A stretch of 64,000 nucleotides of DNA from Oscillatoria sp. SIO1A7 (GTDB lineage Bacteria; Cyanobacteriota; Cyanobacteriia; Cyanobacteriales; Laspinemataceae): positions 1-64,000 of the forward strand of contig JAAHFN010000006.1 in NCBI GenBank assembly GCA_010672965.1, in the 5' to 3' direction. Under the pieces are notes generated by a model, which searched no databases, was not told the origin of the DNA, and saw only the letters and a list, made by a program, of their open reading frames with translations. Shown here one piece after another: positions 1 to 64,000 of this stretch. A program made the translations under genes and the position numbers. Each line of letters opens with the position of its first letter. Within the stretch, counting starts at the first letter, position 1.

Positions 1-1
1 C

Positions 2-118
2 AAGATTAAATATGAATGGCTTCCAATAGACGCTTATTGTACCTGGGAAATTTTTGTTGACGCTATTGAAACAATTATACGAGAATTTGGAGAAACTTAT
101 GTAATTAATTTTGATTAA
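2..118 (+). CDS. C-terminal end of an unknown protein (cut by window edge)
   Basis: An open frame enters from the left edge and stops at TAA 116-118, giving 38 residues that end in ETYVINFD. The tail is acidic and aromatic-rich and resembles ordinary protein. No motif identifies a family. The start and most of the gene lie outside the window, so no function is proposed. It is followed directly by a palindromic repeat. Confidence 0.45.
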   Translation, partial: KIKYEWLPIDAYCTWEIFVDAIETIIREFGETYVINFD

Positions 119-154
119 CTACTTATTCATTCTTGAAAAATTATCTGTAAGAGA

Positions 155-222
155 CCCACCCACGCCGCCCGCAGGAGGGGAAGAATGGGTCGGCTTCCCC
201 TCCTGCGGGCGGTGTGGGTGGG
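155..222. repeat. Long GC-rich palindrome
   Basis: Two arms of about 29 bases (155-183 and 194-222) are complementary except for one G-T pair, around a 10-base centre. The arms contain CCCGCAGGAGGGGAAG and its complement. It lies between the end of the first gene and gor. There is no T run, so it looks like a dispersed palindromic repeat more than a terminator. The rest of 223-440 holds degenerate short repeats and no gene. Confidence 0.6.
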
Positions 223-440
223 TTGAAAGTATGTCCGGCAGCGAAGTCGTAGCTCTCAGATATCAGGCGATCGCTCTTGTATCAAAAAAGAAATGCTGGG
301 TAATTCTCTTTTATAGCAGTAAGCAGTCAGCTATCAGCAGTCAGCTTTTAGCACAAGCCTTGCCGTTACTAGCAAGGAGCGAGATTTGAACTGTCCGTTC
401 CTTGAGTGCGTAGTGCTATAATTCTCCAGCATTTCAAAAA

Positions 441-1781
441 TTATCGCATTGTCACCAATTCCTCTGCAGTGGAAGGATGAATTGCAACGGTGGCATCAAA
501 GTCTTTCTTCCTCGCTCCCATCACAACGGGAATTGCCATACCTTGAATAATCTCGGCGGCGTCTTTGCCAACAACATGAACGCCCATAACTCGTTCGGTT
601 GGGCCGACAACTATTAGCTTGACCATCACTTTTTCGTCAGCGCCGGTGAGGCTGTGGAACATGGGGCGGAATCGAGCGCGATAGACTTTCACTAGATCGC
701 CATATTTTTCTCGCGCTTCTGCTTCGGTCAAGCCGACGGTGCCCGCTTGTGGCTGGGAAAAAATTGCCGTAGGTACGTTGTGATGGTTTAGATAGCAAGG
801 CCGATGACCAAATATCGTATCGGCGAAGGCTCGTCCTTCAGCGATCGCCACAGGAGTTAGCTCCATTCCGCCAGTGCAATCTCCCACTGCATAGATATGA
901 GGCTGGCTCGTATTGCTATCTACTTTAACGGCGATCGTATCGTTGACTACCTCGACGCCAGCATTCTCTAATTGCAGTCCTTTTAAATTCGGCTTGCGAC
1001 CCGTTGCCGAAAGAACTGCATCTACCAAAAGCGGATCTCCATCTCCAGAAAGAATCACTTTCAGACCCTCTGGGGTTTTTTCAATTTTCCTTACTACCTT
1101 CTCTGTCACGATATTAATCCCGTGCTTTATCATCCCTTCCTGGACATTGGAGCGGATATCTTCATCAAAGCCCCGCAGAACTTGGTCGCGACGGATAATC
1201 TCCGTGACTTCAGAGCCCAAACCATTCATAATTCCGGCAAACTCGACGGCAATATAGCCGCCGCCAATAATTGCCAACCGCTTCGGTTGCTCTTGGAGCA
1301 GGAACATCTCCCGGGAGGTAATGGCATGTTCTATGCCAGGGGTATCTAGCTTATGTGCTTCTCCCCCTACTGCGATTAAAATTGTGTTCGCTGTAATTTT
1401 GCGATCGCCCACCTCCACCGTATGAGGATCGATAAAGCGAGCGAATCCCTCAATTAGCTCTACTCCTGCCTTTTCCAGAGCGCCGATATGCATTTTGCTC
1501 AGACGCAGCACTTCTTTCTGGACGGCATCTATCATTTTTTTCCAGTCAAAGCTGGGTTCTACTTCCGCCCAGCCATAGCCCACCGCATCTTCATATAAAT
1601 GGGAGAAGCTGGAGGCATAGACCATTAGCTTTTTAGGCACGCAGCCGCGAATTACGCAAGTTCCGCCCACTAGGTCCCCTTCGATAATGGCGGTCTTGGC
1701 TCCATAAGAAGCGGCTCGCTTGGAGCCAGCTAGGCCCCCAGAACCAGCACCAATCGTTAATAGGTCGTAATCAAAAGTCAT
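441..1781 (-). CDS. gor: Glutathione-disulfide reductase
   Basis: FAD-dependent enzyme that reduces glutathione disulfide with NADPH in the cytoplasm, part of oxidative-stress defence. Visible motifs: FAD-binding GAGSGG (residues 11-16), redox-active CVIRGC (C42 and C47), a second nucleotide-binding motif GGGYIAVEFAG with downstream arginines fitting NADPH, and the C-terminal HPSTAEE that supplies the catalytic His-Glu pair. At 446 residues the length is normal for the family. I chose the inner ATG at 1781 because GAGG lies 6 bases upstream; an ATG four codons earlier has no such site. The redox motif and HPSTAEE separate it from lipoamide dehydrogenase and mercuric reductase. The gene stands alone between repeat-filled gaps. 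Confidence 0.95.
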   Translation of the reverse strand: MTFDYDLLTIGAGSGGLAGSKRAASYGAKTAIIEGDLVGGTCVIRGCVPKKLMVYASSFSHLYEDAVGYGWAEVEPSFDWKKMIDAVQKEVLRLSKMHIGALEKAGVELIEGFARFIDPHTVEVGDRKITANTILIAVGGEAHKLDTPGIEHAITSREMFLLQEQPKRLAIIGGGYIAVEFAGIMNGLGSEVTEIIRRDQVLRGFDEDIRSNVQEGMIKHGINIVTEKVVRKIEKTPEGLKVILSGDGDPLLVDAVLSATGRKPNLKGLQLENAGVEVVNDTIAVKVDSNTSQPHIYAVGDCTGGMELTPVAIAEGRAFADTIFGHRPCYLNHHNVPTAIFSQPQAGTVGLTEAEAREKYGDLVKVYRARFRPMFHSLTGADEKVMVKLIVVGPTERVMGVHVVGKDAAEIIQGMAIPVVMGARKKDFDATVAIHPSTAEELVTMR

Positions 1782-1865
1782 TTTTAGCCTCATGCGATCG
1801 CTATCGGGGCAGAGAAAATTCCACCCCTACCATCCACCATAGAGGAGCTTTCTACCCCCTTGCAT

Positions 1866-2237
1866 TATATAGGGCTTGCTGAAAAAGGCAGAGTGCAGGG
1901 AGTGTGGGGAGGGAGCATTTCAATTTCGTACCCGGACGCCTAACGCCTAAAGGCGCGGCTACACAAAACTTAGCCCGGAGCGGGCTACCGATTGCAAAAG
2001 TGAAATGCTCCCTGTGGGGAGGTGTCGGAGGTGTGGGGAGAGGGGGAGAGAGGGGAGGTGTGGGGAGTGTGGGGAGAGAGGGGAGAGAGGGGAGAACTTT
2101 CAGCACACTTCCCACCCTTCCCACACTTCCCCACCCTTCCCACACTTCCCCACCCTTCCCACACTCCCCACACCTCCCCACCCTTCCCACACTTCCCACA
2201 CCCCAGGCTTTTGGATTTATACAGCAAGCCCTATATA
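1866..2237. repeat. Composite element with 16-bp perfect terminal inverted repeats
   Basis: The ends are TATATAGGGCTTGCTG (1866-1881) and its exact complement (2222-2237). Inside are two oppositely oriented G-rich and C-rich minisatellites (GTGGGGAG-type units about 1898-1910 and 2013-2090; CCCACACTTCC-type units 2100-2205). A second element (1911-2012) sits inside the G-rich arm. Small open frames here are translations of the minisatellite and are not genes. Confidence 0.7.
1911..2012. mobile_element. MITE-like element, GGGAGCATTTCA family, copy A
   Basis: Begins GGGAGCATTTCAATTT and ends AAAGTGAAATGCTCCC. The 8 bases TGTGGGGA occur immediately on both sides (1903-1910 and 2013-2020), as expected of a target-site duplication. 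Because the target is itself a minisatellite, this copy alone is weak evidence; copies B, D and E show the same at unique targets. The core contains an 'acgcctaaaggcg' palindrome. No open frame. Confidence 0.7.
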
Positions 2238-2259
2238 TATAAGAGGCAATTTTTCAATT

Positions 2260-2294
2260 GGACCCTATTGACTGGCAGCCAATAGGGTCCTTTT
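2260..2294 (+). terminator. Hairpin followed by T run
   Basis: Arms GGACCCTATTG (2260-2270) and CAATAGGGTCC (2280-2290) are perfectly complementary with a 9-base loop, followed by TTTT. It resembles a factor-independent terminator on the plus strand, but no gene is visible upstream. It may be an isolated palindrome. Confidence 0.4.
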
Positions 2295-3126
2295 ATATAT
2301 ACAAATTATTTATACTCTTTATAAGAAAGCGATAAGTCCTGAGAATATTTTGGCTATCCTAGATTTTTGGTAACTTGCAACTCCAATTTAAGAAAATTTC
2401 AAGGTTTGCTCTGCTCTTTTTGAGTAATTCTGTATCATATGTAACTTTTTGCACTATATTCAAGAAAGCCCTTATTTTTTTTGAAGTAACTATCGATTTT
2501 CAATTATTCTTCAATAGAATTTATTTGCTACATTAGCAATCAACTCAATTTTCCAAAAAAGCGTTAGATACCGCCCCAGAAAACCTTACAAAAATTTTGT
2601 AAAGATAGGTTGAAAATGTGTTAAACTCGATCGCGAACGATCGATACTGCGCCTTTCTTCATAGCAGTTGGATTATCCTTATGTGTTTTCACAGATATTA
2701 AATTAAGTAATGCTACCGAGAAGAATTTCCTCACCATTACTGATGTAGTTTTAAAGCTCTGAAGGCTATCATTGTCGATAGAGACCACAAACTTCTTCGG
2801 ATGCACCGGGCATAATATTATTTTAAAAAGTTTAAGAATAAAGAAAATCGAAGACGGCACCAAATACGATTTAAAAGGTCCTCGATATATCCGTGTTTCT
2901 TCTATATATTACTGTTATTGAAAATTAAGCCTTTTGGCTGACGAAATTAAGTTTACAATACTTAATAATGTAAATAAGAGCAGAAGGAGCGATCGACCCA
3001 GATAAAAACAAAACCAGCCTTGCAGGCCACCTCCAGCCCAAAGACAAGGGATAGAGTTTATATACCTAAAGCAAAGCCAATTGCAGTTATATTCTTAACG
3101 ATCTCTTCCAGCAATTAGTAAACTAC
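2295..3126. other. AT-rich gap without a convincing gene
   Basis: More than 800 bases of AT-rich sequence with no repeats of the kinds that fill other gaps. One 80-codon minus-strand frame (2621-2863, TTG start, no ribosome site) has a protein-like composition but matches nothing I know. The downstream part must hold the regulatory region of the chemosensory cluster. Confidence 0.5.
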
Positions 3127-3154
3127 TTGACTTACTAAGAGTCTAGTCTATAGT
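3127..3154 (+). promoter_or_regulatory. Putative sigma-70 type promoter of the chemosensory cluster
   Basis: TTGACT (3127-3132) and TATAGT (3149-3154) are separated by 16 bases and lie just upstream of a good ribosome site (AAAAGGAG, about 3161-3168) and the ATG at 3178. The match to the consensus is direct. Use of this promoter is inferred. Confidence 0.5.
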
Positions 3155-3177
3155 AATGATAAAAGGAGCAAGCATAA

Positions 3178-4401
3178 ATGATAACTGCGGCAGCAATGGA
3201 AAAAACGGCAATCCCATCTGAAACGAAAACTAAGTCGTCAAAAGAAAGGTCAGCGCAGAAAGAGGCGTCGCCACTAAAGATTTTGCAGAATATAGTGCAA
3301 AAAAAGATTTCTGGCAGGTTGACGGTGCGCGACCCGAATGACGAGTCAATTTTTTGGCGCGTTCATTTTGGCAATGGTAAGGTGCATTTTGCTACTAGCG
3401 CTATGGGTAAAAGGGAGAGGTTAGAGTATATTTTGCAAAGGTATTGTCCGGGGCTAGACTGTAAATCAGCGGGAAGGTTTAAGTCGGATTACGAGCTAAT
3501 TTGCCATTACTGGAAGGCAGAAAAACTGTCTTTGCAGCAAGCGCGCAAGCTAATGTTCGTGCTGAGCCAGGAAGCATTCGTACAGCTATTAGCTTTACCA
3601 AAAGCAGTCGTCCAGTTTGAGAAAACTGTAGGACTAGATCCGATTTTGTTGTCCGTGCCTCTAAAAGAGGTAATTTTGCCTATGCGAGGGACTATAAATC
3701 AGTGGCAGCAACTGCGACCGGAAATCAATTCTCCTTTCCAGCGGTTAGAGCTAAAGAACTTGGAAGAACTGCCCAACCTGCTGTGGCAAAAGGTGCGGGA
3801 CATTAAATACATCCAAGCTCTGGGTAAAATTCTGGCTAAGAATCTGTCTTTGTACGAACTCGCCCGCCATTTAAAAACCGATACATTATCTTTAGCTGCT
3901 TTGTTGCAGCCATTGGTGCGAGCCGGAGCAGTAGAAGTAAATCCCTATCGCTGTCCTCAATCTAACAGCGGACCGATTATTGCCTGCATTGATGACAGCA
4001 GTACGGTGCAGCGAAACGTGAAAATGATTTTGGAGGCAGCAGGCTTTCGGGTGCTGGGAATCTCAGAACCGGCAAAAGCCTTGAGTGCTTTAGCTCGTTA
4101 TAAGCCAGCGTTGGTATTAATGGACATAAATATGCCAGAAATAAACGGCTATGAACTGTCGCGCTTGCTGCGACAGTCCGACCAGTTGCAGGAAGTTCCG
4201 ATTGTTATGCTAACTGGGCGAGATGGCTTGATTGATAAGTTGCGGGCTCGCATGGTAGGCGCTAATGACTATATAACTAAACCCTTTGAGCCACAACAAC
4301 TTTTGGCAACTGTTAGGGACCACCTGGAAGAACCTAAGAATCGATTGGAGCCTATGGCGAGTTCTGGCAATATTGGTGGGGTGCAGTTGGCTTATAGCTA
4401 A
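3178..4401 (+). CDS. PatA-type response regulator (PATAN domain + receiver), copy 1
   Basis: 407 residues. Residues about 35-260 form a PATAN-like region with the typical FGNGKVHFAT segment. Residues about 265-385 form a CheY-like receiver with acidic pocket CIDDS, phospho-acceptor D316 in LMDINMPEINGYEL, and the conserved KPF lysine. Proteins of this make-up (PixG/PilG/TaxP1 in Synechocystis, PatA in Nostoc) act in phototaxis, pilus control or heterocyst patterning. The following CheW and CheA genes favour a motility role. The start is supported by AAAAGGAG nine bases upstream. The first 30 residues are Lys/Ser-rich and poorly conserved. A paralogue of nearly equal length lies downstream, separated by 1.1 kb of repeats. 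Confidence 0.85.
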   Translation: MITAAAMEKTAIPSETKTKSSKERSAQKEASPLKILQNIVQKKISGRLTVRDPNDESIFWRVHFGNGKVHFATSAMGKRERLEYILQRYCPGLDCKSAGRFKSDYELICHYWKAEKLSLQQARKLMFVLSQEAFVQLLALPKAVVQFEKTVGLDPILLSVPLKEVILPMRGTINQWQQLRPEINSPFQRLELKNLEELPNLLWQKVRDIKYIQALGKILAKNLSLYELARHLKTDTLSLAALLQPLVRAGAVEVNPYRCPQSNSGPIIACIDDSSTVQRNVKMILEAAGFRVLGISEPAKALSALARYKPALVLMDINMPEINGYELSRLLRQSDQLQEVPIVMLTGRDGLIDKLRARMVGANDYITKPFEPQQLLATVRDHLEEPKNRLEPMASSGNIGGVQLAYS

Positions 4402-4405
4402 TACA

Positions 4406-4453
4406 GCAGCTCTCAGCTCTCAGCTCTCAGCTCTCAGCTCTCAGCTCTCAGCT
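4406..4453. repeat. Heptanucleotide tandem repeat AGCTCTC
   Basis: About six uninterrupted copies of the 7-mer AGCTCTC directly after the stop codon of the first PatA-like gene. Short tandemly repeated heptamers are common between genes in filamentous cyanobacteria. Confidence 0.85.
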
Positions 4454-5124
4454 TATGCCTTGAGCTAAGCTGTAGCTTTTCTGCAGGACTATTCCAGAAG
4501 CTTTGACTAGCTGTCAATTATCAAAGATCGAGTATGCGTAGTGCTATAAAGCTCGCGATCGCTCTTCTGGACTAGAGACAAAGCGGTGCATCTTCCCTTT
4601 CCTCTCCCTTTCTTCATTTCCATCCCCAAGAGCTACAGAATAATACTGGGACCTCAACATAGACCGTTACAAGTTAGATCGGCAAGATCCTCGCTGTATG
4701 GGTAAATTATTAAAAAATAGAGTAATATTAAGAAATAATTTAAAAGAAAAATTAGGGGACAAAGCTGGCCTTTGTCTAAAAATCCTTTGGCGAAAAATGC
4801 GCTAAGGAGTTCCCTCTAAGTAAAAAAGCGGGCGATCGGCTTTGTAGAAAAAAACTGAAATCTGGCTGCACGACTATTTCTCGATCGAAGTCTCTATGAC
4901 AGTCTCGATTGAAATAGTCGGGCGTGCATGGGAGCGCTTGAGGTGATTCGGGGCGACAAGCTTAATAGATATGGAGGTTAGGGGAGGTCCGTTACAGAGT
5001 AGAGAGTAATAATGCCAGCAAGCATTTGGAGACAGCAAGCGGGCTAACCCATTTCTTTGAAATGGGGAAAACATTTTCGCGCTTGGGTGTCCAGAAGAAT
5101 AGCTGGTCTCAAAGGGACTTGCTC
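4454..5124. other. Intergenic stretch with one hairpin
   Basis: No gene seen. At 4871-4920 there is an imperfect palindrome with arms CGACTATTTC and GAAATAGTCG. The remainder is AT-rich and unremarkable. Confidence 0.4.
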
Positions 5125-5415
5125 GGGAGCATTTCAATGAATGCAATTGCCTAAGCTAAGGAAGAGCGGTGTAGGTTGGACCCGCCATCAACGAAACCCA
5201 ACAATATAGCGTTTCTCGCTCTTGGTGTGAGATATCTGGGCGTTGCATCCCAATACAAGACTCTCGTTCTACAGCCCAGGCAGTCTCGGGGATGCTGTCG
5301 CCCCTACCAGATCGTTCATTACACTTATTTGAGAGTGCGATTCGTTTGGGTGGGTTTCGTTGATGGCGGGCCCAACCTCAACCCAACCTACTGGTTACAA
5401 AAGTGAAATGCTCCC
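5125..5415. mobile_element. MITE-like element, GGGAGCATTTCA family, copy B, with nested inserts
   Basis: Outer ends are GGGAGCATTTCA and TGAAATGCTCCC. The 8 bases ACTTGCTC flank both sides (5117-5124 and 5416-5423), a clear target duplication at a unique target. Inside, a second inverted repeat (GTAGGTTGGACCCGCCATCAACG near 5170 and its complement near 5350-5395) encloses a segment (about 5206-5337) related to the elements at 29605, 41447 and 41616. The copy is therefore an element within an element within an element. Confidence 0.75.
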
Positions 5416-5535
5416 ACTTGCTCTCAAGCGGACTCAGAACCAGCACTTCGCGCAAACTACAAGGGAGAATTGCTAGCTACTCCGCCCCCAAAAGCCGATC
5501 GCCAATAGCGAAAAAAAGCTGTTTTTGGTGTATCT

Positions 5536-6762
5536 ATGACTGTTTCTTTGATATCAGAGCCTCAGAGGTCGGGAGCTACTCCGATGCTGGTTCAGCCTTT
5601 TCAGGCCCTACAGACCGTTGCGGCCAAGCAAATGTCAGGTCGCTTGAGCTTCCGGGCTCCCCAAGAAAGTCAAGCCCTTTGGCAAATATATTTGGGAGGT
5701 GGCAAAATTCATTTTGCTACCAGTACCATAGGTCAGCGAGAACGCTTGGCTTATTTTCTGCAATGGTACTACCCGGAGCTGCAACCCCAAGCATTGCCAA
5801 AGTCTAGCTGCGACTATCAGTTCGTTTGCGATTGCTGGAAAGAAGGCCAATTGTCTTTGGAACAAGTTCGCAAGCTCTTGTTTTGGATGATTCAGGAAGC
5901 GATCGTCCAGGTACTGGCCTTGCCTAAATCGGTACTGAAATATGACAAAACTGCGGGACTCGACCCAATTCTGTTGTCGCAACCCCTCAATAAGGTGGTT
6001 CTGCCCATGCGAGGAGCTATAAAAAATTGGCAGCAGTTGCAACCGGAGATTAGTTCTCCCTTTCAGCGACCGAAGGTAAAAAATATCGAGCTTATTCCCA
6101 AAGTGATTCGGCAGCATACCCAGAACCTTGAATTTATAAAATCTCTAGAGATAGTTCTGCAAGAGGGTCTTTGTCTTTATGAAGCAGCTAGAGCTTTAAA
6201 AACTGATGCTTTAGGAATGGCCCGTTTGTGGCAGCCGCTAGTGCAGGCCGGAGCGATCGCGATGACTTCTTATGTCGAGAGCTGTTGTAGATGTCGGCAA
6301 GCCGACGATCGCCTGGTTATTGCTTGCATAGATGACAGCCTGGTATTGCAGCGGAATGTGGCAGCAATTTTAGAAGCTGGAGGCTACCGAACGATTTCTA
6401 TCACCGAACCTGCTAAAGCATTAACTGCTTTAGTTAGATATAAACCAGCTCTGATCTTAATGGACGTTGATATGCCCGATATCAATGGCTACGAACTTTG
6501 TCGGATGCTTCACCAAGCGTCGAGCTTGAAGAATATACCAATTGTTATGCTAACCGGGCGAGAGGCTATGGTAGATAAATTGCGAGCTAGGATGGCAGGG
6601 GCTAAGGGATTTATAACCAAGCCCTTTAAACCGATTAAGCTATTGAGCATGGTTGAGAAAAAACTTTCAATTCGTCTTGCTTTGGATACTGAAGGCGAGA
6701 TGAAGAATAATATAGCTATCGGGGAGAAGGGCAAAGGGCGATCGCTGTTGCCAAGATTGTAG
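5536..6762 (+). CDS. PatA-type response regulator (PATAN domain + receiver), copy 2
   Basis: 408 residues, closely similar along its whole length to the gene at 3178 (shared segments such as KIHFATSTIGQRERLAY, LPKSVLKYDKTAGLDPILL, MLTGREAMVDKLRARM). It has an N-terminal PATAN region and a C-terminal receiver with CIDDS, phospho-acceptor D310 and KPF. It starts a tight run with the CheW gene 57 bases downstream and CheA 8 bases after that. In the usual pix/tax/pil gene order a PatA protein is followed by a stand-alone CheY; here a second PatA-like protein sits in that place, apparently from tandem duplication. No strong ribosome site precedes the ATG. Confidence 0.85.
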   Translation: MTVSLISEPQRSGATPMLVQPFQALQTVAAKQMSGRLSFRAPQESQALWQIYLGGGKIHFATSTIGQRERLAYFLQWYYPELQPQALPKSSCDYQFVCDCWKEGQLSLEQVRKLLFWMIQEAIVQVLALPKSVLKYDKTAGLDPILLSQPLNKVVLPMRGAIKNWQQLQPEISSPFQRPKVKNIELIPKVIRQHTQNLEFIKSLEIVLQEGLCLYEAARALKTDALGMARLWQPLVQAGAIAMTSYVESCCRCRQADDRLVIACIDDSLVLQRNVAAILEAGGYRTISITEPAKALTALVRYKPALILMDVDMPDINGYELCRMLHQASSLKNIPIVMLTGREAMVDKLRARMAGAKGFITKPFKPIKLLSMVEKKLSIRLALDTEGEMKNNIAIGEKGKGRSLLPRL

Positions 6763-6819
6763 CCTAAATAGAATAGCATAGCATTTTTTTACATAAAGGC
6801 AGATTGGGACTAAACATGA

Positions 6820-7407
6820 GTGAAAGAGTATTTTGATATTCAATTAGGCAAACGGGCTCGCTTGGTGCTACCATCGGAAGTGATGGCAGAAACAATAGCT
6901 GTCGAACGAGGCGCAATTTGTCCGATTCCGGGAATAACAGACGCTTACCTGGGAGTTTTGTATCGACGCGGTCAATTATTATGGGTATTGGATTTGGCTG
7001 AATTTTTGAGCGCATCGATGGGACTTAAACTCCCTCCTTTGCCCGAGGGGGGATTAACCATGTCTGACCGGCTGACTCTGGTTGTGTTAACAGAGCCTAG
7101 CTCGGGGAATAATTCGGGTAAAAATTCGGGTAAAGACTCGGAAAAAAAAACAACTGATAGTAGCGCTCGGAAGGAGGCATCGCAGCAATCTCAAATTATC
7201 TGCGCGGTATCGGCTGTCAGGGGAATAGTTAGTTTACATCCAGGGAGTTTTGAACCGCTGCCGCCGAAAGCAAAAAGAGTGGTGGGAGGTTATTTTTCTG
7301 GTTTAGCAGAAATTCAGGAGAGAGGGGAAGACAAAACAACAGCTATTGCCGCCGTTCTCAATGTGGCAGCTTTATTTGCTGGACTTGAAACAAATGGCAA
7401 GGCTTAG
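6820..7407 (+). CDS. CheW-like coupling protein
   Basis: 195 residues covering one CheW domain (FDIQLGKRARLVLPSEVMAE, PGITDAYLGVLYRRGQLLWVLDL, and a C-terminal VLNVAALF). CheW adaptors tie the histidine kinase to a membrane chemoreceptor. A Ser/Lys/Gly-rich loop (GNNSGKNSGKDSEK, residues about 92-120) is unusual for the family. GTG is the start; the overlapping ATG at 6816 runs into a stop after a few codons. The TAG stop overlaps the AGGAGG ribosome site of cheA, so the two genes are almost certainly co-transcribed. No receptor gene is present in the window. Confidence 0.8.
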   Translation: MKEYFDIQLGKRARLVLPSEVMAETIAVERGAICPIPGITDAYLGVLYRRGQLLWVLDLAEFLSASMGLKLPPLPEGGLTMSDRLTLVVLTEPSSGNNSGKNSGKDSEKKTTDSSARKEASQQSQIICAVSAVRGIVSLHPGSFEPLPPKAKRVVGGYFSGLAEIQERGEDKTTAIAAVLNVAALFAGLETNGKA

Positions 7408-7415
7408 GAGGCAAA

Positions 7416-10400
7416 ATGAACGGGACACTCGATAGCAAGATTTTAGAAGCGATCGCCCGAGAATCGCGCCAGAGCTTTTTGACGGAAGAAGCGCCAGAGC
7501 ATTTATCTGCCCTCGATCGCGGTATCGAGCAATTGCGCTCCGGGGATGCAGATTACCCAACTATAATTCGCGCCGCTCACTCTCTCAAAGGAGGGGCGGG
7601 GTTAGCGGGAATGCCAGAATTGTCGCGTCTGGCTCACAAGGTAGAAGACTTGCTCATCGCCCTCCAAGAAGAGCGGGTAGCAGAATTAGAAAAAGGCCAA
7701 AAACTGCTCTGTGCGGGTATGGAATGTATGGGCGAGATTCTCGTCCTCGCTTTTAACAATAGAGAAGCAGAAGCAGGGGAGAAAAAAGCTGAAAGTCTCA
7801 TTGCCAAGCTAGACGAGTTTGTAGAGTCTCTCCCAGAAACCCCCCTAGAGGTAGCAGTCCCCAAGGGCGAAATTAATATTTTTCTGAAAACAGTTCTGGA
7901 AGCCGATTTAGAAGAATGCCTGACAACTCTGGAAAAAAATCTGGCTGCTCTGTCTCCGGGTCAAGCGGCACAAGAACTTCCGTCAGTGCTGCTGGCGATC
8001 GCTAACTTTTTTGAAGAAATAACCCTTTTAGGACAGACTCTCAATCTGACTTGGCTAACGGATATCGCTGGTCATCTGAACGAATTGCTCGACCGGGATG
8101 ACCTGACTGCAGAGCCACTAACAATAGCGATCGCTCAAATCCGATCGCATCGAGCTGAAGTTTTGCGATCGGGATTGGGGGACTTGGGGACCGGGGGACT
8201 TGGGTTGGCAGCGGATGGGGTAACGGATGGAACGGATGTGGCAGCGGATGGGGAGCAGGGAGCAGGGGAAGGCTGGGAGGATTTGACAGCGGATGGGGTA
8301 ACGGATGGAACGGATGTGGCAGCGGATGGGGAGCAGGGAGCAGGGGAAGGCTGGGGGGATTTGACAGCGGATGGGGTAACGGATGGAACGGATGTGGCAG
8401 CGGATGGGGAGCAGGAAGGCTGGGGGGATTTGGCAGCGGATGGGGTAACGGATGGAACGGATGTGGCAGCGGATGGGGAGCAGGGAGCAGGGGAAGGCTG
8501 GGGGGATTTGACAGACCTAGACCTGGGAGCAGGGGAAGGCTGGGAGGATTTGGCAGACCTAGACCTGGGAGCAGGGGAAGGCTGGGAGGATTTGGCAGAC
8601 CTAGACCTGGGAGACCTGGGGACCGGGGGAGGGGGAAGTGTGGGAAGTGTGGGAAGTGTGGGAAGTGTGGGAAGTGTGGGAAGTGTGGGAAGTGTGGGAA
8701 GTGTGGGAAGTGTGGGAAGTGTGGGAAGCATAATCCGTTCTCCCACGCCTCCCATTCCTCCCACGCCTCCCATTCCTCCCACACCTCCCCCCCTCACCCA
8801 GTCTCCCCAGGAGCCGGAGGAGCTGGAGGAAGATCCTATAACTTTAGAAGAATTTACTCTAAACTCCCCAATTCCAGAACGGTTTTTAAAATATATGGTC
8901 GTTGAATCTACGGCCGAACCGGATTTTGCCACTCTGGATCTGCGGGTGCCGGTATTGAAGGTAGATAGGATGACCAATAATGTCGGGGATTTGTTGATTA
9001 ATTACGAGCGGTTGTTGCAGAGTCTGAAAAACAAGTCTAACCCAGATGCAAAAACAGAGACGAATCAAGAGTGGCAAGGGCTTATCGGAGAAATGCGCGC
9101 CGATATCGATCGCCTATACCAGGATTTGATGGAATCGCGGATGGTGCCTTTCGAGCAGATTGCCCAAAAGTTTAAAGTCCCGCTTAGAAACCTCAAACAG
9201 CAACATGGTAAAGATGTCGAGTTGGTGGTAATCGGCAAAGAAACTATGGTGGATAGGGTGATAATGGAGCAGTTACAAACTCCTTTTACCCACTTGTTTC
9301 GCAATGCTTTCGACCACGGGATAGAAAGGCCAGCAGAAAGAAAAAGTCAAGGCAAATCCTCTTGCGCCACTATTACTCTATCGGCAACTATACAAGGACC
9401 GGTGCTGGCGATCGCGATGGAGGACGATGGGCGCGGTATAGATACGGAGAAAGTCTATCGGCGAGCTAAGGAAAAAGGACTTATCTCCAAAAAATATAGC
9501 GAAACTAGCAACGATGAAGTTCTCCAACTTCTATTTGCCCCTGGATTTTCTACGGCAGCGAAAGTAACTGACTTATCCGGTCGAGGGGTTGGATTGGAGA
9601 TAGTCTTGGAACGAGTCGCCCGGGTGGGAGGCTCTATCCGAGTAGAAACGGAGCTGGGCAAAGGGACGAAGTTTACAATCGGGATTCCCTTAACTCTGAG
9701 CGTTCTTCCTTTGTTGCTCTGTCGCGCTGGCGGGAGAACTCTGGCGATTCCCGCTCGGGATCTAAAAGAATTAATTAATTTAGCCGATACCCGGGAGTCG
9801 GCAGTTCTCTGGCAAAATCAATCCCTGCCTGTATTGTCTTTGTTAGAGATTCTGCCTTATGGGCGCTATGAAAGAGCTATCCAAAAAAATAGCGGCTATC
9901 CCAGGTCTGGAGAGAAATCCATGCAAGGACTGGTTCTGGATGCGAGAGGGGAGTTGGTGGTATTAGCTGTAGATGCGCTGCTAGAAGAACGGCAATTGGT
10001 ACTGAAACCTTTTGATCCCAAGGTCTCAGTGCCTCCTTATGTGGCCGGTTGTACTGTCTTGGGCACCGGCGAAGTGGTTCCGGTACTATCTCCCTATTAT
10101 TTAAGAGAGTTAATCAATGCTCGTCTCGATAAGTCAAAAGTCAAAAGTCAAAAGTCAAAAGTATCTAAGAGCGATCGCCCGGAGCTTGCCTCTCAAGCCC
10201 AGACTGCAGCCGATAAGTCAAAAGTCAAAAGTCAAAAGTCAAAAGTATCTAAGAGCGATCGCCAGGATATTGCCTCTCAAGCCCAGACTGCAGCCGATAA
10301 GTCAAAAGTCAAAAGTCAAAAGTCAAAAGTATCTAAGAGCGAGCGCCAGGATATTGCCCAGACTGCAGCCGATAAGTCAAAAGTCAAAAGTCAAAAGTCA

Positions 10401-11666
10401 AAAGTATCTAAGAGCGAGCGCCAGGATATTGCCCAGACTGCAGCCGATAAGTCAAAAGTCAAAAGTCAAAAGTCAAAAGTATCTAAGAGCGAGCGCCAGG
10501 ATATTGCCCAGACTGCAGCCGATAAGTCAAAAGTCAAAAGTCAAAAGTCAAAAGTATCTAAGAGCGAGCGCCCGGAGCTTGCCTCTCAAGCCCAGACTGC
10601 AGCCGATAAGTCAAAAGTCAAAAGTCAAAAGTCAAAAGTATCTAAGAGCGAGCGCCCGGAGCTTGCCTCTCAAGCCCAGACTGCAGCCGATAAGTCAAAA
10701 GTCAAAAGTCAAAAGTCAAAAGTATCTAAGAGCGAGCGCCCGGAGCTTGCCTCTCAAGCCCAGACTGCAGCCGATAAGTCAAAAGTCAAAAGTCAAAAGT
10801 CAAAAGTATCTAAGAGCGAGCGCCCGGAGCTTGCCTCTCAAGCCCAGACTGCAGCCGATAAGTCAAAAGTCAAAAGTCAAAAGTCAAAAGTATCTAAGAG
10901 CGATCGCCAGGATATTGCCTCTCAAGCCCAGACTGCAGCCGATAAGTCAAAAGTCAAAAGTCAAAAGTCAAAAGTATCTAAGAGCGATCGCCAGGATATT
11001 GCCCAGACTGCAGCCGATAAGTCAAAAGTCAAAAGTCAAAAGTCAAAAGTATCTAAGAGCGATCGCCAGGATATTGCCTCTCAAGCCCAGACTGCAGCCG
11101 ATAAGTCAAAAGTCAAAAGTCAAAAGTCAAAAGTATCTAAGAGCGATCGCCAGGATATTGCCCAGACTGCAGCCGATAAGTCAAAAGTCAAAAGTCAAAA
11201 GTCAAAAGTATCTAAGAGCGATCGCCAGGATATTGCCTCTCAAGCCCAGACTGCAGCCGATAAGTCAAAAGTCAAAAGTCAAAAGTCAAAAGTATCTCAA
11301 TTCAGGGTTTTAATGGTGGATGATTCTCTTTCTATCCGTAAGTCTTTAGAAAAGCTGCTGCCTCTAGGGGGATTCGCAGTCACAGCTTGCACCGATGGTC
11401 GAGAAGCCTTGGCAGTATTAGAGCGATCGCCAGAAGCATTTGACTTAGTTCTCTCGGATTTAGAAATGCCCCATCTCAATGGATTTAAATTATTGAAGCA
11501 GATTCGCTCTCGTCCCCAGTGGCAAAACTTGCCCGTAGCCCTACTAACTTCCCGGGATAGCAAGGAATACCGGCAAAAGGCAAAAGAACTCGGGGTAACG
11601 GCATATTTTACCAAGCCCTTTCAAGCAACCGAGTTATTGCCCGCCCTACAAAAGCTGGTCATGTAA
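7416..11666 (+). CDS. CheA-type hybrid histidine kinase with expanded repeat linkers
   Basis: 1416 residues. Order: HPt domain (AAHSLKGGAG, phospho-acceptor H55); a second helical region (about 145-245); a minisatellite-encoded acidic segment (about 265-405); a Gly-Ser-Val tract and Pro-rich stretch (about 407-465); dimerisation helices and ATPase domain (FRNAFDHGIERP, EDDGRGID, DLSGRGVGLEIV); a CheW domain; a 14.5-unit Lys/Ser-rich repeat (about 905-1295); and a C-terminal receiver (MVDDS, D1348, KPF). PixL/PilL/TaxAY-type kinases have this HPt-kinase-CheW-receiver order. All catalytic motifs are intact and the frame stays open through every repeat, so the protein is probably made. Ribosome site TTAGGAGG precedes the ATG. 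The family is normally several hundred residues shorter. Confidence 0.92.
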   Translation: MNGTLDSKILEAIARESRQSFLTEEAPEHLSALDRGIEQLRSGDADYPTIIRAAHSLKGGAGLAGMPELSRLAHKVEDLLIALQEERVAELEKGQKLLCAGMECMGEILVLAFNNREAEAGEKKAESLIAKLDEFVESLPETPLEVAVPKGEINIFLKTVLEADLEECLTTLEKNLAALSPGQAAQELPSVLLAIANFFEEITLLGQTLNLTWLTDIAGHLNELLDRDDLTAEPLTIAIAQIRSHRAEVLRSGLGDLGTGGLGLAADGVTDGTDVAADGEQGAGEGWEDLTADGVTDGTDVAADGEQGAGEGWGDLTADGVTDGTDVAADGEQEGWGDLAADGVTDGTDVAADGEQGAGEGWGDLTDLDLGAGEGWEDLADLDLGAGEGWEDLADLDLGDLGTGGGGSVGSVGSVGSVGSVGSVGSVGSVGSVGSVGSIIRSPTPPIPPTPPIPPTPPPLTQSPQEPEELEEDPITLEEFTLNSPIPERFLKYMVVESTAEPDFATLDLRVPVLKVDRMTNNVGDLLINYERLLQSLKNKSNPDAKTETNQEWQGLIGEMRADIDRLYQDLMESRMVPFEQIAQKFKVPLRNLKQQHGKDVELVVIGKETMVDRVIMEQLQTPFTHLFRNAFDHGIERPAERKSQGKSSCATITLSATIQGPVLAIAMEDDGRGIDTEKVYRRAKEKGLISKKYSETSNDEVLQLLFAPGFSTAAKVTDLSGRGVGLEIVLERVARVGGSIRVETELGKGTKFTIGIPLTLSVLPLLLCRAGGRTLAIPARDLKELINLADTRESAVLWQNQSLPVLSLLEILPYGRYERAIQKNSGYPRSGEKSMQGLVLDARGELVVLAVDALLEERQLVLKPFDPKVSVPPYVAGCTVLGTGEVVPVLSPYYLRELINARLDKSKVKSQKSKVSKSDRPELASQAQTAADKSKVKSQKSKVSKSDRQDIASQAQTAADKSKVKSQKSKVSKSERQDIAQTAADKSKVKSQKSKVSKSERQDIAQTAADKSKVKSQKSKVSKSERQDIAQTAADKSKVKSQKSKVSKSERPELASQAQTAADKSKVKSQKSKVSKSERPELASQAQTAADKSKVKSQKSKVSKSERPELASQAQTAADKSKVKSQKSKVSKSERPELASQAQTAADKSKVKSQKSKVSKSDRQDIASQAQTAADKSKVKSQKSKVSKSDRQDIAQTAADKSKVKSQKSKVSKSDRQDIASQAQTAADKSKVKSQKSKVSKSDRQDIAQTAADKSKVKSQKSKVSKSDRQDIASQAQTAADKSKVKSQKSKVSQFRVLMVDDSLSIRKSLEKLLPLGGFAVTACTDGREALAVLERSPEAFDLVLSDLEMPHLNGFKLLKQIRSRPQWQNLPVALLTSRDSKEYRQKAKELGVTAYFTKPFQATELLPALQKLVM
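8208..8633 (+). repeat. 81-nt and 42-nt coding minisatellites in cheA
   Basis: About four copies of a unit near 81 bases encode variations of ADGVTDGTDVAADGEQ plus GAGEGWEDL. They are followed by three copies of a 42-base derivative encoding DLDLGAGEGWEDLA. Units differ by whole codons, so the frame is kept. The segment is acidic and probably disordered. Confidence 0.85.
8634..8728 (+). repeat. 9-nt coding repeat (Gly-Ser-Val) in cheA
   Basis: About ten copies of GGAAGTGTG encode a GSV tract. The DNA closely resembles the G-rich minisatellites at 1866-2237, 39221 and 54333, which suggests an intergenic repeat captured by the gene. A C-rich counterpart (CTCCCATTCCTCC-like, 8742-8800) follows and encodes a Pro/Thr tract. 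Confidence 0.85.
10128..11297 (+). repeat. 75/84-nt coding minisatellite between CheW and receiver
   Basis: Fourteen full units and one partial unit. Nine units are 84 bases and five are 75 bases (spacing checks out: 10128 + 1131 = 11259, the start of the partial unit). Each begins DKSKVKSQKSKVSKS, which is the heptamer AAAAGTC repeated about four times, followed by a variable part (DRPELASQAQTAA, ERQDIAQTAA and others). Units 1, 2 and 10-14 contain a HIP1 octamer; units 3-9 carry GCGAGCGC there instead. Because both unit lengths are multiples of three, a second long frame (10117-11313) is also open. Confidence 0.95.
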
Positions 11667-11876
11667 TCTTAAGTCTTGAGTTTTGAATTTTGAATTTTGA
11701 GTTTTGAGTTGTGTATAGTAGGTAGGTGCGCATTACGCACTAAAGCCTATATGTATAGCACTACCGATTAAGGTGTTTGACAGTTACAAAATGCGCTTGA
11801 GTGCGCTTGTTGGCAGGACTTTAGCTGACTGCTGAGCAGTGACAGCTAATAGCTTACTGCTATACATAGATTTATG

Positions 11877-12809
11877 TTAGATAGCGTCTTCCACTCGCTG
11901 CCATGCTAACTTGGCCGCGCCGGCGATACCTGCTTTGGCTCCAAGCTCAGCGGTAATTATTTGTAAGTCTTTGCGGCTTTCTGGCAATACCCGCCGCTCG
12001 ATTTCCGTCCAAGTCGAGGGCAAAAAGAATTCGGCACTAGCGGCAATTCCTCCACCAATAACAATAGCTTCGGGGTTTAGGACATAAATAGAGTTTGCCA
12101 GACCCGCACCGAGCAGATGCCCGTAGTTTTTCCAAAACTCCAAAGCGAAGCTATCGCCTGCCTTAGCAGCATGAGCCAGTCGATCCGGTTCCATCCCGCT
12201 CTGTCGCCGAATCCCCTGCAAGGAAACATACTGCTCTAATGACCCTCTGTTGCCGCTATGGCACTCTGGACCGTAGAGATCTATGGTGATTAACCCCAAC
12301 TCCCCCGCCGTGCCTTTGGGTCCCACGAAGAGCTTCCCATCCAGAATAATAGCACCGCCAACCCCAGTGCCCAAGGTAAGCATGATGAAGTTGCGAAATT
12401 CCCGTCCGGCTCCGAGCCAAGCTTCTCCCATGCCAGCACAGTTAGCATCGTTGGCCAAAACAACGGGCTTATTGGTTTTTTCTTCTAACCAGTCGTCTAA
12501 GGCAACATTGTCCCAGTTGTCTAAATTAGTGGAGACATGAGCCATACTGACGACGGAACTAACTGGCCCTGGAGATCCTACACCGATCGCGATCGCAGCT
12601 CCTTCTGGGTCAACTCCCGCGATCGCCTCTAGCATTGTTGCCAAAACCTTCTCTGGGGTCGCCGGACGTGGCGTGGCGACTCTAGTATCCTCAAGACAAG
12701 TGCCATCGGAACTAAATAGTCCTAACTTAATGGCGCTTCCTCCCAAATCTATACCCAGAACGTAAGGGCTGCTATCTTTTGTTGCCGAATCCCTAGCTTC
12801 TGTATCCAT
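11877..12809 (-). CDS. ROK-family sugar kinase (probable glucokinase)
   Basis: 310 residues. An ATP-phosphate loop GIDLGGSAIKLG lies near the N-terminus, the sugar-binding and catalytic-base region NDANCAGMGE in the middle, and LTLGTGVGGAII after it. Such enzymes phosphorylate glucose or related sugars with ATP. The zinc motif of many ROK proteins (CGCGNRGC) is replaced by CHSGNRGS, so three of four cysteines are missing; I believe cyanobacterial members often look like this, but that is from memory. Ribosome site AAGGAG lies just before the ATG. The substrate cannot be fixed from sequence alone. Confidence 0.85.
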   Translation of the reverse strand: MDTEARDSATKDSSPYVLGIDLGGSAIKLGLFSSDGTCLEDTRVATPRPATPEKVLATMLEAIAGVDPEGAAIAIGVGSPGPVSSVVSMAHVSTNLDNWDNVALDDWLEEKTNKPVVLANDANCAGMGEAWLGAGREFRNFIMLTLGTGVGGAIILDGKLFVGPKGTAGELGLITIDLYGPECHSGNRGSLEQYVSLQGIRRQSGMEPDRLAHAAKAGDSFALEFWKNYGHLLGAGLANSIYVLNPEAIVIGGGIAASAEFFLPSTWTEIERRVLPESRKDLQIITAELGAKAGIAGAAKLAWQRVEDAI

Positions 12810-12838
12810 ATTGCTCCTTACAATGGTTCTATACCATC

Positions 12839-13058
12839 AGGACTTACACAAATTGCCGGATCGAAGGCTAAATATAGTGTCTGGTGCGCAGTGGCGCGTC
12901 CAGCTTAAAATTGTGGCCAACTACCTCAATAGCCCCCCTTTTTAAGGCTTTTTAAGGGGGGTTTGGGGGGATAGGTGCGCTGTCGCGGATCGAACCCACA
13001 ATTTTAACCGTCGCCTTGCCACTGCGCACCCTACAAATAGAGTCTTTGCGTAAGTCCT
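12839..13058. repeat. AGGACTTACGCA-family element with nested G/C-rich inserts
   Basis: The ends are AGGACTTACACAAATTG and TTTGCGTAAGTCCT. Family members elsewhere are 85-95 bases (for example 23417-23506). This copy is 220 bases because a CCCCCCTTTTTAAGG / TTTTTAAGGGGGG palindrome lies inside. A similar palindrome (13090-13132) and CCCAATG heptamers (about 13165-13209) fill the rest of the gap. Confidence 0.65.
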
Positions 13059-13209
13059 AACCATTTTTCTTTTTTGCTACTACAGTTTCTATCCCCCCCA
13101 ACCCCCTTTTGAAAGCCTTTGAAAGGGGGGCTTAAGAAAGACTACAAAAAGCAATTCCGCTCTTCCCAATGCCCAATGCGAACATGCCCAATGCCCAATG
13201 CCCAATGCC

Positions 13210-14145
13210 CTAATTTCCCAACATCGCTTTTTGTCCCTCGGGAGAGAGAGCATAACCCAGAAAATATTGAGCTGCTGGATTGGGCGGGTTTTTATAGGCA
13301 TAGTACAGTTTCCTTTGGAAAGGATAGGTCGCTGCTTCTCCAGTCAAACCATCGATCGCCACCACCCGTACTGTTTGTTGGTTCGCGACTTGAGCGTAAG
13401 TGGCATAGCCAATTCCGTCAGTTTTTAGCTCTCGCAACAAAGGCGTTGTAGCATCTCGCTCCATAGTCGTGATGTTCGGGGTACTGCCAAACTCGCCGCC
13501 ACCTAAAATCATTTCTTTAAAAGTCTGATGGGTGCCGCTAATGGGCGGTCTGTTAATAACTCGAATCGCTCCGGAGTTTCCTCCCACCTGAGACCAATCC
13601 ACAATCTGACCTTGGAAGATCTGTTGCACTTGAGTCTTGCTTAAGCCCGTGCGAAAAGGATTGTCTTTGCCCACGACAATGGCAACTCTATCTAAAGCAA
13701 TGGGCAAGGCGATTAAGCCCTGACTTTTTTCTGATTCGGTTAGCGGTCTAGATACGGCGGCAATATCGGCGCTCCCCGATATCAGCCCCTGAATTCCTTG
13801 GGAAGAACCTTTGGCTTCGGTAGTTACGGTGGTGCCGGGAAACTTTTGCTGAAAACCATTTTTGAGATTTTGATTAATGGTCACCATGCTTGTAGAGCCA
13901 TCGACTCTAATTGTCGTCCCTGCTGCTACGGCGTTGGGTAGAGAAAACTGAGGAGTAGTAGGAGGCGGGGCGGTAGGAGGCGGGGCAGCAGGAGGCGGGG
14001 CAGCAGGAGGCGGGTCGGGAGGATCGGACTGGCCAATATCCGGCGGGTTGCCTTGTCCTTTGGCAAAAAACCAATAGCCACCAGCGGCGAGGAGCAGAAA
14101 GATGACGATATAAATAACCGGCGACGGTCCGCGATTCTGTGCCAT
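13210..14145 (-). CDS. PstS-like phosphate-binding protein, membrane-anchored
   Basis: 311 residues. An N-terminal membrane segment (VIYIVIFLLLAAGGYWFF) is followed by a Pro/Ala/Thr repeat linker (PPPAAPPPAAPPPTAPP) and a periplasmic-binding domain of the PstS group (DGSTSM, AKGSSQGIQGLISG, ADIAAVSRPLT, INRPPISGTHQTFKEMI). These Ser/Thr/Arg motifs fit phosphate binding outside the membrane. The start has TTTAGGAG upstream. The linker is encoded by a 15-base DNA repeat. No permease genes are adjacent; the only pst transporter sequence in the window is the remnant at 55.2-56.2 kb. It could also be a phosphate sensor or use a transporter elsewhere. Confidence 0.8.
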   Translation of the reverse strand: MAQNRGPSPVIYIVIFLLLAAGGYWFFAKGQGNPPDIGQSDPPDPPPAAPPPAAPPPTAPPPTTPQFSLPNAVAAGTTIRVDGSTSMVTINQNLKNGFQQKFPGTTVTTEAKGSSQGIQGLISGSADIAAVSRPLTESEKSQGLIALPIALDRVAIVVGKDNPFRTGLSKTQVQQIFQGQIVDWSQVGGNSGAIRVINRPPISGTHQTFKEMILGGGEFGSTPNITTMERDATTPLLRELKTDGIGYATYAQVANQQTVRVVAIDGLTGEAATYPFQRKLYYAYKNPPNPAAQYFLGYALSPEGQKAMLGN

Positions 14146-14242
14146 AAGTATTTACTCCTAAACTCTTCATTTAGCGGAAAGCAGTCAGGCTATTCTCCTG
14201 CGCAGACGCTGCGCGAACGGCGGGCCCAACCTACAACTACAA

Positions 14243-14367
14243 GTGGGTTTTTCCCCGATCGCAGTACCCACCCCCAACCCCCTCCCGAGAGGGGACTCCG
14301 AAACTTTGGGGTGGTTTTTCCCCGATCGCAGTACCCACCCCCAACCCCCTCCCGAGAGGGGGCTCCG
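14243..14367. repeat. Imperfect tandem duplication containing CCCACCCCCAACCCC
   Basis: The block TTTTTCCCCGATCGCAGTAC plus CCACCCCCAACCCCCTCCCGAGAG occurs twice in a row about 73 bases apart. Related CCCACCCCTAACCCCTCCC segments occur near 29150, 29450 and inside the adhesin at 62760. Confidence 0.7.
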
Positions 14368-14406
14368 ATCGCTCCCTCTGCGGGTACTTTTATTCGCAGA
14401 ATTCAC

Positions 14407-15231
14407 CTAAGTCACGGGGAAAAATAGCTGCAAATAAGTGGATAAAAGCGCTTCGCCCCAGATGGCGCTAATGGCAGCACCGAGGGCGAGGAAGGGACCA
14501 AATGGCATGGGTTGGCGGCGAGACAGCAAGCCAAGGGCGATCGCTCCGCCGCCGACAAAAGCCCCCACCCCACAAGCGAGGAAGCTGGCGACTAGCAAAT
14601 ATTTCCAGCCCAACCAAGCGCCAATAGTGGCGGCTAGTTTGGCATCCCCTGCTCCCATTGCCGTTTGCCCGAAAAAAATCGAGGCCACTATCGAGATAAT
14701 ATCGAATAACCAGATTCCTATTACAGCTCCAGCGATTCCCTTCATTAGGTATCCCGCCGCGCCGCTCAGGCTAGAGGTTATGGCAAAACCGTTGGCTATT
14801 TGAAAGACCAAACCTGCTACCAGTCCAGACTGGGTTAGGGGATTCGGTAGGGTCATGGTGTCGCTGTCAATTAAGGAGAGAACCAAGAGCCAGCTAAAAA
14901 ATGCCCAGTAGCCAACCATGAGGGTCGGCGTTTGGACAAACATAAATAATATAAGAAGGAATAAGAGTCCGGTGCTGGCTTCGACGATGGGGTAGCGCGG
15001 GGAAATGGGACTGCGACAATGAGCGCAGCGTCCCCCTAACCAAATCCAGCCGAATACCGGGACGTTTTCGTGCTTGCGCAATTTGTGAAAACATTTGGGG
15101 CAGCGAGATGGTGGCGACAGAATCGATAACCCAGCGGGTATTCTATAGGCCACTACATTTAGGAAACTGCCGATGGATGCTCCTAAAGCAAAAACAATCG
15201 GCACGACTACCGCAGTAATTATAGGCTCCAT
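14407..15231 (-). CDS. pilD: Prepilin peptidase / N-methyltransferase
   Basis: Integral-membrane aspartic protease that cleaves the leader of type IV prepilins and methylates the new N-terminus. Visible: a conserved N-terminal GSFLNVVAYR, a zinc-binding four-cysteine domain (C44, C47, C69, C72), the first catalytic aspartate region LSLIDSDTMTLPN, the second in GAGDAKLAATIG, and about eight hydrophobic segments. At 274 residues from the inner ATG the length is normal. An ATG 11 codons upstream (15264) is possible but has no better ribosome site, and the family usually begins near MEP. It fits functionally with the chemosensory cluster, which probably controls type IV pilus motility, although the two are not adjacent. 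Confidence 0.93.
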   Translation of the reverse strand: MEPIITAVVVPIVFALGASIGSFLNVVAYRIPAGLSILSPPSRCPKCFHKLRKHENVPVFGWIWLGGRCAHCRSPISPRYPIVEASTGLLFLLILFMFVQTPTLMVGYWAFFSWLLVLSLIDSDTMTLPNPLTQSGLVAGLVFQIANGFAITSSLSGAAGYLMKGIAGAVIGIWLFDIISIVASIFFGQTAMGAGDAKLAATIGAWLGWKYLLVASFLACGVGAFVGGGAIALGLLSRRQPMPFGPFLALGAAISAIWGEALLSTYLQLFFPVT

Positions 15232-15438
15232 AGCGATCGCATTTTTTCGATAATATAAATACATTTAATTGATATTTTAGCCCTATCCTCTTTGGCCTGC
15301 TCTAGCTAAAAATCTCTATCCCCCGATCGCGATATTTTAATGCAGCTCAGAATCTATTGACAGTCTATCGGCGAGGGGATAAGCAAGGGAGCAGATTGAT
15401 GATTTATTAATCAACAGACCGACTGCGATCGCCCCTAT

Positions 15439-15699
15439 CTAATACAACCCTGATTCAATCATCTCGAAGGGGATAAATGATTCGCTCATCAACAGCGCTG
15501 GTCTTTTCCTGAAAATCATGTGACCCCTTTGAGTAAAGCGATCTACGACTACGCCTAGAGGGCGATTCATCCGCTCTTGATGAACCTGGTGGTGTCTGTT
15601 ATATATATACCTTGCTGTTTTGAGCAAGCTTGGATCCAGCAATTGCGGGGTCTCAATAAAAACATTCGTATTATCCGTCCATTGTTGCGAAGCGTACAT
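15439..15699 (-). CDS. Small protein of unknown function
   Basis: 86 residues beginning MYASQQWTDN with balanced, protein-like composition and no repeat-derived sequence, unlike most short frames nearby. Charged and aromatic residues are evenly spread and there is no signal peptide or membrane segment. There is no clear ribosome site. I do not recognise a family. It may be a real conserved small gene or a chance frame. Confidence 0.45.
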   Translation of the reverse strand: MYASQQWTDNTNVFIETPQLLDPSLLKTARYIYNRHHQVHQERMNRPLGVVVDRFTQRGHMIFRKRPALLMSESFIPFEMIESGLY

Positions 15700-15747
15700 T
15701 ATTTACTTACTACAATCCGACTTTAGTCATTATTCTAAGACACCGCC

Positions 15748-16155
15748 GGCAGAGGGCATTGGGCATTGGGCAATAACTGGGGTTTGGGGTGTGGGGTGTG
15801 GGGTGTAGGGCAATAACTGGGGTTTGGGGTGTGGGGTGTGGCATTGGTCGGCACAGGTCCTAGGAATAGTTAGATCTGGGAAGAAAGTATAAGTCCTGTT
15901 GAGGATGGCTTGTTCCAAGTACCTAAGTCCCTGAGTTCTTAATTCCCTAAGTATCTAAGTCCCCAAGTACCTAAATCCTTAAGTACCTAAATCCTCAAGT
16001 CCTCAAATCCCCAAGTCCTTAAGTACCCCGTTCCCAATCCTCAAGGAAGCGATCGGGCTGAGGAGTGAGAGAGCTATCGAAGCCCAATGCCCAATGCCCA
16101 AAGCCCAATGCCCAAAGCCCAATGCCCAATGCCCAATGCCCAATGCGCTATGCCC
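15748..16155. repeat. Cluster of short tandem repeats
   Basis: In order: GGCATTG heptamers; a duplicated block CAATAACTGGGGTTTGGGGT (about 15770 and 15811) with GGGTGTG units; degenerate CTAAGTCC/CCTAAGTA units (about 15915-16030); and CCCAATG heptamers (16083-16145). None encodes a credible protein. The remaining 16156-16290 is AT-rich and featureless. Confidence 0.8.
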
Positions 16156-16292
16156 AATTCCACCGCTGAAGGCAATAAAAAGGTGAAGATGAAAAAAAAT
16201 TCATCTAACTTTAATGTAATTTTAATAAAAATGAATAACAATATATACTATTACGTTAGATCCATTGCACTCAATGCCGTAGAGTAGTGAGG

Positions 16293-16316
16293 GGGGCAGA
16301 CCTTGCCCCTTTTTTT
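16293..16316 (+). terminator. Short hairpin with T run
   Basis: GGGGCA (16293-16298) pairs with TGCCCC (16304-16309) around a 5-base loop, followed by seven T. It has the form of a factor-independent terminator, but no upstream gene is seen on this strand. It may end a short non-coding transcript. Confidence 0.4.
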
Positions 16317-16423
16317 GTCTCTTTTTTGCCCCTCTCAGAAACGAAAGAAACCCGGTTTTTTGGAAAAACCGGGTTTCTGGCTTTTTGGGGAAGAGTCGGC
16401 TTTCTGTTTGTTTACCAACGCCA

Positions 16424-16503
16424 GATCCCCCCAACCCCCCTTTTTAAGGGGCTCAAGACTATTGCCCCCCTTTTTAAGCTTTTTAAGGGGGGTTGGGGGG
16501 ATC
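16424..16503. repeat. GATCCCCCCAACCCCCCTT inverted-repeat element
   Basis: Ends GATCCCCCCAACCCCCCTTT and its complement. Other copies lie in frame inside the glycosyltransferase (42903-42981), split by a MITE at 61238-61470, and partially at 12930 and 13090. It follows a hairpin with arms AAACCCGGTTTTT and AAAAACCGGGTTT (16347-16377), another dispersed family. Confidence 0.75.
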
Positions 16504-16646
16504 GTTCCCTGCAGGAAATAGGCGTTGGTGTTGTTGTAAAAACCCGTTTTATGGCCTTTTTTCCGCAAAACATGGGTTTTTTTAAGGGTTTTAGCTATCT
16601 AGCAAATTGTATGAAATTAAGTTTGTAACTTTTTTTGTAAAAAGAC

Positions 16647-16674
16647 TTTACAATATAAAAAGTGATGCTATACT
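16647..16674 (+). promoter_or_regulatory. Putative sigma-70 type promoter for the 74-residue gene
   Basis: TTTACA (16647-16652) and TATACT (16669-16674, preceded by TGC as in an extended -10 box) are 16 bases apart. The leader contains a small hairpin GGGGG-CATTTAAA-CCCCC (about 16693-16710) before the ATG at 16732. Confidence 0.55.
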
Positions 16675-16731
16675 AAAAATATCGAAGAAAAAGGGGGCAT
16701 TTAAACCCCCGTTACTAGCCAAAAAAGTAAA

Positions 16732-16956
16732 ATGTCAAATTCTAACTGGTTGGATAGTTTAATTCTCAATCCGGACAGCGATCGCTCTGTCGGTCGCAAC
16801 CTGAGCCGCGAAGAGCTTTTTGTCTTAGCGTGGTTTATGTTCAACCAAAAGGACCGCACTTTCGAGAATATGGCTCGGGAATGCAAGCTCAGCGAGGAGC
16901 AGTGCCAGGGCGCTCTGCAAGAGTTGATTCGCGCGGAGATAATTCGCTTCCGCTAA
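16732..16956 (+). CDS. Small helical protein of unknown function
   Basis: 74 residues: MSNSNWLDSLILNPDS, then LSREELFVLAWFMFNQKD and a C-terminal ECKLSEEQCQGALQELIRAE. The last 35 residues could form a winged-helix-like or helix-turn-helix fold, which is a guess from the pattern of helices. No cysteine pair, signal peptide or membrane segment. It is a complete unit: promoter at 16647, leader hairpin, and a strong terminator 21 bases after the stop. I do not know its function. Confidence 0.65.
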   Translation: MSNSNWLDSLILNPDSDRSVGRNLSREELFVLAWFMFNQKDRTFENMARECKLSEEQCQGALQELIRAEIIRFR

Positions 16957-16977
16957 GCGGGCCAATTTGACCCAATA

Positions 16978-17003
16978 CGGGCTCCCCTCGGAGCCCGGTT
17001 TTT
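16978..17003 (+). terminator. Factor-independent terminator of the 74-residue gene
   Basis: Perfect 8-base stem CGGGCTCC / GGAGCCCG with a 4-base loop, followed by G and five T. It begins 21 bases after the stop codon of the small gene. Confidence 0.8.
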
Positions 17004-17029
17004 CGCTCATACATTATTATATAGCGTGC

Positions 17030-17185
17030 CCCAGACAAACCGGGGCGATCGCGTTGGCGGAGCCTGCGCGCCTTAGGCGCATAGCGTCTGGGCCCCTGAT
17101 AATCGCGGGGGGATTGCCCCTACCCTTTACACAAGTGTAGAAAAAACTTGTAGGGGCACCGCCCTTACAGGTTGCCCCGTGCCCC
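17030..17185. repeat. Dispersed element containing the gcgcgccttaggcgcat motif
   Basis: Contains GGCGGAGCCTGCGCGCCTTA and a GTAGGGGC-type end. In reverse orientation the same series of blocks (GTAGGGGCAATCCCCCCGCG ... CGCCTAAGGCGCGCAGGCT) appears at about 45350-45430 and 49165-49250. Confidence 0.65.
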
Positions 17186-17191
17186 CCATCT

Positions 17192-20100
17192 TCATTCTTC
17201 GCCTTTCGCCTTTCCCTTGGCGGCAAGCCATTTTTCGATTAAGGCTTGATGGCGCTTACTTTCAGATCGCTTTAAATATTCTATGGCAATGCGACCCGCC
17301 GCCGGATTTTGCGAACATTCCTCTAAAAGTAAGTCCAAGGTTTGCTGAAGTTGCAGTCTTTCCGAGCGTTGGCTGGCTATAGCTCCTACTGCTATATTCG
17401 CTCCCAAAAAGCCTAGGGTTGGCGGCACAAAAGGAATCCACCAACAGGCCAGAAAAGCGAGATAGGAACCAACCGAAAGAGTCGCCCCGGCAATAAAAAT
17501 AATTAAAATCAATTTGCCCTGAGAATGCCAGTATCGCCAGCTAAGAGTCACTCCCAACCACGACCAAACGGCTGTCCACAACCATTCCACCAGATCCGGC
17601 CAAACTCGAATTAAAGGGCTGCGTCCGTCTAGAGCCGCACTGAGAAATTGGCTTACAAAATTAGCGTGTAACTCAACGCTAGAAATTTCATGTGGAAGTT
17701 TGAAGGGGGAATAATTGCTGTAAGGCGTCTCTAAGAAATTGTGGGTGCTTTTGGCAGTAGTGCCAATTAGAACGATGCGATCGCGCACTAGCTCTGGAAC
17801 GACCCGTTCCTCCAGTACGTCAATCGCCGATACCATAGTAAAACTATCCTGGGTTTGACGAAAATTAGCCAGCATTTGGTAGCCCCCAATGCCCAACCTC
17901 ACATACCCCCCATAGGTCTTATCACTAGAATATAAAGGTTGAATTATACTCTGACCTAACTGATGGCGATCGTTGGGCAGTCTTTGAACCGTAATTCCTT
18001 CTGCCTTCAGATACATCAAAGCCAGCTTAGCAGAAAAGCTTAAAACTATCTCTTCTTTTCCACGAATTACAGAAACTACATTTCGTCTTATTTTTCCATC
18101 TATGTCATCGATTGTATCGCTAAAACCTACACGGTTGTCTTCGCTGAGTATGGGTGGGGGTAGAATTCTATCTCCTAAAATGCTCTGAACGCCAATTAAG
18201 TTAGGCATAGTAGCAAATGCCTGCTGTAGCTCGGCATGACCGTATCCTACTGGCCATTCTCGAAAAAAGTTCAGGCCAATAACGCGGGGTTTATGAGCTT
18301 GCAGCTTTCTTAGCAGGTCTGCCATTACTCCATCACTAATAGGCCATTCACCAATCCCGCGCAAGTCCTCATCATCAATTGCCACAATAACCACTCTTTC
18401 CTCCGGCGCTTCTAGAGGTCGCGCTTGAAACAGTTTGTCTAGAGCTGCCAACTCCCAAGACTGCAATACTCCAGTAGAGCGCAATGCCAGCACGAAGCCA
18501 GCAACGCTAAGACTCATCAAAAATGTCCATAATTTGCCAGCTTTTTGCTTTCCGGGTTGCTTGGCTTGCTGTCGCGCATCTGCCAAAAGTTGATTTCCTT
18601 GTTCTATGATTTTCTTCGCCTGCCTCTCCGCATCCAGAGTCATTTGCGCTTCCATCTTTTCCAGCTTTTCTCGCTGCTGCAGGTCTGCACTCGCCTGAAT
18701 AAAATAGCGTTCCATAGAGCTGAGTTCTTGGTTGCGCTGTTGCCGCCAGCCTTCCGCTTCGGCGAGGAAGTAGCCCCGCAAGAGTGCCCCTTCGTCCCGA
18801 TCGCTCTCTTCCCATTGCCGCACCAACACCCGCAATCGCTCCTGCCAAGTTCTAAAGCTGCGATTGTTCTCAATCCACTCTTGCAGCCTTGCCCATTTAC
18901 TAATCAAAGCTTCGTGGATAATTTCTACGGAATTGTTGGCTGGGTTTTGCTCTAAATTTCTCCCCCGAAACGGAGCGGAAATCTCCCGACCTCCGGTGAC
19001 GACTAAGCGAGCATCGGCCAGCTTTTTGACCAAATTCCAATTATCCGCGCCGACTTCATCCGCCGTCGCCACTCGGCGCATATCTTCCGTTCCCTCGCCG
19101 GGATGGACGAGCTGGATAAAAATTCGCCTCGCTCGCTGCCTTTCTTCCGGGGTTAGTTGCTCGAAGGTGCGATCGGCGTGCTTGGCCAGCGCCTGAGTCA
19201 CGCCGCCAATTTCGTCGTAAGCGGCATTGGTCAGAGTGGTATTGTTAAAAGCCGCAGCGCGCATTTTTTGCCATAACTGCTCTAGGGCAAATTCGAGCAA
19301 AGGCAAGTTGCCCGGTTGGTTTCTAATTTCTTCTAGGATTCTTTCGGTCAGTCCTTCTTCTATTGTCACCCCCAGTTGCTCTGCCGGAGAAGCGATCGCC
19401 TCTTGCAATTCTTCTTCGTTCATCGGCGGCAGGCTTAGGACATGGTGCTGGAGGGCATCGGCAAAGGGACGATAAGATAGCGCTTGCCCGAAAAAATCCG
19501 CTCGCAAAGTCAGCAATAATTTAAAAGAGTCGTTAGAGGAATCGGCAAGAGCGATCGCTTCCAGCAGCCGATCCAGAAAACTCTCTCGCTCTTGCTGGTT
19601 CGGGCAGAGGGCGAAGAGTTCCTCAAACTGGTCGATAACCAGCAGCAGCTTTTTGCCCGGATTGTCTTTTAAAAATTTTGCCAATCGCCCTTGAAACGAA
19701 CGGGGGAGCGATCGCGGGAGCCGCCGCAGTTCCCCGGCCAATTGCTGGATTTGCCGATAGCGATCTATTTGGGAAATTGCCTGGGAAATTGGCGGCGAAC
19801 CCAGAGAAAGCATTGCCCCAGCCAGAGCGATAAAAGGTTTATCCCCCGGACGAAAGGAGATAATTTGCCAAGGGGACCCTATGCCCTCCGGACAGGCTTC
19901 GCCTACGACAGGCTCAGGGCGAACGGGGGAATTGGAGACAGGGGGTCCAACGACCGGCTCAGGACGAACGGGGAGTCCTATGCCCTCCGGGCAGGCTTCG
20001 CCGAAGCCTAAGATCGCCGTTCGGGCTGAGTTTGCGTAGGACGGGCGTCCCGCCTGTCCTTCTACCGTTTCTGGGACAGGCGGGACGCCCGTCCTACGGG

Positions 20101-21499
20101 GAGGAGAATTGTTTGCGTAGGACGGGCGTCCCGCCTGTCCTTCCGCGCCTCCTCGTCGCAATTCGGGAACGAGACCGGCAAAAACGACGCTGGATTTCCC
20201 CATTCCCGAAGCGCCGACGAGGGCTACTAGAGATTTTGTCGCGACTGCTTCGACCAGTTCCGAGCGAACAAATTCTTCGCGTCCCCGGAAAAAGCGGGCG
20301 TCTTCTTCCCGGAAAGCAAACAATCCTTTATAAGGACAAATTTCTGTGGGTCGCCGTCCCAAGTCCGACCATATCGGCGCTGGGGCGGCGGCGTTTTGAC
20401 AAAGAACCGGGAGCCAACTGCTACAGGGAAAGAGATCTTCTAAACCGTCGAGCTTTTGGCGCGCTTCTCGCACGGCCATAGCTAAGGATTTTCCCCCGGC
20501 AAAGGCGGCTAGAAAATATTGCAAAAATCGCTTGGCTACTCCGTCGTGGACGGGTTCGCGCATGGCAAGGATTTGGGGAATTTGCAATTCTTCCAGTTCC
20601 CGCACTAATCCCAATCCGTCGCAAGAGTTAAAAATCGCTATTTGCAAGCCGCTGTCTATGGCTTTTTGCAAGGCATGTTTTAAGTCAGCGATCGCCAGAT
20701 ATTCCGGCGAGTCTTGTTCGTTAATATTTTCGTTGATATAAATCCGCCCCGCAGCTCCCCGAGTTTCGCTATGGCCGCCAAAAAAGATAATGTCCCAAGG
20801 CTTTGCCCACAATTCATCGTTAATCTCCGAACGCAGGGGCTGTTCCAGAACTGTCAGCTCTGCATCGGGCAATTTCTGCAAAATTCCCAAGTCTTCTTCG
20901 ATGCTAATTCCCTGACTGTTTCCTAAAATAGCCAAGATTCTGACTCGCTCCCGAAGCGTCGGCGTTTTGGGTCGCGCCGGTTTCGAGGATTCGGGAGAAC
21001 TCAAGACTATTTCTATAGCGCGATCGCTTTCTATTAATTCCCACAAATGCCAGGGAATACGCCGCAAATCTACCAGAGTTTCTGGGTTTGAATGGCGCAG
21101 GCGCAGCAGCACTTGCACCGGCTGCTTCTCTGCTTGCTGCGATCGCTCCGACTTATCCGATAAACTCGCCGATCGCAGCCATTGTTCTCGAATTGGCGAA
21201 AAGCTATAGTGCTTCAACCAGTTATTAAGCGATCGTCTTACTCTGTCTGCTTTTTCGAGGCATTCCCGGGTAGAGACTTGGGTTTTTTGGGCTTTTGGGG
21301 TTTTAATTCTGCCCCTTTTAGCCAGCCAGCGGCTATATTCTTCCTGCCATTCCCGATAAAAATGGAGCAACTCCGGGTGCGGCGGCAATTTAGCGACAGT
21401 TTCCGAATCGGGAGATTTTCCTTCTTCGCCAATTTTCAGGGTTGCTTCAAACCCTTGCTCTAGGTCGCCATTGAGTTCTAGGACAAATAGTTGATTCAT
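17192..21499 (-). CDS. CHAT-STAND-CHASE2 multidomain signalling protein
   Basis: 1435 residues. N-terminal region with a CHAT (caspase-like) protease domain whose dyad is visible: H243 in FFGGHSET and C293 in IFNSCDGLGL. Then an nSTAND1-type P-loop NTPase (GREEF, Walker A GASGMGKSS about 428-436, Walker B LLLVIDQFEEL about 620) and a helical, coiled region. A membrane helix near 986 precedes an extracytoplasmic CHASE2 sensor (about 1000-1300), three to four C-terminal membrane helices and a short cytoplasmic tail. The likely role is sensing outside the cell and switching a protease inside; this is inferred from the domains. I chose the inner ATG because the 25 codons before it are translated minisatellite. 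A repeat-encoded block of about 92 residues splits the NTPase just after Walker A. DUF1822 and sigma-like genes lie upstream on the same strand. Confidence 0.88.
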   Translation of the reverse strand: MNQLFVLELNGDLEQGFEATLKIGEEGKSPDSETVAKLPPHPELLHFYREWQEEYSRWLAKRGRIKTPKAQKTQVSTRECLEKADRVRRSLNNWLKHYSFSPIREQWLRSASLSDKSERSQQAEKQPVQVLLRLRHSNPETLVDLRRIPWHLWELIESDRAIEIVLSSPESSKPARPKTPTLRERVRILAILGNSQGISIEEDLGILQKLPDAELTVLEQPLRSEINDELWAKPWDIIFFGGHSETRGAAGRIYINENINEQDSPEYLAIADLKHALQKAIDSGLQIAIFNSCDGLGLVRELEELQIPQILAMREPVHDGVAKRFLQYFLAAFAGGKSLAMAVREARQKLDGLEDLFPCSSWLPVLCQNAAAPAPIWSDLGRRPTEICPYKGLFAFREEDARFFRGREEFVRSELVEAVATKSLVALVGASGMGKSSVVFAGLVPELRRGGAEGQAGRPSYANNSPPRRTGVPPVPETVEGQAGRPSYANSARTAILGFGEACPEGIGLPVRPEPVVGPPVSNSPVRPEPVVGEACPEGIGSPWQIISFRPGDKPFIALAGAMLSLGSPPISQAISQIDRYRQIQQLAGELRRLPRSLPRSFQGRLAKFLKDNPGKKLLLVIDQFEELFALCPNQQERESFLDRLLEAIALADSSNDSFKLLLTLRADFFGQALSYRPFADALQHHVLSLPPMNEEELQEAIASPAEQLGVTIEEGLTERILEEIRNQPGNLPLLEFALEQLWQKMRAAAFNNTTLTNAAYDEIGGVTQALAKHADRTFEQLTPEERQRARRIFIQLVHPGEGTEDMRRVATADEVGADNWNLVKKLADARLVVTGGREISAPFRGRNLEQNPANNSVEIIHEALISKWARLQEWIENNRSFRTWQERLRVLVRQWEESDRDEGALLRGYFLAEAEGWRQQRNQELSSMERYFIQASADLQQREKLEKMEAQMTLDAERQAKKIIEQGNQLLADARQQAKQPGKQKAGKLWTFLMSLSVAGFVLALRSTGVLQSWELAALDKLFQARPLEAPEERVVIVAIDDEDLRGIGEWPISDGVMADLLRKLQAHKPRVIGLNFFREWPVGYGHAELQQAFATMPNLIGVQSILGDRILPPPILSEDNRVGFSDTIDDIDGKIRRNVVSVIRGKEEIVLSFSAKLALMYLKAEGITVQRLPNDRHQLGQSIIQPLYSSDKTYGGYVRLGIGGYQMLANFRQTQDSFTMVSAIDVLEERVVPELVRDRIVLIGTTAKSTHNFLETPYSNYSPFKLPHEISSVELHANFVSQFLSAALDGRSPLIRVWPDLVEWLWTAVWSWLGVTLSWRYWHSQGKLILIIFIAGATLSVGSYLAFLACWWIPFVPPTLGFLGANIAVGAIASQRSERLQLQQTLDLLLEECSQNPAAGRIAIEYLKRSESKRHQALIEKWLAAKGKAKGEE
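19871..20148 (-). repeat. In-frame insertion of dispersed repeats in the STAND ATPase
   Basis: About 278 bases encoding EGQAGRPSYAN, RRTGVPPV, GEACPEGIG and VRPEPVVG blocks. The DNA is built from two families found between genes: GTAGGACGGGCGTCCCGCCT (also near 51256) and the CCGTTCGGGCTGAG / CTATGCCC...GGCAGGC family (also 37613-37777 and 23690). The flanking protein reads as continuous STAND domain (VPELRR before, WQIISFRPGDKPF after). Confidence 0.85.
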
Positions 21500-21512
21500 A
21501 GCTATTGTTTTA

Positions 21513-21566
21513 GGGTGTGGGGTGTGGGGTGTGGGGTGTGGGGTGTGGGGTGTGGGTGTGGGGTGT
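21513..21566. repeat. GGGTGTG tandem repeat at the start of the CHAT gene
   Basis: About seven copies of the heptamer GGGTGTG in the leader of the minus-strand CHAT-STAND gene, 14 bases upstream of its ATG. A shorter tract of the same repeat resumes after the element at 21567-21694. A change in copy number would alter the leader of this gene. Confidence 0.8.
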
Positions 21567-21694
21567 GGGGGCATTTCAATTTCGTATCTAGCCGCCTAAC
21601 GCCTATAGGCGTAAGCCCCGCCTCCCAGGCGGCTGGCGCGGCTACACAAACTCTCGCCCTCCGGGCTGTCCCGTTACAAAAGTGAAATGCTCCC
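21567..21694. mobile_element. MITE-like element, GGGAGCATTTCA family, copy C
   Basis: Left end GGGGGCATTTCAATTT, right end AAAAGTGAAATGCTCCC, with an internal palindrome around 'acgcctataggcgtaagc'. It interrupts a GGGTGTG repeat, so the target duplication cannot be read reliably. The gap to the next gene (21695-21858) holds more of the heptamer repeat. Confidence 0.7.
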
Positions 21695-21858
21695 GTGGGG
21701 TGTGGGGTGTGGGGTGTAGTGAGCAAGCTTTTGCTTGGGTCTTTGACTATATATAATATAAGTGTCAGGTGCGCTCCTAGCACCCTACAAATTGCTCAAG
21801 TCTCCTTACTCTTGTCCTCCCCACACCCTACACCCTACACCCTACACCCTAATTAAAG

Positions 21859-22200
21859 ATGCCTAGAAGTATCAGCTATCGCGAAGAACTAATTGAGTCG
21901 ATAAAAGATCCTTTAGAGGCTGCTCCTTATATTGAAGCTTGCTTGGAAGAGGGAGACCCAGAAGTCCTGCGGCTAGCGCTTGAAGATGTAACCGAAGCCC
22001 ATCGCCGAACTAGCAAACTTTCCGATCGCGCCCAATTGCTTTACGAGGAATGCGATCGCATGTTGTCGGAGAAAAAAGCAGAAGAAATTTACTGCCTCAA
22101 TGCTTTGCTCAACGAACTCGGATTTCAGCTCGCGGTAACGGCAAAAGAGACCCAAGCAAGTAGCGAAATCGGCAACGGTTATTCTGGCGACGCTCTTTAA
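21859..22200 (+). CDS. Orphan HigA-like addiction-module antidote protein (degenerate)
   Basis: 113 residues. The N-terminus SYREELIESIKDPLEAAPYI, the EEGDPEVLRLALEDV block and the C-terminal LNALLNELGFQLAV fit the ~100-residue antidote family that neutralises HigB/RelE-type toxins and represses its own operon. The helix-turn-helix (normally like LNRESLYRMLSEKGNP) reads QLLYEECDRMLSEKKAE here, so DNA binding is doubtful. No toxin gene is found next to it. It lies on the opposite strand inside the DUF1822-CHAT gap, as if inserted there. It is either a solitary antitoxin or a decaying one. Confidence 0.6.
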   Translation: MPRSISYREELIESIKDPLEAAPYIEACLEEGDPEVLRLALEDVTEAHRRTSKLSDRAQLLYEECDRMLSEKKAEEIYCLNALLNELGFQLAVTAKETQASSEIGNGYSGDAL

Positions 22201-22289
22201 ATAGCCAATCATGTTCCAAGAAACTCGCAATTTTGGCTTGCTATATATGTGGCGTTTGGTGCAAGTTGCGCACCCTACACACTACTAAT

Positions 22290-22332
22290 TCTTCCCCACA
22301 CCCCACACCCCACACCCCACACCCTACACCCT
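22290..22332. repeat. ACACCCC/ACACCCT heptamer repeat
   Basis: About six copies of CCCACAC-type heptamers immediately beyond the stop codon of the DUF1822 gene. Confidence 0.75.
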
Positions 22333-23388
22333 CTAGCTCGTCTCTACGGTAAATTTCTGAACGATCGCCGCTTCCCCGAGAGCGACAGTAATAGTAAAGC
22401 GATCGCCAGGTTCGCCGGTAAACTGCAATTGAATATAGTTGTCCAATTCTCGGGATTCCGTTTCTAAAATAATAGCTCCCGACTCGTCGGCCAAAACCAA
22501 CTTCACTCCCGCTGGCAGATAGGGTTGCCCTTTCCTTTGCCCTTTCTGGGGATGCACCTGAGCCAGCAGCTCGATTTCGGAATTATCGGCCAAAGCGGCG
22601 AGAATAACCAAGGCCAGGGATTCTTGCTCCAGTTGCATTCCCAAGTCGATAGTGCGACCTCGGATAATTGCTAAATCCGGCAAGGCAAAATTGGCGCTTG
22701 AATTGCCGCTTGAATTGCCGCTTAAATTGGCGCTTGAATTGCCTCTAAAATTAGGACTCGAATTGGCGACTCCTCGGCCGAAACCAAAAGCCAGTTCTAT
22801 TTGTTCGGGACTTAGCAATTCTTCTATTGTCTGCCAGCCAGCAGCGATCGCGCCGTCGAACCAGCGTCTCAAGTTAACGGCCAGCCTGCTTTCCTCTCGC
22901 AGTTCGTGCAGGTGAACTAACATACTTTCCAAAGGTTGCAATTGCTCTAGGGGCAGCTCCTCCGTTGCGACGGTTTTGACAAATCCCAAAAGAGTTCCTT
23001 GGCGCAAAGAGTCGTCAATTCTAACTGGCACATAGCCGATTCTATCGTCCATAACTTCTTCTGGAACTCGGCAGATGGCTTCGTTTTGCCGCAGGGGGCG
23101 ACATTCCAAGCGACCCAAACCGGCGATCGCCAAATCCGCCACATCTTCGCAAAGTCGCAGGGCAGGATTCCAGCTATCGCTCCCTGCCAAATTCGTCGAA
23201 ATTTCCATTAAATCCAAATAGTCTTTTACCGCCAAAACGGCCAAAGTATTAAAATAGACTTGCTCTCGCTTGCGATCGTTGGCAATGGGTCTGCTCGCAT
23301 CATGGGCTAGGCGTCGCGCAGAAGAGGCGATCGGCAGCCACAAAGATTTTTCTCCGTTTTCGGTTTGATTTTCATTACTATAAGCCAC
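22333..23388 (-). CDS. DUF1822 family protein
   Basis: 351 residues. The N-terminal half (LWLPIASSARRLAHDASRPI, ... VYFNTLAVLAVKDYLDLMEI) and the C-terminal beta-rich half (LPAGVKLVLADESGAIILETESRELDNYI) follow the DUF1822 pattern known almost only from cyanobacteria. The biochemical role is unknown. An Asn/Ser-rich insert (NSSANLSGNSSGNSSANF, about residues 215-240) is encoded by short repeats. No signal peptide, so probably cytoplasmic. In cyanobacteria DUF1822 genes commonly lie between a sigma-like gene and a CHASE2 gene; here the same order holds, with 488 bases of repeats on one side and an antitoxin on the other. Confidence 0.8.
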   Translation of the reverse strand: MAYSNENQTENGEKSLWLPIASSARRLAHDASRPIANDRKREQVYFNTLAVLAVKDYLDLMEISTNLAGSDSWNPALRLCEDVADLAIAGLGRLECRPLRQNEAICRVPEEVMDDRIGYVPVRIDDSLRQGTLLGFVKTVATEELPLEQLQPLESMLVHLHELREESRLAVNLRRWFDGAIAAGWQTIEELLSPEQIELAFGFGRGVANSSPNFRGNSSANLSGNSSGNSSANFALPDLAIIRGRTIDLGMQLEQESLALVILAALADNSEIELLAQVHPQKGQRKGQPYLPAGVKLVLADESGAIILETESRELDNYIQLQFTGEPGDRFTITVALGEAAIVQKFTVETS

Positions 23389-23416
23389 TATCGATCTCCT
23401 TTACTCTCACAAGATT

Positions 23417-23506
23417 AGGACTTACGCAACTTGTCGGATCGAACTCTATATATAGGTTCTGGTGCGCGGTGCGACACCCTACAAACAGCGTCTATGCGTA
23501 AGTCCT
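23417..23506. repeat. AGGACTTACGCA-family element
   Basis: Ends AGGACTTACGCAACTTG and TATGCGTAAGTCCT. Together with the following 23507-23876 it fills the gap between the sigma-like and DUF1822 genes. That remainder contains a piece of the CCGTTCGGGCTGAG family (about 23680-23765) and a CTCTGCTG repeat, and no gene. Confidence 0.7.
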
Positions 23507-23876
23507 AAAGATTTAAGTAGGGGCGTAGGCGGAGCCTGCCCAAGGAGGGCATATGGCATTCGCCCGGAAGTTTTGCTTGTAGGGGCAATTCCCAATTCCG
23601 CTCTTCCCAAGAAAGCTCTGCTGCTCTGCTGCTCTGCTGCTCTCGCCTTTAGGGACTTGCAAGTTAATAATGTACCGGTTCAAGGGCTATGTCCCGGAGG
23701 GCAGGCTGCGCCTACGACTCCGCGAGCGCCCGAACGGCGGCGATCGTCCGCGATCGCCCGAACGGTGACGGTCAAAGAACGCTCTTGGACTGGTACTAAA
23801 TTTGCTGCGCAAGTCCCTTAGCTGACTGCTGAGAGCTGACCGCTGACCGCTATGAATTCCCAATCCCCAATCCTTA

Positions 23877-24578
23877 TCAATAACCTTCATGGGTGACAAA
23901 TTCTTGCAATCGGGGCTTGCACTGACGCCGGTAAAAACTGTGAATCGTCGGTCGAGGCAGGTTAAATTCTGCAGCCAGATTATCCCAAGTCGTCTCCGGT
24001 GGCAGGCGGCGCAAAATGAGAACTTGGCAATTTACTTGGGGACAATTTCTGACATGAATGCGGCGCAAATCTCCAGTATCGTCGGCTTCCGCCCATTCCC
24101 TAATTGCTTCCTCTAAAGGTTGCAGCTCGGCGGGGGGCGGAGCGGGCAGATCCTCGGCGGGATTAATCCTTTCGCCAGATTCGCTTACCAACTCGATCGC
24201 TCTTCTCGATCGCTCCTTCGCCTCCTTGCGCCGCAAATCTTTAAGGCAACCTTTGAGATAGTTATTCAGCCAAGTAGTGACGCTAGCTATCTCGGGGTCG
24301 TAGGCTTTGTGGGCGGTAATCGCTTCGCAGAGATTCCGGGCTAAATAGAGCCAGGTTTGTTGCAGGGCGTCTTCATAGTAAGGCACGTTTTCCCACCATA
24401 ACTTGCGCGATCGCGCGATCGCTCGCACCAGCTTATCCAAGCATCTCTGGCGATCGATTGTCTTCGGCGGATACTGGCAAGCAGATGCCGCCAACTCTTG
24501 AAACTGATTTTTATTTGGACTTGCATTTCGGTTTGGATTTCGGTTTGAAATTGGGTTTTCGTTCGGGCTCTTATTCAT
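23877..24578 (-). CDS. Sigma-70-like protein
   Basis: 233 residues. The middle part (YYEDALQQTWLYLARNLCE, ... YDPEIASVTTWLNNYLKGCLKDLRR) follows a sigma-70 region 2 pattern. The C-terminal part (LPPETTWDNLAAEFNLPRP followed by TIHSFYRRQCKPRL) looks like a region-4-type helix-turn-helix. The first 25 residues are an Asn/Pro/Lys-rich repeat encoded by 'aaatccgaaacc'-like DNA. It would direct RNA polymerase or bind DNA. It is the first gene of the sigma-like/DUF1822/CHAT-STAND-CHASE2 set on this strand, which suggests its activity is linked to that sensor. True sigma activity is inferred. Confidence 0.72.
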   Translation of the reverse strand: MNKSPNENPISNRNPNRNASPNKNQFQELAASACQYPPKTIDRQRCLDKLVRAIARSRKLWWENVPYYEDALQQTWLYLARNLCEAITAHKAYDPEIASVTTWLNNYLKGCLKDLRRKEAKERSRRAIELVSESGERINPAEDLPAPPPAELQPLEEAIREWAEADDTGDLRRIHVRNCPQVNCQVLILRRLPPETTWDNLAAEFNLPRPTIHSFYRRQCKPRLQEFVTHEGY

Positions 24579-24642
24579 AGGCTGTTTGTCCCATCCCTAC
24601 GACCTTGGCAACGCGAGCCAGAGCTAGACCAATATAGTGGTC

Positions 24643-24757
24643 ATATCAAATCCGGTTAATTACCCATAAATGCCGTGTCCCCGTGCCCGCCCCAGACCAA
24701 CCGGAGCGGGTACGGGGACACCTACAAATATTGTAACTGTTGAACCGGATTTGATAT
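24643..24757. repeat. Inverted-repeat element with ATATCAAATCCGGTT ends
   Basis: Ends ATATCAAATCCGGTT and its perfect complement (24643-24657, 24743-24757). An inner stem pairs GTGTCCCCGTGCCCGC with GCGGGTACGGGGACAC. A partial relative lies at about 49255-49316. The rest of 24579-24899 shows no gene. Confidence 0.75.
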
Positions 24758-24899
24758 AAGCTGTCGTACCATAAGAATTGAGTACGATTAAAAGCCCCTA
24801 AATGGCGCGCTTTTCCGCTCTATTGCGGGTTTGGGTATTTCCCGTCGCGATCCTGGATTGCTGACTTAAATCAAATGCGTAACGGCTTACTCTGGCCTT

Positions 24900-25613
24900 T
24901 TATTTCTTGGAGGCAATAAAAAGCTGCCCGCTTTTATCTTTTCCTTCTACTTTAAAGCCGGCTTGATTGAAAATATCTTCAATTGCTTCTTCCTTAAAAA
25001 TTCTGTAGATAAGCCTCTGTTGAGCTAGGATGCGCTCGTCATCTTCTTTTTTAAAGTAAAAAACCTTCTCGATACAGTTTGTTGTTGTGGACTCAAAGAT
25101 TTCTTGAGAGTACACTATTCCTCCAGGTAACGGTTGGTCATAAGCATCGTGTACTCCTTGAACGTTAGTGATAAATAGGCCGCCATTTTCGAGACAGTTG
25201 GCCACATTTTGCAGCGCTTGCAGGTTACTTTCATAGTCAGGCAGATGCGTATAAAAATCGCAATCGCTGCCTGTATCGACAAAGGCACAGAGTCCGCCGT
25301 TGGAAATGGCAGCATCAAACCGCTCGGGAATCGACATGGAAAGAATGTCCGCTTGAAACAGTTTAGCGCGATCGCCCAATCGCTTTTGGGCAATCTCTAA
25401 CATTGCTGGAGTGTGGTCTATGCCCGTTAAATTATACTGAGGGTCGATTTCTAACAGTTTTTCCAAAAGCAAACCCGTTCCCACTCCAATTTCAATAATT
25501 TTTTGGCTCGGGGGTACGAGGGCCGCGATATCCTTAGCAATTTTATCATGTTGATAGTAGCCACTGGTCATCAACAGATCGTAGTAATCGGCGATCGCCG
25601 TGTATTCATTCAT
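24900..25613 (-). CDS. Class I SAM-dependent methyltransferase
   Basis: 237 residues. Motif I IIEIGVGTGLLLEKLLEID (about 40-58), the acidic residue after strand 2 (LTGIDHTPAMLEIA), motif II region ADILSMSIPERFDAAIS, and post-motif LENGGLFITNVQG define a Rossmann-fold methyltransferase. The YYDLLM start resembles UbiE/Cfr-like small-molecule methyltransferases. The substrate is unknown and the neighbours give no hint. No signal peptide or membrane segment. Confidence 0.85.
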   Translation of the reverse strand: MNEYTAIADYYDLLMTSGYYQHDKIAKDIAALVPPSQKIIEIGVGTGLLLEKLLEIDPQYNLTGIDHTPAMLEIAQKRLGDRAKLFQADILSMSIPERFDAAISNGGLCAFVDTGSDCDFYTHLPDYESNLQALQNVANCLENGGLFITNVQGVHDAYDQPLPGGIVYSQEIFESTTTNCIEKVFYFKKEDDERILAQQRLIYRIFKEEAIEDIFNQAGFKVEGKDKSGQLFIASKK

Positions 25614-25805
25614 AGTCCCTGAAAAAATTCTCTGTTCGCTACGGCAATAGTATATCAGTTCTGTATGGTGCGATTCGTTAGAGCCTGTGTTGCCGCTGTA
25701 GGGCGGGATGAATCCTGTGCCTTGGTTTCCCGATCAATTCCATCCCGTTTCGACTCCTGCTATGTAAGACGCGATCGATCGCGTCTTACATAGCAGAATC
25801 GGTGA

Positions 25806-25911
25806 CATGAAACGCCCCTACAGTGCGCTCGCGGCGGAGCTGCGCCAAAAGGCTTTCCCATGAAACGCCCCTACAGTGCGCTCGCGGCGGAGCTGCGCCA
25901 AAAGGCTTTCC
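25806..25911. repeat. 53-bp perfect tandem duplication
   Basis: The block CATGAAACGCCCCTACAGTG through AAAAGGCTTTCCC occurs twice head to tail with a 53-base period. It sits in a 685-base gap (25614-26298) that otherwise holds degenerate repeats and CCCCATG-type units, with no gene. Confidence 0.85.
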
Positions 25912-26298
25912 CCGGGCTGCAATAACTTATGGTTGCCTGGAGCGAGTTTGTTGCATTTGGCGCAAAAAAATTTTTTTTTGCTTTGCCGAACGGGGCAGAG
26001 ACAGGCGGGTAACGATGCGAACTGGGGGAGCGGACTTCGATTTGGTGGCGGGACTTCTGTTTAGCGAGGCGTCACAATGCTTGGATAAGCTAACCGGAGT
26101 TTGGAAATGGGCCCAACGACCTGCTCGGGAGGGAATTGGGAATTAAGCGAATTTGTCAGTGAGCATGCAGGGAGTCAGCGGTATGAACAGGCGGGACGCC
26201 TGTTCTACGGAGAATTGGCAAAAATTATGCCTGGAAATTAGAAACGCCAATTCTCCCCATGCCCATGCCCCATGCCCCATGCCCAATTCCCAATTCCC

Positions 26299-26946
26299 CT
26301 ATTTAATATTTCTAGTTTTGGTTGGTGGGGGCAAAAACTGAGCGTAACCTCTGGGAACGGTGTAGGGCCAGGGGAGGTTGATGGGCTCTTCTATGGTTCT
26401 GGTATAGGTAGAGCGCTGGGGTTGGACTATCAGAGCGATCGCGCAAACAATGGCAACGCCGCCGCCGATTACTACCAAAATTATCACCATGCCCCCTATG
26501 GCCCAGAATATGCCGGAATTAAAATTGGCCTGCTGTTGAAATGGAGCTGCGATCGGTCGAGCCTGTTGTGCATTCATAGTCACAACCATCCGTTGCTGCT
26601 CTTGCAATTGGAGCATGAGCCGCTCGGTATCGAGCCGCTGTCGCTGGAGTTCGGTTTTGAGGTGTTCGGTGGCTGCCTTTTGGAGTTCGAGTTGAGTCGC
26701 GAGTTGCTGAGTATTGCTCTTTTGCTGTTCTAATTTATTGTCAAGCTCCGAGGACGCATTGCCGCCCGGTGCCATCGGAGATGCTGGGGCGGGACCTTGG
26801 GGAACCGTAATTGTCGAGGGAGCATCGGGCTGGTCGCGTCGGGGGTAAAAAGGAGGCAAATCGTTACAGAGCCCTCCTTTGAACAGCAAGAGAGCTACAA
26901 CTCCGCTGACTGCACACCCTGCCAAGAAAGCCGTAGTATCGCTCAT
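26299..26946 (-). CDS. Membrane protein with coiled coil, unknown function
   Basis: 215 residues. An N-terminal hydrophobic segment (TAFLAGCAVSGVVALLLF), then a Pro/Gln linker and a long Gln/Leu-rich coiled coil (about 75-130), a second strong membrane helix (FWAIGGMVIILVVIGGGVAI, about 148-170) and a short Pro-rich tail. It would sit in the membrane with the coiled coil on one face. No enzyme motif. No recognised family. Confidence 0.6.
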   Translation of the reverse strand: MSDTTAFLAGCAVSGVVALLLFKGGLCNDLPPFYPRRDQPDAPSTITVPQGPAPASPMAPGGNASSELDNKLEQQKSNTQQLATQLELQKAATEHLKTELQRQRLDTERLMLQLQEQQRMVVTMNAQQARPIAAPFQQQANFNSGIFWAIGGMVIILVVIGGGVAIVCAIALIVQPQRSTYTRTIEEPINLPWPYTVPRGYAQFLPPPTKTRNIK

Positions 26947-27519
26947 TATCCTTCCTATAGGGGGGAGAGGTCTTGGAGATGGAATCTCCTAAAAATAGCA
27001 CGAGTTTAACCGGACTGGCCTGGGTTTAGCAGGGGCAGTCTGTTGGTGCCATATCGGCTTTCGAGTGGCGGGCTGGTTTTGTTGGTCTGAGTCTAGGGGG
27101 CATGAGTGGGGTCATAAATACTTCTCTATTTTTACCAGACTAAGGAGAGATCGACAAGGGACTGTGGGACGAACCGGAGCGATCGCCCCATTGGCAGCTT
27201 ATTCTTTTGTATATCCAGACGCTCTTGTAAAATTTAGTTGTATTTTGTGGATTGCGCTGAAACGGCTCCAAATTTCATTGCGGTCCCCTTATGCCAGAGA
27301 GCATCTATTGCTTACTGACGATCGGTAGTATAGCAATAATAAATGGGTTTACAATCTGATTGATGGGTCAAAAACCCGTGTTTTTTAAAGAAACTGGGTT
27401 TCTCGGGAGTGCGAATGACTTAGCATTGCTATAGAATTGCAAGCTAATCGGATTTCAGAGAAAAGTCGGATAGCCAAGATAATTATTTGTTGCTTATAAC
27501 AATTAGATCGGGAGAAGAA
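26947..27519. other. Gap without a gene
   Basis: About 570 bases with no credible frame. A short hairpin-like pair AAAAACCCGTGTTTTTT and AAACTGGGTTTCT lies near 27370. The last 20 bases carry the ribosome site GGGAGAAG for the next gene. Confidence 0.4.
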
Positions 27520-29082
27520 ATGAGACTGGAAGAAATCTTAGAAAAGCATATAATGGTGGATTTGGATACAGTGCAGAGCGATAGAGAACTGCTAAAGCAA
27601 ATCCAAAGACATCTAAATGCGGCGGGATTGTATCCTGGTGGCGACTCGATCGACGGGCTTTATGGGCCTGTCACGAAGGGGGCGCTGGTGAGTTTCTGCA
27701 AGCAGGAAAACCTGAACAATATGAAAACCCGGTGGTTTGGTCGATCCTTCGCCGGGGCGCTAAAGAAGTATAAAGTAGAAGAGGCGATCGCTGAGGAAGG
27801 AGCAGACAATGCTACTCCAGAAAATATAGAAGACAATAGCGATCGCATAGTCAGCGCTGAAAACGTCAGCGATGAAGACAACGAACTATTCCATATTTTC
27901 TTGTCGGCAGAAGACAAAGAAAAGCATGGCGCTGAGAAACTAGCTTTTCTGGACAAGGGGATTGAGAAATCTCGATATAAAGAAGATATAGACAGCTATC
28001 CCAAGCGGCTGGAGCAGAAACCGGACGGGAAAGAGATAGTTTCTGCCTTGAAATCCAAGGATGGGGATGCTAAAGATTCAGATGCCTTCGAGCCGTACCC
28101 GCATGTCGGCGTAATCCCGAAAATAGACAACAAGGGTCTCGACTTTCTCCATAAAGATGTAGAAAATGCCTGTGTTTGCATTGGCAGTTTTGTCGGGGAC
28201 GAGCTGGGAGCTAGCTGGCTGGGGAGAAAGGCTTTAGATAACGATCAGTATTGGAGTAGCACGAAAATCCTGGGTATTATCAATCTTATTGGCCAAGCGA
28301 ATAGGAAGTATCCCAATAGCCGGATGGAAAATTGCATTGTTAGAGGCAATGGAGAGGCAGAAAGCTTTTCTTTTGAGGATTTGGCCGAGGATGTGATGAC
28401 CTACGGGCAAAAAATAGGAACTTCAAATTCCATTGCGGCGATGTTCAAGCGATTCGAGACTTATTACGGTCTAGAGGATTGGACGCGGAAAATGACCGGC
28501 AATAATACCTTAGAGTTTCGAGGGATGTATGGAGATAGTCCTTTTTTCAATTGGCCGCAACTGTTCGACACGCGATCGCAGCACACTCTGGTAAAAGGGG
28601 CTCCAGAAATAGGCAGAGGCAGTAACAATCTATCTGCCTACGATTTAACTCGGGTTCTCTCGATGCTGGCATGGCATTGCTACCTTCCCAAAGCAGCGAG
28701 GCTGCCGGGATGCCAATGGCATAGCTTGCAAACTCTGGTGCGGGCAATGGGCAAAGACACGGCTCGGTATGCAGATGTGGCAATCGACCAATTGGGACTA
28801 AACAAGGCGATCGCATCTCCAGTCATTCTCTCCAAATTAGGATTTGGCATTAGCGATTCCCGGGGTTCAATAGAACTAACTTACACTGCTTTCATACAGT
28901 TTATAGATAGCAGCTCTAAGTCAGAAAAAGGCCAATCTAAATTAAGAACCCTGGCTATGACCTTGCGAATTGCTAAGCAACTGGCAGGCGACGTCAACGC
29001 TCAGGCCAGAGAGGTAGATGCTCGGATGGCGACGGAAGTAACACAAATTCTGCGACGAGTAGTAAGTGAAGAGTTGGTTTGA
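27520..29082 (+). CDS. Peptidoglycan-binding protein with serine-hydrolase-like motifs
   Basis: 520 residues. Residues about 15-62 match a peptidoglycan-binding domain (LLKQIQRHLNAAGLYPGG then DGLYGPVTKGALVSF). An acidic linker follows. The C-terminal 300 residues are unassigned but show a possible penicillin-recognising motif set: SSTK at 246-249 and TSN at 301-303, plus a weak VKGA further on. If real, it would be a beta-lactamase or transpeptidase-like fold; this is inference and the third motif is weak. No signal peptide is visible, which is odd for a cell-wall enzyme. The ATG at 27520 was chosen because GGGAGAAG precedes it; a TTG 33 bases upstream has no site. Confidence 0.65.
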   Translation: MRLEEILEKHIMVDLDTVQSDRELLKQIQRHLNAAGLYPGGDSIDGLYGPVTKGALVSFCKQENLNNMKTRWFGRSFAGALKKYKVEEAIAEEGADNATPENIEDNSDRIVSAENVSDEDNELFHIFLSAEDKEKHGAEKLAFLDKGIEKSRYKEDIDSYPKRLEQKPDGKEIVSALKSKDGDAKDSDAFEPYPHVGVIPKIDNKGLDFLHKDVENACVCIGSFVGDELGASWLGRKALDNDQYWSSTKILGIINLIGQANRKYPNSRMENCIVRGNGEAESFSFEDLAEDVMTYGQKIGTSNSIAAMFKRFETYYGLEDWTRKMTGNNTLEFRGMYGDSPFFNWPQLFDTRSQHTLVKGAPEIGRGSNNLSAYDLTRVLSMLAWHCYLPKAARLPGCQWHSLQTLVRAMGKDTARYADVAIDQLGLNKAIASPVILSKLGFGISDSRGSIELTYTAFIQFIDSSSKSEKGQSKLRTLAMTLRIAKQLAGDVNAQAREVDARMATEVTQILRRVVSEELV

Positions 29083-29228
29083 CGGGAAATGAGAGTTTTG
29101 AGTTTTGAGTTTTGAGTTTTTAGTTAAAACGTAAAGGGGCAATGGAGTCGATTCCCCTCTTGGGAGGGGTTAGGGGTGGTTTTTATTAATAACATACTGG
29201 ATTTGTTGTTATTACAATAACTAGAGCC

Positions 29229-29395
29229 AGAAACCCGGTTTTTTGAACAATACCTTCGCCATTTTGCCCCAGGGGACGATCATCGCATTTGTTGTGTTAC
29301 TCGCACGAGTTGGCTGCGCCAACGTTCCCGGGAGGAACCTACAAATAAGGGGTTTTGCCTTTTGGCGAAGGTATTGTCCAAAAAACCGGGTTTCT
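29229..29395. mobile_element. MITE-like element with ~32-bp CCGGTTTTTT terminal repeats
   Basis: The ends AGAAACCCGGTTTTTTGAAC and AATACCTTCGCC match the reverse complement of the right end at 31 of 32 positions. Larger relatives are at 43799-44119 and 61127-61519. Short hairpins made only of the outer arms occur at 16347, 29490, 32583, 33803 and 61074. A TTTTGAG heptamer tract lies just upstream (29094-29120). Confidence 0.75.
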
Positions 29396-29604
29396 TACAG
29401 TTGCTAATGATGGGCGATCGCTCTAATAACTCTCAATCTCTCAATCTAATAACCCACCCCTAGCCCCTCCCAGGAAGGGAAATGGAGCCAGAAACCCGGG
29501 TTTTCAAAAACCCCGGGTTTTCTTACAGTTACTAATGATGGGCGATCGCTCTAATAACTAACAACTCAAAATTTAACCCTCAAAACTCAAATTACAAAAC
29601 TTAT

Positions 29605-29746
29605 AGCGGTTCTCATCAAATTGATGTGAAGGTTGTATTGGGCGAAGCAACGAGAGTACGGAAATTACCGTTCTACAGCCGAGATAGTCGCTCGCGATGC
29701 TGTCGCCCCTAAGGGTTTCGTTCATTACACTGAGTTGAGAAACGCT
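29605..29746. repeat. AGCGGTTCTCA-family element
   Basis: Left end AGCGGTTCTCATCAAATTGA, right end TGAGTTGAGAAACGCT, imperfectly inverted. The interior (GTTCTACAGCCGAGATAG, GATGCTGTCGCCCCTA) matches elements at 41447-41599, 41616-41750 and the inside of 5125-5415. Short CTCAAGCTAAGAA repeats follow up to the hydrolase gene. Confidence 0.7.
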
Positions 29747-29791
29747 ATAACAACTCTCAAGCTAAGAACTCTCAAGCTAAGAACTCTCAAT

Positions 29792-30697
29792 CTAACAATT
29801 GGCCAGCCAATTCAAAATTTCTTGATTGGTTTTTTCGGGATACTCGTCATAAGCACAATGACCGGCATTTTCCAACTCGACTAATTGTAGATTGGGATTG
29901 AGGTGGATGAGCTGGCGAAAACCAGAAAGGGGCACGACGCGATCTTCTTTGCCCCAGAGTACGAGTAGGGGAACTTGTAACTCGGGAAGCATTTCTCTGA
30001 CTGTTTTGGAGCCGTAGTCCGGGTCGCGGAGGGAGCGGGCGAGGCGAGAAAGTACATCTAGAGCGCCTCGGTCTCGGGGCGGCTCGGCAAACATGGCTAC
30101 TAATTCTTCATCTACTAGCTCTGGGCGTACATAAATTATTTTTTTGAGAACCAATCGCAAGAAAGCAGGCTGACGCACGAACTGGAATAGAGGCCAAAGT
30201 AGCGGTGCAGAGGCAAAAGTTCTTTCTATTGCCCTGGCGAAGGCGGGAGGTTGGCTGGCCTTAGCTTCTGGCAGAGTTAGCAAGACCAAACCTTTTGTCA
30301 TTTCCGGGTATTTGCTAGCAGCGGTCAAAGCTACCAAAGCGCCCAAAGAGTGACCGATAATGATGGCTTTTTGGCCGATGAAGGAGCTAAAGAAATCGTA
30401 GGTTAAATTGGCCCAGAGGTCGGTGTTGTAACGAGCGGGTGCTTTTTGAGAGCCGCCAAAGCCGAGGAAGTCCAAGGCATAGATAGCATGATGTTGGCTC
30501 AGGGGCATTAAGTTAGCGCGCCATTGCCCCAGGGCAGAGCCAAACCCATGCAGGAAGACTAGGGGTAGGGGATCCTGAGCTGTCCTTGCGGGTCTAATGT
30601 AGGTATAGCGAATTCGCCAGCCTCGCCAAAACCAATCTCGCTGGGTCCCTAAATGACTTTTATTATCTTGTGTCAAAAGCGCTTTGTCCTTTATCAT
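29792..30697 (-). CDS. Alpha/beta hydrolase
   Basis: 301 residues. Oxyanion region LVFLHGFGSALGQW, nucleophile elbow GHSLG, acid in LWGKEDRVVP and catalytic histidine in ENAGHCAYDE give a complete triad. Cyanobacterial proteins of this size may be esterases, haloalkane-dehalogenase-like enzymes or lipases; the substrate is not predictable. No signal peptide. The start at 30697 has no strong ribosome site, and an inverted heptamer repeat follows upstream. Confidence 0.85.
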   Translation of the reverse strand: MIKDKALLTQDNKSHLGTQRDWFWRGWRIRYTYIRPARTAQDPLPLVFLHGFGSALGQWRANLMPLSQHHAIYALDFLGFGGSQKAPARYNTDLWANLTYDFFSSFIGQKAIIIGHSLGALVALTAASKYPEMTKGLVLLTLPEAKASQPPAFARAIERTFASAPLLWPLFQFVRQPAFLRLVLKKIIYVRPELVDEELVAMFAEPPRDRGALDVLSRLARSLRDPDYGSKTVREMLPELQVPLLVLWGKEDRVVPLSGFRQLIHLNPNLQLVELENAGHCAYDEYPEKTNQEILNWLANC

Positions 30698-30709
30698 GTA
30701 TGGGAATTG

Positions 30710-31010
30710 GGAGGGGGTGTAGGGTGTGGGGTGTGGGGTGTAGGGTAGGGTGCCCTTCTCTGCGGTCTTTTCACCACATTGACGACTGACGGGGATCGTG
30801 CCGGCGCGATCGTACCGAAAGCCTCTAACAGTAAGGATTTCAGCCTTCTCAGAGTACGGTAAAAAAATTGCTAAAAGTTTCCCTACACCCTACACCCCAC
30901 ACCCGCTTGTGTAGGGGAAGAGAGAAGGGGAAGACAAGGGAGAAGGGGAAGACAAGGGAGAAATTTCGCCCACACCCTACACCCTACACCCTACACCCCC
31001 TCCCAATGCC
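30710..31010. repeat. Inverted heptamer repeats (GGGTGTG / CACACCC)
   Basis: GGGTGTG-type units near 30714-30752 and complementary CACCCTA units near 30885-30903 and 30968-31003 surround a non-coding spacer. GGGAAGAC units repeat around 30915-30955. This fills the divergent gap between the hydrolase and parA. Confidence 0.75.
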
Positions 31011-31043
31011 CAATTCCCCATTCCCTAATATATTTTTTAGTCT

Positions 31044-31694
31044 ATGAACTCATCGTCCCCCACAACCAAAATCCTGGCAATCATTAACGGGAAGGGGGGT
31101 GTGGGCAAAACAACCACTGCTATTAATCTTGCTGCTGTTTTTGCGGAAAAAAAACGCATCCTCTTGGTGGATGCAGATCCTCAAGGTTCGGCGAGTTGGT
31201 GGTTCTCTCGCAGCGGCAAAAGCTTGAACTTTGATATTGCGCAAGAGACGAATGCCAAACTTTTGGGTCGTTTGCGCAAGATAGAAGGATACGATCTAGT
31301 GGTGGTAGATACTCCGCCGGCACTCGCTTCCGAAGGACTGGCAGCGGCGATCGCCAGTAGCGACTATGTGGTATTGCCCACCCCCCCAGCACCAATGGAC
31401 CTCAGCGCGTCGATCGATACCGTCCGGGAAGCGGTTATGCCAATAGGAGTTCCCCATCGAGTGTTGCTGACTCGGGTAGATTCCCGAAGTTTGCGAGAGA
31501 CCCTCGAAGCACAAAACGCTCTGATGGAACTGGGAATCCCTGCTTGTCTGGCGTTCGTGCGTTCTTACAAGGCCCACGAACGGGCTGCCCTAGACGGGGT
31601 GCCGATTACTAAGTGGCGCGGGAAAAATGCCAAAGAGGCCAAGGCGGATTATCTCCGGGTGGCCGATGAATTAGAACGCGATTGGAGAAACTGA
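31044..31694 (+). CDS. ParA-family ATPase
   Basis: 216 residues. Deviant Walker [18 protein letters not shown] with the signature lysine, Walker A' [11 protein letters not shown], and Walker [10 protein letters not shown]. Such small ParA/MinD-type ATPases segregate plasmids or position cellular cargo by cycling on DNA or membrane. At 216 residues without an N-terminal helix-turn-helix it is the short form. The TGA stop overlaps the ATG of the next gene (TGATG), so the two are translationally coupled and probably work together. The presence of the signature lysine argues against the carboxysome-positioning McdA type that lacks it. Confidence 0.9.
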
Positions 31695-32545
31695 TGGCTA
31701 AAAAACGTCTTGCGGATCTGCTCCGAGAAGAAGCCCAAAAAGCGCCAGAGCAAGATTCAGCTAAAGAAGCAGCAAAAGTCCCGGAGCAAGATTCGGCTCC
31801 AGAGGCAGCGGCCGATCCAGGAGAGGAATTGGCAAGCTCAAAGGAAACAAACGCTGAGTTGGAAGCTGCGATCGCCGAATTGAATGCGGCACGGCAAGAA
31901 ATAGCCGAGCTTAAGTCTTCTTTGGAGGAGCAAAAGGCGGCGATAGAGTCTGCCGGAGCCAAGGAATCTCAGCAAGAGCAAGAAATAGCCGAGCTTAAGT
32001 CTTCTTTGAAAGAAGAAAATAAACGGGCAGGCAAACTGGAAAGTCAGTTAGAGAAGGCTAACGAGCAGAATACAAAGCTACAAGAGGATTTGAAAAAATC
32101 CAAGGGCGAGCTGACTCGCTCCCAAGCGGAACTTGAAGAATCCCAGCAGCTTAACCACCAGCTAGAACGAGAAGTAGCTCAAAAGGAAGCGGATTTGTCA
32201 GAGCGGGAGACCATCCTCAAGAATCTCCAGACAGATTTACAGAAATCTCATCAGCTTAATCAGAAGCTGGAAGAGGCTAAGGCAGAACAGCAGGAAGATA
32301 TAAAAGAACTAAAACTACGGGCGATCGATCTGGAGGAAGAATTGAAATCTGCCAAGGAGGCGGCCAGCCAGCTCGCGGCAGCAAACGAAAAGCTCGTACA
32401 AGAGTCTGACGATCTGAAAGAGACGCAGGAAAAATCGCCTTCGCAAGGGTTAGTCGTAAGGAAATATAGACGACCGATATCCAACTTTGAAGCAGTAGTT
32501 AAGGCCAAAGATTTATCCAACGAGCAGCTAGGTTGGTTTGATTAG
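31694..32545 (+). CDS. Coiled-coil partner of the ParA-like ATPase
   Basis: 283 residues, starting at the ATG that overlaps the parA stop; GGAG lies 9 bases upstream. The first residues are basic ([10 protein letters not shown]), as expected for a segment contacting a ParA ATPase. Residues about 45-250 are an almost unbroken Glu/Lys/Leu/Gln coiled coil with local duplications (EIAELKSSL twice). The C-terminus GLVVRKYRRPISNFEAVV ending in GWFD is the only non-coiled part and may be the functional contact. ParB-like DNA-binding motifs are absent, so an adaptor linking ParA to a cargo is more likely than a classic centromere binder. Confidence 0.7.
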   Translation: MAKKRLADLLREEAQKAPEQDSAKEAAKVPEQDSAPEAAADPGEELASSKETNAELEAAIAELNAARQEIAELKSSLEEQKAAIESAGAKESQQEQEIAELKSSLKEENKRAGKLESQLEKANEQNTKLQEDLKKSKGELTRSQAELEESQQLNHQLEREVAQKEADLSERETILKNLQTDLQKSHQLNQKLEEAKAEQQEDIKELKLRAIDLEEELKSAKEAASQLAAANEKLVQESDDLKETQEKSPSQGLVVRKYRRPISNFEAVVKAKDLSNEQLGWFD

Positions 32546-32649
32546 GGAATTGGTGAGAGGTTTGAGTTTTAAGTTTTGAATTTTGAGTTAAAGAAACCCG
32601 GGTTTTTGGAAAAACCGGGTTTCTAACCCCTCCAGATACTGCGAGAAAC

Positions 32650-32750
32650 GGGAGCATTTCAATTTTGCAGATCTGCCGCCTAACGCCTAAAGGCGCGGCT
32701 ACACAAACAAAGCCCTTTGGGCTGACTAGGTGCAAAAGTGAAATGCTCCC
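32650..32750. mobile_element. MITE-like element, GGGAGCATTTCA family, copy D
   Basis: Ends GGGAGCATTTCAATTTT and AAAAGTGAAATGCTCCC. CGAGAAAC stands on both sides (32642-32649, 32751-32758), an 8-base target duplication. A CCCGGGTTTTTGG / CCAAAAACCGGGTT-like hairpin lies just upstream at 32587-32620. The remainder of the gap up to 32841 is not coding. Confidence 0.8.
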
Positions 32751-32841
32751 CGAGAAACGAGAAACACGGTTTCTCTTTTCCGCAGGCACTACCCCAGAGG
32801 TTGGCAAATGAACTATACTAATTGAAAAGCAGGATATTGCC

Positions 32842-33786
32842 ATGACGCGATCGCCGCACGATGGCTTTGCAAAAGACTATCTGGAAAAAATACTCATACC
32901 CTTGGGCCGATTTCAGGCACCCTTGGAGGTAAGAGACGAAGCCCGCCAAATAGATATCTGGTTCATACCTGCCAAATATCCAGCAGCGGACCCGTCCCAA
33001 TTCGGACTTCTCGCGGCCATAGTCGAGAAAGAATGCTTGCTCGAACCAGTTCGAGCGGGGCTATCCCCAAATGAAATCGATAACTGCAATCGCAGGAAGC
33101 TAATTTTCTACGGGCTCCTGGAGCGCAAAGCAGCCCGGGAAAAGAAAAGCATTACACGCTCGCAATACCCTTTCTTGTGGATTTTATGCCCAACGGTATC
33201 CGCAGAGGTGCGGGAGATGTTCGGGGCCAAAGAAAAAGAAGGATGGCCTACTGGAGTGTATTTTGCACCCACAGGATACAGGTTCGCTATTGTGGCAATC
33301 AACCAGCTCCCGGAAACCAGAGAAACCTTGTGGTTAAGAGTGCTGGGCAAGGGGGGCGTACAAGAGCGGGCTTTTGAAGAACTCAAGAAGCTGCCGCCAA
33401 CCGATAGTTTGCGCCGCAATATATTAGAAGTCGTGGGGATGTGGTACTCCACTCTCGTTGGCAAAGCCAAACCAACCGATGAAGAAAAGGAGCTAGCTAT
33501 GGAATTACATCCAACTTACATAGAATGGCGAGAGGCCATAAAAGAGGAAGGTCGCCAAGAAGGCCAACAAGAGGGCCGCTCAGAAGGGCGAGTCGAGACG
33601 CGGCGTCAGTTTATCGAAAATTTCCTTACTGCCCGATTTGGTTCTTTAGACGAAACTTTGAAGGCAGCTATAGAGCCGTTGCAAGAATTGCCGGATCCGG
33701 AGTTGACCCGCCTGATGCTCGAATTGTCCAGTTTAGACCGAGAAGAGTTTTTGGCTCGCTTGAATGGTGAGAGGTTTGAGTTTTAA
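32842..33786 (+). CDS. Rpn/DUF4351-like protein
   Basis: 314 residues. The N-terminal part (HDGFAKDYLEKILIPLG, VRDEARQIDIWFIPA) resembles the PD-(D/E)XK nuclease-like fold of the Rpn/transposase-associated family. It is followed by a charged EGRQEGQQEGRSEGR linker and a C-terminal DUF4351-type helical domain (FLTARFGSLDETLKAAI ... LPDPELTRLMLELSS). Family members promote recombination or have nuclease activity; which applies here is unknown. A second, diverged member lies at 50169. It shares the strand with the parA pair and the CHAT gene, but repeats separate them, so an operon is uncertain. Confidence 0.7.
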   Translation: MTRSPHDGFAKDYLEKILIPLGRFQAPLEVRDEARQIDIWFIPAKYPAADPSQFGLLAAIVEKECLLEPVRAGLSPNEIDNCNRRKLIFYGLLERKAAREKKSITRSQYPFLWILCPTVSAEVREMFGAKEKEGWPTGVYFAPTGYRFAIVAINQLPETRETLWLRVLGKGGVQERAFEELKKLPPTDSLRRNILEVVGMWYSTLVGKAKPTDEEKELAMELHPTYIEWREAIKEEGRQEGQQEGRSEGRVETRRQFIENFLTARFGSLDETLKAAIEPLQELPDPELTRLMLELSSLDREEFLARLNGERFEF

Positions 33787-33802
33787 GTTTTGAATTTTGA
33801 GT

Positions 33803-33889
33803 TAAAGAAACCCGGTTTTTCCAAAAACCGGGTTTCTGGCCCCAATGCCCCATGCCCAATGCCCCATGCCCAATGCCCCATGCCCAATT
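33803..33889. repeat. CCGGTTTTT hairpin plus GCCCCAT/GCCCAAT heptamers
   Basis: AAGAAACCCGGTTTTTCC pairs with AAAAACCGGGTTTCT (33804-33837). About six heptamers of the type GCCC(A/C)AT follow and run straight into the 5' end of the PPC-TPR-CHAT gene. The first codons available to that gene are written in this repeat. Confidence 0.8.
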
Positions 33890-36800
33890 CCCGCTTTGCT
33901 CCCATATTAGCCCTCATGTTATGGTCTGGCCCAGTGGCAGTAGCGATCGAGCCAGAACCGATCCTCGTCGCCCAAGACAATAGCCAGACCGCACCGCTAT
34001 TGCAACAAGAAGGAAGCCTGTCTCCGGGGGATAGGACCCTAGATGATGGCAAGCTCTACGACAGCTACAGTTTTCAAGGTCGAGCCGGACAGACGGTGAC
34101 AATTTCTGTAGAGAGCGACGAATTTGATACCTATTTGACTTTGCTCGACGCCGACGGGGAAAAAATAGCAGAAAACGACGACAGCGCTGGTAATAATAAC
34201 TCGGCGATCGTCGCGACCTTGCCGGAGGATGGCAGCTATGAGGTTATTGTTAATAGCTACAATGCTAATGGCCGAGGTAAATACGCTCTAGAAGTTAGGC
34301 CGGCGACTGAAGCAGATATCCGCCGCGCTGCTGCAGATCGCCTTTACCAAGAAGCGAAGCAACTGCGCGGGCAACGAACGCCAGAATCATTACGAGGGGC
34401 AAGAGACAAACTGGAAGAAGCACTACTTATATATCGAGAGTTGGGCGATATAGCAGGAGAAGCCCTCACTATCTACAGTATTGGCACAGTTTATTTCGAC
34501 TTCAAAGACAAACAGGAAGCCTTATCGTACTACAACCAAGCCTTGCCCCTTTATCGGCAAGCAGGGGATGTCTCGCGAGAAGCGACTGCCCTCAACAATG
34601 TTGGCTGGGTTTACTCCTTCTTCGGAGAGAAACAGGAAGCCTTATCGTACTACAACCGAGCCTTGCCCCTTTATCGGCAAGCGGGGGATATCTCGGGAGA
34701 AGCCATCACCCTCAACAATATTGGCAAGGCTTACTCAGACTTAGGAGAGAAACAAGAAGCGTTATCCTACTACAACCGAGCCCTGCCCCTTTCTCGGCAA
34801 GCGGGGGATATCTCGGGAGAAGCCCTAACTCTTAATGGTATTGGCCTGCTTCACTCCAACTTAGGAAACAAACAAAAAGCCTTATCCTACTACAACCGAG
34901 CCTTATCCCTTTATCGGCAAGCGGGGGATATCTCGGGAGAAGCCGATACCCTCAACAATATTGGCGCGGTTTACTCCTTCTTGGGAGAGAAACAAGAAGC
35001 CTTATCCTACTACAACCAAGCCCTGCTTCTTAGCAGGCAAGCGGGGGATATCTCGGGAGAAGCAGTAACCCTCAATAGTGTTGGCCTGCTTTACTCAGAT
35101 TTAGGAGAGAAACAGGAAGCCCTATCCTACTTAAACCAAGCCCTGCCCCTAACTCGGCAAGCGGGGTATATCTCGGGAGAAGCCACTACTCTCAATGATA
35201 TTGGTTTGGTTTATTCAGATTTGGGAGACAAGCAGAAAGCCTTATCCTACTACAACCAATCCCTGCTTCTTAGCAGGCAAGCGGGCGATATCTCGGGAGA
35301 AGCCATCACCCTCAGCAATATTGGCAATGTTTACAGAGACTTGGGAGACCAGCAGCAGGCGTTGTCTTACTTAAACCAAGCCCTGCCTCTTGCTAGGGAA
35401 GCGGGTAATAAGGAAAAAGAAGCAACTGTTCTACATAATCTTGGCAAAGTTCACTATTTCTTGGGAGACCGAGAACGGGCTTTATCTTACTTAAGCCAAG
35501 CCTTGCTGTTCGATCGCCAAACCGGCTACAAAGCAGGAGAAGCCGCCACCCTCAACAGTATTGGCGAAGTAGAATTTGTTTTGGGAGACAAACAGCAAGC
35601 CTTATCCCACTACAACGAAGCCCTGCCCCTTTCTCGGCAAGCGGGCGATAAGGGACGAGAAGCCATTATCCTCAACAACATTGGCGAAATAGAATACTCC
35701 TTGGGAGACCCACAAGAAGCTTTATCCTACTTAAACCAATCCCTGCCCCTTCGCAGACAAACCGGGGACAAGGGAGGAGAAGCAAAGACCCTTGGCAATA
35801 TTGCCAAAGTCAAGCGCGCCCGAGGCCAGCTAGAGGAGGCTCTAAATAATATTGAAGCGGCAATTAAGATAATTGAAAATCTGCGGACAAAAATTGCCAG
35901 CCAAGAGCTGCGCACTTCTTACTTTGCTCAAAACCAAGATGCTTACGAATTTTACATCGACCTGCTGATAGAGCTGCACCGACAAAATCCCGATCGCGGC
36001 TACGACGGTCGAGCCCTCCACGCCAGCGAACGGGCTCGGGCTCGATCGCTCCTAGAACTTCTGGAAGAGGCGGGGGCGGATATTCGTACTGGCGTAGCTC
36101 CAGAACTGCGGGAGAAAGAACGCCGCTTGCAACAGCGCATCAATGCTACGGCTTCTCGGCAAAGCGAATTGCTCTCCGGGGAAGGCGATCGAGCAGAAGC
36201 CGTTAACAAAGAATTGGCTAATTTATTGCGGGAACTAGAGGAAGTCCGAGGGGAAATTCGCCTTAGCAGTCCTGGCTACGCTGCCCTGACCCAGCCCCAG
36301 CCCCTACAACTAGAAGAAATTCAAAAACAAATTCTCGACGAACAGACCCTGCTGCTGCAATATTCTCTCGGAGAAGAACGCAGCTATCTTTGGGCTGTCA
36401 GCAAGACGGGCATCGCCACTTACGAGCTGCCGGGACGAGAAGAAGTAGAAAAAGCCGCTCGCAATTTTCGCGACTATTTAACCATTCCCAGCTTAAGAAT
36501 CCGAGGCAAAAGGGCCGCGCAAATAGCTGGAGCCTTGAGCGAAACGATCCTCGGACCGGTTGCTTCCCAGCTCGGCGACGGACAATACGATCGCTTGCTG
36601 ATTGTCAGCGACGGAGCCTTAAATTACATTCCCTTTGCTGCTCTTACAATACCCAAAGCTGCAAGGGAAGCAGCTTCGGTTCCCAAACCTCTAATCGTGG
36701 ATTATGAAATTGTCAATTTACCATCCGCCTCAACTCTGGAAATTTTGCGGCGCGACCTGCGCGATCGCCTAAGTTCTGCCCCCAAAACCGTTGCTATCCT

Positions 36801-37539
36801 CGCCGATCCGGTTTTCGATGCAGAGGACGATCGCGTTGCCGGCAATGCAGAAGCAGATGTGGCGATAGAGCCGATAGAGCCAAAGGAACCAGAGCAAAGA
36901 AAACCGGAATTGGCAATACGGGGAGTATTAGAAAGAGCTGCAAGAGCTGCTGGGATTGAATGGAGGAGACTGCCGGGAACCCGCGAGGAGGCCAAGGCGA
37001 TTATGGCTTTAGTTCCGCCGGGACAGCGCCAAGAGATGCTCGATTTCGATGCCAGCCAGGAAATGGCGAAAAATCCAGAACTGAGCCAATATCGCATTCT
37101 CCATTTCGCCACCCACGGATTTGCCAATTCTGAAAATCCAGAGCTATCGGGAATTGTCATGTCTTTGGTGGATGAAAACGGCAGCCCGCAAAATGGCTAT
37201 CTGCGACTGCACGATATTTACAATCTCGAATTTGGGGCAGAGTTAGTGGTACTTTCTGCCTGTCAAACTGGATTGGGCAAGGAGATTCGCGGCGAAGGGC
37301 TGGTGGGTTTAACTCGCGGTTTCATGTATGCTGGAGCGCCGCGAGTGGTAGTTAGTCTCTGGAGCGTTGAAGATAGGGCGACGGCAGAGTTGATGGCTAT
37401 CTTTTATCAAAAAATGCTCGAAGAAAATCTGGCACCAGCGGCAGCCCTGCGAGCCGCCCAAATCGAAATTTGGCAGCAAAAGGAATGGCAGAATCCCTAT
37501 TATTGGGCTGCTTTTGGGTTGCAGGGGGAGTGGCGGTAA
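33880..37539 (+). CDS. PPC-TPR-CHAT protease-like protein
   Basis: 1219 residues from this start. A likely signal peptide (RFAPILALMLWSGPVAVA) is followed by a pre-peptidase C-terminal-like domain (about 35-137), eleven to twelve 40-residue tetratricopeptide repeats whose DNA repeats with a 120-base period (34430-35830), a coiled segment, and a C-terminal CHAT domain with H1079 (HFATHGF) and C1128 (LSACQTG). CHAT proteins are caspase-like; a secreted TPR version may bind and process partner proteins in the periplasm, which is inferred. Start choice: ATGs at 33790, 33859 and 33880 all lie in repeat DNA and none has a ribosome site. I took 33880 because it puts the hydrophobic signal at the N-terminus. 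Confidence 0.85.
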   Translation: MPNSRFAPILALMLWSGPVAVAIEPEPILVAQDNSQTAPLLQQEGSLSPGDRTLDDGKLYDSYSFQGRAGQTVTISVESDEFDTYLTLLDADGEKIAENDDSAGNNNSAIVATLPEDGSYEVIVNSYNANGRGKYALEVRPATEADIRRAAADRLYQEAKQLRGQRTPESLRGARDKLEEALLIYRELGDIAGEALTIYSIGTVYFDFKDKQEALSYYNQALPLYRQAGDVSREATALNNVGWVYSFFGEKQEALSYYNRALPLYRQAGDISGEAITLNNIGKAYSDLGEKQEALSYYNRALPLSRQAGDISGEALTLNGIGLLHSNLGNKQKALSYYNRALSLYRQAGDISGEADTLNNIGAVYSFLGEKQEALSYYNQALLLSRQAGDISGEAVTLNSVGLLYSDLGEKQEALSYLNQALPLTRQAGYISGEATTLNDIGLVYSDLGDKQKALSYYNQSLLLSRQAGDISGEAITLSNIGNVYRDLGDQQQALSYLNQALPLAREAGNKEKEATVLHNLGKVHYFLGDRERALSYLSQALLFDRQTGYKAGEAATLNSIGEVEFVLGDKQQALSHYNEALPLSRQAGDKGREAIILNNIGEIEYSLGDPQEALSYLNQSLPLRRQTGDKGGEAKTLGNIAKVKRARGQLEEALNNIEAAIKIIENLRTKIASQELRTSYFAQNQDAYEFYIDLLIELHRQNPDRGYDGRALHASERARARSLLELLEEAGADIRTGVAPELREKERRLQQRINATASRQSELLSGEGDRAEAVNKELANLLRELEEVRGEIRLSSPGYAALTQPQPLQLEEIQKQILDEQTLLLQYSLGEERSYLWAVSKTGIATYELPGREEVEKAARNFRDYLTIPSLRIRGKRAAQIAGALSETILGPVASQLGDGQYDRLLIVSDGALNYIPFAALTIPKAAREAASVPKPLIVDYEIVNLPSASTLEILRRDLRDRLSSAPKTVAILADPVFDAEDDRVAGNAEADVAIEPIEPKEPEQRKPELAIRGVLERAARAAGIEWRRLPGTREEAKAIMALVPPGQRQEMLDFDASQEMAKNPELSQYRILHFATHGFANSENPELSGIVMSLVDENGSPQNGYLRLHDIYNLEFGAELVVLSACQTGLGKEIRGEGLVGLTRGFMYAGAPRVVVSLWSVEDRATAELMAIFYQKMLEENLAPAAALRAAQIEIWQQKEWQNPYYWAAFGLQGEWR

Positions 37540-37541
37540 TT

Positions 37542-37597
37542 AGGAGTTTTGAGTTTTGAGTTTTGAGTTTTGAGTTTTGAGTTTTGAGTTTTGAGTT
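37542..37597. repeat. TTTTGAG heptamer repeat
   Basis: Eight near-perfect tandem copies of TTTTGAG right after the CHAT stop codon. The same heptamer occurs at 11675-11710, 29094-29120 and, in the other orientation, at about 37805-37835. Confidence 0.9.
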
Positions 37598-37612
37598 GGA
37601 CAAATTATTTTT

Positions 37613-37777
37613 GAAGCTGCAACAAATAAAGCAAATAAAGACTTTATTCACCGTTCGGGCTGAGCCCTGAGCCTGGTCGTTGCGGTCGAAGCCCAGTCCG
37701 AGGTATAGGCTATGCCCCAGAGGGCAGGCTTACGCCTACGACAAGCTCAGCCCGAACGGTGAATTTGTTGCAGCTTC
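37613..37777. repeat. Two-layer inverted-repeat element (GAAGCTGCAACAAAT outer, CCGTTCGGGCTGAG inner)
   Basis: Outer 15-base ends GAAGCTGCAACAAAT (37613-37627) and perfect complement (37763-37777). The inner arms TTCACCGTTCGGGCTGAG and complement enclose CTATGCCCCAGAGGGCAGGC. Relatives of the inner part are translated inside the STAND ATPase (19871-20148). Confidence 0.75.
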
Positions 37778-37929
37778 ATACAGAAATGATCTTAAAGCTC
37801 TTCAACTTAAAACTCAAAACTCAAAACTCAAAACTTTAATCTAGGTCCGTGGCGGGGCTTCTGGTCTCCCAGGCCCATTCCACCGGGCGAGAATCCATAA
37901 AAAGGAGATAAGATATCCAAGGACATTGT

Positions 37930-38100
37930 ATCCGGGTTGGAAAATCTGGGTGCTAGTGTGGGGTGCCCGGGGACAATAACCGACTAAAGCAGGTAAATAT
38001 TGCTTTAAGGCTAGGGTGTTGACTCTGTGGGTTTCCCTACAGCCTACCGCCAGACCCTAATTTAGGGCCAGCCTGATTTCCTGCCTGGGTGCGAAAAGGG
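37930..38100 (+). promoter_or_regulatory. Candidate cobalamin riboswitch upstream of cbiX (weak)
   Basis: The leader of the cobalt-chelatase gene has a GGTGCCCGG segment (about 37960), a CCTACAGCCTACCGCCAGAC segment (about 38038-38057) and, just before the gene, AGCCTGATTTCCTGCC (about 38073-38088), which resembles a B12 box. Spacing and gene context fit cobalamin control. The conserved core is degenerate, so this is a hypothesis only. Confidence 0.25.
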
Positions 38101-38113
38101 AGCAATATTATTA

Positions 38114-39220
38114 ATGCTGAGCTTAGAGAAAACCGATTTAAGTCAATTAGATCGTGAAGGTGCTTTGTCGCCTCTACCATTAAAACGCCCTTTATTGACC
38201 ATCGGTCACGGGACGCGAGACGAGCAAGGAAGGCAGAGATTCCTAGATTTTTCTGCTGCCTACCAGGCGCTAGACCCTTCCCGTCCGGTGGTGCCTTGTT
38301 TTCTGGAGCTGACTGGCCCGACGATTCAGGAGGGAATAGAGCAATGCGTGGCTCAGGGCTATCGGGAATTCTCGGTTTTGGCAATACTGCTGTTTGCGGC
38401 GCGACATAATAAGTTCGACGTGACTAACGAACTCGATCGCGCCCGAGAACGCTATCCGGAACTGAAGTTTCACTACGGCCGGCCTTTTGGAGTTGCGCCG
38501 GAAATTTTGGATTTGTGGCGATCGCGTTTGGAGCAACTAGACGGTCCTCGCTTCAATCCGGAGCAAATCCCGCGATCGCAGACGGTACTTTTATTTGTAG
38601 GACGCGGCTCCAGCGACCCAGATGCCAATGGCGATACTTATAAAATGGCTCGGATGCTCTGGGAGGGCAGCGGTTACCAAACTGTAGAAACCTGTTTTAT
38701 CGGCATCACTCACCCTCGCCTAGAAGAAGGCTTCCGCCGCGCTCGCTTATACCAGCCGAAGCGGATTATCGTCTTGCCTTACTTTTTATTTACTGGAGTT
38801 CTGGTTAAAAAGATTTTCCGAGTAGCGGCGGAGCAGGAGGAGCAATATCCCGATGTTTCGATCGCCTGCCTGCCAGAGATGGACATTCAGCCGCAGTTGC
38901 TAGATCTGCTGCGCCAGCGGGAAATAGAAACCCAGGTTGGACAAGTGCAGATGAACTGCGAAATGTGCAAGTTTCGCTTAGCAGCTTTGGAATCCGGCGA
39001 CGCGCATAACGGGCATAGTCACGGGCACAGTCACGGCCATAGTCACGGCCATAGTCACGGGCACAGTCACGGGCATAGTCACGGCCACAGTCACGGCCAC
39101 AGTCATGGGCATAACGGCCATAGTCACGGTCACAGTCATGGGCACGAACATTCTCATGCTGCTGAAGATCCCTACGCGAATCCGGAGCAATACCATCAGC
39201 GCATTTGGCAAGCGCCGTAA
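38114..39220 (+). CDS. cbiX: Sirohydrochlorin cobaltochelatase with His-rich tail
   Basis: 368 residues. It inserts cobalt into sirohydrochlorin in the anaerobic cobalamin route. Two tandem CbiX modules are visible: the first begins [16 protein letters not shown] with the metal-ligand histidine and later [12 protein letters not shown]; the second contains [16 protein letters not shown] and [13 protein letters not shown]. After the chelatase part, [11 protein letters not shown] provides a CxxC pair. A tail of about 15 HGHS units (about residues 300-345) is encoded by 12-base DNA repeats and would store or deliver cobalt or nickel. The second module has GRGSS where the first has GHGTR, so one active site may be altered. 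Confidence 0.88.
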
Positions 39221-39439
39221 GAGGGAGTGTGGGGAGCCGCCTACGGAGAGAGGGGAGCCGCCTACGGAGTGTGGGGAGTGTGGGGAGCCGCCTACGGAGT
39301 GTGGGGAGTGTGGGGAGAATTTTTTCTGGTTCTTCCCACCCCTGCGACCCTTCCCTCTCTTCCCCATCTCTGCCTAAAGACCTCCCACACCTCCGACCCT
39401 TCCCACAAGTCCCAAACTTCCCACACGTCCTACACTCCC
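39221..39439. repeat. G-rich then C-rich minisatellite
   Basis: GTGTGGGGAG and GGGAGCCGCCTACGGAG units (39224-39321) are followed by CCCACACCTCC-like units (39340-39440). It is the same inverted arrangement as inside 1866-2237. Short frames reading through it are artefacts. Confidence 0.8.
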
Positions 39440-39535
39440 CACATTTCCCAAAGGAAACCCACCCGCTGCCGCGATACCATCAATTGCGTCGTCAGCGGGT
39501 TTTTGGGCTGGGCTATCTTCCCATCCGGGCTAGCT
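39440..39535. repeat. 96-bp block with terminator-like hairpin, copy 1
   Basis: From CACATTTCCCAAAGGAAACC to CATCCGGGCTAGCT. It contains arms ACCCGCTG (39461-39468) and CAGCGGGT (39493-39500) followed by four more T. A second copy at 40031-40126 differs at about two positions. It is possibly a small transcript or the end of one. Confidence 0.7.
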
Positions 39536-39610
39536 TAGGCGTGCCTTTCCAGTCAATTTTTAGGTTTAAGGGACTGCCCCTGCACGGAATTCGCGCATTC
39601 AAAATTCGCC

Positions 39611-39705
39611 AGGACTTACGCTCATGTCTCTATATCTGGTAGGGGTCAACGGCCGGAGTACCCCTACACAAAGGGGCGCATCTGTACAAGCCGCGCGTAA
39701 GTCCT
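39611..39705. repeat. AGGACTTACGCA-family element
   Basis: Ends AGGACTTACGCTCATG and GCGCGTAAGTCCT; the centre pairs GGTAGGGGTCAACGGCCGG with the following GTACCCCTAC. Nearby, GCGCATTC and GGCGAATTCGCGCATTCAAA repeat on both sides. The rest of 39706-39894 shows no gene. Confidence 0.7.
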
Positions 39706-39894
39706 GTTCGCGCATTGGCGAATTCGCGCATTCAAAATACCTGCCGCCCTGGACTAGATGCAAGGCAAGCGACCTCGCCGGCAATTAGGGAGCGATCGCC
39801 CCATAGCCCCTGTCGCAGGGCAAGCGAGCAGCCCGTGCAAAACAAGGTAAGTCCTTGTAGAATCAAGAAAAGGTAAAGAGGTCCTCGCCCAAAT

Positions 39895-40030
39895 AGGGGA
39901 GTGTGGGGAGAGGGGGGAGTGTGGGGAGAGAGGGGAGTGTGGGGAGAGAATTGTCTTCCAAACTTCCCACACCTCCCACACCTCCCACATTTCCCACACC
40001 TCCCACCCTTCCCATACGTCCGAAAGTCCC
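39895..40030. repeat. G-rich then C-rich minisatellite, second copy
   Basis: GTGTGGGGAG units (39899-39947) are followed by CTTCCCACACCTCC units (39960-40020), again directly before a copy of the 96-bp block. The minisatellite and block appear to have been duplicated together. Confidence 0.8.
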
Positions 40031-40126
40031 CACATTTCCCAAAGGAAACCCACCCGCTGCCGCGATACCATCTATTGCTTCGTCAGCGGGTTTTTGGGCT
40101 GGGCTATCTTCCCATCCGGGCTAGCT
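40031..40126. repeat. 96-bp block with terminator-like hairpin, copy 2
   Basis: Nearly identical to 39440-39535 (two differences, both in the hairpin loop region). The stem and T run are preserved. The sequence after it up to 40591 shows no gene. Confidence 0.7.
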
Positions 40127-40591
40127 ATTGGAGGCGTGCCAATGGACAAGTTTGCCCCAAGTCCAAGGCATACCCCTAGCAGTCCGTTTTTTTTGAGGGG
40201 GAAAGTTTGTCGAGTGAAAATGCCTCCTTGCTAAAGTTTACTTTTGTGAGTTTCAAAGGGTCGCGGCTAGCCGTGGCCCTGATTTGTATGCCCCCTCATG
40301 GGAAGCTATAGATGTATATTACCATAGTTTTGCGAGAATTTCAACCTCATAGGCAGAAATTTTCTGGACTTTCTGCACTTTATTCAGCTTGTGCAAGGCT
40401 TGTATAGCCAAAGGCGATCGCCCTGTTGCCCCTGTCTCGGACATGCCAGCGATCGCAAAACAAGATTATTCTTTCTATATATATAGCACTACAGACCAAG
40501 GTTAGGACGGTTAGAAAGCGCCAATAGCTAAGCTGGCAAGACTTTGACGCTCTAGCTGACCGCTCTCTTGCTGACTGCTTACTGCTATATT

Positions 40592-40918
40592 AGGACTTAC
40601 GCAAATTGCCTTGTGCGCCCTAATTGTAGGGGTCAACGGCCGTTGACCCTACCAGATATAGAGCTAATGCATAAGTCCTGTATATAAAATATAATTCCTT
40701 CTTCCGGCTGGCGATCTATTGTCATTAGAACTTACGCAAATTGTCTTGTTAAACCCTAAATGTAGGGGCAATTAGCTATCGCCCCTACCAGATACAGGTT
40801 TAATGCGTAAGTCCTGGTCATATAAAACAGGACTTACGCATACCCGGAAAGCCAATACTATCCGTAGGGGTACTCCGGCCGTTGACCCCTACCACATATA
40901 GAGTTAATGCGTAGGTCC
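40592..40918. repeat. Three consecutive AGGACTTACGCA-family elements
   Basis: Copies at 40592-40679, 40727-40815 and 40829-40918. Each starts A(G/A)GACTTACGCA or AGAACTTACGCA and ends ATGC(G/A)TA(A/G)GTCC, with a central GTAGGGG palindrome. GGTCATATAAAA stands on both sides of the third copy. They lie between long minisatellites and the DUF6717-like gene. Confidence 0.75.
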
Positions 40919-40937
40919 CGGTCATATAAAAGTCATG

Positions 40938-41303
40938 TCATTTCTTGAGTGTGCCCAACTTTTCTGCTTTGCAGTAAATTTTCTGGGGAGTTTCGCTAAA
41001 ATACCGGAACAAAGCGGGACATAGCCACCCTTCCATATTTTTAGCAGTCCACCTATACCAATGCCCGCCGTATTCTTCTCGCAGCCAAGTCAGTTCTGCT
41101 TGGTATTCGGGGAAAGGGTTTTGGGAAAAGAATAATTTAAATCCCCATTTGGCGTTGGGAATATCTGCAACCATAAGATCGAGCATTTGAGGAATGCCGC
41201 TTACAAATGGCTCGCGGATGAGTCCGGCGCGATCGTCGTCAAAAACCCAAGTCTCTTCATCGAGATAGGGATAAATAACCATAATGGTATTAGACATATC
41301 CAA
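40938..41303 (-). CDS. DUF6717-like small protein
   Basis: 121 residues: IMVIYPYLDEETWVFDD, ... LIREPFVSGIPQMLDLMV, ... LTWLREEYGGHWYR and EGWLCPALFRYF. This matches, from memory, the uncharacterised DUF6717 family found in many bacteria. Soluble, no catalytic motif, no signal peptide. Either of two nearby starts (MDMSN or MSN) is possible. Function unknown. Confidence 0.65.
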   Translation of the reverse strand: MDMSNTIMVIYPYLDEETWVFDDDRAGLIREPFVSGIPQMLDLMVADIPNAKWGFKLFFSQNPFPEYQAELTWLREEYGGHWYRWTAKNMEGWLCPALFRYFSETPQKIYCKAEKLGTLKK

Positions 41304-41446
41304 TTCGGTTAAAAAATTACACTCGTAATAAAGGTGTAGGGATGTAGGGGCGACAGCATTCCCGAGATAACCTTGGCTTATAAGGAAAATTTATTATAAT
41401 GGAATGCTTCGCCCTAGAAAGCCCGGGAACCCAACGACAACATCAA

Positions 41447-41750
41447 AAAGGTTATCAAATTGATGTGAGGTTGCCAATTTATGTGAGGTTGCCACCGGCA
41501 TTGCATCCCAGTACGAGAATTACCGTTATACAGCCGAGATAGTTGTGGGGATGCTGTCGCCCCCTACGTTTTGTTCGTTACACTTATTTGAGAACCGCCA
41601 TAATGATAAAGATATAGCGGTTCACACGCTTGATGTGAGGTTTCTGGGGCGAAGCATCCCAGTACGAGAATTACCGTTATACAGCCGAGATAGTTGTGGG
41701 GATGCTGTCGCCCCTACGTTTTCGTTCATTGCACTTATTTGAGCAACCCT
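41447..41750. repeat. Two tandem AGCGGTTCTCA-family elements
   Basis: Copies at about 41447-41599 and 41616-41750 share CAGTACGAGAATTACCGTTA and AGATAGTTGTGGGGATGCTG and end TTATTTGAGAACCGC or similar. They are nearly identical to each other in the middle, so the second may be a recent duplicate. They fill the gap 41304-41765. Confidence 0.75.
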
Positions 41751-41765
41751 ATCTCCGCTAACTGC

Positions 41766-43634
41766 TTATCGTGAATTGCGATCGTAAACCTTAGTCATAA
41801 ATCGATCGAAGCTCATCGTGCCGGATAAGGGTATAGAAGTTGTCGGCTCTAAGCCAAACTGCAATATTACCGCTTCAATTTGTTTTTTTTCGTAATCGGC
41901 GGTCGCAGGAGACCAGATAGGTTTAGCGCTATCAAACCAAACTAAGCGATCGTATTCGGGGCTTGCTTCGTTAAGAACTTTTTCCAAGGCTGGAGCCAAT
42001 TTGGAAGCGTCTCCGGCCAAGAGCGTTACCGGCATTTCTGAAGGAATATAATAGGCCAGCCGCAGGACATGACCCCAAGCCCTAGAATTCATGGCAATTA
42101 AGGTAGGCTTTGTCGGTGTGGAGGCGATCGCATCTGTCAATTGATGGAATGTAGAGCGGGATCTAAGAGTGTAGTCGCCAATGCTAATGGCCAAGTATAG
42201 CCCCAGTAGAATACTGGCTACTAAGGCGCGCGATCGCCCAGTTGCTTTTTCTATCCAAGCGGCGATTAGCAGCAAACACCCGGGCAAGATGAAAATTACG
42301 CTTCTTCCCCAGCCAAATCCTAAAGTAAATTTACCACCAATGACATCTGCTGCTAAGGCGAGCAAGAGGGGAAAGACTCCTAACAAAAGAGCAATTCCCA
42401 GAATTTGCCGAGCCCCCCGACGCCACAGAGCGATCGCTGCTATAGCCAAGACTGCGATCGCTCCTAGACCGGCTAAGAAGGCGATCGTGGATGGCAGGCT
42501 CGTTATCCAATCTCCAAGCAGTAAATGAATTCCGAGAACTTCTGCCACATCCCGGGAGTGCTTGAGCATTGCTGCTAAGAATCCAGGGGAGGCGTCAAAG
42601 CGACCAAAGTCAGCATTGCGCAATTGCTGCCGAGTGCCCCAGAGGAGCCAAGGAGTTGTAAGCAAAGCCCCAATCGCTACGAGCAATCCATGCTGCCACC
42701 AGTGCCGCCGGTCTAGGAATAGAATCATCGCTCCTAGGACGACTAGCCAATATATAAAGAGATAAAAGGTCATGCAGCCGGCTGTCACTGAGAAAATTAG
42801 CAGCAAATTCCAGAATAGTAGCGCTCTGGTTTGGGTAGATGAGGTTAATTCTGTATGGGTGTGGTCAAAACCCGTTGATAAAGATGGGATACCCCAGTCG
42901 GAGGATCCCCCCGAACCCCCCTTAAAAACGCCATCGGCAAGTTTGCCCCCCCTTCCAGAAGGGGGGGTTTGGGGGGGATCCTCTGCAACGACTTTTGACG
43001 ACGCCCATTCTGGATTTGCTTTTATATTTGGGGCAGGAGCTTGCAGCTTGATTACTTCCAGGAGAGCCCAGGCACTTAATATCGTCCAAAGTACGAGCGG
43101 CCCATACATCCGCAAGTTTAGGGAGTGAAATAAATAGAAAGGATTGGCGGCTAAGAGGGCAGCGAGTATAAGTCCGCCGCGATGTCCCAGAACTACTCGA
43201 CCCAAACCATAGGCACTGGCGATCGCCGCCACGCTTTCGATCGCGCCGAGACTGCGCGTTGCCGCCTCGCTATTGCCGAACAGGCGCAGCCAGAAATGCT
43301 GGCTGAGGAAAAACAGGGGCGGGTGGGGTTCGCCGCCGGCGAGTCCTCTGAGCAAGTTGGCGATCGTGCTGAAGACATTGCCAATTCCCGATTCCGGCGG
43401 CAAGCTCAACAGTTGCTGCAAGTCGGCCAAGAGAACCGGCGCATTTTCCGAGGGGCTAGAGTAGGCAATTTTTTGTCCGGTAAATAGAATTAAGGACAAT
43501 ACTTCGTCATACCAAAATTCGCGGTTGCCGAGATTGACAAAGCGCCAAAAAACCCCGAAGGCGATCGCTGCCATTAGCAATGCCTCTAGAGATAAAGGCC
43601 GAGGAAATGTAAGTTTAGGTATTCCTTTGCTCAT
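41766..43634 (-). CDS. GT39-like membrane glycosyltransferase
   Basis: 622 residues with about eleven membrane helices. The N-terminal GVFWRFVNLGNREFWYDEV carries the acidic pair of GT-C glycosyltransferases (PMT/ArnT type), which use a polyprenyl-phosphate sugar on the outer face of the membrane. A soluble C-terminal domain follows. A loop of about 30 residues (EDPPQTPPSGRGGKLADGVF then KGGSGGSSD) is encoded by a repeat element at 42903-42981 inserted in frame between helices. The acceptor is unknown. No close operon partners; the gene stands between repeats and cofH. Confidence 0.82.
   Translation of the reverse strand: MSKGIPKLTFPRPLSLEALLMAAIAFGVFWRFVNLGNREFWYDEVLSLILFTGQKIAYSSPSENAPVLLADLQQLLSLPPESGIGNVFSTIANLLRGLAGGEPHPPLFFLSQHFWLRLFGNSEAATRSLGAIESVAAIASAYGLGRVVLGHRGGLILAALLAANPFYLFHSLNLRMYGPLVLWTILSAWALLEVIKLQAPAPNIKANPEWASSKVVAEDPPQTPPSGRGGKLADGVFKGGSGGSSDWGIPSLSTGFDHTHTELTSSTQTRALLFWNLLLIFSVTAGCMTFYLFIYWLVVLGAMILFLDRRHWWQHGLLVAIGALLTTPWLLWGTRQQLRNADFGRFDASPGFLAAMLKHSRDVAEVLGIHLLLGDWITSLPSTIAFLAGLGAIAVLAIAAIALWRRGARQILGIALLLGVFPLLLALAADVIGGKFTLGFGWGRSVIFILPGCLLLIAAWIEKATGRSRALVASILLGLYLAISIGDYTLRSRSTFHQLTDAIASTPTKPTLIAMNSRAWGHVLRLAYYIPSEMPVTLLAGDASKLAPALEKVLNEASPEYDRLVWFDSAKPIWSPATADYEKKQIEAVILQFGLEPTTSIPLSGTMSFDRFMTKVYDRNSR
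42903..42981. repeat. GGATCCCCCC inverted repeat inside the glycosyltransferase
   Basis: GGATCCCCCCGAACCCCCCT near 42903 pairs with GGGGGGTTTGGGGGGGATCC ending at 42981. This is the 16424-16503 family lying in frame within a coding region. Confidence 0.85.
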
Positions 43635-43636
43635 AG

Positions 43637-43693
43637 GGAATTGGGAATTGGGAATGGGAAATTGGGAATGGGAAATTGGGAATGGGAAATTGG
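43637..43693. repeat. ATTGGGA / ATGGGAA heptamer repeat at a start codon
   Basis: About eight heptamers immediately upstream of the glycosyltransferase ATG (minus strand). The usual ribosome-site position is occupied by repeat DNA. Confidence 0.8.
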
Positions 43694-43798
43694 TTAATCT
43701 TTAAGGCTTAATGCTCAAATTGTAATAGTTTTTTGAGAAACCCGGTTTTTTCAACCCCCCGGGTTTCTGGCTAGTTTCTGAGAAACCAGTTTTTTTAT

Positions 43799-44119
43799 AA
43801 ACCCGTTTTTTTCAACAATACCAACGCCTATTTCCCGGGCGTTAATTGTAGGGGCGACAGCATTCCCGAGACAATCTTTGCTCTTTTCGCAAAAATCTAT
43901 TGTATTGGAATGCTTCGCCCTGGGTTGCATAGCCGTCTGGGGCTCGCGCATCCCTGTATAATAACTTTACCTTATAGCAACGGGGATGTCTCTGGGATGC
44001 TGCTGTCGCCCCTACATCCTTTGCACCAACGCCAACGTCAACGTCAACAGTTCAACCCAACCTACGAATCAAGGGGTTTTTGATTTTGGCGAAGGTATTG
44101 TTCAAAAAACCGGGTTTCT
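43799..44119. mobile_element. MITE-like element, CCGGTTTTTT family, large copy
   Basis: Left arm CCGTTTTTTTCAACAATACC then AACGCC, right arm TGGCGAAGGTATTG then AAAAAACCGGGTTTCT. The interior carries AGGGGCGACAGCATTCCCGA and an opposing GGGATGCTGCTGTCGCCCCT, another dispersed pair. An extra CCCGGTTTTT hairpin lies just left at 43738-43770. Confidence 0.65.
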
Positions 44120-44173
44120 GGCTAGTTTCTGGCTAAAATCTAAGATAATGCCAAAAAAACAGCTCGAACCCCC

Positions 44174-45325
44174 GTGAGTGCGAAAACAATTGATGCAATC
44201 CTGAACAAGGCCCTAGCTGGCGAGGATATATCTCCAGAAGAGGGAGTGGCGCTGCTAGAACAGACGGAACCTGCTGCCATCGAGGACATTAGAGTAACTG
44301 CAGACGCTCTGCGCCGGGAGCAAGCCGGAGAGATTGTCACCTATGTTATCAATCGCAATATCAATTTTACTAATATCTGCGAGCAGCACTGTAACTTTTG
44401 CGCTTTTCGCCGGGATGCTGGCGATCGCGGAGCCTATTGGTTGGACTGGGGACAAATAGAGGAAAAGGCAACTGATGCTGTCAGGCGGGGAGCTACAGAA
44501 ATCTGCATGCAGGGAGGTCTCAATCCCGAGGCCAAGGAAAAAGGAACTAAGGAAAAGGCAAATTCTTTGTCCTATTACCAAAAACTCATCCGCACGATTA
44601 AGGATAAATTTCCCCAATTGCACCTGCATGCTTTTTCGCCTCAAGAAGTGCAATTTATTGCCAGAGAAGACGATTTAAGCTACTCGGAGGTCATAGCGGC
44701 CCTGCGCGAGGCGGGAGTAGATTCGATGCCGGGAACTGCGGCGGAAGTCTTGGACGATAGGCTGCGGCAGGTTATTTGTCCCGAAAAAATTAACTCTGCT
44801 ACCTGGCTGGAAATTGTCGGGACTGCTCATAAGCTGGGGATGCCGACTACTAGCACTATGCTCTGCGGTCACATCGAGACTCCACAACAGCAGATAGGGC
44901 ATTTGCGCTCATTGCGCGATCTGCAACAAAACGCAGGCGATCGCGGCTATCCTACGGCGATTACAGAATTTATCTTGCTCCCCTTCGTTGGCGAAAAGGC
45001 TCCAGCCCCCTTGCGCCGTCGGGTTGGACGAGACCAGCCAATCCTAGCAGACAGCCTATTACTGACAGCAGTCGCTAGAATTTTTTTAGGTCGCTGGATT
45101 CCCAACCATCAACCAAGCTGGGTAAAACTGGGGCTAGCGGGAGCTACGGAAGCCCTCAACTGGGGGTGCAACGATATTGGGGGCACCTTGATGGAAGAAC
45201 ATATTACTACGATGGCAGGGGCCCAGGGAGGTAGTTGCCTGGAAGTCTCTTCCTTGCAAGCTGCAATCGGCGAGGTTGGCCGCCCCTACGCCCAAAGGGA
45301 TACGTTGTATCGGCATTTAAAATAG
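44174..45325 (+). CDS. cofH: FO synthase subunit 2 (CofH)
   Basis: 383 residues. Radical SAM enzyme that, with CofG, makes the deazaflavin FO from tyrosine and a flavin-pathway intermediate. In cyanobacteria FO serves as the antenna of a DNA photolyase. The iron-sulfur motif is C69-x3-C73-x2-C76 (CEQHCNFC), followed by AFRRD. Other family segments are [43 protein letters not shown] and [16 protein letters not shown] at 44174 is the start; no ATG fits as well. CofG is not in the window. The stop codon overlaps a repeat element. Confidence 0.92.
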
Positions 45326-45464
45326 GATTTACGCATCTACGCTACGGGTAGGGGCAATCCCCCCGCGATTATCCTTACGGAGACGCTATGCGCCTAAGGC
45401 GCGCAGGCTCCGCCAACGCGAACGCCCCGAAGAATATCAAATATGGATATTTTGCGTAAGTCAC
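45324..45464. repeat. AGGACTTACGCA-family element carrying the gcgcctaaggcgc block
   Basis: Begins AGGATTTACGCA at the cofH stop and ends TTTTGCGTAAGTCA. Its interior is the block GTAGGGGCAATCCCCCCGCG to CAACGCGAACGCCCC also seen near 17030 and 49165. Two families are combined here. Confidence 0.65.
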
Positions 45465-45892
45465 TATAAAAGCTGAAAGCTCTTAACATTTCCTGCCGCG
45501 TTAGGCTAAGCCTAGGGTGTGGGAGGTGCCGGGGGTGTGAGGGGCGTGGGGCGTAAGGTACTGTAGGATAGTGTAAGATTTAGGGAAACATCGCTGCTCC
45601 TAAATGTAGTTCTATCGATAGGACATCTTGGCGGCTAGGGGGTTTAGGGATTTGAAACTGGGAACGATCCTCTGGGAACGATCCTGATGGGAAAGTCAAT
45701 AGACGCTCCATAGCCCCAAGGTCAACAGCCGCTTTTGTAGGGCACAAACGAGTTTTGAGTTCTGAGCTTAAGAGTTTTTAGTTTTATCAAAAATTTAAAA
45801 CTTAAAATTTAAACCTTAAAACTTAAACCTTAAAACTTAAACCTTAAAACTTTCCTAAATTAGCACCCCCTTGTCAATCTCAAATTCTGGGC
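45465..45892. other. Gap with short repeats, no gene
   Basis: About 430 bases. At 45770-45865 a CCTTAAAACTTAAA unit repeats three to four times in front of the GGDEF/EAL gene. The rest is unremarkable. Confidence 0.5.
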
Positions 45893-48800
45893 ATGAGTGT
45901 ATTATGGCAGCGCCGCATCGATCTGACGTGGCAGGCTCGAAATCTTTGGGTATCATTATTCCTGGTTGGCGCTACTTTGGCCGCCAGCTCCACAGCTTAT
46001 TTAAGCTACCAAGTCGTGCGGGGCTTAATTCTAGAGAATATTAAAGAAATAGCCCTATTGAAAATCCGGCATGGAGGCGAGGAAGTCGATAGATGGCTGG
46101 CCTCTCAGAAAAGAGACGCAGAAATACTGGCCAATACTCCCACGCTACGGACTATGGATTGGGAGGCGATCGCGCCTTATTTCAATTCAGAATTGCAAAG
46201 AAGACGAGACTTCACCAGTCTGTACCTGGGCTATGCCGACGGTTCTTTCTACAGCACTGCCAGCAAGGCAAGGAAAGAGAGTCTGGGAAACAGCCTACAT
46301 TTTAGCGAAGCAATGGCAGGGAAAATCTCAGTTTCCGCATCACTTCTAGATCCCTTGCGCAATTCACTTCCCCAGGACGATCGCAAGTTGCCGGGTCGTA
46401 AGGCCGCGCCGGCGCAAACTCTACAGCTAGAGTCTGGTGCTACTTGCGCGTCCTACATAGAGAGCCTATGCGTAAGTCCCGTTCCCAAGATTGCTATCTT
46501 GGCTCCGATCCGGTTGGGAAAAGGTAGCAATTCAGAGGTTATAGGCGTGGCTGGAGGAGAGATTAATATAGAACCGATGCTTGAGGCGATCGCCAGCCTA
46601 GAATATGGAGCTGGAAGTTATGGATTTATCCTCAATTCTGTAGGACAGCCAATTTTGCGACCGGAAGAAGGTAGCCTCGAAACCGGACTCGAAAGCAGCC
46701 GAAAAAATCAAAACGATCGGGAGAGTTTTTTAGATCCTAGGGAAAAGCTTTGGCAAGGCATAGCCTCCCAAATGATAGCCGGAAAAAGCAATATCGAGCT
46801 AGTAAAACTGAATGGCCGGTGGATTTATTTGGCTTATGCTCCTCTAAAGCAAGTTGATTGGTCAGTTGGCTTAGCGATTCCTCGCGAAAATCTAGAAAAA
46901 GAACTCAAGGCTCCCACTTTTGTGGCTTGGGTAGTAGGCGGGCTGCTAGGAGCTGCGACCCTGGCAGTTTTGCAACTGTTGGTAGTTTCTGAGCGAGCGA
47001 GAGTTTTTGCCGATCGACAAGCATTGCTTAACCGCTTGACCGGGCGGATTCGCGCTTCCTTAGAGTTGGAGCAAATATTGCAAACGACGGTTGAAGAAAT
47101 GGGAACTATGCTGGATTTAGAACGGGTGGCTTTTGGCTGGTATGACTCTCAAAAGCAAACCTTAGCAATTCAGTGGCAGTATCCCGAGCTAGATAGCGAT
47201 CGCCTTAAAATACGACTCGACAAGGACGGGCTGCAAGGCGATTATCTAACAGTCCCGGTAGCAACAGAAAAGGAAGTGCTGGGGTATTTGCTGCTGGCAA
47301 CTACGGAACGCAAGTTTTGGAGGCCAGCGCAAAAAGAACTGCTGCAAGCGGTGGCGGATTCTTTGGCGATCGCCATTACCCAGTCTCAGCTTTACACCCA
47401 GACCAAAGAAGAAGTCAAGCGTCTGGCGATCGCTCTAGACCAAGCCGCCTTAGTAGCGATCGCAGACGCTCGGGGCATCGTCACCTATGTTAATGATAAG
47501 TTTTGCGAAATTTGCCAATATTCTCAGGAAGAATTGCTAGGACAAGATTATAGAAAGCTTCCCACCCTGGAACCTTCCCAGCATTTATTGCAGGATATGT
47601 TCTGGAGCGAGAATCGCAACCAAATCTGGAAATCGGAGGTAAAACAAAGGGCCAAAGATGGCATTTATTATTGGGTAGATACCACTGTCTTTCCTTTTCC
47701 TTACTCAAAAGGAATGTCTCCCCAACATTTGATTGTATCCTTTGATATTACCCACCGCAAATGGGCGGAGGATCAATTGCGCTATCAAGCCTTGCACGAT
47801 GCTTTAACTGGGTTGCCCAACCGTACTTTATTGATGGAGAGGCTCAGAAATGCGATCGGCGAAACCAAACTCCATCCCGATTATAAATTTGCGCTCCTGT
47901 TCCTGGATCTCGATCGCTTTAAAGTAATTAACGATAGTCTAGGACATCTGATGGGCGATCGCTTGCTAGAAGCCTTTGCTCGCCGCTTGGAAAAAAGCTT
48001 GCGCGATACAGATATAGTTTCCCGCTTTGGCGGCGACGAATTCCTCCTACTCCTAGAGAATATCCAATCTCCAGAAGATGCAACCAGCATGGCCGATAGA
48101 ATTCAGAAAGAGCTGACATCTCCCTTTAATATATCTGGATATGAAGTCTTCGCTACTGCCAGCATTGGCATAGCTCTCGGTTCCAATCGCTACCAGCAAC
48201 CGGAAGATGTAATTCGCGATGCAGACACCGCCATGTATAGCGTCAAAAGCAACGGCAAAGCGGACTATGCTGTATTTGACCAAGCTATGCACGATCGCGC
48301 CGTCCAGCTCCTCAAGTTAGAACAAGATCTGCGGCGAGCCGTAGATCGTCAAGAATTCCAACTCTACTACCAGCCGATTGTCTGCCTGAAAACGGGTAAA
48401 ATTGCCGGATTTGAAGCTTTGGTGCGCTGGCAGAATGGCGAGAGTTTAGTTTCCCCAGTAGATTTTATTCCTTTGGCAGAAGAAACCCGCTTAATCATCC
48501 CTCTTGGTAAATGGATTTTGGCTACAGCTTGCCAGCAGCTAGCATTGTGGCAGCAAGAGTTTCCCCAGGAGTCTTGCACCCTGACTGTCGCGGTAAACGT
48601 ATCTGTGGTGCAACTGAGAAATGACTTTATTTTTATTCTCGATCGCATTCTCCAGACAATCGGTACAATTTCTCCAGGTTTGAAAATAGAGATTACCGAG
48701 AGCGCCATGATGCAAGATGTCAAGATAACTCAAGCTTTGCTGGAGCAACTGCACCAGCGCCAGGTGCCGGTATCTATTGACGACTTTGGCACTGGCTATT

Positions 48801-49087
48801 CTTCTCTTGCTTATCTTTCTCAATTGGCGATCGACACTTTGAAAATAGACCGTTCTTTTGTCAAGGAGATGAATCTAGAGCCAGAACAGCTACAAATTGT
48901 CAAGGCCATAGTTACTCTGGCTCGCAGTATCGGAATGGAGCTGGTTGCAGAGGGTGTGGAAACAAAAGACCAATTGGAAAGATTGCAAGAGTTGGGATGC
49001 CAATACGGACAAGGTTACTTTTTTTCCCGTCCCCTCACTGCTGAAGGAGCAACGGCATTGCTATCAGAAGGGTTACCATTATTTTAA
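45893..49087 (+). CDS. Membrane sensor diguanylate cyclase / c-di-GMP phosphodiesterase
   Basis: 1064 residues. A membrane helix (about 20-45), an extracytoplasmic Cache-like sensor (about 50-335), a second helix (about 345-365), GAF (about 380-500), PAS (about 510-625), GGDEF (about 635-795) and EAL (about 805-1060). The cyclase site RFGGDEF is intact, with a possible inhibitory RxxD (RDTD) five residues before it. The EAL domain keeps FEALVRW, NVSVVQL, EITES, DDFGTGYSSL, KIDRSFV and EGVET. Both synthesis and breakdown of c-di-GMP are possible; the sensor and PAS would decide which. Part of the sensor (GATCASYIESLCVSPVP, about 184-200) is encoded by an inserted repeat. Confidence 0.93.
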   Translation: MSVLWQRRIDLTWQARNLWVSLFLVGATLAASSTAYLSYQVVRGLILENIKEIALLKIRHGGEEVDRWLASQKRDAEILANTPTLRTMDWEAIAPYFNSELQRRRDFTSLYLGYADGSFYSTASKARKESLGNSLHFSEAMAGKISVSASLLDPLRNSLPQDDRKLPGRKAAPAQTLQLESGATCASYIESLCVSPVPKIAILAPIRLGKGSNSEVIGVAGGEINIEPMLEAIASLEYGAGSYGFILNSVGQPILRPEEGSLETGLESSRKNQNDRESFLDPREKLWQGIASQMIAGKSNIELVKLNGRWIYLAYAPLKQVDWSVGLAIPRENLEKELKAPTFVAWVVGGLLGAATLAVLQLLVVSERARVFADRQALLNRLTGRIRASLELEQILQTTVEEMGTMLDLERVAFGWYDSQKQTLAIQWQYPELDSDRLKIRLDKDGLQGDYLTVPVATEKEVLGYLLLATTERKFWRPAQKELLQAVADSLAIAITQSQLYTQTKEEVKRLAIALDQAALVAIADARGIVTYVNDKFCEICQYSQEELLGQDYRKLPTLEPSQHLLQDMFWSENRNQIWKSEVKQRAKDGIYYWVDTTVFPFPYSKGMSPQHLIVSFDITHRKWAEDQLRYQALHDALTGLPNRTLLMERLRNAIGETKLHPDYKFALLFLDLDRFKVINDSLGHLMGDRLLEAFARRLEKSLRDTDIVSRFGGDEFLLLLENIQSPEDATSMADRIQKELTSPFNISGYEVFATASIGIALGSNRYQQPEDVIRDADTAMYSVKSNGKADYAVFDQAMHDRAVQLLKLEQDLRRAVDRQEFQLYYQPIVCLKTGKIAGFEALVRWQNGESLVSPVDFIPLAEETRLIIPLGKWILATACQQLALWQQEFPQESCTLTVAVNVSVVQLRNDFIFILDRILQTIGTISPGLKIEITESAMMQDVKITQALLEQLHQRQVPVSIDDFGTGYSSLAYLSQLAIDTLKIDRSFVKEMNLEPEQLQIVKAIVTLARSIGMELVAEGVETKDQLERLQELGCQYGQGYFFSRPLTAEGATALLSEGLPLF
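46440..46488 (+). repeat. AGGACTTACGCA-family half-element inside the GGDEF/EAL gene
   Basis: GCTACTTGCGCGTCCTACAT through CTATGCGTAAGTCCC matches the right half of the intergenic family (compare 23459-23506, GGTGCGCGGTGCGACACCCT to ATGCGTAAGTCCT). It is read in frame. Confidence 0.7.
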
Positions 49088-49139
49088 ATAATGCAGTAAG
49101 CTATTAGCTGTCAGCAGTCAGCAGTCAGCTAAAGTCCTG

Positions 49140-49318
49140 CTATTATCTAAGTCACAGTATCTGTAGGGGCAATCCCCCCGCGATTCAAGGGAAGCGGAGA
49201 CGCTAAGCGCCTAAGGCGCGCAGGCTACGCTCCCCGCGAACGCCCCAGAGCAACCGGGGCGGGCACGGGGAACCCCTACAGATGCTGTAACTGTTTAACA
49301 GGATTTGATATTAGATTG
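49140..49318. repeat. Composite dispersed repeat
   Basis: Contains CTGTAGGGGCAATCCCCCCG, GAGACGCTAAGCGCCTAAGG and, on the right, GGGGCGGGCACGGGGA with ACAGGATTTGATAT, a remnant of the 24643 family. A CAGTCAG/CTGTCAG short repeat lies just upstream. Confidence 0.65.
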
Positions 49319-49424
49319 TAAATTTGACTGCGGACTTTGCAATCAAATTTACAACTAAATTTAGTTGCGGACTTTGGATCTATCTTCGCTAAAATTGCAT
49401 AAGAAGCAACTACCACTAACGGAT

Positions 49425-50135
49425 ATGAGATAGACCCCGAACTCCAACTCCGAGGAAGAATTTGCCGAAGCCTCTCAGCATTGGAAACTAGAAAAACTAT
49501 ACGCAGACTTAGCTGCGGTCAATAAAATTTGGGCACGTCATACCAGAAGGTATCTGACCCGAGAATAAAAGGCGCATTTGCGCGGATTGCTCTGCGGCTA
49601 TAGTCCCGATGAAATTGCCGAAAAGATCCACAAAGATATAAGTCGAATTAGACCGCAGTTCGAGCGCCTCTCTCCTTTAGGGAAAGAGACTTTGTACGGC
49701 CTCGCTCTGGAACGGCATCCGGTGCAGCTCGATACTTTAAAGGAGAACCTATGGTCGAGGGTTTCGGGGAGCAAATTAATCCAAGCTATCCATTCTCTGT
49801 TAAGGCGATCGCTCGTAGAAAAAGCTACCGAAAACCAACAGGTCTGGTTTTCCCTCCAGCCCGTGGTGATGAAATATATCCGCGATCGATTGATAGAGCA
49901 AATCTGCCAAGACGTGCTAGCGGTTCTGAGCCAGCGATCGCTCTCTTGCCCCAGCCTGCTCGGGAGCCGGCTGATACTACAGTTTCAGTCCCGCCGCCAA
50001 TCGGATTATAAGGCAGCCAATTACCGATCGCTTTTAGAGGCGATCGAGACAAAGTTGCGCTCTCTATTCAGGTCCGAGAATTCTGTTAGTCTAGAAGAGG
50101 TACTGGAGCAAATTTTAATAGCGATCGACAGTTAG
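49425..50135 (+). pseudogene. STAND-type regulator remnant with NTPase domain deleted
   Basis: From ATG 49425 the frame meets TAG at codon 3 and TAA at 49566-49568, yet the reading between and after them is protein-like: EEEFAEASQHWKLEKLYADL, then KAHLRGLLCGYSPDEIAEKI, a typical N-terminal helix-turn-helix of cyanobacterial NB-ARC regulators. It continues without a P-loop into ERHPVQLDTLKENLW and QVWFSLQPVVMKYIRDRLIE, typical of the winged helix that normally follows the NTPase. So the NB-ARC domain has been lost and two stops have arisen. A short product could still start at TTG 49578, but I regard it as decayed. Confidence 0.6.
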
Positions 50136-50168
50136 CGGTCCGCAGTTAAGGGGAGGAGAAAAGCAACG

Positions 50169-51197
50169 ATGACGCGACTTATTTACGACCAGTTTTCCAA
50201 GGATTTGCTAGAGGAACTTTTGTCCCCTTACGGCCAGGTCCATCCAGCTCAAAACGTCGCTTCAGAAGTGCTAGAAATAGACGTGTACTTTACCCCCAAT
50301 CCCCAGTCAGAAGATCGGGATGGGCCTTTGGGACTATTAGGACGCTTGGCTCTCGGGAGTCCAAGCCCTTCTTTATTTGAACCCTTTCGCAACGCAGCCA
50401 CTGAGGATGAAATCCTCTCCTGCATCACTAAACTGTCCCTGGCACGCAAGAGTTTACAGCGCGAGGCCAACCGCCAGAAAGTCAAACTGCAAAAGCAGGC
50501 ATTGCCTAAGTTATGGATTCTGACCCCCACGGCATCGAAGGCCCTATTGAAAGGTTTTAGAGCCGAGGAAGACGAAAAGGTTTCGGGACTGCATTGGCTG
50601 GCAGACTCTTTTAGAACTGCTATTATAGCTATCCATAAGCTACCCACCACTCCAGAAACCCTTTGGTTAAGACTGCTGGGGCGAGGAAAAGTTCAAAAAC
50701 AGGCTCTAGACGACCTGGAGGGACTTGCCCTAGACGACCCACTGCGCTCCAATACGTTAAGCTTGTTCTATACTTTAAAGAAACATTTGGAAGCGCAAGT
50801 AAATTTAGACACTAGCGATCGGCGGTTAGTTATGAGATTAACACCTCTTTATCAACAAGAACGCGAACAAATTTTGCGCGAAGCAGAGCAACGAGGTCTC
50901 CAACAAGGTCTCCAGCAGGGCCTCCAGCAGGGTATCGAACAAGGTATTGAACAAGGTATTGAACAAGGTATTGAACAAGGTATCGAACGGGGTATCGAAC
51001 AAGGTATCGAACGGGGTCTCCAGCAGGGGGAGCGTCTGATTGTAGAAAACTTGCTCTTGGCCCGCTTTGGCGAATTGGACGAAGGATTGGCGGCAATTAT
51101 CGAGCCAATTATTGCTTTACCGCCCCAAGAGTTTACGCCCTTACTCCTGCAGCTATCCCTGGAGGAACTTTTGGCTAGGTTTGGCCGAGAAAATTAA
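50169..51197 (+). CDS. Rpn/DUF4351-like protein with Gln-Gly repeat linker
   Basis: 342 residues. Same plan as the gene at 32842: N-terminal nuclease-like domain (YDQFSKDLLEELLSPYGQV, SEVLEIDVYFTP), middle domain (LPKLWILTPTASKALL, TPETLWLRLLGRGKVQKQAL) and C-terminal helical domain (LLLARFGELDEGLAAII). Between them is a GIEQGIEQ/GLQQ repeat (about 238-285) encoded by a 12-base DNA repeat. The acidic nuclease residues look only partly kept, so activity is uncertain. GGGGAGGAG lies 11 bases before the ATG. It stands among decaying genes but is itself intact. Confidence 0.7.
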   Translation: MTRLIYDQFSKDLLEELLSPYGQVHPAQNVASEVLEIDVYFTPNPQSEDRDGPLGLLGRLALGSPSPSLFEPFRNAATEDEILSCITKLSLARKSLQREANRQKVKLQKQALPKLWILTPTASKALLKGFRAEEDEKVSGLHWLADSFRTAIIAIHKLPTTPETLWLRLLGRGKVQKQALDDLEGLALDDPLRSNTLSLFYTLKKHLEAQVNLDTSDRRLVMRLTPLYQQEREQILREAEQRGLQQGLQQGLQQGIEQGIEQGIEQGIEQGIERGIEQGIERGLQQGERLIVENLLLARFGELDEGLAAIIEPIIALPPQEFTPLLLQLSLEELLARFGREN

Positions 51198-51220
51198 AAA
51201 CGGGAGGTTACAAGCCTATA

Positions 51221-51312
51221 AGGGATTTCCAAGAAATAAATTACCCAATTCGTAGGACGGGCGTCCCGCCTGTCCGGTGCCGAGAGGGAGAAATATTTGT
51301 TTGGAAATCCCT
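51221..51312. repeat. Inverted-repeat element at the kinase truncation point
   Basis: Ends AGGGATTTCCAA and TTGGAAATCCCT, enclosing the GTAGGACGGGCGTCCCGCCT palindrome that also appears inside the STAND gene. It lies exactly where the kinase N-lobe should be encoded. Confidence 0.7.
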
Positions 51313-51328
51313 CTGGGAGCAGGAGGTT

Positions 51329-52378
51329 TTGCAGCAGTATTTGAAGTATTTTCATAGGGACATTAAGCCAAAGAATATCATGCTCGCTCGGGACGGACGC
51401 TTGGTGCTGATTGATTTTGGAGCCGTCCGAAAACTTAGCGAGACAATGCTGGCCAAACTGAGTGGGGAACAATCGGAGATTACCCGTCTGATATCGTCGG
51501 GCTATACGCCTCCAGAACAAATGAATGGCAAGGCGTTGCCCCAATCGTATTTTTATGCCCTAGGTCGCACTTTTGTTCGTTTGCTCTCCGGTAGAGAGCA
51601 AAGTTATTTTCCAGAAGACAATGAGGGTCAATTGCTCTGGAGAGATAGCGCCACCCAGATATCGCCACACCTCGCTATTTTGATTGAGGATTTGATGTCG
51701 CCGCAACCAGCATGGCGACCAAAAAATGCAGAGGAGGTTTTGCAAAAGATCGAGAGAGTAGAACTGGCTATTAAAGAGGGATGGCCGCCGATACCTTTCA
51801 AGGCTGGGGACGAGATGGCTCGACCCAAAAGATTTACGACAGGGGTTAAGCTGGCTCTGGCAGGAGCGGTATTGCTGGGTCTCATGGGGTTGAGAGCGCT
51901 GTCGCCCCAAATTGCGATCGCCCTCAACCGAGAAGGATTCAAACATTATCAAGAACTCCGCTGGGACGATGCCGAGTTTTACTACCGCTTGGCGCTTTTA
52001 TTCAATAGCGACTATCCGGTCGCTCGTTATAATATAGGACTTGTTGGCGATCGCCGACAAGAATACGATCGCGCCCGCAAGGAATACCAGATAGCCATAG
52101 AAGCCGGCTATGTCCAAGCTTATAATAACCTGGGGCGCTTGGAGATTCTGAACCAAAACTATGCGGTAGCGACGACTCTTCTCAAAGAGGGAATCGAGTT
52201 GCAGGAACAAAACTACCCCAAAGACTATAGCCTAAGATATAGTTTTCTTAAAAACCTGGGCTGGGCGGAGTGGAAAAGCGGTAACGGTGCTGCAGCTAAT
52301 CAGCCCGCGCCAAACCCGCCTGCTCGACCCCAAGCCAACTTTGCGCTGGAACCCCGTATCCGGTGCCAGTGGCTATAG
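51329..52378 (+). pseudogene. Ser/Thr kinase lacking its N-lobe, with TPR tail
   Basis: The reading begins in the kinase catalytic loop (YFHRDIKPKNIML, then LVLIDFGAVRKL, SSGYTPPEQ). The glycine loop and ATP-binding lysine that should come before are absent, replaced by a repeat element. A membrane helix (VKLALAGAVLLGLMGLRAL) and TPR units (NREGFKHYQELRWDDAEFYY, YNNLGRLEILNQNYA) follow. Near 52287 the frame probably slips, because the downstream frame encodes clearly structured protein while this one turns into Pro/Ala-rich noise. TTG would be the start. Catalysis is impossible without the N-lobe. Confidence 0.65.
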
Positions 52379-53231
52379 GGTAACAGTAGAAGATGATTTG
52401 GGAGATATCTGGTGGGAAACGGAAACCGCTGGCACGGAAATCTCATATAATGGCAAACCGCTGGAAAGGGGAAAAAACTATATCCTAATTGTCGAAACGG
52501 ACAATGGTGCCGCTTCCGATGAAGGGTTGCCCGGGCTGGGATTCTCTCTGCTGAATGCAGATGACGCCCATCAGGTTAATGCTGTAGCCAATCTGCTGAA
52601 AGAAGGGGAATTAACGGAGGAAGCCGAAGCCTTGCAACTGGCTCATCTCTATACGGGATACAAACTGAGAGCAGAGGCGATCGCTACTTTGGAAGCCCTG
52701 GCAGAAACAGGAGCCAAAAATATCGCCGATCGAGAACTCGCACTTCTTAAAAACTACATTGACAGACAACCCACAGAGGAAGAAAGAAGAGAACACGGCA
52801 TTCCAGATGACTTAGAGGTTACGCTCAATAATATCTTCATGTTCGGCGATGCTAAGGGAGTCAATCATATGGAACTATTGATTGGGGGCACTATGCTCCT
52901 CTCTGAAGAGCCAACGCCGGAGGTCTTTAGCGTCGAAAATCTGCGCCAAAAGATCGTTGGCTTGCTTGAAAAGGTCAATAGCCTAACTCCTGGGCTGATG
53001 TCTTTCTTGAAAGACGTTGAAGAACTAGATGGGGCAAATAACATTGGCGATGAGTCCGCTGCTTGGAAGCTGCAAGGCAAGCTAATCGGCTTCCCTTTAC
53101 TCCTCGATTTGGCGATATTTCGTAACGGCAAAATTGTTGTATTCACCGGAATGGCTTATTTTGATAACACTGTGAATACTGTCGAGGCTACCGAAATCGC
53201 TCGCCTCCTAGAAAGCCGTATTCCTAGATAA
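52287..53231 (+). CDS. Unknown protein with N-terminal Ig-like segment (possibly the frameshifted end of the kinase gene)
   Basis: 314 residues from GTG. The N-terminus RLLDPKPTLRWNPVSGASGY with the next 45 residues looks like a fibronectin/Ig-type beta domain seen in some cyanobacterial signalling proteins. Then comes a helical part (VNAVANLLKEGELTEEAEAL) and an unassigned C-terminal 150 residues. It overlaps the kinase remnant by 92 bases in another frame. Either it is an independent gene or a frameshift has detached it from the kinase-TPR gene; I lean to the second. The C-terminal part is not recognised. Confidence 0.55.
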   Translation: MLQLISPRQTRLLDPKPTLRWNPVSGASGYRVTVEDDLGDIWWETETAGTEISYNGKPLERGKNYILIVETDNGAASDEGLPGLGFSLLNADDAHQVNAVANLLKEGELTEEAEALQLAHLYTGYKLRAEAIATLEALAETGAKNIADRELALLKNYIDRQPTEEERREHGIPDDLEVTLNNIFMFGDAKGVNHMELLIGGTMLLSEEPTPEVFSVENLRQKIVGLLEKVNSLTPGLMSFLKDVEELDGANNIGDESAAWKLQGKLIGFPLLLDLAIFRNGKIVVFTGMAYFDNTVNTVEATEIARLLESRIPR

Positions 53232-53385
53232 TACCAATAGTTAGTGTAGTGAAAAGTGAATAGTTAAAAGTGAATAGGGAATTACAATTATTTCACTTTT
53301 CGCTTTTCACTTTTCATCCCCGATCCTTCCGCCTTCATCCTTCATCCTTCATTCAATGCCCAATGCCCAATTCCGCTCTTCCCAA

Positions 53386-54234
53386 TTACCCCATAGGTCT
53401 TCGCTCTAAGATTCCCGAACCAAATACCCGTCCCAAGTTCAAATAGTCAAGGTGGACGTAGCCAATATGACAGTGGCAGGTTTGATTGCTACAGGTGCGA
53501 TCGCCCAGCGCCCTTTCAAAGTTCGGCTCGTAGATATTGCCGATCGCCTCTTTAATAAAATGACAGCGCCGCATAGTGCCGCTCCCATCCACAGAAATAA
53601 CCGACGCACCGGCACGACAGGACTTGCCATAGGAAGGATAATAATGAGTATTCAGATGATAAAGCGGGTCAATAGACTCAAAAAAACGCCTATCCTCTTC
53701 TGAAAGTTGCGGCAATTCTCGCTTCACGGCGTTAATCCAAAGATAGATATGAGAGGGCAACTCCCGACGCAGCGCCGCAATTTCTGACTTAAACTTGGGA
53801 AAGCCGACTACACCAGCGCTAAAGCGGACGCCGCGCCGATCCAATTCCAGACATTTCGCCATAAATTTTTCCCGAGGAACCCATTCCGGGTGAAAAGTTG
53901 ACCAAAGAGCTAACTTTTCTTTATTGCATTTTTCGACCCAATCGAGCTGGCAAGAGAGATTGGTTTGAATTGCTGCTTTATTGACATTGGGCAGATGGCT
54001 GAGCTTCGCTAGTGCCTGCTGATAAGCGGGATGAATCAGAGCTTCGCCCCAAGGAGTAAATAATATCGAAAACTGGTGTTGTCTCTGGGTGGCTATCCAG
54101 TCGGTAAATCTTTCTAAAGCTTGCCGATCTATAGACAACTCCGCTGCAGTTTGTTGCCGCTTGGCAAAGGGACAGTATTCGCATCCGTAGTTACAGCTAA
54201 CCAAAGAACCGCGATAGAGGATAGTGAGGTTCAT
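53386..54234 (-). CDS. Radical SAM protein, STM4011 family
   Basis: 282 residues beginning [20 protein letters not shown], with the iron-sulfur motif C14-x3-C18-x2-C21 and the [13 protein letters not shown] continuation typical of the STM4011 group. The C-terminus holds further cysteines ([20 protein letters not shown]) that may bind a second cluster. STM4011 members usually lie with partner genes (STM4012-4014), but none is visible here. The reaction is unknown. The frame continues upstream into translated minisatellite (to 54438); I chose the inner ATG because everything before it is repeat DNA. Confidence 0.82.
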
Positions 54235-54238
54235 AGGG

Positions 54239-54300
54239 GAATTGGGAATTGGGAATTGGGAATTGGGAATTGGGAATTGGGAATTGGGAATTGGGAATTC
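54239..54300. repeat. AATTGGG heptamer repeat at the radical SAM start
   Basis: About nine perfect tandem copies of AATTGGG end four bases from the start codon, in the position of the leader and ribosome site. Confidence 0.9.
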
Positions 54301-54332
54301 TGTAGGGTTTGCGCTCATAAACCTAAAAAGCC

Positions 54333-54452
54333 GGGGTGTGGGAGGTGTGGGAGGTGTGGGAGGTGTGGGAGGTGTGGGAGGTGTGCTGAAAGTTCTCCCC
54401 TCTCTCCCCACACTCCCCACACTCCCCCCTCTCCCCACACTCCCCCTTCGCC
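54333..54452. repeat. GTGTGGGAG / CTCCCCACA minisatellite pair
   Basis: Six GTGTGGGAG units followed by inverted CTCCCCACACTCC units, the same arrangement as at 1866-2237, 39221 and 39895. No gene up to 54632. Confidence 0.85.
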
Positions 54453-54632
54453 CGAGATCGCTTGAATTTAATTGAATAGACGTTGATATAAAAAAAATTT
54501 CATATTAAAATAGATTCATTAAAACTCAGCCAAAGCAGGACCCATTTTGCAGGGGGATTGTGGGAGAGGTATGCGCGCAGTCTGCTAAAACACCGATAGC
54601 AGTAAGCATCGTATTAATTTTAGGGGGTTTTT

Positions 54633-54734
54633 ATGAGTCATCCTGAAGAGGAGATTGCGCCCTCGGTCTGCGCGGGCAAGCTAAAAACCCTAGCAGACTC
54701 GACGAGACTGGCGATTCTAAATAAGCCATTATAG
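54633..54734 (+). pseudogene. N-terminal fragment of an ArsR-type repressor
   Basis: 33 codons, MSHPEEEIAPSVCAGKLK then TLADSTRLAIL, end at TAG 54732. KTLADSTRLAIL is the start of the ArsR/SmtB winged helix; the DNA-recognition helix and metal site are missing. The coding sequence breaks off at a dispersed GTTATTAGCTGT-type repeat. It is a broken metal or arsenic-sensing regulator. Confidence 0.6.
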
Positions 54735-54804
54735 CATTCAGTTATTAGCTGTTATATGTCAGCTTTCAGCCTATTGCTAATAATTATAGCTTTCGTATTT
54801 TTAA

Positions 54805-55080
54805 CAGGACTTACGCATGGGAGCATTTAACTTTTGTAATGCAGCAGCCCGGAGGGCTTTGTTTGTGTAGCCGCGCCAGCCGCCTGGGAGGCGGGGCTTA
54901 CGCCTATAGGCGTCAGGCGGTGGGCGTGCAAAATTGAAATGCTCCCCTTACGCATTACCTCTATATGTGTAGGGGGGATTTCACCATTTGCCCTACCAGG
55001 ACTTACGCATTACCTCTATATCTGGTAGGGGTCAACGGCCGTTGACCCCTACAGGGCGCATCTATACAATTTGCGTAAGT
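54805..55080. repeat. AGGACTTACGCA-family elements, one split by a MITE
   Basis: One copy begins at 54805 (AGGACTTACGCAT), is interrupted by the 54819-54946 element and resumes CTTACGCATTACCTCTATA. A complete copy follows at 54998-55080. Confidence 0.75.
54819..54946. mobile_element. MITE-like element, GGGAGCATTTCA family, copy E
   Basis: Ends GGGAGCATTTAACTTTTG and AAATTGAAATGCTCCC, inverted relative to copies A, C and D. The 9 bases CTTACGCAT flank it on both sides (54810-54818, 54947-54955), inside an older repeat. Joining the flanks restores that older repeat exactly. Confidence 0.85.
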
Positions 55081-55175
55081 TTTACCTACATTTGGCGTTA
55101 GATTTCCATGCTCTGCCTAAGTCCTATTTAAATTGCCCTAACCTTACTGCGTAGCGCTAGCTCTGAATAAAAAAA

Positions 55176-55705
55176 ATGCTAGGAAATAATGGCATAACAG
55201 ATAGAAAAGAAATAATATTAGTTTGGCTGTTGCGGGGGATGGCTATTGTTTCGGGGCTAATCCTGCTGCCGATCGCCGGTTTTTTATGCTGGGAAGCTTG
55301 GCCGATTTTAGAAAATGTCGGACTATCGCGGTTTTTAAGCGATTCTTCCTGGCACCCGACCAGCAACGAGTTTAATCTGCTTCCCATGCTTTGGGGAACT
55401 CTGCTGGTGGCGGCGGGGGCAGTTTTCCTAGCTACGCCGATGGGAATTTTATCGGCTGTCTTTTGTCACTACTATGCTCCCACTGCGATCGCCTATTTCT
55501 ATCGCCGTCTAATTGAGTTGCTCGCTGGCATTCCTTCCGTAGTCTATGGATTTTGGGGCTTGGTGGTTCTCGTTCCTATTATTGGTCGCCTTCATCCCCC
55601 CGGTCCGAGTTTATTAGCAGGAATTTTAATTCTGACCCTGATGATTTTGCCGACAATCGCCCTAGTCGCCGATGCCAGTCTTGCCAGCATTCCCCCTGTC
55701 AATTA
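55176..55705 (+). pseudogene. pstC: pstC remnant (phosphate permease, 3' part deleted)
   Basis: About 175 residues of an inner-membrane phosphate permease: membrane helices in LLRGMAIVSGLILLPIAGFL and LLPMLWGTLLVAAGAVFLA, then LLAGIPSVVYGFWGLVVLVP and ADASLASIPP. The homology stops at about 55700. The rest of pstC, all of pstA and the first half of pstB are missing, and the frame then runs out as STOP at 55775. Normal PstC is about 300 residues or more. Confidence 0.8.
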
Positions 55706-56151
55706 TCAGAAATATCGAATTTCCTCTGCGGGAACATGGCATAAGCGATCGCCAACAAATCGACAATCGAGTTGAAGCAGCTCTGCGGGACGTGGGCTTA
55801 TGGGATGAGGTGAAAGACCGGCTCAAAGCAGGGGCTTTTTCTCTCTCTGGAGGTCAGCAACAGCGGCTAGCCCTGCAACCAGAGGTTTTGCTCATGGACG
55901 AGCCTTGTAGCGCCCTCGATCCAATTTCTAGCGAAGTAGTAGAAAATTTGATTGTCAGCTTGCGAGGGAAATATACAGTAGTAGTCGTGACCGATAATCT
56001 GGCTCAAGCCAAGCGAATTGCCGATGATGTTGCTCTCTTTTGGGTTCGCTCTGGAGCGGGAGAGCTAATCGAATCTGGCTCCGTCGAGCAAATTTTTAAT
56101 CACCCACAAGATTCCCTGACTAAAGCTTATGTTAGCGGCAGGCGAGGATGA
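55690..56151 (+). pseudogene. pstB: pstB remnant (phosphate ABC ATPase, 5' half deleted)
   Basis: Starts within FPLSIIRNIEFPLREHGISD, in another frame from pstC, and continues through LSGGQQQRL and VLLMDEPCSALDPISSEVVE to VEQIFNHPQD. Walker A and the Q loop are absent. After QQQRL, the usual CIARAL is missing (six codons), a second internal deletion. No functional ATPase can result. Confidence 0.8.
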
Positions 56152-56504
56152 TTGCGATCGTAAGTCTCGCAAGGATTTCACAATATAGCAGCGAGCCGAT
56201 TATCCTGTAGAGTTCAGCAGGTTCCGACAGAATCCAAAATCGCGATTATCCAAAATTAATAACGCTCCGGAAGTTTGATACATAATAAGACAGGTTGCTT
56301 TGCGATCGCTTCTCTATAAAATAAAATAAACCCAGGGTGCCTCCGGGAGGTCCAAGAGCTAAGGTAATGGGGGAGTGTCGGGACTGTGGGGACTGTGGGG
56401 AAAATTTTCAGCAGTCCTTCCCACCCTTCCCGTGCCCAATTCCCCATTCCGCTCTTCCCAATTCCCCATTCCGCTCTTCCCCATTCCATTAAGAGACATC
56501 AACA
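56152..56504. other. Gap with minor repeats, no gene
   Basis: About 350 bases. TCGGGACTGTGGGGACTGTG units near 56375-56402 and CATTCCGCTCTTCCCAATTC units near 56430-56485 (two to three copies) precede the FG-GAP gene. No promoter stands out. Confidence 0.45.
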
Positions 56505-59500
56505 ATGACATTGGTAAATTCCTTCCAAAAAATAGCCAACAACACCGGCGGCTTTGGCACCCTGACAAATAACGATCGCTTTGGCACTTCGGTAGCGGCA
56601 ATAGGCGACCTCAATAGTGATGGCATAACCGACCTGGCCGTAGGCGCCCTCACAGACGATACGGGGGGAACCGACCGAGGGGTGGCTTATGTTTTATTTA
56701 TGAACGCCAACGGTACCGTGGCCTCGTCGCAGAAAATAGCAAGTAATACCGGCGGCTTTGGCACTCTGACAAACGGCGATTTCTTTGGCGCTTCGGTAGC
56801 GGGAATAGGCGACCTCAATAGCGATAGTATCCCCGACCTGGCCGTAGGCAGCGTTCATAACGATACGGGGGGAACCGACCGAGGGGCGGTTTATGTTTTG
56901 TTTATGAACGCCGACGGTACGGTGGCCTCGTCACAAAAAATAGCCCATAACACTGGCGGCTTAGGCACTCTGGCAAATATAGATGAGTTTGGCATTTCGG
57001 TGGCGGCAATAGGCGACCTCAATAGCGATGGCATCCTCGACCTGGCCGTAGGCGCACGCCTGGACGATACTGGGGGAACCGACCGAGGGGCGGCTTATGT
57101 TTTATTTATGAACGCCAACGGTACCGTGGCCTCCTCCCAGAAAATAGCCCATAGTACCGGCGGCTTTGGCACCCTGGCAGATGGCGATCGCTTTGGCCGT
57201 TCAGTAGCGGCAATAGGCGACCTAGATAGCGATGGCATAACCGACCTGGCCGTAGGCGCACGATTTGACGATACGGGGGGAACTGACCGGGGGGCGGTAT
57301 ATGTGTTGTTGATGAACGCCGACGGTACGGTGGCGGGGGAGCAAAAAATAGCGGACAACACTGGCGGCTTTGGCATACTGACGGATGGCGACGAGTTTGG
57401 CATTTCGCTAGCGGCAATAGGCGACCTCAATAGCGATGGCATCCCCGACCTGGCCGTAGGCGCACGCCAGGACGATACCGGGGGAACTGACCGAGGGGCG
57501 GTTTATATTCTCTATATGAACGCCAACGGTACGGTGGCCTCCTCGGAAAAAATAGCCGACAGCACAGGCGGCTTTGGCACCCTGGCAAATGGCGTACGCT
57601 TTGGCACTTCGGTAGCGGCAATAGGCGACCTAGATAGCAATGGCGCCCCCGACCTGTTTGTAGGGGCTCTCGAAGATAATACCGGGGGAGGCAACCGAGG
57701 GGCGGCTTACGTTCTCTTTCTGAACGCCGCCCCCACTTTGGCGGCGACCCCAGTTAACCTGACCGACATTAATGAAGACAGTGCCAGCCCCGGGGATGCA
57801 GTCAATATCGCCGCTATTACCGGCCTGATTACCGACGCGGATGCTCTTGCGCTCTCGGGAATAGCAGTAACCGGGGCAGACAATAGCAATGGCAACTGGC
57901 AATATTCCATCGACAGCGGCGCAACTTGGAGTAACTTTGGCACGCCGTCGGACGCTTCCGCCCGACTGCTAGGGGCGGCGGCAAATAATCTAATTCGTTT
58001 TTTGCCCAATGCCGACTATAACGGCAGCGCCGGAAATATTACTTTCCGAGCCTGGGACCAAACCAGCGGAACTGATGGCGCTACGGCGGATACCAGCAGC
58101 AATGGAAATACAACTGCCTTTAGCAGCAACACGACTACAGCGACCCTGACGGTTAATCCAGTTAACGACGCCGCTCCCACTTTAACGGCAACCCCAGTTA
58201 GCCTGACCGATACTAACGAAGACAGCGCCAGCCCTGGGGATGCAGTCAATATCGCTGCGATTACTAGCCTGATTGCCGACGTGGATGGGGACCCTCCAGG
58301 AATAGCAGTAACTGGCGCGGACAATAGCAATGGAAACTGGCAATATTCCACCGACAGCGGCGCAACTTGGACTAATTTTGGCGCGGTTTCGGATACTTCC
58401 GCTCGACTGCTAGCGACGGCGGCAAATAATCTAATTCGCTTTTTGCCCAATGCTGACTATAACGGCAGCGCCGGAAACATAACTTTCCGAGCCTGGGACC
58501 AAAGCAGCGGCAGCGATGGGGCTACGGCGGATGCCAGCATTAATGGGGGCATAACTGCTTTTAGCAATGGAACGACTACGGCGACTCTGACGGTTAATCC
58601 AGTTAACGACGCTCCCAGCTTTACCGTGGGAGCGAATCAATCGACGACCGCAGGAGACGGTGCGCAAACTGTCAGTAACTGGGCGACGGGATTTAGTGCC
58701 GGACCGACGAACGAAGCGGCTCAAACGCTCCAGAACTACACAGTTAATGTCATTAGCAATCCAGGAGTTTTTAGCGTTGCGCCGACTATCGACAATGCGG
58801 GCAATCTTTCTTATACGCCAGTAGGAACAATTTCCTCTGGCACCACGGCAACTGTCCAAGTGACAGTGGTCGATAGCGGCGGTACGGCATCGGGCGGCGT
58901 CGATACTTCGGCAACTCAAACTTTCGATATTACGGTTAATCCGATTCCCGACATAGTAGCGCCAACAATAGTCAGCTTAGCGCCCCCGGATGACGGCACG
59001 GGAGTCGCCCTCAACGATAACCTGGTTGTAACTTTCAGCGAGAATGTCCTAGCAGGAACCGGCAATATGGTCATTCGCCAACTGGCAGATAATTCCATAG
59101 TAGAGACTATCGACGTTAACGCGGCCAATATTACGATTAGCGGCACGACGGCGACGATTAATCCAACTAGCGATTTGCTCTCCAACACCTCGTACTATGT
59201 AGAAATAGATGCTGGAGCTATAAAAGATACGGCCAATAATGACTTTGCCGGGATTAGCGGCAATAGCACCTGGAACTTTACTACCGATAATATCGATGCT
59301 GTAGCGCCAGTTATAATCACTCTCAGTCCCGCCGACAATGGGACTTTTGTGGCTCCGGGGGATAACCTGACGGCAAGCTTTAGCGAAAATGTTATTAAAG
59401 GTACGGGGAACATTACCATTCGGCAAGTTGCCGATAATGCTGTTGTCGAGGCTATTAATATTAGTTCGTCCCTGGTAACGGTCAGCGGCAGCACGATGAC

Positions 59501-61070
59501 TATTAATCCGACTAACGATTTGGCCCAGGGAACGGATTATTATATAGAAATAGATGCTGGGGTAATTCAGGATTTGGCGGGAAATAATTTTGCCGGAATA
59601 GCAGGCAATGCTACCTGGAATTTCAGCACCGCCCGATATGCAGCAGATATTACTCCTACTAATATCGCTGCAACAGAAGGAGGAGCGACAGGGAACTATA
59701 GCGTAGTCCTAGCCAGTCCGCCGACGGCACCAGTAACTATTAGCTTTACGATCGATAGCCAAATAAATGCGATCGCCCCAATTAGTTTCGATAGCAGTAA
59801 TTGGAATCTGCCCCAAACTATAACGGTGGCGGCGACGGACGATGGTTTGGTGGAAGGAAGCCACGGCGGAACTATTAGCCATACTGCTACAAGTGCCGAT
59901 GCGAATTATAACGGAACCCGGATCGCCAATGTAACGGCTACTATTACCGACAACGGCGCGATCGTCCCGCCAGCACCAGCCCCGGCACCAGCCCCGGCAC
60001 CAGCCCCAGCCCCAGCCCCGGCACCAGCCCCAGGGCCAAGCGAAAATACCATCTCCCCACCCCAACCTGTAATTTCTTCCAGTTCCTTAACGGCGATCGC
60101 CGGTATAGCTGGAGTTCTGCCCGTTGGCAGTATTGACCTGATAGAAGGGGCAGGAGAAGATATTTACAAATTGACTTTATCAGCTCGACCCTCGGCACCA
60201 GTAGCAATAACTATTACTGCCGACCCCCAAGTAACGACGGACTTGGCAACAGTTATTTTTAATCCCGATAGCTGGGACGTATCCCAAACTGTAACGGTGC
60301 GAGCTACAGAGGATGCTATTGCCGAAGGATTCCATAGGGGTAATATTTTCCATACCGCCACCAGTACGGATCCGCAGTTTAATGGCTTGACTCTGGCTCT
60401 AACAGCTAATATTGCCGATAACGAAGGACCCGGTAGGCGGGCTGTTGCCCGACGAAACAATGCCTCGAATAAAATAGCGGCTTTGCGTGGCGGAGATAAT
60501 CGCATTTTCGGCAGTCCCCAAAAAGATATTATTCACCTGGGCAATGGTAACGATATTGTCCGGGCGCTGGCAGGCAACGATATTGTTTATGGTGCCGGAG
60601 GGAGCAACTATCTGGCCGGGGGAAAAGGAGAGGATATTCTTTATGGGGGAGAAGGCAGCGACCATTTAATTGGCAATGGGGATAGCGATGCTCTCTTTGG
60701 CGGGGGAGGGAGCGATCGCCTGATTGGAGGTACTGGCAACGATCGCTTATTTGGGGAACAAGGGAGCGATCGGCTTGTTGGCGGGCTGGGAGCCGATACT
60801 CTCACCGGAGGCCCGGGGGCAGATGCTTTTGCCATAGGTATTGGCACTGGAGGCTCGACTATTGAAGCTGCTGATATTATTGTTGACTTTAGCCCCGGCG
60901 AGGATACTATCGACTTAATTGGTTCGGTGACGTTAGAGCAACTTGACATTTTCCAAGGTACGGGTCAATTTGCTGCCGATACCGTAATTCGCCACCAGGG
61001 AACCGGGGAATATCTGGCGGTCTTGTCGGGAATCCAGGCTGAGGTGATAAGCTCGGGCAATTTTGTTTAA
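56505..61070 (+). CDS. FG-GAP / Ig-like / RTX calcium-binding giant protein
   Basis: 1521 residues. About six 68-residue FG-GAP repeats of integrin-like beta-propeller type (IGDLNSDGIPDLAVG, about 1-405). Then two ~110-residue repeats starting LTDINEDSASPGDAVNIAAI, a cadherin/VCBS-like stretch, two Big_5-type Ig-like domains (VVTFSENVLAGTGNMVIRQL), two Calx-beta-like segments split by a PAPAPAPAP linker, and a C-terminal RTX block of GGxGxDxLxGG nonapeptides (about 1330-1440). No signal peptide: RTX proteins leave by type I secretion through a C-terminal signal. Likely a secreted or surface-layer adhesin or motility protein that needs calcium. The DNA repeats are well preserved. Confidence 0.9.
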   Translation: MTLVNSFQKIANNTGGFGTLTNNDRFGTSVAAIGDLNSDGITDLAVGALTDDTGGTDRGVAYVLFMNANGTVASSQKIASNTGGFGTLTNGDFFGASVAGIGDLNSDSIPDLAVGSVHNDTGGTDRGAVYVLFMNADGTVASSQKIAHNTGGLGTLANIDEFGISVAAIGDLNSDGILDLAVGARLDDTGGTDRGAAYVLFMNANGTVASSQKIAHSTGGFGTLADGDRFGRSVAAIGDLDSDGITDLAVGARFDDTGGTDRGAVYVLLMNADGTVAGEQKIADNTGGFGILTDGDEFGISLAAIGDLNSDGIPDLAVGARQDDTGGTDRGAVYILYMNANGTVASSEKIADSTGGFGTLANGVRFGTSVAAIGDLDSNGAPDLFVGALEDNTGGGNRGAAYVLFLNAAPTLAATPVNLTDINEDSASPGDAVNIAAITGLITDADALALSGIAVTGADNSNGNWQYSIDSGATWSNFGTPSDASARLLGAAANNLIRFLPNADYNGSAGNITFRAWDQTSGTDGATADTSSNGNTTAFSSNTTTATLTVNPVNDAAPTLTATPVSLTDTNEDSASPGDAVNIAAITSLIADVDGDPPGIAVTGADNSNGNWQYSTDSGATWTNFGAVSDTSARLLATAANNLIRFLPNADYNGSAGNITFRAWDQSSGSDGATADASINGGITAFSNGTTTATLTVNPVNDAPSFTVGANQSTTAGDGAQTVSNWATGFSAGPTNEAAQTLQNYTVNVISNPGVFSVAPTIDNAGNLSYTPVGTISSGTTATVQVTVVDSGGTASGGVDTSATQTFDITVNPIPDIVAPTIVSLAPPDDGTGVALNDNLVVTFSENVLAGTGNMVIRQLADNSIVETIDVNAANITISGTTATINPTSDLLSNTSYYVEIDAGAIKDTANNDFAGISGNSTWNFTTDNIDAVAPVIITLSPADNGTFVAPGDNLTASFSENVIKGTGNITIRQVADNAVVEAINISSSLVTVSGSTMTINPTNDLAQGTDYYIEIDAGVIQDLAGNNFAGIAGNATWNFSTARYAADITPTNIAATEGGATGNYSVVLASPPTAPVTISFTIDSQINAIAPISFDSSNWNLPQTITVAATDDGLVEGSHGGTISHTATSADANYNGTRIANVTATITDNGAIVPPAPAPAPAPAPAPAPAPAPAPGPSENTISPPQPVISSSSLTAIAGIAGVLPVGSIDLIEGAGEDIYKLTLSARPSAPVAITITADPQVTTDLATVIFNPDSWDVSQTVTVRATEDAIAEGFHRGNIFHTATSTDPQFNGLTLALTANIADNEGPGRRAVARRNNASNKIAALRGGDNRIFGSPQKDIIHLGNGNDIVRALAGNDIVYGAGGSNYLAGGKGEDILYGGEGSDHLIGNGDSDALFGGGGSDRLIGGTGNDRLFGEQGSDRLVGGLGADTLTGGPGADAFAIGIGTGGSTIEAADIIVDFSPGEDTIDLIGSVTLEQLDIFQGTGQFAADTVIRHQGTGEYLAVLSGIQAEVISSGNFV

Positions 61071-61126
61071 TATGAAAAACCCGGTTTTTTCAAAAAACCG
61101 GGTTTCTGGCTCCCAATTTATATATG

Positions 61127-61519
61127 AGAAACCCGGTTTTTTCAACAATACCTTCGCCAAAACGCAAAAAGACCTTATTTGTAGGGAGCGACTCGGGAAA
61201 GAAACAAACGCAAATTCCCGATCGGAGGCCAACGTCAGATCCCCCCAACCCCCCTTAAGAAGATGCTGTTGGCGAAATATTTCTTAACATGCTGAAAGTG
61301 TAGATTTTGCGTTGGGTCCGTCAAGGAATGTCTTGTAGTTTTGTAACGCTATCGACGGCAAAATAAGGGTTTCGAGCGTTAACTTGTATTTCGCCAACAG
61401 CATCTTAAGAAGGGGGGCTTAAGAGAGATTCAGAGCTTAGCCCCCCTTTTTAAGGGGGGTTGGGGGGATCGGAACCTTCGGTAAATAGGCGTTGGTATTG
61501 TTCAAAAAACCGGGTTTCT
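61127..61519. mobile_element. MITE-like element, CCGGTTTTTT family, with two nested inserts
   Basis: The outer arms AGAAACCCGGTTTTTTCAAC and complement enclose a GATCCCCCCAACCCCCCTT element (about 61238-61470), which is split by a 145-base MITE (61261-61405). The short hairpin AAACCCGGTTTTTTC / AAAAAACCGGGTTTC at 61074-61106 lies just left. The remainder to 61595 contains CCCAATTCCGCTCTTCCC. Confidence 0.75.
61261..61405. mobile_element. 145-bp MITE with 5-bp target duplication
   Basis: Perfect 19-base terminal inverted repeats AGATGCTGTTGGCGAAATA (61261-61279 and complement 61387-61405). TAAGA occurs on both sides (61256-61260, 61406-61410). Removing the element and one TAAGA restores a continuous CCCCCCTTAAGAAGGGGGG palindrome. 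It is too short to encode a transposase. Confidence 0.9.
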
Positions 61520-61595
61520 GGCTCCCAATTCCCAATTCCGCTCTTCCCAATTCCCCATACCAACATATTGGCCAATTTTACAGTAAAGTACATCT

Positions 61596-64000
61596 ATGAA
61601 ATTAGCTCGCTTGTTCTTGGCAGCGCTACCAATAACTGCTTGCTGGGCAGCCCCCGGGACTCTAGCGCAATCGATTGTACCAGCGCCAGATGGAACCAAT
61701 ACCGTTGTTACTCCTACGCCTCTAAATAATACGGGTGTTGCAGCCCCTAATCGCTACGATATTTTGGGGGGGCAAATCTCCGCCGACGGTGCCAATTTGT
61801 TTCACAGCTTCGATCGCTTTGGGCTAGAGACGGGAGAAATAGCCAATTTTATCTCCAATCCCAACATAAGCAATATTCTCGGGCGAGTAGTAGGCGGCGA
61901 TGCTTCGATTATTAATGGGTTGCTCCAGGTGAGCGGTGGCAACTCCAACCTATTTTTAATGAACCCGTCCGGCATTGTCTTCGGGCCAAATGCAAGCTTA
62001 AACGTCCCTGGAGATTTTTTGGCGACAACCGCCACGGGCATTGGATTCGAGCGAGGCTGGTTTAACGCTTTGGCTCCGAACGATTATGCTGCCTTAGTAG
62101 GACAGCCCAGTATTTTTGAGTTTGGCAATCCCGCACCCGGAAGCATTATTAATGCTGCCCAATTAAGCGTTAATCCCGGCAAAAATATTGTCTTGCTCGG
62201 GGGCAGCGCTATTAGCACCGGCAGTCTCAATGCCCCGGACGGAAATATTGCGATCGCTACCATTCCCGGCCAAAACCGAGTTCGCATCAGCCAACCAGGC
62301 CATCTTCTCAGTTTAGAAATTACTCCTATTGCCAATAATCTATCCCTTGCCTCTCCTGCCAGTCTGCCCCAACTGCTGACCGACCCAGATATCGGCCATG
62401 CGACGGGGCTAAGCATCAACAGCGCCGGAGAAGCAATCTTAACTGGTTCTGGCTTGCGGGTAGAAAGCGGCGATGTAGTAATTAGCGACAGGCCATCGAA
62501 TCTCGATAATTCCCAAAACTCAATTCTCAATCCTTCAACTTGTGCCAATGCCCAATGCCCAATGCCCAATGCCCTATCTATCAATAGCCGTACTGCTACC
62601 TTGTCGGCTTCTAGGAATCTAACCTTAGTCGGCAGCAAGCTAATAACTTCTGGAGATTTGAACTTTATAGCCGAAGGTACGGTAAGAATCCGAGATGGCA
62701 ATAACTTTTCCCAATTCCCTCCTGAGCCGGACGCCCAGCCCAATTCCACCCACCCACACCGACCGGAACCCACCCCTAACCCCTCCCAGGAGGGGAGAGG
62801 GGAGTTCCCAATTCTCAATTCCCAATTCCCAATTCCCAATTCCCAATTCCCAATTCCCAATTCCCAATTCCAGGCGATCGCTGGCGGCAATCTGACCATT
62901 CTGGGTAAGGAAAAAATCGATATTCTGGCGCTGAGTAACGTGCGATCGGGCGTTATAACTAATACTCCCTTTCAAGCTGGAGGAGATATTAGCTTAACTA
63001 GCGGTGGCAATATTTTTGCAGATTCCCATTTTGCGGCGGGGGGAAGTTTCTCGATTCTGAGCTTGGCGGGAGAGGCGGGCAATGTCGTTAGTTTGTACGA
63101 TCCTATTATTAGTGCCGAGGGAGATGTAGTTTTTGGAGACTATACCGGCGTGTCCCTGAAGGTCGAAGCTTCCGGGGCAATATCTGCTAGAAATATTGTC
63201 ATAACTGGAGCCGATACGACCCTATCCGGTTCTTCCGATCCAGACGCCGCAATTTTGGCCAGTTCGCCCGCCTTAATTCTGCGATCGGGACTGGCAAATC
63301 TAGCGAATACCTCTAATATTTCTGAAAATACTATTGTAGCGGGAACTTCTTTTTCTAACCCATCCACAAATCCATCGGCGGGAGATATTTCCGTTAGATC
63401 CATATCAACCCCGGGCGGTCCGGTTATTTTAGACTCTGCTGGGGAAATTATTATTGATGAAATCGCCAGCCTTGGAGGAGAAATTCGCCTCAACGCCAAT
63501 GGAGCCATTACCGCTTTCGGTGCCCTAGACTCCAGTAATAACAATAGTAATAATGGCGGTACTATTAACCTAGATGCGGCTAGCATTGCTATAGATATTG
63601 TTAACTCCAGCTCGCTATCGGGGGTTGGCGGCAATGTCCTCCTTAATTCTCAGGGCGATATCGACTTGGCGTTTATTAATGCCCAAGGCGGCGGTGAGGT
63701 GGATATTACGGCGGCCAATTTCTTCCGCGCTAGCAATACCTTTAGCGATCGCAATGGTAATATTGCGAGTATTTCTACAGTCGATGGGGGCAGCGGCGGC
63801 GCGATAACAATTCGCCATGCAGGCAGCATCAATACTCCTTTTATTATCGGAGATGCAACTATCAACGGAACTACTGGAGCCATTACATCTGGTTCGGAAA
63901 CTATTGCCCCAGAATTCGCGGTGCCGGTTCCCCCTAGTATTAACGTCCAAGGGAATATTACGATTATCACCCCCGCTCCCGAGCCAGAAATTCCAGAACC
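61596..64000 (+). CDS. TpsA-like filamentous haemagglutinin adhesin (5' part, cut by window edge)
   Basis: 801 codons without a stop to the right edge. A signal peptide [20 protein letters not shown] then AQ is followed by the haemagglutination-activity domain ([60 protein letters not shown]). Such proteins are exported by a TpsB outer-membrane pore and fold as a beta-helix on the surface. Further on are beta-helix-like repeats ([24 protein letters not shown]). Two heptamer tracts and a CCACCCCTAACCCCTCCCAG repeat are read in frame (about residues 310-425), giving [10 protein letters not shown] and [14 protein letters not shown]. The sequence has no stop or frameshift despite these insertions. 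Confidence 0.88.
62700..62871 (+). repeat. Dispersed and heptamer repeats inside the adhesin gene
   Basis: A CCCACCCCTAACCCCTCCCA block (about 62770) is followed by about eight CCCAATT heptamers (62815-62870). Three heptamers make seven codons, so the tract is open in all phases and encodes NSQFPIP units. A shorter CCCAATG tract lies at 62544-62572. Confidence 0.9.

Follow-up and report, generated by a model that had tools for sequence, protein, structure and literature searches.

The question raised by this locus is how a long tandem repeat came to lie between two domains of a taxis-type CheA, and whether it does anything for the kinase there. The window analysed was a stretch of 64,000 nucleotides from Oscillatoria sp. 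SIO1A7 (positions 1 to 64,000 of contig JAAHFN010000006.1). A sequence-only reading of this window had described the repeat and proposed that it could act as a contingency locus, in which changes of unit number tune motility.

The CheA gene and its two expanded linkers

The repeat is part of a CheA-receiver gene, whose Pfam matches and translation give the order HPt, linker 1, H-kinase_dim, HATPase_c, CheW, linker 2, receiver. With these five domains in the expected order (HPt, residues 23-89; H-kinase_dim, 509-576; HATPase_c, 623-760; CheW, 766-893; Response_reg, 1298-1411) the protein belongs with the CheA proteins that carry a C-terminal receiver (PixL/TaxAY-like). The features of the locus, all on the forward strand, are the following.

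3178-4401: upstream gene for a second PATAN-receiver-like protein, recognised by eye from its likeness to 5536-6762
5536-6762: PATAN-type receiver protein (Pfam Response_reg; N-terminus DUF4388-like, below the cutoff)
6820-7407: CheW gene (ORF, Pfam), with a small 12-bp repeat-bearing insert of its own at 7102-7134 (repeat finding)
7416-11666: CheA-receiver hybrid kinase gene, 1416 aa (ORF; Pfam matches for all five domains)
8205-8613: second coding minisatellite, in the HPt-dimerisation linker, units of 78, 69 and 42 bp, product rich in Gly, Asp and Ala (Tandem Repeats Finder, comparison with relatives)
8633-8728: perfect 9-bp array in the same linker, GGGAAGTGT x 10.7, encoding (GSV)n (Tandem Repeats Finder)
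10128-11297: coding minisatellite in the CheW-receiver linker, nine units of 84 bp and five of 75 bp plus a 39-bp partial unit (Tandem Repeats Finder, unit splitting)
10128-10211: first unit of this minisatellite, 84 bp, consisting of GATAAGTC(AAAAGTC)3AAAAGTATCTAAGA, GCGATCGC (HIP1), a variable middle and CAGACTGCAGCC (unit splitting)
11298-11663: C-terminal receiver domain of CheA, with SDLEMP and TKPF retained (Pfam, translation)

Read by eye, the translation keeps AAHSLKGG, RNAFDHGIE, DDGRGID, GRGVGL, SDLEMP and TKPF, i.e. the HPt histidine, the ATP-site boxes and the receiver Asp and Lys; all the key motifs being present, the gene appears intact. It is adjoined by the CheW and PATAN-type receiver genes, and no receptor (MCP) gene was found next to this cluster within the window. 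A role of the kinase in phototaxis may be inferred from the likeness of the cluster to tax and pix loci.

Tandem Repeats Finder placed the array at 10127-11297, with a period of 84 and 14.5 copies. Cutting it at GATAAGTC gave 14 full units and the partial one, every one of them in the CheA frame. Unit splitting and the Pfam matches thus confirm that a coding minisatellite lies between the CheW and receiver domains and that it consists of about 14.5 units of 84 and 75 bases, a count that is provisional in view of the assembly (see below). The heptamers said to seed each unit are there, but not as four perfect copies: each unit starts with three perfect AAAAGTC between one truncated and one imperfect copy (4.6 copies of the 7-mer). 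Over their initial 39 bp the 15 copies do not differ. Self-identity of the array at offset 84 was 0.72, compared with a maximum of 0.31 among 200 shuffles, and AAAAGTCAAAAGTC, i.e. (AAAAGTC)2, occurred 30 times in the window, always inside the array, with 0 occurrences expected. Five unit types can be told apart by GAT or GAG, by CCGGAGCTT or CAGGATATT, and by a 9-bp in-frame stretch, TCTCAAGCC (encoding SQA), which makes the difference between 84-bp and 75-bp units. Along the array the types follow each other as 0,1,2,2,2,3,3,3,3,1,4,1,4,1, so that duplication apparently affected single units and also a pair of 159 bp. The HIP1 palindrome GCGATCGC occurs in seven units, and the other seven have GCGAGCGC, in which HIP1 is broken by one base.

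The encoded peptide follows the pattern (DKSKVKSQKSKVSK-[SD/SE]R-[PEL/QDI]A-(SQA)-QTAA)n and contains 103 Lys/Arg and 42 Asp/Glu across 390 residues. We do not count the overlapping +1-frame ORF (10117-11313, 398 aa) as a gene, since its translation is only that of this array in a different frame.

The CheW-receiver linker measured 393 residues, in agreement with the roughly 390 that had been proposed, whereas it had 8-49 residues in the 28 relatives in which it could be measured. The HPt-dimerisation linker, lengthened by the repeat-bearing region 8205-8728, has 257 residues compared with 26-79 in the same relatives (partial rows excluded). In 20 named loci, partly from the same genomes as the 28 relatives, the ranges were 8-48 and 18-82, respectively. 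Linker 2 is therefore about 8 to 50 times as long as in the compared relatives. Some relatives have small repeats of their own (of ISPEN and TPE/NPE types) in the CheW-receiver linker, so this position appears to be permissive in the family. By sequence reading, a CheA paralogue on contig C150 of the same genome (L190, 105000-113000) has a short, ordinary CheW-receiver linker. The paralogue also has a long acidic N-terminal region with repeats of SFSLEEESLDEIDSGFSFELEEQSSDAIAA.

The linker between CheW and receiver is predicted to be disordered. In an AlphaFold2 model of the C-terminal half of CheA (made with an alignment of only 10 sequences, pTM 0.31) residues 152-501 had pLDDT values below 50, the CheW domain had mostly 76-88 and the receiver 84-95. 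Estimated with a standard scaling law of our choice, the effective concentration of the tethered receiver would be about 13-15 mM with a tether of 20-22 residues but only about 0.07 mM with one of 393. One unit makes up about 7% of the tether length and would change the estimated concentration by about 12%. By these estimates a change of unit number would adjust effective concentration only weakly, and transfer to the molecule's own receiver would have no strong advantage left over transfer to another molecule.

The AAAAGTC heptamer in the genome and beyond

In its own genome (AAAAGTC)3 gave 225 forward and 148 reverse, together 373 overlapping 21-mer matches. It had zero matches in the 13 same-family genomes searched, and reappears in several other genomes of the order. 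All three forward frames of AAAAGTC are open, reading KSKVKSQ, therefore the repeat is able to enter coding DNA on one strand. Our survey, which comprised searches and 38 stretches of the own genome and was not exhaustive, found 44 other AAAAGTC clusters. Most of them lie outside genes and a few are in short ORFs without a Pfam match, but four are in frame within large Pfam-matched genes, always as KSKVKSQ.

L169, 1683-4838: RND pump, insert between its two halves
L173, 2033-6499, reverse strand: TPR-glycosyltransferase with insert
L174, 2151-6500: Ser/Thr kinase-AAA protein, insert between domains
L185, 2803-6837: ChlH with insert

Aligned with solved homologues, the inserts of the RND pump and of ChlH coincide with gaps or short loops. 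Downstream of its first insert the ChlH gene contains a second repeat, which is Gly/Asp-rich and of the GGSGWVADGTDG type; this enzyme of chlorophyll synthesis seems to tolerate two repeat inserts. In a genome of another genus (G054; L207, 1203-3077) there is a heptamer-derived insert (RSQKSEVRSQESEVKSQKSKVKSQE) near the N-terminus of an ORF, which reads like an alpha-glucan phosphorylase and may be an independent case of insertion. A search of the open-licence literature gave no paper that mentions the peptide KSKVKSQ.

Repeats are frequent in this DNA in general: tandem repeats account for 12.2% of the window bases (10.2% without the 7-12 kb region), compared with 2.6% in ten relative loci. 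The radical-SAM-like ORF at 53386-54438 (reverse strand) apparently begins within arrays of a 9-bp repeat and of the heptamer GGGAATT; the true start may lie farther downstream, or repeats may have lengthened the N-terminus.

The corresponding position of the linker in three Oscillatoria orthologues bears a degenerate trace that resembles the heptamer. The best 28-mer matched in 20-22 of 28 positions, which was equalled by 0-1 of 300 shuffles, in a search made post hoc. The trace might represent an old, retained element, which would count against the explanation that we prefer; we regard it as a weak lead. A heptamer array ancestral to the linker was not adopted as an explanation, because the trace was found post hoc and because the genomes of these three Oscillatoria contain no pure AAAAGTC arrays.

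Origin of the long tether

In our view the most probable explanation (probability roughly 0.7) is the arrival of a spreading heptamer in the DNA of the linker, where it became part of an amplified tandem unit; the outcome would be a long disordered tether, whose length is mainly a tolerated by-product. (AAAAGTC)n, having proliferated in this cyanobacterial genome, would have entered non-conserved linker DNA of the taxis-type CheA, where about 35 bp of heptamers and 40-50 bp of adjoining linker DNA would have been amplified together, by slippage or unequal recombination, into the 14.5-unit minisatellite. The product would be a disordered 393-residue CheW-receiver tether of net positive charge, in addition to the 257-residue linker that follows HPt, which would have expanded on its own. 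The kinase would most likely still be functional, with its receiver on a very long leash, and transfer from HPt to its own receiver would resemble an encounter of separate proteins. Tether length would then be, for the most part, a side effect of repeat turnover that the protein tolerates. We directly observe the array, its frame, the domains, the excess of length over relatives, the genome-wide heptamer and the other in-frame insertions. The second repeat-expanded linker in CheA and the presence of the heptamer in housekeeping proteins such as ChlH point to a general invasion of permissive sites by repeats. We infer the order of events, disorder in vivo, the function of the kinase and the near-neutrality of the tether, the last because identity within the array is too high for a selection test. 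It must be noted that the heptamer core does not differ between the 15 units, for which selection is a possible cause besides recent homogenisation.

It is possible to ask whether the assembler made the array or, more plausibly, changed its unit number. At their ends, which lie in pure heptamer arrays, contigs C33 and C53 have exactly 127 bp in common, as do C53 and C168, and C155 overlaps by 122 bp; the exact 127-bp overlaps point to a short-read de Bruijn assembly with k=127, which probably did not resolve pure heptamer arrays above about 127 bp. Exact repeats of 314, 297, 230 and 217 bp occur inside the CheA array, and as they exceed k, the count of 14.5 units must be taken as provisional. 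On the other hand, it is unlikely that an assembler would invent an ordered succession of five different unit types, a whole unit was found on no other contig among the matches listed, and the array begins and ends in frame within a conserved gene. We therefore consider an artefact improbable; the assembled count may be in error, but the array itself probably exists.

According to the contingency proposal, unit number varies fast between cells, and tether length tunes phosphorylation of the kinase's own receiver and hence motility. The near-identical units, the runs 2,2,2 and 3,3,3,3 and the 159-bp higher-order repeat do imply recent turnover. The statement that unit lengths are multiples of three and keep the frame also proved correct, since simulated loss of an 84-bp or a 75-bp unit left the receiver in frame, and the frame was likewise kept when a unit was gained. 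The role itself found no support. A dial of which one unit moves the tether by 7% and the estimated effective concentration by about 12% is weak, HPt itself sits on a 257-residue linker, and many unrelated proteins of this genome, ChlH included, are also repeat-expanded. We think this role unlikely; the 59 relatives included no same-genus genome for a strain comparison. If there is a switch at all, slippage of the heptamer, which the sequence-only reading did not consider, would make a sharper one than loss of a unit. A unit that became longer or shorter by one or two heptamers would truncate CheA before the receiver, and the locus could phase-vary between receiver-plus and receiver-minus kinases. 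In simulations the receiver was lost when one unit was altered by 1 or 2 heptamers and retained when it was altered by 3. One neighbouring frame is open over the whole array (10117-11313), so truncation would occur either just past the array or within a unit. In the assembled copy, however, heptamer number does not vary among the 15 blocks, i.e. slippage is not seen, and each block has only three perfect heptamers. Such a frameshift switch seems very unlikely to us.

The long tether could also have been selected, as a positively charged disordered leash with a function of its own, for example in reaching distant partners or in binding membrane or nucleic acid. Its strong excess of length over relatives, the surplus of Lys/Arg over Asp/Glu, the predicted disorder and the intact receiver and kinase motifs would all agree with this. 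But the same peptide in unrelated proteins fits spread of a repeat better than function, and the long tether is common to none of the compared relatives, thus we hold selection to be a rather unlikely explanation. Compared with these alternatives, entry and amplification of a proliferating heptamer, with the length mainly tolerated, remains our preferred explanation.

Known systems and what the finding means

It is useful to compare the AAAAGTC arrays with repeats known to be dispersed in bacterial genomes. Heptameric repeats of Nostoc PCC 7120, such as GGGGA(C/T)T, are 68% intergenic and in part intragenic (PMC4692102). Our arrays resemble these cyanobacterial STRR in having a tandem 7-bp unit, genome-wide dispersal, a mostly intergenic location and variable copy number (PMC4692102), but AAAAGTC, unlike the Nostoc heptamer, is not G-rich, and in this genome it forms part of a higher-order coding minisatellite (84/75 bp) and is translated as KSKVKSQ within conserved proteins. 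The Rickettsia palindromic elements (Ogata et al.) are about 150 bp long and are found in frame in many unrelated conserved genes (reviewed in PMC10969869). Similarly, one repeat family is in frame in unrelated genes here, with a similar peptide (CheA and four others), whereas the AAAAGTC arrays are simple, direct, non-palindromic and of variable length. PARCELs, which are palindromic and amphipathic and occur in ORFs without assigned function, many with membrane-targeting sequences, also add tandem 25-residue repeats in variable number to coding sequences (PMC2996958); the CheA linker differs from them in being K/S/Q-rich and predicted to be disordered. The mode of action is thus that of heptameric repeats, Rickettsia palindromic elements and PARCELs, and it is the type of repeat that differs.

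The kinase shares HPt, dimerisation, ATPase, CheW and C-terminal receiver domains, and the adjoining PATAN-receiver and CheW genes, with the PixL/TaxAY-type CheA proteins of the Synechocystis tax loci (PMC5812497). Like the receiver-bearing CheA proteins of the Tfp class it gave no match to P2 (PMC10782961), a likeness judged by domains and not by a class tree. From both it differs in having no adjoining receptor gene in the window, and in its linkers, which are many-fold longer than in the compared relatives.

A bolder proposal would be that the stop-free 7-bp repeat is a recurrent, proteome-wide source of disordered segments, with a giant CheA tether whose number of units varies and whose receiver can be lost through heptamer slippage. 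We consider this speculative and improbable; if true, it would mean that repeat turnover in the genome is coupled to signalling diversity. A note of caution that follows from this work is that a coding minisatellite need not mean a contingency locus. The genome offers a clear example of intergenic-type simple repeats turned into protein material, one heptamer giving the same peptide in five unrelated proteins, and the CheA linker is a natural experiment on the length of linker that a signalling kinase tolerates.
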